From Heterohyrax brucei (lineage: Eukaryota > Chordata > Mammalia > Hyracoidea > Procaviidae), in contig CM053140.1 of assembly GCA_028571685.1 (NCBI GenBank), positions 222,599,323 through 222,663,322 on the forward strand: 64,000 nucleotides of DNA, given 5' to 3'. The notes below the pieces were generated by a model, which ran no database searches, was not told the DNA's origin, and saw only the letters and a list, made by a program, of their open reading frames with translations. Position 1 is the first letter of the stretch. Each line of letters starts with the position of its first letter. Of this stretch, positions 1 through 64,000 are shown piece by piece. The translations under genes and the position numbers were made by a program.

Positions 1-204
1 ACTAATGAAGTTAAATTTTAACCACCTTATGTTATGGAAAATTTGTGTGTATGCTTAAGCCATGTGATACTAAAAAAATGATTTCAATGCCTCCAGAGAA
101 CCAGGGTTAGAAAGAAGTTCAGGAATCATCTTGCCCATTGATACTGAATGTACAGCATCTAGACCAGCACCAGTCTACCACCTGAAAGTTTGTCTTGTTG
201 ACTT
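1..204. other. Unique AT-rich DNA
   Basis: I recognise no gene and no repeat family in this opening stretch. It runs up to the tail-side end of an RTE fragment. Confidence 0.5.
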
Positions 205-670
205 TAGGTATTGTCAAGTCAGTTCTGACTCATAGTAACCCATTGCACAATAGAACACAACACTACACAATCTTTGCCATGCTCACTAACTGTGAGCTCC
301 TTGTTGCAGCCATTGTGTGAATCCATGTACTTGAGCGTCTTCCTCTACTTCATTGATTCTTTACAAAGTACAAGGTTCTCCTCCAGGGACTGGTCTCTCA
401 TGATAATATGTCCCAAGTATGTGAGCTGCTGTCTCACCATCCTCACTTCTAACAAGTATTTTGCTGTGCTTCATCCATGACAGATTTGTTTGTTCTTCTG
501 GAAGTCTACAGTGCATTCAATATTCTTTGCCAATATCATAATTCAAAACATCAATTCTTCTTTAGTCTTACTTATTTAGTTCCACAGCTTTCAAATATAT
601 TATGAGGCTTTTGAAAACACCATTGCCCGGGTCAGTTGCACCTTAGTCGTTAAAGTGATACTTCTGCTTT
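205..670 (-). mobile_element. RTE (BovB-like) LINE, 3' fragment
   Basis: The plus strand reads the complement of an RTE 3' region. It begins with the near-palindrome around GTCAAGTCAGTTCTGACTC that marks RTE and AfroSINE 3' ends, and runs to the text about a third of a kilobase upstream. The same sequence recurs at 18836, 22482, 50857 and 54378. No open frame survives. An L1 3' end begins directly at 671, so this copy was probably interrupted by the L1, and I do not find its remainder. Confidence 0.8.
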
Positions 671-2411
671 TTTTGTTTGTTTGTTTTAGTATGATTAAGT
701 GAAAGTATACAATCCAAATTAATTTTGCATGTCTGCCTATCTTCAGCTACTCTGCTCTCTTTGCCCGGTGACAGCACACTCCTCCTTTTCACTCTATACT
801 TGTCATAGCCCTTTAACAATCTTCTGTCCCTTCCTCTCCAACTTCATCTCACCCATCAAGAAAGATGCCATGGGACAGCATCCTATGAAAGCATAGAGAC
901 ATAAATTACACGCACCATGTAGTCACATTGTGTCCCTGAGTCCAGTACATTTTTGTACGACAGGTTGATCTCAGTAGTGTTTTCTGAAGGGGCAGCAGCA
1001 GGTCTAGAGACCATGTCCCCAGGGGATCCCCTAGACCATCAGACCATCAACCATGGTCTTCTAGTAGAGTTCATCAGCTGCACGCCTCTTTTTCTAATGT
1101 TGCCCCAGGGACTCAACATTGTGTGCCTTCATCATGGCTGTCCTTGGTGGTGGCCAGGCACCATCTGTTTTTTTTGCTCACATGTTGATACAGTCACCCG
1201 TGCACATGGCTCCTTCTGTATCCTGAGCCCTTTTGTCCTCATGTCTTTTGTTGTTCTTAGTGATCATCTGCTTCATATGAGTTGGTACCGTTTGATGTAC
1301 CTCAAATCTCACCTCGCCAGGTTTTGAAAACCCAGATGCCACTCACCAATATAGGGTATAGCTAGGGTGACGTGGACCACTGAGCACACTAAGGACGGTT
1401 AACTTTGCCTCCTTGTGTGGATGCCTTGGCAGGGCAGAGAGGAGGGCCCCCCTCGGTGGTTCCTCAAGGACTTAAACATCAAGAGGAACTGGCACTGGGA
1501 GACCTCTGAATCACGGTAGGACCAGTCTGGGCAGAAGGGGAGATTGATTGCCTCCCGGCACTCCTTAGTACTTCTCAGGATAGTGCAAGAAGGGAATGAG
1601 GCTGCCCACAGAAGCACTTACAATAGTCTAGTTACACAAATTGGCTTCAATATCCCCCAAGAACATGGTCCCTAGACCCCGCTCCTGCTACTCTATCCTT
1701 GCCATATTGGGTTGAGGTTAGAAGAGCTTTCAGTTTATGGTAAAGTCCAGTTAAGTTGATCTACTTTCTACTGTGTACTGTCACTGCTTTCACCCAACCA
1801 CATTTCTATAAATTATCTATAACCAGCCCCACACTTGTAACCATCAAAGAGTCTTTTCTTCTGTACGTAAGTATATTTTTAAGTCCTTATAGCAAGGATC
1901 TTATACAATATTTGTCCCTTTGCCTCTGACTGACTGCATTCAGTATAATGTCTCCCAACTGAAACCACGTTATGAAGTGCTTCCCAAAATCATCACTGTT
2001 CCTCATCACCATATACTGTTCCATTGAGTATATGTACCAGAGTTTGTTTATCCAGTCATCTGTTGTTGGGCATCTGGGTTGATTCCATCTTGCTATTGTG
2101 GATGGTACTGCAATAAACAGTCACGTGCATGTATCTGTTCAAGTGACAGCCTTTGTTTCTGTAGGATATATTCCGAGCAGTGGGATTACTGGGTCAAATG
2201 ATGAATCTATCTCCAGCTTCTTAAAGAAGCTCCAAATAGCTTCTCAAAGAGGTTGTACTATTTTGCAGTCCCATCTGTCCACAGCCTCGCCAGCATTTGT
2301 TGTTTTGTGTTTTTTGGATCATGGCCAAACTTGTTTGGGTGAGACGCTATCTCATTGTAGATTTGATTTGGATTTCTCTGAAAGCTAATGATTGTGACAA
2401 TTTCCTCATAT
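671..2411 (-). mobile_element. L1 LINE, 5'-truncated (3' UTR and end of ORF2)
   Basis: The plus strand starts with a T-rich tail and then the L1 3'-UTR text shared with 57094-57570 and 23828-24800. It passes through the UTR and into the last part of ORF2 near 2200-2411. A piece of retroviral leader interrupts it at 1361-1611: L1 text resumes afterwards with the next part of the UTR. The 5' side ends abruptly at 2411 against a retroviral LTR, sharing the four bases TCTG at the join. No coding frame is intact. Confidence 0.8.
1361..1611 (+). mobile_element. Detached piece of ERV leader
   Basis: This stretch matches 2722-3003 of the provirus almost base for base. Both begin at AGCTAGGGTGACGTGG and end near GAGGCTGCCCA. 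The copy lacks a block of about 25-30 bases present in the provirus at roughly 2893-2922. It lies inside the L1 3' UTR, with no LTR, no poly(A) and no clear target-site duplication. It may be a fragment of a second provirus, a local duplication of the neighbour, or evidence that this segment moves as its own unit. Confidence 0.75.
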
Positions 2412-2608
2412 GTCTGATAAGAGGACAGAGACAGAGCTCATCAGGGAACTCAGCCATTTTAGACATTAGCCCACAGCAGCTCCACCGGCTGGAATAAAGC
2501 CTCTTCCTCTTATAAGCATAGGTGTTCAGGTGATTCTTGCTGTCAGCCCTCATTTTTATTTCTTCCTGCGTGAGTCGGATCTGACTCGACAGCACTTGGC
2601 TGGCAACA
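2412..2608 (+). repeat. 5' LTR, 3' part only
   Basis: The stretch aligns with 10623-10787 at the other end of the provirus, including the AATAAA signal (about 2495) and the T-rich end CATTTTTATTTCTTCCTGC. The first 200 or so bases of the LTR are missing. The cut edge abuts L1 at a TCTG microhomology, which suggests a deletion rather than normal integration. Four bases before its terminus the LTR holds a 35-bp foreign insert (2570-2604). Confidence 0.85.
2570..2604 (+). mobile_element. 35-bp RTE/SINE 3'-end micro-insertion in LTR
   Basis: Compared with the 3' LTR, which reads CTTCCTGCAACA, the 5' LTR has 35 extra bases between CTTCCTGC and AACA. The extra segment holds GAGTCGGATCTGACTC, a near-palindrome typical of RTE and AfroSINE 3' ends, followed by a tail ending ACTTGGCTGGC. 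I see no convincing target-site duplication. The insert is absent from the 3' LTR, so it arrived after provirus formation. Confidence 0.75.
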
Positions 2609-2612
2609 TTTT

Positions 2613-2630
2613 TGGTTCCCTGACCAGAAA
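2613..2630 (+). promoter_or_regulatory. Primer-binding site, tRNA-Glu type
   Basis: TGGTTCCCTGACCAGAAA lies five bases after the LTR terminus (AACA, 2605-2608). It is complementary, with about two mismatches over 18, to the 3' end of a mammalian tRNA-Glu (CTC) including its CCA. Glutamate-primed class I elements (the ERV-E group) are known. The match is by eye from memory of the tRNA, and a search of a tRNA library would confirm it. Confidence 0.7.
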
Positions 2631-3296
2631 ACTAGCCCTCCTGTGGAGAGTACAGGCTCTGACTCTCCCAATGATTTTGACCAACCTCTGGGGACCAACC
2701 GTGGGGGGGGGGCCTGATCAGCTAGGGTGACGTGGACCACTGAGCACACCGAGGACGGTTAACTTTGCCTCCTTGTGTGGATGCCTCGGCAGGGCAGAGA
2801 GGAGGGTCCCCTCGGTGGTTTCTCAAGGAGTCAAACGTCAAGAGGAACTGGCACTGGGAGATGTCTGAATCATGGTAGGACCAGTCTGGGCAAAGTGAAA
2901 GGGGCCTGCTCCGCTCAGAGGGCAGAAGGGGAGATTTATTGCCTCCCAGCACTCCTTAGTACTTCTAAGGATAGTGCAAGAGGGAAATTGAGGCTGCCCA
3001 GAATAGGATAAAGGGTGGAACTGTGTGTGTGTGAGCATTTGGAAACTGAGATGGGCCATGAGGAGTGAGTTCTGACTCCTTCGCACAGACTGAAGACAGT
3101 GTGGGGTTCCAAGCCGTGGCTCGTAGGGCACCTTGGATGGCTAAGGGCAGATCATGCTGATGGATTATTTCAGCCTGCCAAAGCTCAGAGGGTATGATAT
3201 TCCTTCAAGGGAAGTAGCCAGTGATGAATGAAGCTACTGTGCGTCCTCCCCTTTCCCACGTTGTGGCATGTCTATCATTTGTCTGTGGGAAGAACA
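2631..3296 (+). other. ERV 5' leader
   Basis: Untranslated proviral leader between the primer site and gag. It contains the segment 2722-3003 that is duplicated at 1361-1611, and a G-run (about 2703-2711). Packaging signals usually lie here in this virus group, but I cannot point to one. Confidence 0.6.
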
Positions 3297-4760
3297 TGGG
3301 GGATGCACAGGGGAAACTCACCCCACTAGGACCAATGCTGAAACATTGGGTTTACAGTGGACTATGGGGTAACAACAACCACGGGAAAACTGAAAATTTT
3401 GTGTGAGCTGGAGTAGCCAATGTTTGAGGTGAGATGGCCTGCTGAAGGGAGCTTAGATAAAGGTACAGTACAAAATGTGTGGTCAGTCATCACAGGGGAC
3501 CTAGGGCATCCTGATCAGATAGCTGGCTCCATCTAGTATTGCAACCACCAGCATGGCTCAGAGGCCAAGCTCCTGGAGTACTGGTGGCTAGGACAGAGAA
3601 GCACTCTACTCAACCCCAGAGACCCCCACCCTGTGTCCTGGAAGGGGAACTGGTCAAGCCACCGGAGCCCCTATCCCCTGATTCTATCAGCCAGGCTGAA
3701 GCGGCCACTATAACCCCTCCTGCTCCGCAAGAGACCAGTTCATGCACCCCACCTCCCTCCGCAAGGCTTTGCCCACAGGCACCCCATGCAGTTCAAATGC
3801 CACGGAGGAAAGTATGGGGCCCAGAGCTGATGAGTTCCGAGGGACTAGTCACTGAACACTGAGCTTTGAGGTATCAGCCTTTTGCCTCCATGGACCTTCT
3901 CAAGTGGAAACAACATTTGCCCTCCTATACAGAGAAACCCCAGGCCCTCATTGATCTAATGCAAGCCATCTTTTAGACCCACAATCTTATGTGGGCTGAC
4001 TGCTGCGAACTCCTCCTCACTCTGTTTAACACAGAGGAGAGATGCTGGGTGATCCAGGCTGCCACCAAGTGATTGGAGGAAAATGCTCCAAAAGACGCTT
4101 TAGATACCAGAGTGTTTGTCCACAACTCTCTGCCCAAGGAGGACTCACAATGGGACCCAAATAATAGGAGTGAAATGAGGCAGCTCAAAAAGTACACAGA
4201 AGCCATCCTCCAGGGATTGTAGAAGGGGACCCAGAAGGCCACAAACATGTGCAAGGTGGCCAAGCTTATGCAAAAGCTAGACTACAGCCCTGAGGATTTC
4301 TATGAGAGGCTATGTGAAGCACAGCGAATTTACACACCATTTGACTCTGAGAGTCAGGAAAATCAGAGAATGGTAAACTCAGCCTTTGTGAGCCAGTGGG
4401 CAGGGGACATCAGGTGAAAGCTCCAAAAGCTGGAGGGATTCGCAGGTATGAATGCATCTCAGCTCTTAGAGGTGGCCAAAAAAGTTTTTGTGAGAGGTAG
4501 ATGAGAAGAGAGAGGCAGATTGGAAGATGAAAAAAAGTGATCTCATAGCAGCTGCCTGAACCCAGACCCAAAGGCAGGGCCCCTCACTGTGCAGGCAGGG
4601 TGGGAAGAGAAAGGTAGGAGAACAAAACCACCCCAGGCGGCCTCCCTTAAAGCGCAACCAGTGCATCACCTGCTGGGAGACGAATGAGTGCCCCTAGCGG
4701 GGAAAGAATTTGGCGGCTTTACCAAAGACAACCTCTAAGGGGGAAGCTATGTTGTTCAAT
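3297..4760 (+). pseudogene. gag: ERV gag, broken
   Basis: Gag would encode the structural polyprotein (matrix, linker, capsid, nucleocapsid). A matrix-like start is visible near 3297-3405 (TPLGPMLKHW). A proline-rich open stretch at 3539-3862 resembles the linker between matrix and capsid. Capsid-like text follows at 3885-4500, with a major-homology-like segment near 4325 (YTPFDSES). Stops interrupt it at about 3973, 4070, 4218 and 4417. The nucleocapsid zinc knuckle near 4660-4700 keeps cysteines (QCITCWE) but is followed by a stop and is degraded. It is followed by protease in a shifted frame, so gag and pro are separated by damage. Identification is by gammaretroviral capsid patterns and is secure. 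Confidence 0.85.
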
Positions 4761-4792
4761 GTGGCTAGAGGCTCCATCTTTGATGACTGAAG

Positions 4793-5062
4793 TTGACAGG
4801 GCTCAGGAACGCCAATGAGCCTATAGTCCAAATGAAGGTAGGGGAGCAAGAACTAGATTTTCTAGTTAACGCTGGAGCAGAACATTCCATGGTCGTCGAT
4901 CCCATGATGCCCCTCTCTTCCCTCCGAACTAATATAGTTGGAGCAATTGAAAACTTGACCCAGCTGTCTTTTTGTCAGCCATGGAAGTGCATAATCAGGG
5001 GCCATGAAGTGATGCATCAATTCCGGTGCATGCCAGACTGCCCCATCCCACCGTTGGGATGA
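4793..5062 (+). pseudogene. pro: ERV protease, active-site Asp lost
   Basis: This 89-residue open stretch is a retroviral aspartic protease fragment. The active-site loop normally reads D-T/S-G-A. Here it reads NAGAEHS, with Asn at 4868-4870 where the catalytic Asp belongs, so this copy would be inactive even if expressed. The flap and the C-terminal helix region are only partly recognisable. A stop follows at 5060, and the reverse transcriptase picks up after about 170 bases of degraded linker. Confidence 0.8.
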
Positions 5063-5229
5063 GACTTATTGAGAAAACTATGGGCTACAATCTCTTTTTC
5101 TAATGAAGGCCTATTGGACTTGCAGTTGCCTAAGCCATGATTGGTCCTGACGCTCACTGTCCCAAGAGAGGAGGAGTAGAGACTCTTCATTACTGAACTT
5201 GGAGGAACTTGAAACCCTAAGCTTGTCCA

Positions 5230-6638
5230 GAGATGGCCAGGAGTTTGGACTGTAGACAACTTGCCCAGGCTGGCAACTAATCAGGCACCAGTGTGGACTG
5301 ATCTAAAACTAGAGGCTCAGCCTACAAGTGTAAGACTGTACCTGATTCCTCTAGAGGCCTTGGAAAGAATCCAAGTACATTTACAAAGGCTCAAGGAACA
5401 TGGCATCATCGTCCAATGCCAATGGACCTGGAACACGTCCCTTCTCCCTGTGAGGAAGCCCAGAACAAAAGATTACCAGCCAGTCCAGGACTTGAGAGTG
5501 GTAAATCAGGCAACTATGACCCTGTATCCAACTGTGCAGGACCCCTACACCCTCCTGAGCTTACTCCCAGAACAGACCTCCTGGTTCACTTGTCTGGAGT
5601 TGAAAGACACATCTTGCGGCATAAGATTGGTGCCTGAAAGTTGTGAGCTATTTGCCTTCCAATGGGAAGACCCTCTCAAGGTGACAAACGTGCAAGACAC
5701 TTGGACACTGCTTCCCCAGGGACTCAACAATGCACACCCCTCTTTGGAAAGGCTCTCACTAGAGATCTTCACCAATTTCCAGAACAGGCTACTGGATATG
5801 TCCTCCTTCATATGTCCTTAATTTTCAGCTGGGCCACCGAACACACAAGGGGTGCACTCAGGGTATGGACACACTCTCGTGACACTTAGAGGCATGTGTG
5901 CACAAAGTCTCCCAGAAAAAGACCCAGATCTGTCAGAGACAAGTGAAGTACTTAGGGTTCATCCTCCAACAAGGAGCAAGAAGGCTGGGAGTAGAAAGGA
6001 AGCAAGTCATCCAAAACATCCCTGTCCCAAAGACACAAAAGCAGATTAGAGAATTTCTGGGAGCAGCAGGGTTTTGCTGCATACAGATACAAAACTCTGA
6101 AGTACTGGCTAAACCATTATATGAAGCTACAAAGAGAGGGAGAGAAGAAGCCAACAGAAGGGAAAGCTGACCAACAAAAGGCCCTTGAAAAGCTAAAGGA
6201 AGAATTACAGGCAGCCCAGCCCTATGCCTCCCTGACCTCACCACACCTTTCATAATGTATGTATAAGAAAGGAATAAAATAGCTGTGGGGGTGCTCACCC
6301 AGAAAATAGGATCTTGGGCAAAGCCAGTTTCTTATCTCTCTAAGCAACTTGACAGAGTCTCCAAAGGATGGCTTCCATGCCTAAGAGCACTTACAGCCAC
6401 TGCCATGCTGGTACAGGAGGCTGATAAGCTGACTCTGCCAAAGGACATACGAGTCCTGGTGCCACATCCAGTAGTCATTCTCATGAACACCAAAGGGTAC
6501 CATTGGCTAACCAACTCAGGCCTCATCAAATATCAAGGGTTGTCATGTGAAAACCCGAGGCTGGTAATAGAGGTCATGTCCTCCTTAAGACCAGCCATGC
6601 TGCTCCCAGTCGGGGATGGAGGACGTGAACATGACTAA
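5230..6638 (+). pseudogene. pol: ERV reverse transcriptase, broken
   Basis: The fingers and palm of a gammaretroviral reverse transcriptase are visible in the open stretch 5261-5821 (for example PVQDLRVVNQ and FAFQWEDP). Thumb and connection text continues in other frames at 5898-6170 (VKYLGFILQQG) and 6285-6630. The expected YxDD catalytic motif should fall near 5800-5825, but the frame there reads LHMSLIFS, so the motif is lost. At least three frame changes separate the parts. Its role would have been copying viral RNA into DNA. Identity is firm; function is not possible. Confidence 0.9.
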
Positions 6639-7200
6639 GTGGAAGTTATGGAGGCAGTGTACTTGAGCAGGCCAGACCTGCTCAACCAACCCCTAATAAA
6701 TGCAGACCAGAAGCTCTTCGTAGGTGAAAGCAGCTTTGTCAATTCTGGGGCGAGGAAACAAGCTGGCTATGCAGTAGTTATTCTGACTGAGGTAACTGAG
6801 GCAAGGAACGTCCTCTCAGAGAGCCGAGCATTGACTCTACCCTTGAAACTGAGCAAAGGAATAAGTGTGAACATTTTCACAGACTCGCAATTTGCTTTTC
6901 TCACCCTTCATGTATGTGGAGCTATGTATAGAGAAAGGGGGCTTCTAAAGGCAGAAGGAAAAGATTTAAAATATCCAGGTGAAGTTCTACAACTGCTAGA
7001 GGCTGTGTGGAAGCCTAAGTGAGTAGCAGTCATCCATTGCTGAGGACACCAAAGAACAGGAACTCCTGAGGCAGAAGGAAATGGGAGGGCACATGCTGAA
7101 ACAAAGAGGGCAGCAGCCCTCCCACTCCAAGCTGCCACCATTGATCCTTTAATCCCATGGGCACCAGCCTTAACCCCTACATATTCTGAGGGGGAAAAGG
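6639..7200 (+). pseudogene. pol: ERV RNase H, broken
   Basis: This open stretch (127 residues to 7022) follows the connection domain and matches a gammaretroviral RNase H. The first catalytic region, normally T-D-G-S-S, reads VGESSF, so the Asp is gone. A second acidic site is kept in FTDSQFAF. AGYAVVILTE marks a core strand. A stop at 7020 and frame changes follow before the integrase. The domain would remove the RNA strand from RNA-DNA hybrids. Confidence 0.85.
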
Positions 7201-8536
7201 AATGGATGGAGAAAGAAGGAGCAGAAGAAGCTGGAGAGGGATGACAAAGACTGCTGTATGGAGAATGGTAGTCCCCCATCTCCTGGGACCATCAGTCATC
7301 CTTGCCATGCATGAGGCCACCAACTTGGGACAGGAAAAGACTGAGAAACTGCTAGAGAGATACTTTTACATTCCCCTCTTGACTACTCTAGCAAAGAGAG
7401 TCAGCCAGTGTTGCGTGACTTGCAGCCAGAGCAATGCTAAACACGGGCCATCCCTGCCACCTGGAGTTCAGACCTATGGGGCAGTCCCTTTTGAAGATGT
7501 ACAGGTGGACTACACTGAACTACCTTGATGTGGAGGGAACTGGTACCTACTGGTTCTGGTCTGCATGTACTCAGGATGGGTGGAAGCTTTCCCTACTAGA
7601 ACAGGGAAGGCCCACGAAGTAGAGAGAGTGCTGCTCAGAGAGATTATTCCCTGGTTTTGGCTGGCACTTCAGGACGGATCTCACAACAGACCAGCATTTG
7701 TAGCAGAGATAGTACAGAAGACAGCTAAGGCCTTGAATATCATTTGGAAAATACATCCAGCCTATAGGCCTCAGAGCTCAGGCAGGGCAGAGCACGTGAA
7801 CAGAACTTTAAAAACAGGGATCAGTAAACTCTGTCAAAAGGCGAGGCTCAACTGGGTACAAACATTGCCACTGGTCTTGTTTAAGGTTAAATGTAATCCT
7901 TCTAGGGGTACAGGGTACTCTTATGAAATAATGTATAAAAGGCCTCTGTTCATCTTCTGAAATCTACCAGGGACCCCAGAAGAGTTTGGAGAAACCAAAT
8001 TGCATAGGCAGGTGGAAGCCATGGGAAGAGTAACTAAAGAGATCTCCACCTGGGTGACTGACCAGGCTCTGGTTAGCCTTCTCACACCTGTCCATTCTTT
8101 TTCTCTAGGAGACAAGGTCTGGGTTAAAGACTGGAACCTGGCCCTCCTCAAGCCCAAGTGCAAGGGCCCCTACACCATCATCCTTACCTCACCCACAGCA
8201 GCAAAGGTGGAATGGATTCCCGACTGGATCCACCACAGCAGGCTGAAGAAGGCTTTGCCATCACAGTGGGAAATAGGGAAGAACCCAACCAACCTCTGCA
8301 GTGAAGCTAAGACAATTAACATGGCCCGCTCCAGCCACAAACCGGGAGCTGGCTGGTTTACATATGGCCAAAGCCTGAGAGCATCTGCCGTGGGACTTAA
8401 TTTAACTTTGGACCGTGAGGAGAAGAGAGAAGGATGTGATCTAGGTACGCACACTACTAAAGAAGGGCAAAAAGTGACAATCACATTACTATTTTACAGT
8501 TTTTTTGAATGTAAGTTTACTCTCAAAGGGCCTTAA
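7201..8536 (+). pseudogene. pol: ERV integrase, broken
   Basis: Three integrase domains lie in order over three frames. The zinc domain (7202-7528) has HEATN, where the second His is replaced by Asn, then CCVTC with the paired cysteines. The catalytic core starts with VQVDYTELP (first acidic residue kept), then crosses a frameshift near 7528-7565. The second acidic site reads SHNRPAF, with His at 7682-7684 where Asp is expected. The final Glu is kept in SSGRAEHVN. The C-terminal GPY-like domain is at 8165-8260 (KCKGPYTIILTSP). The enzyme would join viral DNA to the host genome, and two ligand changes make this copy inactive. Confidence 0.9.
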
Positions 8537-8539
8537 ACT

Positions 8540-10365
8540 CAGACTCAGACTCTATACGTGATCCTGAAAATAAAGGCCCATGTGTATGCTACAATCCCAC
8601 TGAGCCTCCTTCATCTGTACTATTTTAGATAAAGATAAAAAAAGGTGGAGTTTGTCTGAAGAGGGACCTTTGATAGCCCAAACTGAAGTAAAAGGGATTC
8701 CCAGCCAAATAACATTAGAATCTGATGCTTGTGCTGCCATAAGCCACTGTGGAGGTTTAGGCTGTGGTTCCCTCAGCTGGGAAAGGAATTACATGATACA
8801 AGATAAATACATGTTCCAGATGGTGTGATATAAGTTGCCAGTGGTGGTCACATGCATTGTGGGCAACTTGGAAAGTTAATAATTCAGGGAAAACCCCTCT
8901 CAAGAAAGCAGTAACGAAGTCTAATTGTACAGCTAATCAATGTAACCCATCAGAACTAGCAATCACTAATCTGCTGAATGCCTGTTGGAAGGTGGGGGAA
9001 ATGTGATGCTGGGAATAGATGGTTCTGGGCTTGACCCTCAAGTCCTTATCATCATCAGAGGCCAGGTCCAGAGTCGTCCCACAAAAAGCCCACCAGATAT
9101 TTCAGTCTTTCAATGAAGAGTCCATCCAGCCCATGCCCCAGCCTCCATGAAATGCCAAAAGTTTATTCTTGGGGCTAGCAGAAGGTATAGCTCAGTCTCT
9201 AAATGTTACACCACACTGTGTGTGTGGAGGAATCGTTATGGGAGATCAGTGGCCATGGAAAGCAAAAAAAGTTACTACCCCATGAAGTTATCAGTATGAT
9301 AAGCCAAAAAAGGCCCCCTATAAATGAGGCCTTCTGAGTCCTGAAGTCCTCCGTAATAGGACAGTACTGCCTGGCCAGATGGGGAAAGAACTCATCTGTG
9401 TCAGGGAATTGACTTGACTGGGACCAAAGACCTTCAATGCCTCAACAAGAAAAAGTGAATGGTGGGGAAAAAATAGAATTGAACAAGACCCCCTAATAAA
9501 TTTGCCTACCTGAAAGAAGGCTGGGGGGACTTAGGGAGTCCAAGAGATGGGGCAGCCCTGGCTGGGCTGTACTGGATATGCAGTAATAGATCATATGCCT
9601 GTCTCCCAAATGTCTAGTGTGGGAGTTGTGTAATACGTATCATCAGACTCTCCTTTTTTTTTGCTGCTCCTTAAAACTAGAAAATTGCTTGGCTGTCTGA
9701 TTTCTACCACCCTGTCTCTTCAGAAAAGGGAAGTTACAATAGAAGACTGGAAAGATGATGAGTGGCCCCCTGAGAAAATAGTTCAATGTTACAGACCAGC
9801 CACGTGGCCTGAGGATGGGTCTTCGGATTTCGAACCCCTATTTACATGCTGAATTGTATAATTAGATTACAGGCAGTGCTCTAGATTATAACCAGTGAAA
9901 CAGGTAGAGCCCTGACACTTCTAGCACAACAGCAGAGCCAAATTAAAAATGCTGTTTGGCAGAATAGGCTGGCTTTGGACTACCTGCTAGCCCAGGAAGG
10001 AGGGTTGTGTGGGAAATTCAATTTCACAAACTGTTGCCTGCAAACTGAAGACCAGGGACAAGTCACAGAAGATATAGTAAAAAAGATCCAGACATTAGCC
10101 CACATCCCTGTACAAACCTGGAGCCCCAAGCCTATGGGGAGTATAGTTCTCAGGCTTTTAGGCATTTAAAACCGTGGAAGGAGGAGTATTCGCCATTATC
10201 GGGCTTTTCTTGACCATTCCTGTCTCCTCCCATCAGCAGTAAGGGCTACGTGTTCTATGACTGAGACAGCTGTTCATCAAAAAACAGCATTGTATATGTT
10301 CTATGTGAAACACTACCAGCTCCTACAAGAGCAGGCCGGTGGTGAGACCTCAAGTTAAAAAACAT
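8540..10365 (+). pseudogene. env: ERV env, broken
   Basis: The surface subunit region (about 8540-9650) is heavily damaged and has no long frame. The transmembrane subunit is clearer. A heptad-like stretch near 9915-9985 leads to [10 protein letters not shown] and a cysteine cluster [10 protein letters not shown] (about 10005-10045), within the open frame 9975-10169. The spacing of that cluster is seven residues between the first cysteine and the pair, where six is common. Text resembling a membrane anchor and cytoplasmic tail follows to about 10365 in shifted frames. Env would mediate cell entry. This copy has many stops and no intact product. Confidence 0.8.
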
Positions 10366-10391
10366 ATATGGGATCTTAAAGAGGGGAACGA

Positions 10392-10787
10392 GAGAGAAAA
10401 CCCTGGAAAGTTACACTCTAATCCGGAATGCCAGAAGTCTGTCACAGAAACTCAAGGACACTCTCTGCAGAATCTCCTGTGGCAACCCAACTCTTAGGAA
10501 TTCATAAAAAGAAAATCTTCACTTCTTAGAAACTTGAGACTAACGCTTGCTTCAGCTTCTGTAAACCTGCTAATGCCAATAAGAGAGCAATATGAAAACT
10601 CTTTTGTCTACTTTTTCAAGGGTCTGATAAAAGGGCAGGAACAGAACTGATCGGGGAACTTGGCCGTTTTGGCTGTTAGTCTGCCATAGCTCCGCTGGCT
10701 GGAATAAAGCTCCTTCCTTTTATGAGCACAGTTGTTCGAGTGATTCTTGCTCTCCTTTGGGCCTCATTTTTATTTCTTCCTGCAACA
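10392..10787 (+). repeat. 3' LTR of the ERV
   Basis: The right-hand LTR ends with CTTCCTGCAACA at 10787 and shares its last 165 bases with 2412-2608. It carries AATAAA at about 10704. The start is uncertain: a purine-rich tract (AAAGAGGGGAACGAGAGAG, about 10377-10395) just upstream looks like the polypurine tract, so the LTR should begin near 10390-10405. Confidence 0.75.
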
Positions 10788-11639
10788 GTATAATGCCAGT
10801 CTCCGTTTTCCTTACTTAGTTTTAACTACTCTACTTATCAGCTCTAAATGATATTTTCTGACTGTACCCAGACTCATTCTCCTTTCCTCTTTGCAGTCCT
10901 CACCTAACCCTCTGCTTTGGAGTGAATTTGAGAGCCACCTCTGATGGTATAGATTGCTTATTTCCCCAGTGAAATTTAAACTTTGTTGAGCGCTTTGCCT
11001 CTGTGTTCTATGGTAAGGCAAGATATGGGTGATTTTAGTTTCTGTGCTTTTTTTTTTTTTTTTTGAGAATGCATGGGGAATTCTAATTTAAGCTGCTGTT
11101 GTTATCCTGTGGACCTGGAAGCTTCTCATATCTTTTTATGAGAATTAAATGAGCTGATCTCTGTGAAAGTAGAGATTGCTGTTTACTCTTTGATGGAAAT
11201 ACTCTAGTAATTTGTTTTCTTGCATTTAGAGATAATACATTTTGCTAATTATTGTTCATTATCCTTTTTGTGTAAGGTATTTTGTCCCCTTGAGCTTCCA
11301 AACATGCTGTAAGCGAAAAATCTCAACAACCTCCTGTTTTGATAAGTAGAAAGGCTTGGAAGGCTGAGAGGAGGTGACATCTCAGAGGGTTTCCCTGGAA
11401 ATTTGGATAAAATGGAGGGGCTGGAGAAGAAGTCACCAAAGGAGAGGAGAGACTATTGAAAGGAAAATAAGGAAGAAAGAAATATTTTTCATATTTTTCC
11501 ACTTGGGTTTGTCCCAGGTTGAGGAGAAGCCTGAAAATTCCTACAATATTCAACATACCAACCAGCTTAGGTTACAAACGAGAATGCTGGAGATACTTTT
11601 GCACAGGTCTTATATTTATTTAGCATCTGCTATGAAAAG
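10788..11639. other. Unique DNA, no gene seen
   Basis: No recognisable repeat apart from a T-run (about 11048-11064). A few bases near 11130-11165 resemble MIR but are too short to call. Confidence 0.5.
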
Positions 11640-11800
11640 GCACCCTGGTTATGAAGTAGTTAAGAGCTCAGGTGGCTAGCCAGGAGGTTGTCGGTTCTAA
11701 TCCACTAGTTGCTTCTTGGAAACTCTATGGGGGAGTTCCATTCAGTCCTATAGAGTCATTCTGAGTCAGAATTGACTAGACAGTCCACAATAAAAACAAA
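11640..11800 (+). repeat. AfroSINE (tRNA-like SINE)
   Basis: The copy starts at CACCCTGGTTATGAAG and runs through GGAAACTCTATGGGGGAG to the terminal near-palindrome GAGTCAGAATTGACT and an A-rich tail. It is diverged from other copies here, so probably old. Confidence 0.85.
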
Positions 11801-13371
11801 ACAATGTGAAGAGGCATTGGCACATGGACTTCGAATAGTTTTGATCTTCTTTTGAACATAAGACAAAAACTAAGATTTGTAGAAGGTGAGTGAGTAGCTG
11901 TAAGCTATACACCTAAAAGGGACAGATCTTTGAAGATGGGCCTTAAAGGCTCCTTTACTTAAAGTCCGTCCACTATGATAATTAAAACTGTAAAGAAGGG
12001 TAAGGGGAATAGCCTTGACAGACATGCTCTAGATGTTTTGGTAAGGAGGAAGATATCTGTGGCCGAACGATCTGAGAAAACTTTGAGAAAATGTTGAATT
12101 TGACAGATTCCCCTCCGGTGTAGGGTAGAGGACATACCTTCACTGCCTGTGTCACTGGTTGCCTAGCTATACCAGTTATGGTAAACAGTGCTCAACGTTT
12201 CACTCCTTTGCTCTATAACTCAATCTGGAGTGGTTCCTCCTTCTTAAAAAAAAAGAAACCTTTTCTTTGTACAGAGACCTTGAGCAGGACCTCCTTTTAA
12301 ATCAGAGATTGGAATTAATATTATCATTGAGTCCTGAGAGGGAAGCTTGATTGAGAGGACAGGAATAGAGAGTAACAGGATACAAATTGCCTGTTACCTG
12401 ATCTGGAGGGCTAGTGTTTGAATTCACTGGGAAGAACAAAGAACGTCTGTGCACTGAATAAACCCCAGCAGTGCGAAGTGGTCGTGAAGTAATCTAGGGA
12501 CATATCTGTTATGAGAACACAAGAGGTTTATAAATACCAGAGCAGCAGGGGAGAGGAAATAGTTCTAATGGAAATAGGTGAGATTACCGGCAGGACTTGG
12601 CTGCAGAAGTGTGTCTTCAGTTCCCCAGAGAAGATACTCCTGAACTAAACTGCTTATTTAAGATTGAGAATAAGAAAAGAACAACAACAAAAAGCTTTTC
12701 AGCCTGAAGTCCAAGAAAATCTCAATCAAGTCCAATTTTACATCCAGGTGGTTGACAATACTGTAGAACAGGAAGGCCTCAGAGGAAAACAATTCTTGTG
12801 TTTCCGTGTTAAAGATGAGAAAGCTGAAAATTTGCCCTGCTCAACCCATGTCACTCTCAGCAACCCCCCAAAAGATAAAACACTTGCACCATGATAGAAC
12901 TGAAACCCGGCTAAGCCTGCTGAAGGTCATTCTTGTTTCCACTGTTCCTCCTTTCTGGTTACCCCTAAGGGAAGCTCAGGGTGGAGAGAAAAGAGACAGA
13001 GCACGAGTGACCCGCAGTTGAAATCCACCTTCTTTAGCTGTATTGAGCTGCACAGTGGTGGTGGTGGTGGTGGGGGGGACTCGTGCTAATGTTGAGCTTT
13101 AAAGCCTAGGTAATAATCCTTATCTTGTATAAAACAGAGTAAGAATTAAGTGTGACAATAGCTTTATCTGGGGAAGATCATGGAAAAGTAGTATTTCAAG
13201 TGAGAGTACACATGGTAGATAGAGGGAAATTTGGAAGAGAAATCATGACTGAGAAAGAACAGCAGTTTTAGAGGCACAGTGGTACACTGTCATTGAGTGT
13301 TGAGTGCTGTAATAAGAAATTCAAGCTTTATCTGGCAGTTAGTAGGAGGAGGAGTAACATGTAACACTGAA
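11801..13371. other. Unique DNA, no gene seen
   Basis: No repeat family recognised. Short open frames near 12664-13021 have no recognisable domain and no sign of being exons. A GGT simple repeat lies at 13055-13075. Confidence 0.5.
13055..13079 (+). repeat. (GGT)n simple repeat with G-run
   Basis: Six to seven GGT units followed by seven G residues. Confidence 0.9.
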
Positions 13372-13535
13372 TATGTATCAGGGACCAGGCATTATTGTAA
13401 AGATTTTTTTTGTTTACTGTTACATTTAATCTTTACAATAACATTATCAAGCAGGTGCTATTATTCTCATTTTATAGAAAGAAAACTGATACACAAGAGG
13501 TTAGACAATTTGTCCAAAGTCACACAGACAGAATC
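13372..13535 (-). repeat. MIR SINE
   Basis: The complement of the MIR core and tail is visible: GGACCAGGCATTATTG, then the segment resembling Pol-III SINE core, then GTCCAAAGTCACACAGACAG. This ancient mammalian family is present in all therians. Confidence 0.8.
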
Positions 13536-13645
13536 TTAAGAATCTAAACTGCAGTAGGCAGTGAGCGGGAAGCCAAAAAATCTTAAAACAAAGTAGTAGA
13601 AGGCCGTTCTGTGGGTGTGTATATACAGCGTATGTGTGTATGTAT

Positions 13646-13690
13646 ACATGTAACAAATATATGTAATATATATATATACATATATATGTA
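13646..13690. repeat. (TA)n-rich tract
   Basis: AT-rich alternating repeat directly beside an AfroSINE, probably grown from or near its target site. Confidence 0.85.
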
Positions 13691-13699
13691 CCCACTAAT

Positions 13700-13905
13700 A
13701 TCTCATTGTTGTCAGGTCAATTCCAATTCATTGCAACCATGTATATTACAGAGTAGGACTGCTCCATACAGTTTTCATGGCTGTAATGTTTACAGAAAGA
13801 CATCACCAGTTCTTTATTCCATGCCACTGCTCAGTGGAGATTTGAACTACCCATCTTTTAGTTAGCAGTCTAGTGTAAACTATTTGTACCACCCAGGGGC
13901 ATACA
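13700..13905 (-). repeat. AfroSINE, longer subtype
   Basis: The plus strand starts with the near-palindromic end (TCAGGTCAATTCCAATTC) and ends with the box-A side CCACCCAGGGGC. It carries the extra internal segment with GGCTGTAATGTTTACAG that distinguishes the longer subtype also seen at 16856 and 31335. Confidence 0.8.
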
Positions 13906-13974
13906 GACACACATATACATGTTGTTACTGTTGTTGAGCACCCACTGAGTAACACAGACTAATGTGCATACAGA

Positions 13975-14105
13975 GGCTCTCCATAAGAAAGGCCAGATGT
14001 TCTCCTGAAAAATCAGTCACTAAAAACCCTATGGAGCACAGTCCTACTCTGACACTCGTGTAGCCGCTGTGAGTCAGAGCTGACTCTGTTAACAACTGGT
14101 TTTAT
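13975..14105 (+). repeat. AfroSINE, second subtype, 3' half
   Basis: Matches the 3' half of the subtype at 62742-62930: CTGAAAAATCAGTCACTAA, CCCTATGGAGCACAGTC, and the terminal GAGTCAGAGCTGACTC. Confidence 0.75.
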
Positions 14106-14109
14106 ACAT

Positions 14110-14400
14110 ATGGTGAAGGTATGGACTTGAGAAAAGAAAGTCTAGTCCTAGGGGGAATAGGAAGAACCTATTAGAAGTCTATTATAAGAATCCAGATGAG
14201 AGATGATAGTGGTTAGAACAAATGAAACAGAGGTGAAAATGATGAGGTGAGTGGTAAAGGACACACTTAGGACAGAAATTTGACAGACTTGATAACAGGG
14301 AGTGAGAAAGGTGGCCATCAAGGAGCACTGTGAGAGAGGAAAATTGTGTTGGTGGTGATGATGTAAATAAACTTAATAGGAAATTAATACTATCAAACAT
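14110..14400 (+). repeat. L2 LINE fragment (3' end)
   Basis: Purine-rich text such as CCAGATGAGAGATGATAGTGG resembles the end of L2. The ends are uncertain. Confidence 0.5.
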
Positions 14401-14514
14401 TTGTTTCCAAGCTTTGCAAATGAATGTAAAGCAGTTTACCTACAAATGAGTCATCTCAAGGTCTAGGCGTCAGTTTTGCAAAAATAGCTAAGTGTATTTC
14501 TTTTTGTACAGACT

Positions 14515-14690
14515 GAAAACCAAATCAAATCCAAACTCACTGCCACTGAGTCAATCCCGACTCATAGAGACCCTATAGAACAGAGTAGAACTGCCCCATA
14601 GAGTTTCCAAGAAGCACCTTTGCGTTCAAACTGCTGAACTTTTGGTTAGTAGCCACAGCACTTAACCACTACACCACCAGGACTACGCAA
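14515..14690 (-). repeat. AfroSINE
   Basis: Complete minus-strand copy: CACTGAGTCAATCCCGACTC at the 3' side, GAACTGCCCCATAGAGTTT in the middle and CTTAACCACTACACCACCA at the box-A side. Confidence 0.9.
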
Positions 14691-15582
14691 ATCCCACAAA
14701 GAAGAATCTGTAAGCTTTCCTTCACTGAAATGCTGAGGAGCTACATCTGCAGCTCTGGCACTCAGACTTTGATACGGGGCACAGAAGGAGCACAGTAGTA
14801 ATAGGTAGGTATGTGGAGTCTGAATTAAGAATAATGTGTCCAGGGTTGTTTGCTGTATGTACATTTATGTCCATATTTTTTTGTGTGTGTCTTTTTGCAA
14901 CTTTATGTATGCTCACATTTATACACTAACTGGAACAGAAGTCAAAATCATCATCCCCAAAATGTATTTATTATATGCTTCATTCTGCCAGTGAATTCTC
15001 TTCTTTCCACCTGAGAAAGATAAACAGCGAGAAATTTACTGTTCTTTAGAAGAAAATCTAAATGTTCCAACACAAAGAAACTATTGGTGTCATTTTATGA
15101 AGTTATTAAAAACAGTAGTTCTAAAAGAAACAGTGAGTTAAAGAAGTATTTGTTACATTAAATAAATTAAAAAGATGCAAAATGGTATATAAGCCAAGCG
15201 CCGTCTAAATATCTGACCAGCACTCCTCAAAACTGTCAAGGTTATCATAAATAAGAGAAGCGTGAGAAATGGCCATAGCTAAGAGGAACCTAAGGACACA
15301 GCATGTCAAAACGTAGTGTGGTCATTTGAACGGAATCCTAGAGCAGAAAACGATATAAGCAAAAGCTGAGAAAACCTGGAAACATACTGACTTTAGTTAG
15401 TAATAATGTCAACAGTGGCTCGTTAGTTATGATAAATGAGGCATATGTGCACCCTACTGTCTTTACAACTGAGATCTAAAATTATAACGTAATTTTAAAA
15501 CGTATATATGATAATAAAATCATTGTTAAATAACATTCATTTAAACAAAAATAGAAATACTCAAAGTGGATCATTCTTTCCA
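14691..15582. other. Unique DNA, no gene seen
   Basis: AT-rich stretch without a recognised repeat or a coding signal. Confidence 0.5.
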
Positions 15583-15690
15583 TGAGTGTTTAATGAGCAC
15601 CATTTATGTGCCAAGCACTGTGCAAACAGCTGAGTATGCAGTGGTGAGCAAAGAATATAAACCTAAAGTTATTCTCTTGGAATTTAAAGC
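15583..15690 (+). repeat. L2 LINE fragment
   Basis: TGAGCACCATTTATGTGCC and the following CAAGCACTGTGCAAACAGC are typical of the L2 3' region. Confidence 0.65.
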
Positions 15691-15769
15691 TAGTAGAATC
15701 TATGGATGGTGGGACATTTGGGATTTTTTTTAGGTGTTCTCTGAATATGTCTTCCAAATATTTCGTAAT

Positions 15770-15865
15770 ATGTCACGCCAGCCAGCGCAGTTCAAATCCA
15801 CCAGGCGCTCCTTGAATACTCTGGGGGTCAGTTCTACCCTGGCCCCTAGGGTCGCCATGAATAAT
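15770..15865 (+). repeat. AfroSINE, partial
   Basis: TTCAAATCCACCAGGCGCTC and the TAGGGTCGCCATGA part of the 3' half are present, but the 5' third is missing or highly diverged. Confidence 0.75.
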
Positions 15866-16045
15866 ATGTCGTATTACTCTTATGATAGAGAAATACTGGC
15901 TTTTAAATATTTTCATCTGAAAAGATAAATACAAATCTTTAACAGTGACTAAAAATAGATGTCTGGGATTCTGACATTTTTCACAGCAGAGTACTACTAC
16001 TATGATTTTAAAATATATATATTTTAGCCACAACATGTTGAAACA

Positions 16046-16102
16046 GAGGCAAAAAACAAACTCACTGCTGCTGAGTCCGTTCCAACTCATAGTGACCAGA
16101 AA
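16046..16102 (-). repeat. AfroSINE 3'-end fragment
   Basis: Only the terminal 50-odd bases remain (CTGAGTCCGTTCCAACTCAT), preceded by an A/C-rich tail complement. It is a very short copy. Confidence 0.65.
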
Positions 16103-16354
16103 CAGATAAACAGTATTTATTAAATATTGTGTTAAATACAGTGTTAAATACACTGGTTTAAAAAAAGAAAAGAATGGTCAGATTGAAATTGGTTAAAAAA
16201 GACCGACATTGGTCATATTGGAAATTTTGCAGTTGTATCAATGCTCAAACACTACTTACTAAATAGCTATATATGTAGCTATACATGGACTGAAAAACAG
16301 AAAAACATCCCTATTTTCCATAAACTATTATGTAAAATAGGCTATAAGATACAG

Positions 16355-16525
16355 GAAACCCTGGTGGAGTAGTGATTAAGTGCTATAGCTGCTAAACAAA
16401 AGGTCAGAAGTTCAAATTCTCCAGATGTTCCTTGGAAATTCTATGTGGCAGCTCTATCCTGTTCTATATGATTGGTATGAGTTGGAATCCACTTGATGGC
16501 AATGGATTTGGTTTTTGTTTTTTTG
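16355..16525 (+). repeat. AfroSINE with 10-bp TSD
   Basis: Complete copy from GAAACCCTGGTGGAGTAG to a GTTTTT tail. The 10-bp duplication TAAGATACAG flanks it exactly at 16345-16354 and 16526-16535, showing insertion by target-primed reverse transcription. Confidence 0.95.
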
Positions 16526-16700
16526 TAAGATACAGCCATCAAATAAAAGAGAATATAAATATTTACTTCTATACAAACTCCTAAACAATTGGATGTTTAA
16601 AGTTCTGAATTTTCTTGTGATCAGTACTTAAAATAATATTGTTTTGAAGCATCACATGTCACATTCTTTCAGGAAAAAACAAGATTGTTCTGTTAAAAAA

Positions 16701-16722
16701 AGAAGAAGAAGAAGAAAGGAAA
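16701..16722 (+). repeat. (GAA)n simple repeat
   Basis: Short run of GAA units after an A-run. Confidence 0.85.
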
Positions 16723-16855
16723 CCAACGCTTTTAAGTAGTTTCTACTTTATGCTTTTATGTAAAACTGAACCACCCAGTGCTGAGTTATCCCACAGGAAG
16801 ATGTGGTACACTAGAAAGGCAGGGAACCCAAAGGACCTCATATTGGACTGCGGTG

Positions 16856-17074
16856 TCTTGTTGCTGCCATCAAGTCAATTCCGAATTATAGAGACCATAT
16901 AGCACAAACAACTGCCCCGTAAGGTTTCCCAGGCTGTATTCCTGACTAAAGCAGACTGCTAAGTCTTTTCAGAACAGCTGGTAGGTTTGAATTGGCAACC
17001 ACTCAGTTCGAGGGCACTTGGCACTTGGCTGGCAGTTACCAGCTGAGCACTTAACCATCACACTACCGGCACTC
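16856..17074 (-). repeat. AfroSINE, longer subtype, carrying a micro-insertion
   Basis: The copy runs from TTGCTGCCATCAAGTCAATT to CACTTAACCATCACACTACC and includes the subtype's extra segment (GGCTGTATTCCTGACTAAAG). A 24-bp foreign piece with its own duplication interrupts it at 17009-17032. Confidence 0.85.
17009..17032 (+). mobile_element. 24-bp RTE/SINE-tail micro-insertion
   Basis: CGAGGGCACTTGG followed by CACTTGGCTGG lies between two copies of CAGTT (17004-17008 and 17033-17037). Removing it and one CAGTT restores a normal AfroSINE text. The piece is the last bases of a GACGGCACTTGG-type end with a repeated tail. Confidence 0.7.
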
Positions 17075-17779
17075 CTTCTTATTATTGTTGGGTAGTGTTT
17101 TTTTTTTTTTTTTAACTCATTTGAACCATGTGAAACTGCTAAAATGGGACTCTTTTTGACCTAAAGAAAAGGTGATTTCCTATGGTACAATCCAGTACAT
17201 CCGAAAGATGGACAGCGTTATCTTTTTTCTTGCTGGGGTCTTCTGAAGTCCTGATACCACCCTGCTGTCAAACGAGTTTTATTGTAGGTTGTTAACAAGC
17301 TGAATTTTATTCAACTTTGGAGGGATCACCATTGTAAAAATATCTGCGTACTGTGTGTTTTGACCCCCTAACCTCACCTCACCCAACCTTATCTGACATC
17401 CTCAAAGAGCCAACCAAAGTGTGCAGTGCCCAAGGGAGCCAAAGAGAGTTTGTTTACTGACTCCCACAAAGGAAAATTAGATTTTGTGGAAAGTTTTTTG
17501 AAACTCAGAAAAATCTCCATCTTCTAAGGCTCTCTAGGACTCAGGTTTTGCTTGAGGTCTGACGTGCTGTTTCCTGAGGAGCTGGGAGTTTCAGAGGACG
17601 GTGAGGAAATATTAGGGAAAGAGGGTCTGGAAAAAGTATTTGGTATTTTAAAAGGCTCCCGCGCCCTGCATTTGACCTGCATTGCAGAACTCTTCATAAT
17701 AAGGCAGTATTTTATTCTAACTTCCTCCCTTTCTCCTTCCCCCTCCTTCTAATTCCTAATTCTTTTTTTTTTTCTCCCC
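17075..17779. other. Unique DNA, no gene seen
   Basis: T-run at 17099-17114, then non-repetitive sequence. No repeat family recognised. Confidence 0.5.
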
Positions 17780-18330
17780 TGGAATAGTAGCCTTGGAGCA
17801 TGGGGTGAAAAGTCGCTGGAAGGACAAGTTGACAGATAGCATTTGGGTCGCTGGGTCACCGAAAGGCGTCGTGATCTGGCCCAGACAGAGCGATTTCCTC
17901 GGTGATTTTAATCTTTCGTCTGTTCACACGTCATGCCACCTGGACATAATGCAGAGAGATTTGGAAGCTCAACAAAGCCTTCCACTTGCCCAAAAGCTCT
18001 CTTGGAAAAGAGCGAAGGAGAGTTAACCCTCTCCCTACCTTCCTCATTAGCAACAGACCAGGCTGGCAATTAATAACGGCTTGAAGGTTGTCTGAACAAG
18101 GGCCTCCTCATCTTTATGGACACTGTAAATAATAATATAACAAAGTGCCCCTTTTATTGCCATGGACACATGTAAGTGGCAGCTTTATCCTTTTTTGTTG
18201 ACCCTTTGTCCAGATTTTGATTTACTGTCAAATTTCTTGTCGTAGATTCTTGGAAAACATTGATTTTGTTGTTGGGGATTAGGAGAAAGGATGTAGGGAA
18301 GGCAGGCTCTCCATAAAGGGAAATATTAAC
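17780..18330. promoter_or_regulatory. Candidate conserved non-coding element
   Basis: No repeat family is recognisable over 550 bases. The stretch keeps CpG sites (GTCGCTGGGTC, CCGAAAGGCGTCGTG) and is rich in homeodomain-like and HOX/CDX-like cores (GATTTTAATC, GGCAATTAATAACGG, CCTTTTATTGCCAT). A 77-codon open frame (17793-18026) has no recognisable domain. This resembles vertebrate developmental enhancers, but that is inference from composition alone. Alignment with other mammals would decide it. Confidence 0.35.
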
Positions 18331-18835
18331 ATCTTTTCTGTGTCTGTGGCCAGACAGACTGCTTTTCTTATTTCCCCATAAGGTTCTGAGCTATTTCTAA
18401 TCAAGGGTGTTAAAGCTCAGAATTAATAGATTTCAGCAAAGTGAATGCTGATGTTCCAGAGAAATGCTTCTGCTTAACTTGTTAGGGATATGTCTCGGGT
18501 CGTGCTTGATAAATATGGCAAATAAAGGGAGAAAAGGAAGTCAAAAAGGATGTTCCTTTAGGTTTTTTTCCTTTGGACAAATGTTTGAAAAGGAGACAGT
18601 CTCCAACTCCTGTCCCCTGCTCCCACAGCACTCGCATCACACTTCTGTTGAAGCACTTACCAAACTCTATCAAGGTTATCTGCTTAATGTCAGCACTAGA
18701 ATATAAACCCCTCAGGGGACTTTATCTTTTATAAATCTCAAATAGCCTGGAATACAGTGGGACATTTTAAATATTTGCTTTTCTAATGTCTCAAATATGG
18801 CCCAGTCACATGCTATTGCCAGATATTGTGGCTGT
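18331..18835. other. Unique DNA, no gene seen
   Basis: Non-repetitive up to the 3' end of the RTE copy. No coding evidence. Confidence 0.5.
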
Positions 18836-21800
18836 TGTTGGGTACCACCCAGTCAGTAGCAACTCTTAGTGACCCTCTGTAAATTTACAACAGAATGAAA
18901 CACTGCCCAGTCCTGTACCAGGCCCACAGGGACTGTTATGCTAGAGCCCCTTGTTGTAGCCCTTGAGTTAATTCATCTTGTTAAGGGTCTTCCTCTTTTT
19001 CACTGACCCTCCACACTACCAAGCATGATATCATTCTCCAGGGACAGATCCCTTTTGACAGTATATCCAAAGAATATAAGGCATAGTCTCATCATCCTTG
19101 CTTCTAAAGAGAACTCTGGTTGTACTTCTTCCAAAACAGAACTTTTTTTTGGCAGTTGGCGGAGTATTCAATATTCTACTCGAACAACACAATTCAAAAG
19201 CAGCAATTCTTCTGTCTTCTTTATTCATTGTCCAGCTTTTGCATGCATATGACACAGCTGAAAATACCATGGCTTGGGTCATGCACACCATAGTCTTCAA
19301 GGTGACACCTTTGCTTTACAACACTTTAAAGAGGTCTTTTGCAGAAGAATTGCCCAGTGCAATGTGTCTTTTGAATTCTTGACTGCTGCATGCATGGGTG
19401 CTGATTGTGAAGCCAAGTAAAATGAAATCCCTGACAACTTTAATCCTTTCTGCATTTGTCATGATGTTGCTTATTGGTCTACTTGTCAGCATTTTTATTT
19501 TCTTGATATTGAGTTATAATCCATACTGAAGGCTGCGGTCTTTGATCTTCATCGGCAAGTGTTTCAAGTCCTCTTTGCTTTCAGCAAGTAAGATTGTATC
19601 ATCTGTGTAGTGCAGGTTGTCAGTGAGTCTTCTTCCAATCCTGATGTCTCATTCTTCTTCCTATAGTCCAGCTTCTTAGATTATTTGATCAACATACAGA
19701 CAGAAAAGGTATGGTGACAGGATACAACCCTGGTGCATACCTTTCCTGACTTTAAACTATGCAACGTCCCCTTGTTCTGTTCGCATGACTACCTCTTGAT
19801 CCATGTTCAGATTCCTCATAAGCACAAATAAGTGTTCTAGAATTTCCATTCTTCATGACATTATCCATAATTTGTTATGATCCACTGTTTCAAATGCCTT
19901 TGCATAGTCATTAAAAAACAGGTAAACATCTTTCTGGTATTTTCTGCTTTCAGTTAAGATCCACTGTACACCAGCAATGATACCCCTGGCTCCACATGTT
20001 TTTCTGAATCCAGCTTGAGTTTTGGTGGTTTCCTGTCAATACACTGCTGCAGCCACTTTTGAATCATGTTCAGCAGAAGTTTACTTGCATGTGATATTAA
20101 TAGCATTGTTTGATAATTTCCACATTCATTTGGGTCACTATTCTTGAAGTAAGCATAAATATGGACCTCTTCCAGTTAGTTAGCCAGGTAGCTGTCTTTC
20201 AGATTTCTTGGCATAGACAAGAGTACTGCATTCATCTGCTGAGACAAGTCAATAGATAGTGCATCAGTTGGTAGAGACTTGTATTTCAACAATGCCATTG
20301 GTGACGCTTGGACTTCTCCCTTCAGTACTGTAAGGTCCTGGTCACATGCTACCTCTTGAAGTGGTTGACCACGGACCAATTATTTGTGGTGTAATGACTC
20401 TGGTATTCCTTCTATTTACTTTCGTTGCTTCCTATCTTGTTTAATATTTCCCCTGTAGAATCTAGAAGCTTGAGTTTTTTCTTCAGTTCTCTCAGCTTGT
20501 GAAAATTAGAACACATTCCTCTTTTGGTTTTCTATCTCCAGCTCCTTGCACATGTCATTATAATACTTTGTCTTCCTGAGCAACCCTTTGAAATCTGCTG
20601 TTCCATGATTTTACTCCACCATTTCTTCCTTTTGATGTAGCTACTCAATGTTCAAGAGCAAGTTTCAGAGTGACTTCTGACACTCGTTTTGATCTTCTCT
20701 TGTCTTTTTTGACGATCTCTTGCTTTCTTTGTGTGTTATACCCTTTAAATGCCATTCCACAACTCATCTGATCTTCAGTCATTAGTGTTCAATGCATCAA
20801 ATCAATTCTTGAGATATTCTTTAAAGTCAGGTGGGATATACTAGAGATTGTACTTCTGCTCTTTTGGACTTGTTTTAATTTTCTTCAGTTAAATTTGAAC
20901 TGGCCTATGAGCAGTTGATGGTGTGTTTCACAATCAGCCCTGGCCTTGTTCCAGCCAATGATATTGAGCTTTTCCATGATCTCTTCCTACAGGTGCAGTC
21001 AGTTTGATGGAATGCCATGTGACGAGGTCCATGAGTGTAGCTGCCATTTACACTGGTGAAAAAAAATGTATTTGCAGTATAGAAGTTGATATTGCAAAAT
21101 TCTATCATGCAATCTCTGGCATCATTTCTATCACAAGCCTTTAATTTTCCAATTACCAATCTACCAAAGAAGTTGTTTCCAACTTTCACATTGCAATCAT
21201 CAGTAATTATTAATGCATCCTGATTACCTATTCAACTTCAGACTGCAGAAGCTGGTAGAAATCTTCAGTTTCTTCATTTTGGGCCCTAGTGGTTGGTATA
21301 CAAATTTGAATAATAGTTATATAAACTGGACTTCCTTGTTAAGTGCGTAGATACTGTCCTTTTGCTGACAGTGTTGTACTTTAGGACAGATCTTGAAATG
21401 TTCTCTTTGGGGATTAATGCCACATCACTCCTCTTCAAGTTGTCATTTCTGGCACAGTAGACCATATAATTGTGTGATTCAAAATGGCCAATACCAGTCC
21501 ATTTCAGCCTGTTAATGTCTAGGATATTGATTCTAATGTATTCCATTTCATTTTTGACAGTTTCAAATATTCCTGGATTCATCTTTTGTACATTTCACAT
21601 TCAGATTGTTAATGGGTGTTTGCAGCTATTTATTCTCATTTTGAGTGACTCCACATCAGCAAATGAAGATCCTGAAATCTTGACTCTACCCATGCCATTA
21701 AGGTTGACTCTACTTTGAGGTGGCAGCTCTTTCCCAACACGAGAGAGGCTCATCTCCTGGCACTGTATCAGACAATGTCCTGCTATTTATAAGATTTTCA

Positions 21801-21960
21801 CTGGCTGATTCTTTTTGTAAGCAGACTACCAACTACTTCTTAGTCTGCCTTAATCTGGAAGCTCTGCTGAAGCCGGTCTGCCATGGGTAACCCTGCTGGT
21901 GTCTGAATACCAGTGGGATAGCTTCCAGCATCAGAGCAACATGAACTATCCCAAAGTACA
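18836..21960 (-). mobile_element. RTE (BovB-like) LINE, near full length
   Basis: A single 3.1-kb copy read on the minus strand, with its 3' end at 18836 (TTGTTGGGTACCACCCAGTC) and the 5' region near 21960. The order on the minus strand is 5' region, endonuclease (about 21600-20900), reverse transcriptase (about 20500-19000) and 3' UTR. Stops and frameshifts are scattered along it. RTE elements of the BovB clade are known in Afrotheria, where they provide the machinery for SINEs with matching 3' ends. Confidence 0.9.
21286..21582 (-). pseudogene. RTE endonuclease fragment
   Basis: The 98-residue open stretch holds the start of an APE-type endonuclease of an RTE ORF: INILDINRLKWTGIGHF, then the RSDVALIPKE strand. 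A cellular APE enzyme would not have this RTE-like series. A stop ends it within the domain, so it is a relic. Confidence 0.8.
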
Positions 21961-22481
21961 ACAAACTGACAGACACATGAGGAATTATCAGCAATAGAGC
22001 TAGCCAGTGAGGATTAAGTGAGGATCTCTTCTAAAGTTGTCCACAGTCTGATAGGGGAGACAGACCTACAAAAGTAACAAGTGCAATAAAATATTATAGG
22101 TGCTACTCTGAACCCACAGGACTGTTAGTAAATACTGATGAGAGGTTCATTCCCCCAAGGAGTGAAATAAAGAATCAAAAAGGACATCATAAATGAGACA
22201 ACATGTAGAGGTACAGGTATCAGGGGTCTATGGTACTAAGGCCAGTGTCTGAAATAGACAATCCATGACACTGGAGCGAAAGGAACAGTGTCAGACATCT
22301 AAGAAAGCTGGATTCCACAAAATTCAGTGAATGCAGGATGGGAGGGCAGGTAGGCAAATGAGAAGGGAAGACAACCTCGAGGTTTTGGCATCTGGGGCTG
22401 GGTCACTAATAACATGTTTACCAAAATAGGAAAAAAAAAAAAAAAGGAACAAAAGAAAGGAGACCATAATATCCTAGTCAA
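21961..22481. other. Unique DNA, no gene seen
   Basis: Purine-rich text reminiscent of L2 in places (about 22060-22130), but not enough to call. An A-run at 22430-22445 precedes the next RTE copy. Confidence 0.45.
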
Positions 22482-23003
22482 ATTGTTGTTGTTGCTAGGG
22501 GCTGTTGACTCAATTCCAACTCATCGCAACCCTATGTACAACAGAAAGAAATACTTCCCAGTCCTGCACCATCCCCACAATCGTTGTTCTGTTTCAGCCC
22601 ATTGTTCCAGCTACTGTGTCAGTCCATCTCATTGAAGGTCTTCTCACTTTTTTGTTGACCCTCTACTTGACCAAACATGATGCCCTTCTGCAGTGACTCA
22701 TCCTTCTTGGTAACATGTCCAAAATAGTTGAGGTGAAGTCTCACCATCATCATTTCTAGGGAGCATTCTGGCTACACTTCTTCCAAGCGAGTTATTCCTT
22801 TTTATAGAAATACATAGTATACTCAATATTCTTTGCCAAAAACATATAATTCAGTATCATCATTTTTCTTCAGTTTTTCTTATTCATTGTCCAGTTTTTG
22901 CATGTACGTGAGGCAAATGGAAACACCATGGCTAGGTTTAGAGGTAGCTTTATCCTTAAGGCAGCATCTTTGCTTGCTTTTCAACAGTTTAAAGAGATCT
23001 TAA
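22482..23003 (-). mobile_element. RTE LINE, 3' part (left piece of split copy)
   Basis: The 3' terminus is at 22482 (TTGTTGTTGCTAGGGGC). The text continues to TTTAAAGAGATCTT and then breaks at an A-run. It resumes at 26504, in the same place of the RTE consensus, so two L1 elements (23004-26503) landed in it. Confidence 0.85.
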
Positions 23004-23815
23004 AAAAAAAAAAAAAGTGTTTGTTGTGTTTTATACTTCAATAAACAAAGTAGAGGGTGCAGGCCTCTGGGGACCAAGGTTTCAGGTAACATCTAGGTCA
23101 ATTGGCATAATAAAGTTTGTTAAGAAAATGTCCTGCATTCCACTTTGGTGAGTGGTGTCTGGGGGCTTAAAGGCTGCCAGGTGGCCACCTAAGATGCCTC
23201 AGATGGTTCCAATACAGCTAGAGTAAAGGAAAATGAAAGACATCAAAGACACAGGAAAATGTGAGCCCAAGAGACAGAAGGAGCCATATAAACCACTGAC
23301 TATATCAGCAAGAAACTGGAAGAGTTAGAAGGTGCTCTGCTACCACCAGTGACTGCTTTGACTGGGAACACAGCAAAGAGTCTCCGAGAGAGTAGGAGAA
23401 GAGTGAAATGAAGAACTCAAACTCTAGTAAAAAGATCGGACTTAGTGGTCTGACAGACTAGAGGGTCTGTAGAAGTCTTGGCTCCTGGACTGTCCATTAG
23501 CCCAGAGATGAAACAATTTGTTCTTCAGACGAAGATTGGAGTGGAGTGTAAGACAGAAAAGGATACTGGTAAAGAGTGTGCTTCTTGGTTCAAGTAGATA
23601 CATGAGACTAAGTGGATAGCTTTAGTCCAGAGACAAGATGAAAAGTCAGAGGGGGATAGGAGTTGGTTGAATGGACATGGGAAATACAGGGTATAGAGGA
23701 GGACTCTACTGTCACAGTGTAGGAAGAGCAACTAGGGGCACATAACAATGTGTGCGTATGTTTTTGTATGACAAACCGACTTGCATTGTAAACTTTCACT
23801 TAAAGCACAATAACA
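23004..23815 (+). mobile_element. L1 LINE 3' UTR, plus strand
   Basis: The text TTGGCATAATAAAGTTTGTT, the GAGTGGTGTCTGGGGGCTTA segment and the terminal TGTAAACTTTCACTTAAAGC are the complement of the minus-strand L1 3' UTRs in this window. Only the 3' UTR is present (5' truncated at the left end). Confidence 0.8.
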
Positions 23816-25237
23816 AAATATATTCACTACTGTGTATTGTGTTTTAAGTGAAAGTTTACAGCATGACAGTTTCTTATTCAAAAATCTCTACACAAACTGT
23901 TTTGTGACATTGGTTACAATCTCTGCAACATGTCAGCAGTCTCCTCTTTCTACTTACAGCCCTGGTTCTCTGTGTACATCCCTTTGAGTTTTCGGTCTCT
24001 TCCTGCCTTCTTATCTTTGATTTGGGCAGGTGTTGCCTATTTGGTCTCATAGGCCTGATTGAACTGAGAAGCACATTCCTCACCTGTGTTGTGTGTTTTA
24101 TAGGTTTATTTAATTTTTTGCTTAAACATTGGACTTAAGAAGTAGCTTCAGGTCTGAGTTAGCAGGATGTCTGGGGGTCGTAGTCTCAGAGGTTTCCCCA
24201 GTCTTTGTAAGACCACTAAGTCTGATTTTTTTTGTGTGTGAACTTGAATTTTTTGACTATACTTTTCTCTAGTTGTTTCCAGGACCCACTCTTACAATCC
24301 TTTTCAAAACTGTTACCTGTGGTATGTGAGCACTGTCTAGTTCTTCAGGGCTCATGCTTGTGGAGGCTGTGTTGGTGTGTTCTGTTAGGCCTTTGGCCTA
24401 ACGTTTCCCTGTGGCTTTCATTTTCCTCATTCTCCTTTGCTCTGAACTTGATAGGATCAGTTGATGTATTTTAGATGACTGCAAGCAAGCTTCTAAGACC
24501 CCAGATACTAATCATCAAAGTAGGAAGTAAAACACTTTATGAACTATATTGCATCAGTTAACCTCCTCCAAGAACACGGTACCTGGCCCTCAGTACCTCA
24601 AGATATTTGGATGTCTCTAAGAACTTTCTATGGCTTCGCCTTGGTCAAGTTGTACCAACTTCACCTATATTGTGTGTTGTCTTTTCCTTCACCAATGTTA
24701 ACACCTGTCTACTATCTAGTTGGTGATAGCCCATCCCCATTCCTTCCTTTCCTTGTAATCATCAGGTTGCTTTTTGTGTTTTTTTTCACTCTGTGTAAAC
24801 TTTTTTTTAATTTTTGTTAATAATGGTCTCACAATGTTTGCCCTTTTGTGACTATTTCACTCAGCATAATGCCCTTCAGATTCACCCATGTTGTGAAACG
24901 TTTTGCAGATTCATCACTGTTCCTTATTGCTGGATGGCACTCTGTTGTGTGTGTATATACCACAGTTTGTTCATCCATTGATCTGTTGATGGGCACTTAC
25001 GTTGTTTCCATCTTTTTGCTACTCTCGATAATGCTACAATGAATGTGGGTGTGTTTATTCTTGTGACAGCTCTTATCTCTCATGCTGCTGGACTGTATGG
25101 TATTTCTAACTTTTTAAGGAGTCATATCATTTCCTGTAGTAGTTATACCATTTTATACTCCCATCAAAAGTGCGTAAGAGTTCTCCCTTACAACCTCCTC
25201 AACATTTGTTGTTTTCTATTTTTTGGTGCCAGCCAGC

Positions 25238-25750
25238 CAAGCCAAGTGCCATCGAGTCAGATCCGACTCATGGCCAGTAATGTGAACAATAAAATTCAAA
25301 ATGGTTTATCTTTGGAACAAAGAACAAGAAGTTACTAGTTAACCTAAAAGAAGAGGTGAATGGTGGGGGAGGGGAAACCTGTTCAGGAAACAGGAGATGG
25401 AATGTTTTTATCCCGTAGTACTCAGCCAGTGGGAACTTGGGGAGGGACTCCCGAGTTACAAGATATAAGGGGCTTGTAAGGAACTGATCGGAGATCGCTC
25501 CTCTCTGCTTAGCCTCCTTTCTGTGCTCAGGCTCAGGACTTTGCAAAATGAACCAATGAAGCCTCACTCTCACTAACTGAATTCAAATTGGACTTCTTGA
25601 GCGTTCCAGAAAAAGACACTGGTAACTACCTGTCGGTGACGGCATGCCTAGACCACCAAGGCAGATTCCGAGCTGGAGGCTTATATGGCCTGCCAGTTGC
25701 CAAGAGAAACTGGAACAATGTCTGGGGTGCTGACAACGTTTCTCACAGTA
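25238..25750 (-). mobile_element. Unclassified insertion with RTE-type end
   Basis: L1 text stops at TTTTGGTGCCAGCC and resumes about 510 bases later at GGGTGAGCTGTTG. Read on the minus strand, the insert ends with the near-palindrome GAGTCGGATCTGACTC and a TTGGC/TGGC tail, as in the micro-insertions. On the plus strand, part of it looks LTR-like (TATA-like GATATAAGG at about 25462, a T/C-rich segment after it). It could be a long copy of the micro-insertion source, or a retroviral fragment carrying that end. No clear TSD. Confidence 0.5.
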
Positions 25751-26256
25751 TAGTCAGGGTGAGCTGTTGTCTAACTGTAGTTCTGATTTGCATTTTTCTA
25801 CTAGTTAATGATCAAGAACATTTCCTCACATGTCTATTAATCTGAATTTTTTTTTTTTTTTTTGGTAAAGTGTTTATATCCTTTACCTGTTTTTTAAATT
25901 GGATTAGTTGTCTTTTTATTACTCAGGTGTTACAATATTCTGCAGATGTTAGAGACTGGACCCTCATCAGTTGTATTATAACCAAAAATTTTATCCCAGT
26001 CTGTAGGTTCTCTTTTTACTCTTTTGGGGAATTCTTTTGATGAGCCTAAGTATTTAATTTTTAGGAGCTGCCTTTATCTAGTTTATCTTCTGGTGTTTAT
26101 ACATTGTTAGTTTTGGTTTGGTATTATATTTATATCCTGTATTAGGGTACCTAGTGTTTTCCCTATTTTTTGTTCTCTGATCTTTGTTGTTTTAGTTTCA
26201 CACTTAGGTTTTTGATCTAGGTAGAGTAAGTTTTTATTATTATATGAGGTATGGGT

Positions 26257-26290
26257 CCTGTTTCTTTCTTTCTTTCTTTTTTTTTTTTTC
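26257..26290 (+). repeat. (TTTC)n / T-run
   Basis: TTTC units followed by a T-run, inside the L1 copy. Confidence 0.85.
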
Positions 26291-26503
26291 AATATGGACT
26301 TCTAGTTTTTCAGCACCGCTTATTGAGAAGACTGTCTGTCCTTCATTTAGTGGACTTTAATCTTTTATCGAAGATCTACTGACCAACAGGTGGATGGATT
26401 TACATCTGGGTTCTCAATTATGAATTCTGTTCCATACATGTCTGTCATTATACCAGTATCAGGCTGTTTTGACTACCAAAGTTATATAGTAGGTTCTTGC
26501 ACT

Positions 26504-27155
26504 GTATTTACCCAATACACTTCATCAACTTGACTGCTGCTTACATGGGCTTTGATTGTGGATCAAAGTAGAGTGAAATCCTTGGAAATGTCTATATTTT
26601 TTTCATTTATCACAATATGTTTTATCTGTCTAGTTGTAAGAATTTTTGTTTACTTTATGTTAAGGTGTAATCCATACAGAGGGCTGTCTTTGATCTTCCC
26701 CAAGAAGTTCTTCTAGTCCTCTTTACTTTTAGCAAGTAACGTTGTATCATCTGTATGTAGCAGGTTAGTGAGTACAATCCTGTTGCCTCATTCTCCTTCA
26801 TATAGTCCAGTTTCTCAGATTATTTCCTCATCATACAGACTAAATACTGGTCTCATGAAAAGATCCCACACTGATGCATGCCTTTTCTGATTTTGAAACA
26901 CACAGTATCCACTTGTTCTGTTCAAATAACTGCCTCTTGGTCTATGTACGTGTTCTGCGTGAGCACAATTAAGTGCCCTGGAATTCTCTTTCTTTGCAAC
27001 GTTATCCGTAATTGTTATGATCCACATAGCTGAAAGCCTTTGCAGAGTAAATAAAACACATATAAACATCTTTCTGGTATTCTCTGCTTTCCGCCAAGAT
27101 CGGTCTGATAACAGCAGCTATGTTCCTTGTTCCACATCCTCTCCTCTTAATTTGT
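26504..27155 (-). mobile_element. RTE LINE, right piece of split copy
   Basis: Continues the copy broken at 23003: CTTGACTGCTGCTTACATGG through CACATCCTCTCCTCTTAAT. It loses similarity near 27155, within the reverse transcriptase region. Confidence 0.8.
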
Positions 27156-28237
27156 CACAAAGGAACCATGATATCACACCAGTGTTTACTGGATCCCAAT
27201 AATCAATTTGCTCTGTGCTTCTTTGCTCAATTATGCAAGCTACCCTGCCTTCAAGCAGATAAGGCTTGCCGTATTGCCATAAACACTGAACAAGTCAATT
27301 TACCTGTGCCATAGTGCCAGGAAGTTTGAAACATGAATTTGAACTCTGGGTCTCACACTTTGAGTTCTAGTTTACACAGCTCTACACTGGAAATGAAAGG
27401 CACTCTAACATGCCCCTCATGAGTTTGTTACGAGGGTTGAATAAGACCATGCATCTTAAAGCCACACAAAAATGAGAAGCAACATATGACTAATTCAAAA
27501 TCCTACTAATTTGAGGATTTGAAGGATGCTGGCGTCTTTGACAGCAACAGGTTTTGTTTTTTTCTGGCCTTTGAACCACTGTTCGAAGCCTAGTGAAAAT
27601 AAGAATCACCCACTGCCTTGAAGTTAGATGGCCTGTCTCATGAGAATGAAACTACTTGGAAGAGGAGATTTGTCAAATGACAGAGTTTGAAAAGCAATGT
27701 ATTCTGTCAGATCTGCTCAGTGTGAACTCGACTGCTAAATTGTCACAAGGCCAGAGGGAAGCTATAACCAGTTCCCAAGCCAAGTGGCCCCGTCTTACAC
27801 AGAGAGTAGCCCTAAGTATTGGCCAGTTTCCAATTTGGGTAATTCTATTTAACTCACCCGTTTAGTATTAGCTTCAGCTGGAGACACTGTCCTTCTCTTC
27901 CTGTCCTACACTTATAAATTGCCACTGAACCTTTTTTATTGGATAAACTTTCAAGTAGCTTATTCTTAGAATTTAGCACCCAGACTTTTTCCTTAACAAG
28001 CTAAATTAGAGAATGACAGGTCATCACGGTTGTTTGGGAACTTGAGTTTTCATCAACATGCAAAGGCTGCCAAGTGACCAGGCAAGTAACAGAGTATAAA
28101 GTGTCCCGTGGGGTGTGGGACAGTTGGGAATGATGAGGACAGGGGAGTGCAGTCCCCAACTAAACACATCCACATCTAAAATGTAAGAAATAAAAACAAT
28201 GTAAAGTCTAAGCAAAACTCCTTAAAAAAAAAGAAAA
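27156..28237. other. Unique DNA with a possible MIR scrap
   Basis: A MIR-like complement may lie at 27330-27400 (AATTTGAACTCTGGGTCTC). The rest shows no repeat and no exon. Confidence 0.4.
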
Positions 28238-28393
28238 GCAAACTGTATCATCAAGTCAACTGTACTTATGAAGACCCTGTAAACAGAGTAGAACTGCCCA
28301 TAATGGATCCAAGGAGCACCTGGTGGATCGGAACTGGCAACCTACTGGTTAGCAGCTATAACAGTTAAGCAACTATACCAGCAGAGTTTCCAC
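28238..28393 (-). repeat. AfroSINE
   Basis: Minus-strand copy with GAACTGCCCATAATGG in the middle and TTAAGCAACTATACCAGCAG at the box-A side. Diverged. Confidence 0.8.
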
Positions 28394-29129
28394 AAAACTC
28401 CTATGGGAATCTAATTTTCACTTGTAGTTCACCAGTTTATAATCTTTAATAGCCCTTGAGTCTTACAAAGTAAGAAAATTGTTGTCATTGAGACACAGAG
28501 AACTACAATGTACAAAGACGCAGCTGAGGTCAAATCTGCATCATGTTCTGGCCTCAGTCTAAGGCTGCTTTTAGATTTCAGATTGCCTTCTCTTTCAGTC
28601 TTTAGAAGGTTACATTACCCTATCTTGGTTTGCTTGGTTTCCTAGTCTTCTTTCTCGCCATGTCTTATCCTGGAAGTATGCATTTCTGATGCTACTGCAT
28701 AACTGGGACTTAGAATCAACAGATATGAATCAGTTCTGGTTCTAACAAACACTGTGAGATCAACCTGGACCATCTTTTTAACTTTTATTCATTTCTTCAT
28801 TGGTGGGCAATATAACAAATTAGATTGCTCACCTAATATGTTCAGTTAAAAATTTTAGTGGCATTCACCTTAAAATTTAAAAAAAAAAAAGAAAAAAAAA
28901 GTTTTCTTTCCAAATGCTAGTCCAGTGGACACACTCTTTATTTGAAGATTAGAGTCACTACCTACGCTTATTAAACTGATGAAATCTTCTGCAGTGGAAA
29001 CGCATCTCACCAAAAATAAATGCTGTTTGTTATGGGATATGTATCCACTGGAAAATGAGATTCCAATTTATCCCTGTTAAAATCATTTTAGAAATGGTAG
29101 CAATATTAATTGTTGTTTAAGTTGTGTTG
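28394..29129. other. Unique DNA with a possible MIR scrap
   Basis: GAGACACAGAGAACTACAAT near 28490-28560 may be the complement of MIR. An A-rich tract lies at 28880-28901. No coding signal. Confidence 0.4.
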
Positions 29130-29320
29130 GGTTTAGACAGACAAGATTAAAACTTGCTCTTCTGTTAAAAACCTTGATGACCCTGGAAAACCCCCTAAAG
29201 CTCAGGGTTTTTTTTTTTTTCATCTATAAAATGGGATAATAATAGCAGAAATAAGCATAAGATTAAATGAGCATAATATCACGTATTTGGCTCATAGAAA
29301 ATGCTAGAGGAGTAGCAATT
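29130..29320 (+). repeat. MIR SINE
   Basis: CATCTATAAAATGGGATAAT followed by GATTAAATGAGCATAAT is the standard MIR tail half. A T-run sits where the middle should be. Confidence 0.7.
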
Positions 29321-29599
29321 TGTACTATATATTTAGATATCTGCATTTAATACTCTTCCTTCCCTACTCAGTTTTTTATGACTGCAACACAACTTTATCT
29401 TAGTGGTGCTAACTTCTTTGTTCATGGAAAGAGTTTCAACACTTTTTTTCTAGCTGAAAGTGTCTGGAAAACTGGAAAATGTGATTGTCTGCTTAACATG
29501 AATTGGACTGTGATAAATTTGTTTCCTCAGATTTTCCCCCTTTCAGTGCCTGGTGTATATTGACTTCTGTTCCTTCAAAAAAATATGTGTCTTAATTTT

Positions 29600-30063
29600 A
29601 CTGAGTCATGATTCCCAGCATTGTGTGATCATCCACCATTTTATCACCTGATGTGATTTTTCTATGTGTTGTAAATTCTATATGATGTGAATGAGGCAAG
29701 ATTCACAGTTATTCTATTAAAGAGGCAGGACTCAATTCTAAGATTAGGTGGGGTTTTGAGCCAGTATTTCTTGAGATATAGGACAGAGCGGTGAGTGGAG
29801 AGACAGGGGACCTCGTATCACCAAAATGTTGTCCCAGGAGCAGAGTGCATCCTTTATACTGGGGTCCCTACACAGAGAAGCTCCTAGATGAAGGAAAGAT
29901 GACAAGGACCTTTCTCCAGAAGGTCCGGACCCATAAAGACTTCTCCTGAAGCTGAAGCCCTGAATTCACACTTTAGCCTACTCCACTACGAGATATCAAA
30001 CTTTTGTTTGTTAAAGGCTTCTACTTGTGGCATTTCTGTAATAGCAGCACTAGTTAGCCAAGA
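29600..30063 (+). repeat. ERVL-MaLR type LTR
   Basis: Begins in CATGATTCCCAGCATTGTG and ends with GTTTGTTAAAGGCTTCTACT then the AGCAGCACTAGTTAGCC end. It shares plan and text with the LTR at 42872-43397 (opposite strand). The first 70-80 bases are missing. Confidence 0.75.
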
Positions 30064-30797
30064 CAGTCCTCTAACTAAAACAACATATTAGAAAAACAGT
30101 GTGTAGTTTTTAAGAGTTCTGAAGTCATTATGTGCTACTGATTTTCAGAGATATTTATGCTCCAAATGAATGACAAGTGAGAAAACCACCTGCTATATTC
30201 TTCATCTTTTTCTTAAAAAAACTATGAATTTTAGTTATATGCTTATAATCTAGCCTTTAGAGAAGCCTCCAAAGGGTTTCTTCTTTAAGGATGAGGGGAC
30301 ATGATTTAAGTTGATTAGTTTAGTTGGATATTGATGGGGCTTGGCCAAGTGATGGAGTGGGGTAGGGGCATGATCAGGTAAGGAAGAGATGTGGGGTGGT
30401 ACAAAGTGTGCAGCACTTTTTTTGTATTATCCATCTGCCTCAATTCCTACAACATCCTGGTACTTCTCACCTTGTAGCAGAAATGGTATGTTTGGTCTTT
30501 TAAAATCTTTGGAACACTTACAAGAGGACGGAGTCCATTGTTTCTTCAGATTTCAAAGGAAGTTCTCTCCTCAAATTTCATTCCTTGATTGGAGTTTGAA
30601 CCCAAATGGGAAGTTTCAGCCCTGACAAGGCTATCAGGATTCACAGCACACCATGATTTCAAGCAACAGAACAGCATCTGGTAGATGAGTCTCTGGATGT
30701 AGGATTAAGTAATTTTACAGCTTGAAGACTTGCTAGCTAAACTGTCATATTTTATGAATAATTCAAAGTCCAGAGAAACTGATGGATTCTCTAAAAT
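30064..30797. other. Unique DNA, no gene seen
   Basis: No repeat recognised. An open frame at 30389-30625 has no recognisable domain. Confidence 0.5.
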
Positions 30798-31003
30798 AAG
30801 AGTTGGCGAACAACAGTGCACGGGCCAGATCCGGCCCACCATCTGATTTTGTAAAGTTTTATTGGAACACAGCCACATTTATGCATTTATATATTGTCTT
30901 TCATGCTACAGCTGCAGAAGGAAGTAGCTATGACAGGGACTTCATGAATATAAAGCCTAAAATATTTACTGTCTTGCCCTATATAGAGAAAGTTTGCTGA
31001 CTC
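30798..31003. mobile_element. hAT-Charlie type non-autonomous DNA transposon
   Basis: Terminal inverted repeats AGAGTTGGCGAACAAC and GAAAGTTTGCTGACTCCTGA enclose GGGCCAGATCCGGCCCACC and TTTTATTGGAACACAGCCAC, a well-known mammalian hAT relic. I do not name the subfamily. Confidence 0.75.
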
Positions 31004-31112
31004 CTGACCTAAAGAATTACGATCTTCTGAATCCTAGTCCAGTGACCTATCTCTTTCACCACACCAGAACAGTCAGAAACAATATTGTAAGGAAGAAAGA
31101 CATAATGCATGT

Positions 31113-31318
31113 AAACAAACCAGTTGTCATGAACTCAGTTTTGACTCACAATGACCCCTTATGTGTCAGAGTAAACTATGTTCCATAGAGTTTTCAGAGA
31201 CAGATATTTCAGAAGGTCAAAAGGTCGTTCTTCTGAGGCACTTCTGGATGGACTTGAACCTTCAACGTTTCAGTTAGCAGCTGACAGCATTAACTATTTG
31301 TGTAATTCCAGGACGCCA
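31113..31318 (-). repeat. AfroSINE, second subtype
   Basis: Minus-strand copy starting with AACTCAGTTTTGACTCACAA and ending near TAATTCCAGGACGCC. It is diverged. Confidence 0.7.
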
Positions 31319-31334
31319 AATAAATACTTAAAAC

Positions 31335-31518
31335 CTAAAACCCATTGCCATCAAGAAGATTCTGACTCACAGTAACCTCATAGGTTTCAAAGGCTATAAA
31401 TCTCTGTGGAAGCAGACTGCCACATCTTTCTTGCATGGAGCCACTGATCGTTTTGAATTTATGATCTTTCAGTTAACGGAGAATCACTTTAGTTACTGTG
31501 CTGCCAGAGCTCCTCATG
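31335..31518 (-). repeat. AfroSINE, longer subtype
   Basis: CATTGCCATCAAGAAGATTC at the 3' side, the subtype segment GGAAGCAGACTGCCACATC in the middle, and GTTACTGTGCTGCCAGAGC at the box-A side. Confidence 0.8.
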
Positions 31519-32139
31519 TAAACACTTAAGAGTCTTTCAAAGAACAATGATTAAACATGAGGCATTTCTATCATTTTTATGGCTACCATAATCAATATCA
31601 GGAGGCTCTTTCAAATCTACCAGTCCTAAACTGGACTTTAACAAAGGTTAAAAATTAGAGGTGAACTGTATTTGTTTATGGGAGCCCTCCATGGCCAGCT
31701 CATCAGACTTGCTGTTGTTACATGTCCTCCTTCTATGCCTTTAAAAAAAGAAAAAAGAGTTCTGTTTAAGGATCATTCAGCATCCTAATAAGGATTCATC
31801 AAAATTAAGCAGCACGAGCATTTAAAGAACAAGTTACACCCGACAAACTTCATAGCCTTTTACAATGTAATTTGAAATTAGCAGATGAAAGGAAGACAAG
31901 AGATATTATATCTCTACCTTTTAGTAAAACATTTGTGACAGGATCTCTCACAAATTGTTAGTGGCAAAGCTGTTTTACATCTGCCTTTGCCAATTCAGAT
32001 AGACTTTAATGCTGTCATCTAGACTGATGAAAGAGTGATAATAAACAGCAATGCATGGAGTCTGTGCATGAATATGGTACCTGTAAGATCATTAAATAAT
32101 ATCATCATTGACTTGAAGTAGGCATACTAAAGTCATGGG
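31519..32139. other. Unique DNA, no gene seen
   Basis: No repeat recognised, apart from an A-rich tract near 31742-31757. Confidence 0.5.
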
Positions 32140-32630
32140 CAAATCAGCCATAAAAGAATTCTTTAAAATGTTAAAAAGCAAAGATGGTACCTTGAGGACT
32201 AAAGTGGACCTGACCCAAGTCATAGTCTTTTCAATCACCTCATGTGCATGTGAAGAAAACTTGATGACTTTGAATTATGGTGTTGGTAAAGAATATTGAA
32301 TACAGCATGGACTGCCAGAAGAACAAACAAATCTGTTTTGGAAGATGTACAGCCAAAATGCTTCTTAAAAGTGCTGATGGCAAAACTCTCAGTTACTTAG
32401 AACATGTTATCAGGAGGCACCAGTCTCTGGAGAAGTATACTATGCTAGATAAAGTAAGCAGGCAGCAAAACAGAAGAAAATCCTTGGTGAGGTGAACTGA
32501 CACAGTGGCTCTAACAGTGGGCTCAGGCATAGCAATGATTGTAAAGATGGTGCAAAATAAGGCAGTGTTTGTACAGAAGGTCACTGCTAGGCAGAACCAA
32601 CTTGATGGTACCTAACAACGAAGGTCATGA
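32140..32630 (+). mobile_element. RTE LINE, 3' fragment, plus strand
   Basis: The only plus-strand RTE copy. It matches the complement of the 3' 450 bases of the other copies: CAGAAGAACAAACAAATCTG, then ACACAGTGGCTCTAACAGTG, and the terminus ACTTGATGGTACCTAACAAC. Confidence 0.85.
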
Positions 32631-32987
32631 TCTACAAATGTGTAGGTGATACTCAAATAGATAATAAAATCTCAAGGAAAAAGTCAGCCAAAGAAGAATG
32701 GAAAATTAAATGGAAGTAGATGCATAGACAAAGACACAAATGACAAATCATGGAAATAAACAAGTAAGCCAAAGGCATACCACTGAAGCACTTCTTCCAA
32801 ATTTCAGAGAAATAGAATTAACACAAGACTAAAAATATTGTATTGAAAGTTCAAGTTACTACTACAAGGTATGAAAGATTTTAGTTAATTCATTCCTATA
32901 CCAAGTCCTGAAGAATTGCAGGTAGCACGGCAGATTGGCAGTTAAACAATGAAAGAGAGTTGCTGAATCGTTTAATCGTGTATTTAA

Positions 32988-33725
32988 ATATTTATTCATT
33001 CAAAAACCATTTTTCTGGGTGCCACCCACGTGACTATCACTGCGTACTAAGGTTAAAGCAGTAAATGAATCAGACACAGATGCTGTCCTCCTCACATATT
33101 TAGCCTCTAAGGTGAGGAGAGGAAACCTTGGTGGCATAGTGGTTAAGTGCTACAGCTGGTAACCAGGAGGTTGACAGTTCAAATCCACCAGGCATCCTTT
33201 GGAAACTCTATGGGGCAGTTCTTCTCTGTCCTATAGGGCCACTGTGAGTTGGAATCAACTCGATGGCACTGGGTAGAAGGTAATGTGGGGAGAGCTAAAT
33301 TTACACACACACTATACATACACACAAAACTAATTTGTCAGGAGATGATAAGTGCTAAAGCAAGGTAACATGGGATAGTGTAATGGACGAGTAGTGGATG
33401 AGGACATGCTGCTTCAGACAAAATGAGAGAAGGCTTCTCAATGAGTTGGTTGTTGAGTAAAAGGAAGAGTGTTACAGGCACAGAGAATAGCAAGTGCAAA
33501 TGTTCTGAAATAGGTGTACATTTGACATTTGGGGAACAGAAAGGAGGAATGGGAGTGAGGATAAAATGGAAAATGCTAGAAGCTGAGATTAGAGGGACAA
33601 CAGGCACAAAAGTTAACATTGCTTTGTAGGTTTTAGTAAAAATTTGTATTTATTTTTATTAAGATGAGGAGCCATGTTAAGACAGGAACTAAGATCTGGT
33701 AGCTCTACTACAGTATTTCAAATGA
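32988..33725 (+). repeat. L2 LINE, interrupted
   Basis: Starts with TTTATTCATTCAAAAACC and continues after the AfroSINE at 33120 with GAGAAGGCTTCTCAATGAG and GGCACAGAGAATAGCAAGTG, typical of the L2 3' region. Confidence 0.75.
33120..33275 (+). repeat. AfroSINE nested in L2
   Basis: GGAAACCTTGGTGGCATAG to GAATCAACTCGATGGCACTG. A clean copy close to the family consensus, hence fairly young. Confidence 0.9.
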
Positions 33726-34248
33726 GAGGTGGTGGTGGTTTGGACTTAGGTGAAAGGAAGCATCAGAGGTGCTAAAAAATTGTTAGATTATAGACACATT
33801 TTTGAAGTAAATTCGGCAGACTTTGTTGTTGGTTTGAATAAGGCAGGTAAGTGGGGAAAAAAAAAGAGTTAACAATGCCTTCAACACTTTTGGTCTGAAC
33901 ATCTAGATGGATGGAGCTGCCATATTTTCCAAATGGGGAAAGGAGAAGAGGTGTAGAAATAAGGACTTAAATTTATACCAATTCAATAAGAAGAAAAGAA
34001 TGCACGTATCACTATTCCAGATAACTGATTTTTCTAGAACCTTCAGGAAGTTACTATCTTATGACCATAAGAGGACATCATGAATTGAAAATTGACATGT
34101 TTAATAATGTGGAAAAAAAACAGAAAGCAATAGAGCAAACACTCTTCTACTTTTACCAACAAAAAGCCAAAAGTTAAATTTGTTGAAAAAACTGTCACAA
34201 TTGGCAAAGAGCAATTTCACTATATTGGTGTGGGCAACTTTTTTTTTA
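33726..34248. other. Unique DNA, no gene seen
   Basis: A-rich; no repeat recognised. It ends at the tail of the large L1. Confidence 0.45.
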
Positions 34249-34460
34249 GTTTATTTGTATTGTGATTAAATGAAGGTTTACAATTTAAGTCAATTTCAAA
34301 TATAAAACAACAATCACACACCTTTATGCAACTGTATCTGCTCTGCTCACCCTGTGATATCACAGTCCTCCTTTCCACCCTGTACTTCCAGTATCCACTC
34401 CAACAACACTTGTCCCCTCCTCCCTACCCTCCTCTCCTAAAGAGGAAGCAACTGAACAGC

Positions 34461-34985
34461 CTCATATACGAGGACTGCCAATGAAGTTCACGAACTCACC
34501 CTTGAAAAAGTGCTGCATAGCTCATTACTGAATATCTCTGTAGTCATCTTTGAAGTACTCCCTTTGGCAAGCTATGCGCCAATGCCAGTGCGTAGTCTAC
34601 CCTTCAAAGCAATTTTGGAACTATTTTTCAGGAATGATCAACAGAGTTGTCACCATATTACCCTTGATGATGTCCTGAATGTCATCAAAATATCTCACTC
34701 TCAGTATTTTCTGTATCTTCAGGTAAAGAAAAAAATCACTGGGAGCCAGATCAGGTGAGTAGGAAGGGTGTTCCAATACAGTTATTTGTTTATTGACTAA
34801 AAATTCTCTCATTGACAACTAGACAGTTAAGTTCATGAATTTGCCACGTTGTGATCATGCACAATGGACATTCCAGAAAGAGTTCCAAAATTGCTTTGAG
34901 AGGTGGACCAGGCACTGGGGTCAGTGCCTAGCTTCTCAAGGGGAGGACTGTGAAGGTGTCCATAGTGACAGCCAGCAATGAAGTA
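34461..34985 (-). mobile_element. Tc1/mariner DNA transposon relic, fold-back
   Basis: A mariner-like terminal repeat starts at 34461 (TACGAGGACTGCCAATGAAG). The minus-strand text codes for the C-terminal part of a mariner transposase. Beyond 34860 the sequence reads mariner text on the plus strand, so the element folds back on itself. It sits in the L1-A 3' UTR; the right terminal repeat is missing. Confidence 0.75.
34621..34818 (-). pseudogene. Mariner transposase C-terminal fragment
   Basis: The 65-residue frame contains YSPDLAPSDFFLYLK, the hallmark of the last catalytic region of mariner transposases. The third acidic residue of the D,D34D triad is kept (SDFF). The N-terminal DNA-binding part and the first two acidic residues are not present. 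The frame ends with a stop at 34621, after which degraded text continues. Confidence 0.8.
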
Positions 34986-35989
34986 CGTATCAGTTAGAAC
35001 AATTCAATTCTCAGACTTCATTGTCAGATCTTGTCTGTTGATGTACACCAAGGTTGATTCCATACTTTTTCTAGTGTAGACAGTGCTGAAATAAACATTT
35101 GCATGCATGTATCTGTTTGTGTGATAGTTTTGTTTCTCTAGGATATATTCGAAAGAGTGGGATTGCTGAATCATGTGGTATTTCTATTTCCAAATTTTTA
35201 AGAAAGTGCCAAATTGTTTTGCAAAGAGGTTGTACCATTTTACATTCCCACCAGCAGTGTAGAAGAATTATAATCTTTCCAAAGCCTCTCCACAACTTGT
35301 TATTCTGTGTTTTTTTGGATTAATGCCAGAATGGTTGGCATGAGATAGTATCTCATAGTTTTGATTTGGATTTCTCTAACAGCTAATGACCATGAGTATT
35401 TCCTTGCGTGTCTTTTGGCTGCTTGAATGTCTTCTTTAGAGGAGTCTCTGCCCAGATCCTTTGTCCACTGTTTAGTTGGTTATTTGTCTTTTTCTGGTTG
35501 ATATTTTGTAGTACTTTATAGATTATGGAGATTAGGTACCAGTTAGATTTGTGTTTGCCAAATGTTTTTTCCCCAGTTTGTAGAAAGTCTTCTTACGCTT
35601 TTGATCAAGTCTTTGGATGAACATGTTTGATTTTTAGTAGTTTCCATTTAGCTATCTTCTCTTACAGTTTGTACATTGTTAGTAATTTGTAGTCTGTTTA
35701 TGCTATGTTTGAGCTTCCAGTGTTGTCCCTATTTTTTCTTACATAATCTTTATCATTTTTTAGATTTTATATTTAGGTCTTTGATCCATTGGAGTTCATT
35801 TTATTGCAAGGTGTGAGATATGAGTCTTCTTTCCCTTTTTTGCAAATGGATATCCAAAGTTTTACCAACAACATTTCTTAAAGAGACTTTTTTCCCCTAG
35901 TTCATAAACTTTGGGCCTTCGTCAAATATCAGCTGCTCGCAGGTAGATGTGGTTATTTCTGGATTCTCTATTGTGTTCCATTGGTCTAC

Positions 35990-36238
35990 TTATCTATTTT
36001 TGTACCAGAACCAGACTGTTTTGACTACCATTGCAGTGTAGTATGTTCTAAGGTCAGGTAGTGTGAGGCCTCCCACTGTGTATCCCTTTTTCAGTAATGT
36101 TTTACTTATCCAGGATTTCTTCTCTTTCCAGACAAAGTTGGTGATTTGTTTCTCTATTTCATTAAAAAATGACATATGAATTTGTATTGGGATTGCATTG
36201 TATGTATACATCACTTTGGGTGGTATAGGTATTTTCAC
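35990..36238 (-). pseudogene. L1-A ORF2 C-terminal fragment
   Basis: The 82-residue stretch has IQIHMSFFNEIEKQITNFVW followed by GLTLPDLRTYYTAMVV, the characteristic region after the reverse transcriptase of L1 ORF2. It is separated from the RT by frameshifts. Confidence 0.85.
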
Positions 36239-36499
36239 AATGTTACCTCTTCCTGACTACGAGCAAGGTAAGTTTCTCTGCCTATGTACGTCTTGTTTAG
36301 TTTCTTGCAGTAGGATCTTGTAATTTTCTTTGTATAGGTCTTTTACATCTCTAGTTAGATTTATCTCTAGATATTTTATCTTCTTTGAGGATATTATAAA
36401 TGGTATTGATTGGGTGACTTCCTCTTTGATGATCTCTTTGTTGGTATAAAGGAATCCTACTGATTTACTGATGTTTATCTTACATCCTGATACTTTGCT

Positions 36500-37709
36500 G
36501 AACTATTAGTTCCAGTATTTTTCATTTGTTTGGGTTTTCTATATATAAGAGCATGTCATCTGCAATTAGACATACTTTTACTTCTTCTTTACTGCAGCAG
36601 ACATCCTTTATTTCTTTATCTTGTCTGATTGCTCTAGCTAGAACCTCCAGCACAATGTTAAATAAAAGTGGTGGCAATGGGCACCTTTGCCTGGTTCCGG
36701 TTCTCAGAGGGAATTATTTTAGTCTCTCTCCATTCAGGATGATGTTAGCTGTTGACTTTGCATAGATACCCCTTATTACATTGAGGAGTTTCTCTTCTAT
36801 TCCTATTTTGCTGAGAGTTTTTAACGTGAATGGATGTGGACTTTGTCAAATGCCTTTTCTTTCTCAATTGATAAAATCAAATGATTCTCATCTTTTGCTC
36901 CATTTATGTGGTTGACTACATTAATTGTTTCTCTAATGCTGAAACATTCCTGCATCCCTGGAATGAATCCTCCTTCTTCATGGTGAGTTATTTTTTTGAA
37001 ACGTTGTTGAATTCTATTGACTAGAATTGTATTGAGGGTTTTTGTGTCTAAGTTCATGAGAATTACTGGTTTGTAATTGTCCTTTTTTTGTGCTATCTTT
37101 ACCTAGTTTTGGTATCAGAGTTATGCTGGCTTCATAGAATGAGTTTGGGAGTATTCTATCCTTTTCAAGGATGTGAAATACCCTCGATAGTATTGGTATT
37201 AACTCCTGTCTAAAAATTTGGTAGAATTCTCCAGTGAAGCCTGCTGTGTCAGAACTTTTTTGGTTGGTCGCCAAGCCAAGTGCCGTCGCGTCGGATCTGA
37301 CTTTGGTTGGTAGCTTTTTAATTACTTTTCCAATCCTTTCTTTTTTGATAGATTTATTAAGTTGTCCTACTTCTGCTTGTGTTGGTTTTTGTAGATAACG
37401 TGATTCTAGAAATTTATCCATTTCTTTTAGTTTTTCAGATCTATTAGAGTACAGTTTTTCATAATGTTCTGTTACAATTCTTTTAATTTTATCTGGATCT
37501 GTTGTGAAATTGCCCATGTCATTTCTTACTTGGGTTGTTTGTTTCCTCTCCAGTTTTTTTTTCTGTGAGTTAGGCCAATAGTTTAGCAATTTATTGATCT
37601 TTAAAAAAAAAAATCTTTTGATTTTGCTAATGCTTTCAGTTGTTTTTCTATTCTCTAATTCATTTAGTTCTGCTTTAATTTTTATTATCTGTTTTCTTCT
37701 GGTGCCCAA
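36500..37709 (-). pseudogene. L1-A ORF2 reverse transcriptase, broken
   Basis: The 231-residue frame at 37014-37709 covers the start of the RT ([34 protein letters not shown]). The next frame (36821-37057) continues with [12 protein letters not shown] and motif A reading [11 protein letters not shown], where Glu stands in for the usual first Asp. The ADDM core of the second catalytic motif is visible in the minus-strand text near 36550. The micro-insertion at 37269-37301 lies inside the 231-residue frame and adds eleven codons without breaking it. The enzyme would have copied L1 RNA at the target site. Several frame breaks make the gene dead. Confidence 0.85.
37269..37301 (-). mobile_element. 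33-bp RTE/SINE 3'-end micro-insertion with perfect TSD
   Basis: CGCCAAGCCAAGTGCCGTCG and then CGTCGGATCTGAC are flanked by exact 10-bp copies of TTTGGTTGGT at 37259-37268 and 37302-37311. L1-e at the same place (about 42730) reads on without it. On the minus strand the insert ends with a GGCACTTGGCTTGGC-type tail. Confidence 0.9.
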
Positions 37710-37947
37710 GGATTTGTTTGTTATTCTCTTTATACTTATTTAAGTTGTAGAATCACTTCTTTGACTTGTGCCTTTTCTTCGTTTTAAATGTGTGCATTTA
37801 CTGAGATAAATTTACCTCTCAGCAGTACTTTTGTTGTATCCCGTAAATTCTGGTAGAATGTGTTTTCATTCCTATTTGATTCTGTGAATTTCTTTAATGC
37901 ATCCTATATTTCTTGTATAACCCAGAAAAAATTGAGCAAAGTGGTAC

Positions 37948-38045
37948 TCAGTTTCCGTAAGTTTGAGTTCTACTTACGATTTTTCTGCTACTGATTTCAA
38001 TGTTTATGGTTTTATGGTCTGAGGAAATGATCTGTAATATTTCAG
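37948..38045 (-). pseudogene. L1-A ORF2 endonuclease scrap
   Basis: The minus-strand text carries the end of the APE-type endonuclease (EISSRKIVSRTQTYGN). It is cut by an AfroSINE at 38051, beyond which endonuclease text resumes in broken frames. Confidence 0.6.
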
Positions 38046-38050
38046 TGCTT

Positions 38051-38215
38051 AGGGAAACCCCGGTGGAGTAGTGTTTAAGTGCTACATCTGCTGGCCAAAA
38101 TGATCGGCAGTTGAAATCTTCCAGGTACTCCTTGAAAACTCCATAGTGCAGATCTCCTCTGTCCTGTAGAGTCACTAGGCGTCAGAACTGACTCAGCAGC
38201 AGTGGGTTTTTGTTT
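38051..38215 (+). repeat. AfroSINE with 12-bp TSD, nested in L1-A
   Basis: GGGAAACCCCGGTGGAGTAG to CAGTGGGTTTTTGTTT. ATTTCAGTGCTT occurs on both sides (38039-38050 and 38216-38227). Confidence 0.95.
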
Positions 38216-39297
38216 ATTTCAGTGCTTTATGGACTAACACATGATGTATTCTGGAGAACATTCTGTGTGCATTGTAAAGAAAGGTGTACTTGTCTGTTGG
38301 TTGGGTGGAGAGTTCTGTATGTGGCTATGAATGAGGTTGAGTTGGTTGATTGTGGCAATAAGATCTTCCTTATCTTTACTGAGCTTCTTTCTGAATGTTC
38401 TGTCAGTTACTGAAAGTGATGTGTTGAAGTCTTATACAGTTATTGTGGAACAGTCTGTCTCACATTTTAATGTTTTCATCAATCATTTGATGTATTTAGA
38501 AGCTCTGTTGTTGGGTGTATATTTAATATTGTTATACTCATCATATATATTGACCCTTTAAGCAATAAATAGTGACCATCCTTGTCCATGATAGTGGGTT
38601 TTTCTTTAAAGTCTGTTTTATCTGAGATTAATATTGGCAGTCTTACTGTTCTTTGAATGTTGTTAGCTTGGTATATATTTTTCCACCCTTTAAGTGTCAG
38701 TTGGTTTGTATCTTTGAATCTAAGGTATACAGCAGCACACAGACAGATAGTTTTTTTTTTTTTTCAGCCTATTATGCTTTGTCTCTTTATTTGTGCATTT
38801 AACCAATTCACATTCAATGTCATTACTGATAGGGATGAATTTAGTGCTGTCATTTGGTGTCTTTATTGTGTATTGTCGACAGTTTCTTTGTTCCACCTAA
38901 TATTCTTTTCTGAGTTGTTTGTCTTTATGAGTTTTCTTTTCATCCTTTTTAATGTTAGTTTTATATCTATTGAGACTTCTAGAGTATATTTCTTGTTTTG
39001 ATGCATAGTACAGTAGTTCGCTTTGTGACTACCCCAGTATTTCTGTCTGAGTTTTAGCCAGTCGCTTCAACTTCTTTGTATAGCCTTGACTTTCTTTTAG
39101 TCTGAAATGCCTATCAATACATTAGCATGTCCCACTTTGTAGTATAATGTTGTCATAATTTACATACTGAGATTTCTGTTTTACTAAATTTAATATTTTA
39201 GCTTTGAGCTTTGTGGCTTCCCCATCTAAGTTAGACTTTCAATGTTGTGTCCCGAATTATGTCCTTGTGTGTTTATCTGTTGTCATTGATTTCCTAA

Positions 39298-39792
39298 TCA
39301 AAGAACTTCCTTCAGTATTAGTTTTAATTTTGGTTTGGTTTTTGAAAAGTGTCTAAACTTCTGTTTATCTAGGAATGTCCTCATTTTGCCATCATATTTG
39401 AGAGACAGTTTTGCAAGATACATAATTTTTGGTTGACAGTTTTCCTTTTTTTTTTCCCTCCAGGCTTTGTATATGTTATACCATTGCCTTCTTGCCAAGA
39501 TGGTTTCTGCTGAGCAATCAGACTTCAGCCTAAATGACTCTCCTTTGTAGGTTACTTTTGGTTTCAGCCTAGCTGTCTTTAAGACCATCTCCTTATCTTT
39601 CATTTGGTTAGGTTTGGTTATAGTATGTCGTGGTGTCTTTCTTTTGGGATATACCTTTTCTGAAGCTTGATGGTCATCTTGGATAGATTTCTTCTCATCT
39701 TTCATGAGGATAGGTAAGTTTTCTGTCAGCAAGTCTTCAACAATTCTTTCTGTGTGTTCTGATATCCCTCCCTGTTCCAGTAATTCATTCAC
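39298..39792 (-). pseudogene. L1-A ORF1 C-terminal part
   Basis: The 164-residue frame holds the RNA-binding and C-terminal domains of the L1 ORF1 protein: KMVLKTARLKPKVTYKG-like text (seen as VLKTARLKPKVTYKGESF), then the AETILARRQW segment and a positively charged tail. The coiled-coil N-terminus is broken upstream (to about 40130). ORF1 protein coats L1 RNA; this copy is incomplete. Confidence 0.8.
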
Positions 39793-40941
39793 TCACAAAT
39801 TATTACTCTTAATAGAGTCTTAATGATTCTTCATTTTTCTTAATTCTTTTATCTGATTTTCCCCCATGAATACTGGTATCAGTTGCTTTATTTTCAATTT
39901 TGCTGATTCTGCATTCCACTACTTGGATCCTGCTCTTTTGATTTTCTGTTGAATTGTCTAACTCTGTGATTTTATTGTTAATCTGCTGAATTTCAGATTG
40001 TTGCTGCTCTAGCAGTACTTTTAGCTTGCTTAAGTTTTATTTTGTTCTACTACACTTTTTATAATCTCCATCCTGATTTCTTGGAGGGCTCTATACCTAA
40101 CTCTTGTATTCTGCTAATAATTGTAGGAAGACTTTTTCATCTGGGAAATTTTTTTAAGTATATATACTTATTTAAAATTTATTAATTACAGTAAATGAAT
40201 AAAATTTCTAATATCAATAATGTCATCTATGATAAACCTTCACCCCTACCCTTGGAGCCAACAAAATTATTTTCTTCTGCAGATAATTCTATTTTTAGGT
40301 CCTTATAACAGGGGTCTTATGCAATATTTGTTCTTCTGACACTGACTCATCTCATTCAGCATAATATCTTCCAGTTGAAACCATATTATGAGATGTTTCT
40401 CTAAAATCTATATTGATTTTTATCATATTGTAGTGTTTTATTGAGTATATGTACCATAGTTTGTTTACCCATTCATCTATTGCTGGACATGTGGTTTGAT
40501 TCCATGCTTTAGCTATTGTTGACTGTGCTGCAATAAACGTTCATGTGACAGCCGTTGTTTCTGAAGGATAAATTCTAAGCAGTAGAATTACAATATCAAA
40601 TAGTGTATCTAATCCCAGCTTTTTAAGGATTTGCCAGATTGCTTTCCAAAGAGGTGTACAAAACTTGAAATCCCACCAGTAATGTAGGAGAGTTCCAGTC
40701 TCTCCAAAGCCTCTCCAGCATTTGTTGTTTTGTGATTTTTGGATCATGGCCAGTCTTGTTGGAGTGAGATGGTATCTCATTGTAGTTTTTGATTTGGATT
40801 CCTCTGATAGCTAATGATCATGAGCATATTCTCATATGTTTTTTGGCTGCCTGGATGTCCTTTCTAGTGAAGTGTCTGCCCATCTCCTTTGTCCATCACT
40901 TATTTGGGTTATTTACCTTTTTCTTGTTGATATTTTGCAGA

Positions 40942-40978
40942 GCCAAGCCAGCCAAGTGCCATCGAGTCGGAAAAAAAA
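40942..40978 (-). mobile_element. 37-bp RTE/SINE 3'-end micro-insertion
   Basis: GCCAAGCCAGCCAAGTGCC then ATCGAGTCGG, followed by eight A residues, breaks the L1-B ORF2 end text. GCAGA occurs on both sides (40937-40941 and 40979-40983), a possible short TSD. Confidence 0.75.
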
Positions 40979-41548
40979 GCAGATGACAGTCCAACATGTA
41001 GTTGCTGAATAGCTTTTCCCATTCTGTAGATGGTCTTTTAACTCTTTTGATAAAGACTTAGGATGAGCAAAAGTGTTTGATTCTTAGTAGTTCCCATTTA
41101 TCTGTTTTCTATTGATTGTGCTTTGTCGGATTTTGTAGTCTGTCTGAGCTGTGTATTAGAACTTCCAGTGTTGACACTGTTTTTTCTTGCATGATTTTTA
41201 TCATTTTAGGCCTGATATTTAGGTCCTTAATCCATTCAGAGTTAGGTATAAGGTGTGAGATATGGCTATCGTTTCAGTATTTTGCTTGGCTTCAGTATTT
41301 TGCAAATGGATATCCAATTTTACCAGCTCCATTTGCTAAAGAGACTATTTTTACCCCAGTTTACATTCTTAGGGCCTTTGCCAAATATCAGCTGTTCGTA
41401 AGAGGATAGTGGCATTTCTTTGGTCTCAACTGTATTCCATTGGTCTATATGTCTCTTTCTCTATCAGTACCAGGCTGTTTTGACTACTGTAGCAGTGTAA
41501 TCGTTTCTGAGTCGGGTAGTGTGAGGACTCCCATTGGGTTCCCCTTCT

Positions 41549-41902
41549 TCAGTAGTGCTTTGCTAAGCTGAGGTTTTTTTCTCTTTGTAAACTAAGCTGG
41601 TGATATATTTTCTCCAGCTCATTAAAAAATGACACTGGAATTTGTATTGAGATTGCACTGTATAAGTAGATCACTTTAGGTAGAATAGACATCTTCACAA
41701 TATTAAGTCTTCCTATCCACGAGAAAGGTAAGTTTCTCCAATTTTGTAAGTCTTTTTTAGTTTCTTGCAGTAAGGCCTTGTAGTTCTCTCTGTGTAGGTC
41801 TCTTATTTCTCTAGTTAGATTTATTCCTAGATATTTTATCCTTTCAATAAAATAATGGTATTGATTTGGTGATTTCTTCTTTGATGGAATCTCTGTTGGC
41901 AT
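41549..41902 (-). pseudogene. L1-B ORF2 C-terminal fragment
   Basis: The 117-residue frame has [33 protein letters not shown] and [13 protein letters not shown], the standard L1 ORF2 region after the reverse transcriptase. Frame broken on both sides. Confidence 0.9.
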
Positions 41903-41999
41903 AAAGGAATCCTACAGATTTACTTATGTTTATCTTGTATCCCGTTACTTTGTTGAACTCCTCTATTAGTTCTAGTAGTTTACTTATGGATCCCTGTGT

Positions 42000-42871
42000 A
42001 TTGTCTGCATATACAATTACATCATCTGCAACCAGGGAGATTTTTACTTCACTGCTGATACAGATACTGTTTATTTCTCTGTCTTGTTAATTGTTCTGCC
42101 TAGAACTTGTAGCACAATGTTGAATAGAAGTGGTGAGAGTGGGCATCTTTGTCTAGTTCCCCTTCTCAAAGGGAATTCTTTCAGTCTTTCATCATTTGGG
42201 ATGATGAAGGCAGTTGACTTTGCATAGATGCCACTAATTGCATTGAGGAATTTCTCCTCTATTTCTATTTTTCTGAGATTTTTTTAACATGAATTTGTGT
42301 TTGATTTTCTAAAATGCCCTTTCTGCATCAATTGACAAAATTAGGTGATTCTTATCTTTTGTGTTATTTATGTGGTTGATTACATTAATTATTTTTCTGA
42401 TGTTGAACCAGACTTGCATCCATGGAATGAAACCAACTTGATCATGACTTTTTTATTTTTATTTTTTGGTATGCTGTTGAATTCTGTTGGCTAGAATTTT
42501 GTTAAGATTCTTTCATCTAGGTTCACGAGTGATATTGGTCTGTAATTTTTTCTTGTGCATGGGATTTTTCCCTGGCTTTCGCATCAGGGTTATGCTGGCT
42601 TCATAGAATGAATTTGGGAGTGTCCCACCCCTTCCTATAGTATGAAATATCCTCAATAGTATTGGAGTTAACTTTTCTCTAAAAGTTTGGTAGAATTTTC
42701 TGGTGAAGCCATCTGGGCCAGGACTTTTTTTGGTTGGCAGATATTTCATGACTTTTTCAATCTCTTCCTTTGTGATAGATTTATTAAGTTGACCTACTTC
42801 TCCTTGTGATAATCTTGGTGGGTGATATGATCTAGAAATTTGCCCATTTCCAGTAGGTTTTCAAACCTGTT
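42000..42871 (-). pseudogene. L1-B reverse transcriptase, broken
   Basis: The 78-residue frame at 42513-42749 (KKSPGPDGFTRKFYQTF, then SFYEASITLMRKPGK) is the start of the RT, and a VADDVIVY-like core is visible in minus-strand text near 42015. The MaLR LTR cuts the domain on its N-terminal side at 42872. Confidence 0.85.
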
Positions 42872-43397
42872 TGTTTTAGTCAGCTAGGGCTACTCTAACA
42901 GAAATACCACAGAGTGGATGGCTTTAACACAGGAAGGTTTATTCTTACACAGTCCGGTAGGTTGCAAGTCCATATTCAGGGTGTCTACTTGAGGGGAAGG
43001 CTTTCCCCTTGTCAGCTCTGGAGGAAAGTCCGGTATTGCATCAGTTTTTGTCCAGGGAGCATCTTGGCACAGGAACTTCATGTCTGAAGGACACGCTCTT
43101 CTCCCAGTGCTGCTTTCTTGATGGTAACAAAGTTCCCAATTCTCTGCTTGCTTCTCTTTCCTTTTGTCTCTTGCAGGCTGAAAGGATTAAGGGTGGGGCC
43201 AGCCATACTCCAGGGAAACTCCCTTTACAGCAGAGCAGGGAAGCAATCCTATGAAGGAATTTACAGCCCCACCCTAATCCTTTAACATACAGTTTAGGGA
43301 AACCACCAAATGGAGGACAGTCACAAGATACTGGGAATCATGTGCCAGCCACATTGGCTACATATATTTTGGGGGGAACACAATTCAACCCATGACA
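42872..43397 (-). repeat. MaLR-type solo LTR with 5-bp TSD
   Basis: On the minus strand it starts TGTCATGGGTTGAATTGTG and ends CTGACTAAAACA. The 5-bp duplication CTGTT flanks it (42867-42871 and 43398-43402), the size expected of ERVL-MaLR. No internal region remains. Confidence 0.9.
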
Positions 43398-43650
43398 CTG
43401 TTAGAGTACAGTCTTTCATAGTATTCTGTTATGATGTTTTTTATTCCAACTGGCCCTGTTGTAACATCTCCCATCTCGTTTCTTAATTGAGTTATTTGTA
43501 TCTTCTGCTTGTTATTTTTTTTTGTTGTGGTGGTTGTTGTTGTTTGTAAGTTTAGCCAGTGGTTCATCAATTTTGTTGATCTTTTGAAAAAAACAGCTTT
43601 TGGTTTTGTTAATTTTTTGTTAATTTACCTTGCTAATTTTGTTAATTCTG

Positions 43651-43854
43651 TTATTTTGTGTTAATTATTCTTCTATTCTCTAATTCATTTAGTTCTGCTC
43701 TAATCTTTACAATCTGTTTTCTTCTGGTGACTAAGGGGTTCCTCTGTTGCTCACTTTCTGCTTGTTCAAGCTGTAAGGTGAATTCTTTAATCCGGGCCAT
43801 TTCTTCTTTCTGGATGTGTGCAGTTATAGAAATAAATTGACCTCTGAGCACCAC
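43651..43854 (-). pseudogene. L1-B ORF2 linker between endonuclease and RT
   Basis: The 67-residue frame contains LVTRRKQIVKIRAELNELEN, the linker motif of L1 ORF2. It continues the endonuclease text at 43897-44342. Confidence 0.8.
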
Positions 43855-43896
43855 TTTTGCTGTATCCCATAGATTCTGGTAGGATGTGTTTTCATT

Positions 43897-44342
43897 CTAT
43901 TTTGAGTCCATAAATTTCTTTATTTTGTCCTTAATTTCTTGTGTAACCCAAGGCTTTTTGAGTGAAGTGTTGTTCAGTTTACATAAGTTTGAATTTTTAC
44001 CTATGATTTTTCTCCTATTGATTTCAATTTTAATAGCTTTATGATCTGGGAATATGCTTTCCAATAAATTAGTGGTTTGGATTTTGTAGAGAGTTGCTTT
44101 ATGACCTAACACACAGTCTATTCTGGAGACCCTTGTGCATTGGAGAAGAAAGTGTACTTATCCACTGATGGTTGAAAAGATCTGTATATGTCAATAAGGT
44201 CAAGTTGGCTGATTTTTGCAATAAGATCTTCTGTATCTTTACTGAGCTTTTTTCTGGATAATCTATCGACAACTCCAAGGGGAGTGTTGAAGTCTCCAAC
44301 TCCTACTGTGGAATGATCTATCTCATTTCTCAGTGTTGTCAC
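43897..44342 (-). pseudogene. L1-B ORF2 endonuclease fragment
   Basis: Two overlapping frames contain VGDFNTPLGVVDRLSRKK and FPDHKAIKIEINRRK-like text, marking the central and last parts of the APE-type endonuclease. In cellular relatives these carry catalytic Asp and His residues. A frameshift separates them. Confidence 0.85.
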
Positions 44343-45259
44343 TGTTCATTCAATGTATTTAGATGCTCTGTTATTGGGTGCATAAATATTTAATATTGTG
44401 AAGTCCTGCTTCAGTGTTGAACCTTTCAGCAATAAATAGTGATCATCCTTGTCCAAAATAGTGGATTTTACATGAAAATCTATTTTATCTGAGATTAGCA
44501 TTGCCACATCTGCTCTTTTTTGTATGTTGTTAGCTTGGTAAATATTATTTCACCCTTTAATTTCCAAATTGTTCATACCTTTGAGTCTAAGGTGTGTTTC
44601 TTGTAAGCAACATATAAATTGATCATGTCTTTTGATCTAGGATGTCACTCACTGTCTCTTTACTGGAGTGTTCAGTCCATTTGCATTCAGTGTAATTATT
44701 GATAGATATGTGCTTAGTGCCATCATTTTGATGTAATTATTTTTTGTTGATGTTTTCTATATTGCTATTAATATTCTGTTCTGGGTCATACTTCTTTATG
44801 GGTTGACTTTACATGTTGGTTTTGTGTTTGTTGAGACTCCTGTATTGCATTTATTGTTTTGATATATTGCATTGTTATTTTTCTTCGCAGCTGTGCCAAT
44901 GATCCCCTTTAACATACTAAAATTGAACCCAATTTTAACTTCTGCATAACTCTTTAAATTCCTCTTCATCTGAAAGGACCATAACTAGTGTAGTATATCC
45001 CTCTTTTTAGTGTAATGGTGTCATAGTTTTCATGATATGATCACTGATTCCTTTCTTTTAATATTGTAACTTTGATTAAGTTTTGTGACATCCCTGAGTA
45101 GAATACTGGATGCTGTGTCCTGCCTTGCCACCTTAAATATGCATTTAATGGTTTTGTTTTTCTAAGCAAAGAGCTTCTTTCAGTATTTCATGCAGTTTGG
45201 GTTTGGTTTTTAGAAAGTCTCTGAGCTTCTCTTTGTCTGCAAATGTCTTAATTTCACCA

Positions 45260-45448
45260 TCATATTTGACAGACAGTTTTTGCAGGATATATAATTCTTG
45301 GTTGGAAGTTTTTCTCCTTCAGTGCTTTGAATGTATCGTCCCACTGTTTTCTAGCCAACATTGTTTCTGCAGAGAAGTCAGACAAAATCCTACAGGGTTC
45401 CCCTGAAAATGTCACCTTTGCTTTGAGCCTTGCTGCCTTCCACAGCAT
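45260..45448 (-). pseudogene. L1-B ORF1 C-terminal domain
   Basis: The 62-residue frame reads ARLKAKVTFSGEPCRILSDF, then FSAETMLARKQWDDTFKALK and a short tail, the C-terminal domain of L1 ORF1 protein. Confidence 0.85.
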
Positions 45449-46743
45449 CTATTTGTGTTTTATTTTATTAAGCTTGATTATAATATGTCTTGGTATCTTT
45501 CTTTTGGATTCTAGCTTTTATGGTGTTCAATACACATCTTGGATACCTATGTTCTTTTTGTTCATAATCTCAGGAAAGTTTTCTATCAGCATCTCTACAG
45601 CAATGCTCTCTGTATTGTCATCTGTTACCCCCTTGCTCAGGAACTCCAAGTAAATGTAAATTATTCCTCTTGATAGAGTCCCACATGTTTCTTAATGCTT
45701 TTTCATTTTTCTTATTTCTTTCTCTGATTTCTCTTCATAAATGCTGATGTCAGTTGCTCTGTCCTCAAGATCACTAAGTGTAACTTCCATCTGCTCAATT
45801 CAGCTTTGGATTGAATTATCGAATTCTGTAATTTTGTTAGTGTTCTGATATATTTCAGATCGTTGATGTTCCATCAGTTCAAATAGCTTACTTAATTTTT
45901 TTCATTTTGTTCTGCTGCATTTTGTTTAATCTCCAGAAGGGTTCTATATATAATTCTCTTGTGCTCAACCTCTGATAGATTCAGAAAGACTTCTTCATTT
46001 GGGAAATTTTTTTTATCTTTATTTTGGGAGTTTTCTAGAGAATTTAAAGGCTACTTCTTTAAATGATTAACTATGGTCTGCTGTCTGTGTGCCATCTAGA
46101 TGCTGTTTGATTTCCCTGATGTTACCTCAACAGGAGCTAATGCATAGATCTAAGAAAGGGGATGGTCACCATCTGTCTCTATATACTCTAGTGATTTGCC
46201 CCAGATGAACTCTGTGGGGTGGAAGTCTCCACCTATTGGGTGGCAAAAATGCCACCTTACTTATGGAGATATTGGGGGCTGACAGCCAACCCTATGATGT
46301 GAGTCAGAGAAGGGTGGGGGAAAAAGCTGCTGGACCTCTCAACAGACAGATCTCCAGGCATATACATAAGCCTCTCAATCTTAATAGTAAACTTCACTTC
46401 TATGTGGAGGATTGTCCCAGGTACTGAACTAGGAGCTGTCCAACATGCTGGCTGAAAACAGCCCATCAGGAGCAGCCAACTTTGCCTTCCAGCTGATAAT
46501 GAAAGTAGTTATTGGCTGTTCACAGAAGTTGCAGTTCTCTGATACGGTGAAACAGCAAAAGCAGAGATCAGACGGCCACTGGCTTGTTTTTGAGAGGAGA
46601 AGATTAGTCCGATACTGGTGCTTAGTCAAATACGACAGATCTTAGGGCTCCCCAAATGTTCAGTGCTCCATACAAATATCATTGCAGGCCTTATTTCTCA
46701 GAGGGAAACAAGGAGACAGGTGTCTAGTCCACCATCTCTTGAT

Positions 46744-48222
46744 TATTTTCAGAGTTTTCTGAAGCCATGGTGTTCTAGTTCTTTAAATTGTTAGAAATTA
46801 ATTGTTGTCTTTGAGCTATCAGAAAACTGTTGTGATTTATTTGCTACATTATTGTGATCTAACTTTTATATATATGTATTTATTTATATATGTATATATG
46901 TATTTTAATTGGGTTTTGACTGTCCAAGTGTTCTAGTCATTGGAGCTTGAGTGATTATTAGAAACCTTAATAATTCTGATGCCCTGTTATCCAGTGGTTG
47001 TAGTAGTGACTGCACTGACAAAAGTAGCATGAATTGCTGATGCAGGGGAGCCAGCAGAACTCTTCTTCTAACTATCCCTTTGTTTCCTTCCCCAAGTCTA
47101 AGAGAGAAGTTCAGGGCACACACATAATGTATCTCAGCTCTAGCCCAGGTAGTGTGACAGAATTTAGAATCAGATGTAGAGCAGAGAAGGGAGAAGAAAA
47201 AGGATGAGTACGGGGAGTGAAGTCAATGCATAGGAAAGTTTTGTGTCACAAGAGTGGGCCACCACTTAGCTGGTGATGCTCCAGTGAATGTTTTCTGTGG
47301 CTCTGTAGATGCCACGATCTGTAGCTCAGAGGACCCAGTGGAATTTGTCTTCTATCCCTCCCTTTTTTCCCTTCTATATGTCTGGGAGAAAAGCTCAAGG
47401 CACACATGTACAGTGTCCCACTTCAAGCCTGGGTAGTGCATCAGAATTTAGCCTCTGGTGTAGAGCAGATAATAGAGAGATGAAGGGCACTGCTGTATTC
47501 AGCTGCCAGAAAGACTAGGGATAGGGAGAGAAATCAGCATGTAGGAAACAATAAGACTATAAGGGCTCACAAGCACTTGAAATGGTCTGGTGGAAGTCTC
47601 TTGAGACTCTGTAGGTACAGTGATCTACAACTCAGGGTAGCCAGTGGTACTTCTCTTGTACCCCTCCCTTTGTTTCCCTGTCCAAGTCTGGAAGAAGAGC
47701 TCAGGCCACACACAATGTCCTACTTCTGGCCTAAGTAGTGCTCCAGAATTTAGCTTCTGCTGTAGGTCAGAGAAGAGAGGAGCAAATTGCTGCACTCAGC
47801 TGCCAGCTGCCATAGTGTTCTCTAGGTGTGGCCATCCTCAACTCAGCTTCCTGGTTGAGGAAGACACTTTCCAGACAGCCACACAGGCACTGCTGTCCAG
47901 TATGGCTGCCAGCTTTAGCAGTGCTCTCAGATGCAGTGATGCCAAGCTCATGTTACCAGATGATAAAGATGGTTTCCACTCCTGTGATGCTGCTCTGTTC
48001 CAGTGCCAGGAGAAGCAAGACTCTCTACAGCTGCCTATCCACTTCTGGCAAAGGTAGTTGTTCCCCTTCCTGTCACCCAGTCTAGTTTTCACAGCTTTCT
48101 GCCTGATCTTGGCATTCCTAGAATGTCCTTTTTATTCCATCTAATTGGTTTTCAAATCTTAGTTACTAGAAGGATCAGAGGAAACATGTGGCTAGTCTGC
48201 CATCTTAGACCCACCTTGGTGT
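46744..48222 (-). mobile_element. L1-A 5' UTR, right piece, with tandem monomers
   Basis: The junction text TTATTTTCAGAGTTTTCT matches the corresponding part of L1-B (about 46020-46040), which shows continuation of L1-A after L1-B. Three related units of roughly 290-310 bases follow (A about 46915-47230, B 47231-47545, C 47546-47830); B and C are clearly alike, A less so. The element ends at 48222 with GTCTGCCATCTTAGACC, the complement of a typical L1 start. An internal promoter for RNA polymerase II is expected here. Confidence 0.75.
46862..46906. repeat. (TA)n-rich tract
   Basis: Alternating TATA/TATG run inside the L1-A 5' UTR. Confidence 0.85.
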
Positions 48223-49929
48223 GGGCAAATTTAAAGGTGGGAAAATAAAAAACAATAAGATGAAAGAGTTGATTTGCATGCTGCATTTGGAAAACAGAGT
48301 ATGTGTATTACAATCTATTGTTCTTAAATTCAGAGCAAAGATAGCAAAATAAATAGTATTAGAAACTCATTTCATTTTGGGGAGCTTCAATTTCTTTCAG
48401 GTAACTTTTACAGCATTTCCACCATCAATATTTTTATAAATTTTGGATTACACTTATTCCCTCTCTGTCATCCTCACCTCATTGCAAGAGATATACTTCA
48501 GTGTGTTAACAACTGCTTTAAAACCTTTCAGCTAGAAAGATAGAAATGGTATCAACAAAAATTGGAACGAAGAAAATGAGGTCATATCTGTCCTTATTAC
48601 CATGGGAGACTTCAACAGCTCTTTACCCACAGTTCTAGAACCTTCTTACCCTATGTGCAGAAACTTCATATCCCCCTCTCTTTCCCTATATGTTTTCTCT
48701 GAATAGACACCTCAGCGTTTTGCTGCTGGACCTGATACTTCCTATCCCTGCACCTAACCCTCAGAGACAAAGTCAGGGCTTAGCATTGGTAATATTGATG
48801 TTTCAGGCTGGATATTTCTGTTTTGTTTGTTCATGTGTCTGTGGTAGTGATGGGGGACTCAACTGTGACTACCAAGAAGACCTCCAAACATTTCAAAATG
48901 TCTCCTAGGGTAAAAATTGGACAAGCAGGTCCAATAGGTTCCTTTTTTTTTTCCTATGAATGAAATGACACCTTGGGCACCTGGCCCTAAGATCACTGCT
49001 TATTATGGTTGTTTACAGATAATAATATCTGCCTCTGATATAAACTCACATTCATACAATTAAGGGAGACATGGTTTATTTATGCATTAGCATAACCAGC
49101 TGTTTGTCTGCCTTTGCGTGGTATTTCTGTTTTGGTATAGTGATTTGTCCTAAATAAAACCCAGTCAGATGAAGGCTGAAAGGTATTCTAAATATCCAGG
49201 TCCTAAAGTACTGTTTATCTTTGTTCAAATATACTCTATAAAAACCACTCTTAGCTCAAAAGAAAAGGTAAAGAACCAATCCCCAATGCCATTACTGAGA
49301 TAGGCCCATTAAAAATGAGCTGTAAGTGAAATACAGCTTTATTAAACAGATGACATTACATCAGAAATGATGAATCATAAAGTTTCTTTTGATATTACAA
49401 TGGTATATGACCTTTTAAACTTTAATCAGCCACCTCATATTCTGATCTACTAGTAGATGTGCAGATTTCTTGCAGATTGCATAAACATGAGGCAGCTTGG
49501 GAACTGTTGGCATCATTTCTCAACAGGTTCTCCCTAATGTGGTGCAGTGGCACACAGCCAGATCAGGGGAAGCCCCTGACCTGTCTTCTTATCGAAGCCT
49601 GGCCTCTCCCTGGCTTCCTGGGTCCATTTTCTCCTGACCTAGTACTAACAAAGAAAGATCTCACCACACATTTTATAGATGCTTGTACTCCAAGAACCTC
49701 ACACATAATCTGAACTCTATAAATGTTTGCCGAACAAATCTCAACATCTAAGATATCAGGATAGTCCCCCACATTTGGACAGGGCTTCTTCCACTTTACA
49801 AGGATTATCTTATCCAGTCTTCTCAGAGATCTTGTGAAGAAGGCCAAGGTCAGATTGGTAGTATATATTCCAAGTTTGTATTCTTTCTACAACTTTCTAC
49901 AGTGAATAAGACAACACTGGCCTATTAGT
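48223..49929. other. Unique DNA, no gene seen
   Basis: No repeat recognised in 1.7 kb. Open frames are short and featureless. Confidence 0.45.
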
Positions 49930-50105
49930 AAGAGCAAAGGCTTGACCTCCATGTCAATACTTCTACCAAATAACTGTAATTTTTCACAATTCACTTAAAT
50001 CCTCTAAGACACATGGTCTTCATAAGGTTGATAGTGCAGGCCATTTGAGATAATGCATATGAAGAACTTGGCATGATGGCTGACATATGGTAAGCATTAA
50101 GAAGT
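49930..50105 (+). repeat. MIR SINE
   Basis: TTTGAGATAATGCATATGAA followed by the GGCTGACATATGGTAAGC end of MIR. The 5' half is diverged. Confidence 0.75.
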
Positions 50106-50678
50106 GTTCTCTATAGTGATTAACACTATATTCCCTCCTGGGAAGCAGAAAACTGCTGTCACAGAATCCTCAAGAAAGAACAGAATTTAAAGATACAGTG
50201 ATCCTATGGTTTATCGTCCCTAAAAAAAAAAAATTGTTGAAGCCCCAGTTAGTTTGCTTTCTTCTTTCTGTTCCTCTTTTCCTAGTTCTTAGGACAGTTA
50301 GTTATTTCCTCCTCAATGACTCCATTCTACAACCTGTATCAAAAACATCCTGGGGCCTTTTTGAGAAATTCAGTATCATGATGCCCTTATGTCAATGATA
50401 ATCAAACCAATAGGTGATTTAAAGGTAGTTCTCCTGCCTCTAACATTTGAAATAAGAGGAAAGATACAAGGGGATTCAAGAAGAATTTAATCAATTTTTG
50501 TATGATATACATGAAATAGGTTAATATGAAAGGTAGTCAGGATCTACTGAAATAGATCTACAATCTTTTGAGTCGTGCCCGTGTAAGAAAACAATAATAA
50601 TTTTCACAAAATATCCATAAGTTTCTCTTGAAGGACAATACAGTTGTTGGAGATCAATCATTATTTTGCCCTGCTATT
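50106..50678. other. Unique DNA, no gene seen
   Basis: Nothing recognised. Confidence 0.5.
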
Positions 50679-50855
50679 AGGAAACCCTGGTGGTGTGGTG
50701 GTTAAGTCTATGGTGGCTAACCAAACAGGTTAACAGTTTAAATCTACCAGGTGCTCCTTGGAAACTCTATGGGGCCATTCTACTCTGTCCTACAGGGTTG
50801 TTATGAGTTGGCATCAACTTGACGGCCCTGGGTGTATGGGTTTTTTTTTTTTTTT
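50679..50855 (+). repeat. AfroSINE abutting an RTE tail
   Basis: AGGAAACCCTGGTGGTGTGG to GGGTGTATGGGTTTTTTTTT. Its T-rich end meets the complement of the RTE 3' terminus at 50857, so the two related 3' ends face each other. Confidence 0.9.
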
Positions 50856-50856
50856 G

Positions 50857-51887
50857 GTTGTTGTTGCTAAGTGCCTCCAAGATGATTCTGACTCCTAGTG
50901 ACCCTATATATAACAGAATGAAGCATATCACAGTCCTGCATCATCCGCACATTGTCGCTATGCTTGAACCTATTTTTACAGCCACTGTGTCAATCCATCT
51001 TGTAGAGTCTTCCTCTTTTTCACTGGGCTTCTACTTTACCAAACATGATGTCTTTCTCCAGACACTGGTCCTTCCTCTTAGCATGTCCAAATTACATGAG
51101 ATGAAGCCTTGCTATCCTTTCTTCTGAGGAACATTTTCATTGTACTTCTCCCGATACACATTTGCTCATTTTTCTGGTGATCCATAGTATAATCAATATT
51201 CTTTATCAGCATCATAATTTGAATGCATCAACTCTGCTATGGTCTTCCTTATTCACTGTCCAGCTTTCACATTCCCATGAGGTGATTGAAAATGTCACAT
51301 TAGTTCTCAAGATTACATCTTTGCTTAACACTTTAAAGAGATATTTTGCAGCAGAATTGCCCAATGCAATATGTCATTTGATTTCTTGACTTCCATTTCC
51401 ATGGGCTTTAGTTGTGAATCTAAGTAAAATGAAGCCCACTGCAGCTTCAGTATTTCCTCCCTTTATTATGATGTTGCTTGTTTGTCCAGTTGTGAGGATT
51501 TTTGTTTCCTTTATGTTGAGGTGTAATACATACTGAAGGCTGTAGTCTTTGATATTCATCAGTAGGTGCTTCAAGTCTTCTTCGCTTTCAGCAAGCAAAG
51601 TTGTGTAGTCTGCACATTGCAGACTGTTAGCATGCACATAGTCTAGGCTCTCTAACAGGTTGCTCAGCATACAAACTGAAAAGCATCATGAAATGATGTA
51701 ACCCTAAGCACACATTTCCTGACTTTAAACCACTCAGTATCCTTTCATTCTGTCAGTCTATGGACAAACTCCTCATGAGCACAATTAAGTGTTCTGGAAT
51801 TTCCATTCTTCACAATATTATCCATAATTTGTTATGATCCACATAGTGAAATATCTTTGCATAATCAGTAAAACACAGGTAAACTAT
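50857..51887 (-). mobile_element. RTE LINE, 3' third
   Basis: From GGTTGTTGTTGCTAAGTGCC to AATCAGTAAAACACAGGTAA. Covers the 3' UTR and the C-terminal part of the reverse transcriptase; a 98-residue minus frame at 51374-51670 (DYTTLLAESEEDLKHLLMN) is RT-derived, with the catalytic YADD text reduced to CADYTTLLA. Confidence 0.85.
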
Positions 51888-53439
51888 TATATCACTACAG
51901 AATCTATGCAATAGTCAAAATCTGAGAGAAAAGTGAATGTTCTTGTAAATTTGCTGAATATTTTGAAGTAATACAGCTTTTAACCAGATTAGTGTTACTA
52001 AATTTTGATTATAATTGGAAGCATACCTCGACTACACCATGAAGTGGTAGACTCTAGAGGTTCATCTATTACGTCACTGCTGTGTCCATGGTGCCTAGAA
52101 TAATGCCTTATGCCATATTCTCAATCTGTCCCTCAAGTCTCAATTTTCTCACATGTTACATGGGGACATTAATAGCTTCTGCATAAGCCTCATAGGAGGA
52201 AGGAACACCTGGTTTTGAAAATATAAATTTAAAAACTCTACCCTCAACCAGCTCATCAGCATGGCAGGGATTTGCTTACCCTCCCTGAATTTCTGCAGGG
52301 AGAGAGGTGCTACTGGGTACCTCAAAGGGTCTTCAGGAAACCCAAATCTGGTGGCTTCCATGAAGGTACAAGTATACTTCATATACAGGTATGTTACTTA
52401 AAATAGGGTAAAGTGTATAGAATCCCGTTCAAAAGTTAAATGGTCAGTTAATGCAAGTTAATATTCGGAGTATCTTTCCAATAAAATGTGCTTTCCTCTT
52501 TTTCCTTTTTCCTCTGTTGCTCTCAAAATGTTAATATGGGTCTCCTCTATAAATAACGATAGTGGCATACTGACATCCCGATTTAAATGCTGCAGCACAG
52601 CACCCTCCCTGTACAAGGAGAAGGCTGACACAGAGCTTCTATTTTTATATGTTTAGTGATATATCCAAGTGTCACTCAACAACAACAGGAAAGGAGCGAG
52701 TGTGCTGATATCGTTCACTCTTATCTTCACCCCTCCACCGCCTACCATTCAGACACATCCCTGACAAGTGTTGCGCGGCTCCACCTGCTCACCACCTGTC
52801 AATATTTGTGTTAAAAAAAAAATTCTACCACATGACTGTTAATTTTCATTAGTATAACCGTGGATGTTCTGAATCATACTCTATGCTCAGTGCTTAAACT
52901 ACAAGGCCACAGGAATTCAATTTCACTCATCTCTTTAAATGCTCTATCTTTGCAGCAGATTATCTCTGCAAAGACTATTCCACACTGAGATGGCATCTAA
53001 ATAGATTCTGGCACTCAACTGAGCATGCTGAGGAGATGCAAGGATGTACACTGGACTCTGGTTGGAACTTCATTCGGGGCAGCAGGGCTAATTCCTCTGA
53101 CTTCAGGCAAAGGTGCCTCTGTGGGGCTATTGCCAACAAAACAAAACAGTGCCACAGTCCCTCTCCTTTTCTCACAAAAGTTCCAGACCTGAACTGATGA
53201 GTATGTCTAATGCCAATTTAGGGCAATGGCCCCACCTACTGAAAACAAGGGTGGCTTACCACAGCCTGTAGCCATTTGGGAATATGTCACATGCTAGATC
53301 AAATCCCACCTAGAAGACAAATGACAATGAATCCTAACAGTGTCTCTAGGCAAAAGAAGTGAGCATGTGCATTAATAAGTCATTGTTTGATACGCTGTAT
53401 GTAGTCTACAAGTTTTTGTGTCAATTTTGTTTGAGATAA
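51888..53439. other. Unique DNA; possible conserved block at 52490-52990
   Basis: No repeat recognised. The part at 52490-52990 has CpG sites (TGTTGCGCGGCTCCACC) and E-box-like CACCTGTCAAT, a modest hint of a conserved element. An open frame at 52975-53175 has no domain. Confidence 0.4.
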
Positions 53440-53656
53440 CTTTTCACAGTGTCATAGTGCCTGCTATGACACCAGACAGGCATGGGTTCAAATTTTGACT
53501 ATTAGCATTTCCTGACAAGTGTCACTTGTTATTTTATTTCTCCAAACCTGATTCCTCATCTGTAAAATAGTTACTGTTAAATGTTACTATGAATATAAAC
53601 TGAAATTATTTGTGTGTAATACCTAACAGAACAGTGGGTTTACAGCAAGTTATTAA
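53440..53656 (+). repeat. MIR SINE
   Basis: Full-length old copy: CATGGGTTCAAATTTTGACT, CCTCATCTGTAAAATAGTTA and GTAATACCTAACAGAACAGT correspond to MIR box B region, core and tail. Confidence 0.8.
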
Positions 53657-54377
53657 GCCCTAATGCACTGTTTTAAGAAATTTTTAAGATTCCTCTAATT
53701 GTGTTAATAATTGAAGCGGCTTCTTTCTCACTGAAACTGTATTTCTACAATTGAATTTTACCTAAGCTAACAAATTTGAGGGTAGGACTGTTTTCTATAT
53801 GTTGTTCTCAGCATATGTATCTTACAGAAAAGAACTACCTCTGCAAATCTAGTGCAAAAATTTTGACTGGGGTGGACAATACAGACCACACATGAAAAAC
53901 TGTGGCTGAGAGTGTAGCAGGGCTACACCCAGCGAGGTAGGCAGAGTCCAGGGTAAACGCCTCTATTTCCTTCTCTCGTGGACAGCCATTGTGCCCTCTG
54001 TGACTCAGGGCCTGACCTTGGTGCTTGGGACTCAAAGAAAAGTGGCCCAGTTCTGCACTCTGACGCTGTACTCAGAATCCTTCTTCTGTCCAGGAATAGG
54101 AGTCCTGGTAGTGGCTGAGACAGGACCGGGAGAGACCTGGTGCTGCAGCAGAATCAGCAATAGCAGTAGCAGTGAACAATGTTGAGCTGACGTGGAGGCA
54201 TCCAGCATGCTGCCCATCTTGACCTCAAGAGAGCTTAGGTGTTTGAGAGCCTTCTTATTCTACATTCTCCCAAAGTGGGCAACAATATGTGCAAGTGTAC
54301 CTACAATAAAGTACTTGCAAAAATTGTTCTCTGGAATTGAATGTAAATTAGTCTTTTCTCTTAATATATTCTCTGAG
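53657..54377. other. Unique DNA, no gene seen
   Basis: Nothing recognised. Open frames at 53835-54217 on both strands overlap each other and have no domain. Confidence 0.5.
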
Positions 54378-54939
54378 TTGTTGTCAGGTGCCTTCGAGTC
54401 AGTGCTGACTCATAATGAAACTTTGCACAACAGAACAAAACACTGCCCAGTCTTGCGCCATGTCCAAATAGTTTCTATGCTTAAGCCCATTGTTGCAGCT
54501 ACTGTGTCAGTCCATCTCATCAGGGGTCTTCCTGTATTTCGCTGACCCTCTACTCTACCAAGCGTGATGTCCTTCTTCAGGGACTGATCCTTTCTGACAA
54601 CAATTCCAAAGTATGTAAGACACAGTCTGGCCATCTTTGCTTCCAAGGAGCACCCTGGCTGTACTTCTTCCGTAACAGATCTGTTTGTTCTTTTTGTGGC
54701 CCATGGTACATTCAACATTCTTCTCCAGCACCACAATTCAAAGGCATCAATTCATCTTTTGTCTTCTTTATTCATTGTCTAGCTTTCACATGCATATGAT
54801 GTGACTGACAATACCATGGCTTGGGTCAGACACGCTTTAGTCTTCCAGGTGACGTCTTTACTTTTCAGTACTTTAAGGAGACCTTTTGCAGCAGATTTTT
54901 GCAATGCAATCTGTCTTTTGATTTCTTGACTGCTGCTTC

Positions 54940-55379
54940 TGGTGGTAAAAGTAAAAATCTAACAAAGATTACTTAGGTTATTAAACTGCGTTACATCCTC
55001 TGCCTGAATTTTAACCCTCAACTGGATTAACAGGTCCTCATTCCTTTCCCCATCTCTGAGGAAGTAAAATCAATTAAGACCTCAAAGAGAGACAATCAAA
55101 TGTTGGGTAATTCACACTGTTTGATAAGATGTAATGAAACCTCATGATGTAATGAAATCTTGTGACTCCTATTGTTCTGTGACAAATGCCAATCACTTTG
55201 AATTCTGGCTATAAAAACTGCTGGAAATGTAACCCAAAGGGGGACAGGTTTTTTTGGAGAAGTTATTCTCACTGTCTCCCCGCCGGCATGCTTGTGTGCT
55301 AAGAAAGCATTGAACGTTTCTCCCTTCTCTCCATTTTGGCTGTCCCGGACAGGCAGAACGTACTTGTTTTAGTTCGGCA
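54940..55379 (+). repeat. Solo LTR nested in RTE
   Basis: RTE text breaks between CTGCTGCTTC and CACTTCCATGG. The 440-bp insert starts TGGTGGTAAAAG and ends GTTCGGCA, with TATAAAAA at 55210 and a GTCTCCCCGCCGGC segment downstream of it. It looks like an LTR of class I type. A TSD of about five bases (GCTTC/GCACT) is imperfect. No internal region. Confidence 0.7.
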
Positions 55380-56099
55380 GCACTTCCATGGCATTGATTG
55401 TGGACTCAAGTAAAATGAAATCCTTGACAACCTCAGTCCTTTTTCCATTTATGCCGATGTTGCTTACTGGTCCAGTTGTGAAGATTTTCGTTTTCTTGAT
55501 GTTGAGATGCAATCCACACTGAAGGCTGTGGTCAATGATTTTCATCAGTAAGTGTTTCAAGTCTTCTTCACTTCGAGCAAGTAAGGTGGTGTTGTCTGTG
55601 TAACACAGGTTGTTAATGGGTCATCTTCGAATTCTGATGCCTTGTTCTTCTTTGTCTAATTCAGCTTCTTGGAGTATTTGCTTGGCATACAGAGTGAAAA
55701 CGTGTGGTGAAAGGATATAATGCCGATGTACACCTTTCCTGACCTTAAACCATGCAGTCAGTATCCCCCTGTTCTGTTCACATGGCTGCTTCTTGATCCA
55801 TATACAGATTTCTTAAGAGCACAATTAAGTGTTCTGGAATTCCCATTCTCTGCAACATTAGCCGTAACTTATTATGATCCACAAAGCCTTTGCATAGTCG
55901 GTGAAACACAGGTAAACATCTTTTTAGTGTTCTCTGCTTTCAGCCAAGATCATGTGACATCGGCAATGATATCAGTGGTTCCATGACCTCTTCCAAATCC
56001 AGCTTGAATTTCTGGCAGTTCCTTGTCAATAGACTGTGGCAGTGGCTTGTGAATGACGTTAAGCAAAATTTTACTTGCATGTGGTATGAGCAATACTGT

Positions 56100-56411
56100 T
56101 CAGTAATTTCCACATTTGGTAGGATCCCCTTTCTTTGGAATGGGCATAATTAGGGATCTCTTCCAGTCTTGGCATAGATGAATGAGCATTTCCAGCACTG
56201 CGTCTGTTCGTTGAAATATCTCCATTGATATTCCTTCAGTTCCTAGAGCCTTGTTTTTTGGAAACGCCTTCAATGTAGTTTCAACTTCTTGCTTCAGTAC
56301 CATCGGTTCCTGATCATATGCTGCCTCTTCAACTGGCTGAACATCGACCAGTTCTTTCTGGTATAATGACTGTGTATTCCTTCCATCTTCTTTTGATGTT
56401 CCCTCACTCAT
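56100..56411 (-). pseudogene. RTE reverse transcriptase N-terminal fragment
   Basis: The 103-residue frame reads EVETTLKAFPKNKALGTEGI and then LIMPIPKKGDPTKCGNY, the entry of an RTE reverse transcriptase. Catalytic motifs lie further on in broken frames. Confidence 0.85.
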
Positions 56412-57093
56412 TTAATACTTTCCCTGTAGAATCCTTCACTACTGCAATGCAAGGCTTGAATTTTTTCTTCAGTTCTTTCAGCTTGAGAAATGCAGAATGT
56501 GTTTCTCCCTTCTGATTTTCCAGTTCTTTGCATATGTCATTGAAATACTTTTCTTTATCTTCCTGAACTACCCTTTGAAATCTTCTGCTTAGGTCTTTTA
56601 CTTCACCATTCCTTCATTTTGCTTTAGTTCCTTGACATTTGAGAGCAAACTGCAGAGCCTCTTCTGACACCCAGTTTGGTCTTCTCTTTCTTTCCTATCT
56701 TTTTAATTGACCTCTTGCTCTTTTCATGGATGGTATCTTTGATGTCATTCCACAATTCATCTGGTCTTCAGTCATTAGTCAAATCTGTTCTTAAGATGGT
56801 TTTTAAACTCAGGAGGGGTATATTCAAGGTCATACTTTGGCTTTTGGTGGATTTGTTCTAATTTTCTTCAGTTTCAGTTTGAATTTGCAAATGAGCAGTT
56901 GATGATTTGTGCCACAGTCAGCACCTGGTCTTGTTCTGACTGCTGATATGGAGCTTTTCTATTGTCTTTTCTGCAGATATAGTCAATTTGCTTCTGTGTA
57001 TTCCATCTGGTGAGATCCATGTGAATAGTTGCTGTTTGTGTTGGTTTAAAAAACAGGTATTTGCAATGAAGAAGTCATTAGTCTTGCAAAATT

Positions 57094-57570
57094 TTATTAT
57101 TATTATTATTGAGTGAAAATGTACGTTCCCATATAAGTTAGCATGCCCATCTATGTGTAGCTCCCACTGCTCTCCCTGTCCGGTGACAGCACACTCTTCT
57201 TCTCCATTCTATACATGTCATACGCTCCTAACAATTTCCTATCTTCTCCTCTCCAGCCTCTCCCCCCCTTCCAGTAAGTGGTCAGCAGGATGACATCCCA
57301 TGGATGCATAGAACCATGAAGTGCACACTCGATATGGTCATTCTGTGTCACCAAGTCCAATCCATTCCTGTCTGAAGAGTTGACCTACCTTACGATTTAT
57401 GGACAGGGGCAGCATCAGGGCCAGGGGCCATGCTCCCAGGGGAACCCCGCAACCCCTGGATCATCAGTTGCGGTCTTTTAGTGGAGATGTCAGAGTGCAC
57501 CCCTTTTTATTCTCGTGTTGCCAGTGAGACTAAACTTTGTGAGCCCCATCACAGCTATCACTGGTGGTGA
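57094..57570 (-). mobile_element. L1 3'-UTR-only insertion with 13-bp TSD
   Basis: GTCTTGCAAAATT flanks it exactly (57081-57093 and 57571-57583). On the minus strand it ends with an AATAATAAT tail. It contains only L1 3' UTR (severe 5' truncation). Confidence 0.95.
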
Positions 57571-58450
57571 GTCTTGCAAAATTCTATCACCAGGTCTCTG
57601 ACATTGTTTCTATCACTAGGGCCATATTTTCCAACTACCAATCCTTCTTTGTTTCTAACTTTTGCATTCCAGTTACCAGTAATTAGCAATGCATCCTGAC
57701 TGAGTCTTCAGTCACTTTCAGACTGCCGAAATTGGTAAAAAATCATGAATCTCTACAACTTTGGCCTTAGTGGTTGGTGCATAAATTTGAATAATAGTTG
57801 TCTTAACTGGTCTTCTTTGTGTGCGTATGGGTATTATGCTATCACTGACAGCATTGTACTTCAGGACAGCTCTTGAAATGTTTTTTTGATGACGAACACA
57901 GCTCCGTTCCTCAAGTTTTTGTTCTCAGTGTAACAGACCATATGATTGTCAGATTGAAAATGGCCAATATCAGTTCATTTCAGCTCACTAATGCTAGGAT
58001 ATCAATATTTATGCTTTGTGTTTCGTTTTTGACAATTTCCAATTTTCCTGGATTCATACTTCATGAACTCCATGTTCTAATTATTAATGGATGTTTGCAG
58101 CTGTTTATTCTCATTTTGAGTTGTGCTACATTAACAAACAAAGATCCCAAAGCCCTTACTGCATCCACATCATTAAGGTGGACCCTGCTTTGGGGAGGCA
58201 GCTCTTCCCCAATCGTCTTCTGAGTGCCTTCCAATCTGGGGGGCACATTTTCTGGCACTTTATCTGACAAAGTTTCGCTGCTGTTCACAAGGTTTTCCCT
58301 TGCTAATTCTTTTCAGAAGTAGACTTCTGGGTCCTTCTTCCTAGTCTGTCTTAGTCTAGAAGCTCAGCTGAAACCTGTCTACCATGGGTGACCCTGCTGG
58401 TACTTAAATACCAGTGGCATAGCTTCCAGCATCACAGCAACAAGCCAGCC

Positions 58451-59114
58451 TCTGATGGCAGACAGTGGGGGCTGCTCACTCTGTCTTTACCCTCCTTACC
58501 TAATGCTGTAATCCTTCTTACCTGATGCTGTTACCCACTTTACCAGATGCTGGTACCTTCCTAGTGTGAGTAGAAGTATGAAGAGATGAAAAAATTCTTC
58601 ATGTTTCAAAGTTTAGATTTGGTGACCTCAAACCAAAGGAAGACAATATATGTTTTAGGTACCTTATATGATGCAAGCACTAGGTGATTAGAATCTTTAA
58701 TTTGTATTTAAATTTTATATTTGTATAATGATACTTATTCAGTTTTATACACAGGGATGTTGAGTTTTAAAAATACTATACTATACTATACTATACTATA
58801 AAACAACCTACAATTCTAAGTACCCAACCTAGATTCAAATTAAAGTCTGTTTGACTCTGAGATCCTTTATATAAAGCTACACTCAACATAACGAAGAAAA
58901 GTACTCTGTTTTTTAAGAATGTCTAATTACTCCCTGCTGTCAGCTGGACATGGACAACCTGAGTTTTATGTTCAAGGTTTGCTACCTTACTTACATAATT
59001 TTTTGACTAATTCACCTAACCACCACAACAAAAATAGCCCTTATAATTAAAGATACCAGTACACAATGCCAGTACATTCAGTACACAATTTTAAAAAGTT
59101 AAAAAAAAAAAAAA
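58451..59114. other. Unique DNA with a pentamer microsatellite
   Basis: No repeat family apart from the (CTATA)n run. An A-run at 59101-59114 borders the next SINE. Confidence 0.5.
58773..58801 (+). repeat. (CTATA)n microsatellite
   Basis: Between five and six exact CTATA units. Confidence 0.95.
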
Positions 59115-59258
59115 TCATTTCAATTGAATCAGTTCCAACTCATAGCAACACTGAGTTAAACTGTCCCACAGAGTTTCCAAAAAGCACTGATGACTCCAAA
59201 CTGCCAACCTTTTCTTTAGAAGCCTAAGATCTTAGCCATTATACCACTGTGGCTTCCC
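59115..59258 (-). repeat. AfroSINE
   Basis: TTGAATCAGTTCCAACTCAT at the 3' side and CATTATACCACTGTGGCTTC at the box-A side; diverged. Confidence 0.8.
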
Positions 59259-60557
59259 AAAAGGTACTCAGAAATACACATTGAGTTTGGGAGAATTAGA
59301 ACTAACAAATAAATAAATAATGCTTCTGATGGAAACTGAGGAGAACAAAAGAAGTTTACAACAATTGATAGCATTTATCTCACAAAACAAAATTTCATAC
59401 AACCCTGCCTAATTTCCACAAAGACATAGAATGCATATTTCAGAGGTCCTGCAGACAAGTATATGTACTACGAGGCCTTGAGAAGGGATCATCCAAATTC
59501 AACTTCATAATGAACATCTCCAGTTCTCCAGTGATAGTGAACTCACTATCTCCTAAAATAACTATTGTGTTTTAGAAATTCAAAATTTTTTTTAAAGGAC
59601 TTTCATGCTTTGCCAGTGCATAATAAGGCTTTACTCCCTTGCCCATCTATACAACTGGCCATAAGACCCTCTTGAGTAAAACATCAGGAATCTGTACCTT
59701 CACTAGAAGAGTGTCTATTGTTGCATGTGTGTGAGCAGTTGCTTACTTCTTCCAGCTGGTCAGCAATTCCAGTCTCTTAGGTATTCATCCCTAAATGTCC
59801 TCTCACAAAAAATACAGAAATCCATGGAACAAAAAGGATTACAAAGCACAAAAGCTTTCAGAAGAAAAGGGGAACTTAAAAGCTAGCAACTGGTGTTGGG
59901 GATGTGGAAGTGAGATAAACTTTGATCAGTGTTTCATTAGGAAATTGAAGAGGAAAAGACTCAGAAGCTGGTAGAAAATCCAGCAGCCTTCCAGAATCAC
60001 ATGTTTTAAAAATACTCTTTTCAAAAGATTCATTTCTTACTGAAATTTAATTTTTAATCAGTTTTCTTCTTAACTTTTTTAACTTACTTATTTGCCCCCA
60101 AGATACTGGTCTATTAGTGCTAAAAAGGGAGTAGGACCAGGTGATATTAGAGCATTCTGTGCTGTAATAATTTAGAGACACCATAAGAAAAAGTCAGGCT
60201 TAATGGTGATAGTATGGGCTCAGAGAATGTAAAGGTACGTGAGGATCAGGAAGGCAGAAATACAAATTAATAAATAACATTTTACAGAAAAGGGTCATTT
60301 TGAAGGAAAGGTATACATTCATAACAGAAAACTGCTTTCATAAATTTCAGTTGTACAAATAGGAAATATGTCCATGTTGAAGGGCACTTACCACAGATAC
60401 ACCTACAATTTCCATACTCCAACCAAGCATCAGGAAAAGTACCCATGTTCTGCTAAATTATCTGAAAGTCATAGCTGGAACTGTTCTTCCAAGACAGGGT
60501 TATTGTAGGAGACAAATTTGAGTCAAGTTTAGATAGAGATGTACTTGCTAATGGAAA
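59259..60557. other. Unique DNA, no gene seen
   Basis: AT-rich, no repeat recognised in 1.3 kb. Confidence 0.45.
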
Positions 60558-61014
60558 AACTAATGATTAGTTTTATGTGTCAACCAGGGTAGCTTATGGT
60601 TCCCAGTGGTTTGGACAAACGGTAGACTAGCTGCTGTTCCACAGTGTAATCTAATAAAATGCAATGTAACACCTCCCATAAGGCAACCTAGTATAAATGT
60701 ACTCAAATTATCTGAAAGTGGAGTTTCCTTAGGGTGTTGGTTTGACTCCCAAGTACAGCTAAACATTTTGGCGTAACTCATTGTCTCTACACTCTGCACT
60801 CTTTCCATTGTCTGACTATGGATAATGGGACACAGTTCTGTTACATTCTCTATGCTGCCACCTGACCTACAGATTTTGGACTTGCCAGCATCCTCAGCTG
60901 TATGATCCAGTCCCTTGGAACAAAGCTTTCCTCCCTATAGATAAAGACAGAGACAACGAGATGTCAGCAAAGACTTCACTGTTTCTGTTTCTCTAGAGAA
61001 CCCTGACTAAGATA
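60558..61014 (+). repeat. ERVL-type LTR (MLT2-like)
   Basis: Starts with AGTTTTATGTGTCAACCAGG and ends with TTTCTCTAGAGAACCCTGAC, the recognisable ends of the old ERVL LTR group. CAGATTTTGGACTTGCCAGC is also typical. Confidence 0.8.
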
Positions 61015-61871
61015 GCAACTAAGGCAAGTGAAATTACATCTAAAGTATGTATGTTAATTGGTTCCAACCACAATCACAGTCAGGTCACTTTTTCTGTCTC
61101 TCGTTCCATGCCAAAAAAAAAAAAAAATTCCCGTCTGTATGACATTCTTGAAAGGCATCTTGTAGAAACTGTTTGAACAGTCTCGTATCTCACACATTAA
61201 TATAATCACAAAGTTCTTCTAATACTGAGACAATATTGCCTGAAACTACGTATCCAGTTGTCTGATTTTTAACTAGAAGGTTGAGAATATCTCTATTTTC
61301 TACTTAACATTGTGATTAGAGAGGCAAGTGTCAAAACTTCTCATTGATGTCATTGTGTTTCCCAGTTGGCAGGACACATTCTTATTTGTCACTCTATCCA
61401 CTTTTTCCTCAAGAAAATTTCTGCTTATGTGGACACCAAGCTCCACTATTTAAGCTGCACTTTTATTTATTGTACATCCGAGATACATGATTTGTTATGT
61501 TTTTCTAGTTCAAAAGTTAGAGGCTAGTTTTAAAATTCCGAATTATGCCATTTCTTTGCTACCTACAACCTCAAGACTGATTCATTTACAAGGACAAAAT
61601 ACTACAGTGCAATAGATTTATCTCATAGCAGATGGACCATTATTTTCCCTGGAATCTGTGCTAGGACCAGAGCAGATTTTGGTAGTTCTAAAAACAATTT
61701 CCTCATTCTACAAAGAGTGTTAGTCTAGTATTCTCCAGGTTATTTGATGAGGACCTTGTAGAATGGAGTCAAATCTTGAAATATTGGCTATGCTAGATAG
61801 ATTTCAGGTAGTCTCAAACTCTTAAAATCTATAGTTCTGTGAATTTTCCAACGAGGAACTTAGTTCACAGA
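61015..61871. other. Unique DNA, no gene seen
   Basis: A-run at 61112-61126; otherwise nothing recognised. Confidence 0.45.
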
Positions 61872-62024
61872 CCCATGGAAGCTGAGTTGATTCCAACTCA
61901 CAGAGATCCTATGGGACAGAGTAGAACTGTTCCATACAGTTTCCAAAGAGCAAGTGGTGGATTTGAACTGCTGACCTTTTGGTTAGCAGTCATAGATGTT
62001 AACTACTGTACCACCAGGATTTCT
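61872..62024 (-). repeat. AfroSINE
   Basis: CTGAGTTGATTCCAACTCAC, CCTATGGGACAGAGTAGAAC and TAACTACTGTACCACCAGG are all present. Confidence 0.9.
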
Positions 62025-62486
62025 AACACCACCACAAAGCAGTGGTAACAGGATACAATAGCAAATGATTTAGCTCCAACCCTTTCCTTTATCTCCACAT
62101 GCAAACACCCAACTGGAAGAGAGACTGGGGAGCTGAACACTAGCCATGATATGAAATCACTTAGAAGTCCTCTTGCAAGAAGAGAGTGAACCTGATTACA
62201 CAATATCCTTTGTGTTAATGATTAAACCAGCAGCTACCTTTTCACTGTTTAAGGATGATTAACTTGCATTTTATACCTAAGATTAATGCCCAGTTTCTGG
62301 TAAAATTAAAGACCACCAAGTAAAACTAGCTCTAAAGAATGGACAAATTAAGCAAAATTCCTAATAATAGAATATGTTATGGAAAATGGAAACTTATTGC
62401 ACTTGAAAACATGCACAGCTGGGGATTTTTGTTCACAGAGTAATGGGGTGTTTCATCTGTAAGAAGGCTTTCTTCCTGAGAAATTT
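62025..62486. other. Unique DNA, no gene seen
   Basis: Nothing recognised. Confidence 0.5.
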
Positions 62487-62520
62487 TTATTATGACTGAG
62501 TGAAAATGTACATTCTTAGA
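62487..62520 (-). mobile_element. Very short L1 3'-end fragment
   Basis: TTATTATGACTGAGTGAAAA and then TGTACATTC match the last 30 bases of the L1 copy at 57094. TTTTATTA on each side (62485-62492 and 62521-62528) may be a TSD, but the bases are simple. Confidence 0.5.
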
Positions 62521-62561
62521 TTTTATTAACAGATGAGATTAATTTGTAATTAAGCGACTCT

Positions 62562-62730
62562 AGGAAACCCTGGTGGCACAGTAGTTAAGATCACAGTTGC
62601 TAACCAAAAGGTTGACAGTCTGAATCCACCAGCCACTCCTTAGAAACCCAATGGGACAGTTCTACTCTGTCCTGTAGGGTTGCTATGAGACGGAACTGAC
62701 CTGATAGCTATAGGTTTGGTTTTGGTTTTC
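62562..62730 (+). repeat. AfroSINE
   Basis: AGGAAACCCTGGTGGCACAG to AGGTTTGGTTTTGGTTTTCC; complete and fairly close to the family form. Confidence 0.9.
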
Positions 62731-62741
62731 CTTATGTACTA

Positions 62742-62930
62742 AACAGTCTCTAGATGGTGCAAATGGTTAACACGGTCAGCTGCTACCTAAAAGGTTAGAG
62801 GCTTGAGTCCATCCAGAGACCCCTCATCAAACAGGTCTTGCAGTCTGCTTCTGAAAAATCAGCCACAGGAAACCCTATGGAGCACAACTGTCCTCTGACA
62901 TACATGGAGACACCAGGAGTTGAAGTGATA
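62742..62930 (+). repeat. AfroSINE, second subtype
   Basis: TGGTGCAAATGGTTAACACG at the box-A side and TGAAAAATCAGCCACAGGAA in the 3' half. It has a distinct head and middle from the first subtype but a shared end. Confidence 0.85.
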
Positions 62931-64000
62931 CTGGTATGTACTAAACACTGTGTCTAGCTTAAAATTAAAAATTGTTCTCCTAATTAGGCAGTTTAAGTCC
63001 CAGACTGTCCTCTTTATACTCTTGGCTTTGTAAAGTCTGTTTTTGTTTCCTCCCATAAATATAAAGAAAAGTAAACCTCTATCAAGTAAACTCCATCAAG
63101 TTTTCAGAGTAACTCTGAATTCTCAACTAGTTGAACTTAGTATGGAAAGGTTTTCCTGCCCCAGCAAGGTTTTATTAAACACTAGTGGATTTGTCCCAGT
63201 TCCCATAAAATAGAACCCTTTTTTTCCCACCTCTCTTATGCCTACCAGTTGTCTACTTCCCTTCCCCTTCTCCTTTTCATAGAACTTATTTTCTCAAGTT
63301 GTTCCAAGTTAGACAGTGTCTGCAAAGAGCACTGATGTTTCCATTCTGAGAAGTCTCCAGTAATTACACCCAGTCTCCTTCATACTAGAACTACATATTC
63401 ATCTACCCCAAAGGGCAAAGAAGAGGCAGAACCAGGTGAGTATTGCAGAAGTTGTATCAGGGGAGGCCTCTAGTCAGGAGGGGAAAAAAAAAAATACTTT
63501 GGGTTGGGTTGGGGTAAGGCAGAAAGCAGAAGAGAAATAAAAATCGTGATGAATTTTTAAAAGAAAAAAGTAAGTAACTCAAAAAGAAAGCAGCTGATAA
63601 TTAGAGAAGATGCAGTGGTGTGTACAGTTGCCAACCACTGCTGAAAATGCACTCACTCCGTGTCCAGACGTGGGTCCTAAAGGCAATGAGCCAGGCAGTC
63701 TGACATCTAGACTCTTTATTCCAGTCTCAGCCTTCCACCTCGGTGTGACAACTTGAGAGCTTCAGAGCTTAGAGTTTAAGTAGATGATCTGCACTGCTCC
63801 TTTTCCCTTTCATCTGCCACAGCCACATATTTCCCTGTATAGACACAACCCACCTTTTTGACTAAATGGAAATAATCAGGGGAAGCTCCCATCCTACTGA
63901 CACTCTCTTTCCCTCCAGGCCCACGCTGTTTTAACAGAAATGCAAGCTCTAACCCCTGCATAAGTTCATAATTTGCAAGTTTCTAGTTAACAATGACTGT
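62931..64000. other. Unique DNA, no gene seen
   Basis: An A-run at 63484-63494. No repeat family or exon recognised up to the end of the window. Confidence 0.45.

Follow-up and report, generated by a model that had tools for sequence, protein, structure and literature searches.

In afrotherians the short interspersed elements known as AfroSINEs, and RTE1_LA as their RTE partner, have been described by Gilbert, Pace and Waters (2008, as cited in PMC3747384 and PMC13295347). For LINEs of the RTE clade a Tn-TA target pattern has been described (PMC13295347), and a similar pattern in elephant RTE is attributed in that paper to Gilbert et al. Truncation at the 5' end is a feature of such LINEs, with giraffe RTE for instance retaining 0.32% full-length copies (PMC8620236, PMC13295347).

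The insert considered here lies at positions 37269-37301 of the window, by which is meant the whole stretch of 64,000 nucleotides of Heterohyrax brucei DNA that was analysed, and is probably a retroposed stub, an RTE-clade LINE having copied an AfroSINE-type RNA and let go of it after some 20-50 nt. It splits a repeat that we take, in line with the original prediction, to be an L1 (37259-37311). The features of the site are as follows.

37259..37268, no strand, left copy of the 10-bp target duplication TTTGGTTGGT (read directly, with a swapped-flank control)
37269..37301, minus (sense) strand, insert of 33 bp made up of a 14-nt piece of a 16-nt palindrome with two letters changed, the tail GACGGCACTTGGCTTGGC and one G (read directly and by family comparison)
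37302..37311, no strand, right copy of the 10-bp target duplication TTTGGTTGGT (read directly)
42668..42841, minus strand, L1 paralog with an empty site (by alignment; about 80-81% identity to both flanks of the insert)

The two 10-bp repeats that bracket the insert are exact, and in the swapped-flank control an exact duplication of 10 bp or more arose by chance in 0.05% of pairs. A second L1 paralog without the insert is found at locus L005 (about 80% identity to both flanks; the row L069 is the same place as L005), and the length difference between the filled site and the empty paralogs is 43, that is 33 for the insert and 10 for the duplication. When the filled junction was sought in 3,487,966,737 bases with up to 2 mismatches allowed, one exact match (the window itself) and one match with 2 mismatches (on contig 18) were returned; the latter may be a separate insertion. 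Because the filled junction is so nearly unique genome-wide, and with empty L1 paralogs in hand, inheritance of the 33 bases with the L1, the outcome that would have refuted the original prediction, is rejected. Slippage is likewise rejected as the origin of the insert, which is an unrelated 33-bp sequence with a family of its own across the genome. The claim that the insert was made by retrotransposition and not by slippage is supported by the target duplication, the two empty paralogs and the junction.

The size of this family was estimated in a searched genome of 3.49 Gb, in which all repeat counts are lower bounds. The tail 18-mer GACGGCACTTGGCTTGGC is present in at least 21,711 exact copies against 0 for its reversed control, which excludes chance as the source of the family. 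At least 9,588 exact copies were counted for the 16-mer GAGTCGGATCTGACTC (control 1), at least 1,315 for a 29-mer reaching through CTTGGC (control 0), at least 11,275 for the palindrome with its tail and relaxed CpG sites (control 0) and at least 10,390 for the palindrome with 12 more upstream letters and any tail (control 0). Places of the 16-mer at G000:C1:21.48-23.05 Mb recur about every 185-205 kb on one strand, in what looks like a large tandem or segmental duplication. The end of the element had been described as a near-palindrome; a palindromic end is indeed present, and is best read as a perfect palindrome, GAGTCGGATCCGACTC, worn at its CpGs, since exact perfect copies and both decayed forms occur among nine CpG-relaxed places for which letters were obtained. 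The two near-palindrome forms arise because the palindrome is perfect in some copies and CpG-decayed in others. The original prediction had also linked the insert to sites at 2570, 17009, 25238 and 40942 of the window, and all four are members of the family, a long target duplication being found at none of them.

2571..2604, plus strand, family member of 34 bp with no convincing target duplication (sequence read)
17009..17033, plus strand, family member of about 25 bp with a doubled CACTTGGC tail and CAGTT on both sides (5 bp; 17004-17008 and 17033-17037)
25228..25274, minus strand, family member of 47 bp with no clear target duplication (sequence read)
40942..40970, minus strand, family member of 29-30 bp with GCAGA on both sides, 8 A (40971-40978, plus strand) preceding the second GCAGA

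The run of 8 A between the last of these stubs and its GCAGA repeat may represent additions at the 5' junction or old target. Elsewhere two stubs of the same family lie about 200 bp apart within one L1 (L005, at about positions 1281 and 1500 of the locus).

The lengths of the inserts depend on how copies are collected. The fetch by the 16-mer GAGTCGGATCTGACTC, in which 68 of the 100 matches listed were taken (eight as L001-L008 and 60 more, with 8 places in an evenly spaced, apparently duplicated block skipped and 24 more places not taken), favours copies with a whole palindrome, and for this reason a length-blind set of 34 copies was built. It comprises 14 copies from the window and the flanks of fetched loci and 20 fetched by the tail 18-mer alone, these last being picked, before their sequence was seen, by list position among 100 matches listed; the first 25 Mb of contig 1 supplied 20 of the 34. 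The subset of 14 consists of 16 non-anchor matches, less three judged to be chance (L015:597, L050:1044 and window 15193) and the doubtful L063:1626, plus two copies at L096 from a further search that otherwise gave two copies already included, and the shuffled control for the non-anchor matches gave 2, 4 and 1. L099 and L003 are one insertion, carried by a duplicated segment, and only L099 was counted. Inserts in the length-blind set measure 18-66 bp with a median of 32.5, being 50 bp or shorter in 33/34 and 30 bp or shorter in 13/34, where inserts below 18 bp are invisible for 20 of the 34 copies owing to the search word and the ends of homology may shift by a base or two through chance matching. 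Upstream of GACGG the copies extend for 0-48 nt (at most 28 nt in 33/34, and not at all in 4/34), and 20 of the 34 5' ends fall inside the palindrome or at its 3' edge.

Among 72 copies that retain the whole palindrome, the 5' end lies 0-14 nt upstream of it in 46, 15-25 nt in 8, 26-60 nt in 12 and more than 60 nt, within the SINE body, in 6 (7/73 if L021 is counted). This set leaves out L024, L043 and L044 (duplicates), L002, L014, L016, L018 and L023 (other tails) and, in error, L021, which was also left out of the target-site (111 copies) and empty-site (92 copies) sets discussed below; L022, L026 (a long copy), L030, L032, L054 and L061 were removed by a tail check, and from the 29-mer fetch only L080-L098 were added, the eleven other loci being repeats of earlier places. 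The statement that these insertions are almost always cut to their last 24-37 bases comes close, the range being 18-66 bp, the median 32.5 and 33/34 no longer than 50 bp. With six long copies among the 72 that have a whole palindrome, the TTGGC-tail family consists of more than stubs.

It is these longer copies that point to the source element. They combine the TTGGC tail with an AfroSINE-like body, and in L008, L035, L049, L052 and L058 they carry upstream letters resembling a B box; a SINE of the TTGGC-tail type therefore existed. The name AfroSINE and the reference letters used in this comparison are in part our assumption for the TTGGC-tailed copies. The 3' end of AfroSINE is common to the stubs with certain differences, namely GGATCC for GGAATC and the tail TTGGC, and the longer copies with the same tail support the predicted 3' end of AfroSINE/RTE type joined to a TTGGC tail. 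Neither the 33-bp insert nor any of the 34 length-blind copies, which reach 66 bp at most, has a tRNA-derived 5' part and B box, and the stubs would be derivatives of AfroSINE and not complete members. A search of 317,591 bp, directed at the tail and not at LINEs, revealed no partner LINE with a TTGGC tail, and the LINE-like ends seen there carry CTAACAACAA tails. Some older AfroSINE-like copies (window 31338 on the minus strand, L086:2933 and L035:436) seem to run from the B-box side to the palindrome without the central hairpin part. The locus L021 (G000:C1:12518840-12521855) has an older-looking long SINE body, GGATCTGACTC and the first part of a CACTTGGC tail, and is perhaps an intermediate between tail families. 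Divergence outside CpG sites amounts to 3.7% for the tail (59 loci) and 5.9% for the body (15 long copies), which at an assumed rate would make the TTGGC-tail family some tens of millions of years old.

When loci were chosen by the palindrome alone, TTGG was present in the tail window of 55 out of 65 distinct ones (in L023 only through a chance TTGGG), and in none is the palindrome followed within 60 nt by a run of 8 A. Such a run was seen in one of the 35 copies formed by the length-blind set and L063, at L017, where it is part of the duplicated target; a poly(A) tail as in L1-driven processed copies is thus absent from these two samples.

A control for the shortness of the stubs is provided by families with other tails, sought in the same 317,591 bp. 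Searches for the tails GTGGGTTT and CTAACAACAA, with TTGGC copies excluded, gave 34 and 29 matches, more mismatches being allowed since these tails are older. Matching sequence more than 28 nt upstream was present in 43/63, nine of the remaining 20 being apparent chance matches with no palindrome, compared with 0/14 TTGGC-tail copies (0/18 with chance matches kept; Fisher p 1.7e-6 and 7e-8, respectively). A copy was called long at a far score of 14 or more, the 99% level of random sequence being 13, and the 43/63 and 0/14 were counted by hand. The 33 matches to the tail CTGGGTTT, which largely coincide with places already counted, were kept out of the 63 and would add at least 2 long copies. 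As copies with the TTGGC tail are short and those with other tails in the same DNA mostly long, shortness goes with the tail family and not with the mode of search.

Evidence on how the copies were inserted comes from their flanks. Exact target duplications of 9 bp or more flank 7/34 copies of the length-blind set against 0.1% of swapped flanks, leaving 27/34 without one by script, or 26/34 if a 13-bp duplication at L110 that was read by eye, outside the scripted count, is included. At the same locus (G000:C1:15596465-15596662) a perfect 22-bp fold-back of the target is seen at the 5' junction of the stub, and the fold-back and duplication together likely reflect a template jump during insertion. 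In the loci of the first fetch (n=68, including a few other elements and duplicates) a duplication score of 10 or more was reached by 21% against 0.7% in the control. Paralogs without the insert were found in the DNA examined for 20/92 copies, a count that includes the doubtful L063 and imperfect alignments; the net gain in length was 31-53 bp in 18/20, while the two others, which are longer copies, gained 97-98 bp. Eight of these 20 comparisons suggest that a few target bases were lost and not doubled. Duplications with a score of 8 or more number 24 among 111 copies, and of these L048 and L091 lie implausibly far downstream and are probably chance, while six belong to copies longer than stubs. 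Across the 24, T is favoured at -13 to -10 (11-14/24) and at -1 to +1 (13-14/24) and A at +2 (10/24), on a background of 28% T and 29% A. A T-run with TTA at the nick site is accordingly a preference of TTGGC-tail copies and not a rule, some of the 24 duplications being weak. With regard to membership in RTE-clade target-primed retroposition, flanking duplications are present (7/34, and 10 bp at 37259-37311), most copies having shorter ones or none, and the T-run about 10 nt upstream with TA at the start of the duplication is also found.

The process that we consider probable would begin with the protein of an RTE-clade LINE binding the 3' end of an AfroSINE-type RNA, that is the palindrome hairpin and the TTGGC repeats. 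The LINE would nick the target close to a TTA or TA that follows a T-run, and copying would start from the tail; the reverse transcriptase would then leave its template after a few tens of nucleotides, and the cDNA fragment would be joined to the other strand, with filling of the staggered cut giving rise to the target duplication. In the TTGGC-tail family early release would be very frequent, so that most copies would measure 18-50 bp. The sequence, the duplications, the empty paralogs, the target preference, the length distribution and the occurrence of some longer SINE copies with the same tail are observed; we infer the RTE engine, the hairpin as recognition signal and early loss of the template as the cause of shortness.

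The predicted RNA contains the palindrome hairpin and an upstream stem of 14 bp, and as a whole (94 nt) folds at -42.3 kcal/mol with a z of -2.3. The other SINE family shares this 14-bp stem at nearly equal strength (-20.0 vs -23.6 kcal/mol) and yet consists mostly of long copies. The shortness is therefore not explained by RNA structure alone, and the idea that truncation is due solely to a strong hairpin is weakened. Within the palindrome, copies end at a rate of about 0.04-0.08 per nt (34-copy set). In the 72-copy set this hazard is about 0.06-0.08 over the 15 nt immediately upstream and 0.02-0.04 beyond them; the 34-copy set yields 0.16-0.17 for the positions adjoining the palindrome on its upstream side, on few copies. 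A moderate effect of the hairpin is possible, given 0.06-0.08 near the palindrome against 0.02-0.04 beyond. The profile is what would be expected of an enzyme that frequently releases its template, somewhat more so near the stem, but it does not distinguish this from templates that were already broken.

Such templates form the basis of the strongest alternative, in which cleaved or decayed 3' fragments of SINE RNA that kept their tail were copied by a normally processive enzyme. The scatter of 5' ends, which are not fixed and often lie where a short unpaired segment separates the two predicted hairpins, and the peak in hazard just upstream of the palindrome would both be explained; against this, most matches to the other tails are long (43/63 in the same DNA) and 20/34 5' ends fall inside the palindrome or at its 3' edge, where cleavage of paired RNA is less expected. 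On balance we think this alternative unlikely. Less likely still is the filling of double-strand breaks by repair that copied an abundant SINE RNA without an endonuclease-made nick. Many stubs do lack clear duplications and some sites seem short of a few bases, as this would predict, but the clear duplications show a nick-site preference and 55/65 palindrome-picked copies run into the tail, where filler would be expected to start or end anywhere (a partial point, as tailless pieces fall outside the search). Later trimming of a long SINE or LINE insertion, or inheritance with the L1 subfamily, is very improbable, as no evidence for either was found, the 10-bp duplication adjoins the stub at 37269-37301, two L1 paralogs lack the insert and the filled junction has one exact match and one with 2 mismatches genome-wide.

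The number of stubs can be estimated from their density. The 14 copies in 317,591 bp correspond to about 154,000 per genome (95% range 84,000-258,000), or, without the window, which was itself chosen for a stub finding, 9 copies in 253,591 bp to about 124,000 (57,000-235,000); these figures are rough because the sampled flanks all lie on contig 1, each surrounding a further copy of this element or of a related one. We see an even chance that one retrotransposon family has spread mainly as stubs, its insertions, on the order of 100,000, consisting of nothing but the 18-50-nt recognition end. If so, a reverse transcriptase that is efficient in binding, nicking and priming, yet barely able to extend, can scatter micro-insertions through a genome over a long time, and the stubs, as a class, would evade ordinary repeat annotation; judged by length alone, repeat finders are likely to miss them. 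They would be, to our knowledge, the smallest well-documented product of target-primed reverse transcription. They chart the minimal RNA required by the LINE machinery, a hairpin and a tail, with 4/34 copies having the tail and none of the palindrome, and would allow the processivity of a reverse transcriptase to be measured from genome sequence alone. Should the density of 14 copies in 317,591 bp hold, stubs are a large source of 20-50-bp insertions, and with their sharp ends they could serve as phylogenetic markers.

AfroSINE, its RTE partner, the 3' hairpin and 5' truncation are all known parts, and it is a tail family consisting almost wholly of 18-50-bp stubs that was not found described in the open-access literature, although an earlier description (Gilbert et al., 2008) is possible, and the term 'unrecognised' in the original prediction carries that reservation. 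Like AfroSINE and RTE1_LA, the stubs have the 3' end GAGTCGG...GACTCGACGGCAC and the longer copies a SINE body, and the T-run and TA target pattern resembles that of elephant RTE as cited in PMC13295347. They differ in a tail of TTGGC/TGGC units where AfroSINE and RTE1_LA have GTGGGTTT or CTAACAACAA, and in that 33/34 length-blind copies are 18-50 bp. Loss of the 5' side through an early end to reverse transcription is shared with 5'-truncated LINEs, including BovB/RTE of ruminants and reptiles (PMC8620236, PMC13295347), but those copies are given as less than 1 kb or below full length and the portions of the two papers drawn on here note no class of tens of bases. Tailless retropseudogenes (PMC5322556) are also truncated pieces of retroposed RNA scattered in the genome; they depend on L1 and lack a 3' tail, whereas the stubs keep the 3' end and lose the 5' part. 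Finally, the model of a 3' stem-loop as recognition signal is shared with zebrafish ZfL2 (PMC4176376), which belongs to a different LINE group, the L2 clade, and for which that source reports experimental tests, whereas for the stubs we infer hairpin binding from sequence.
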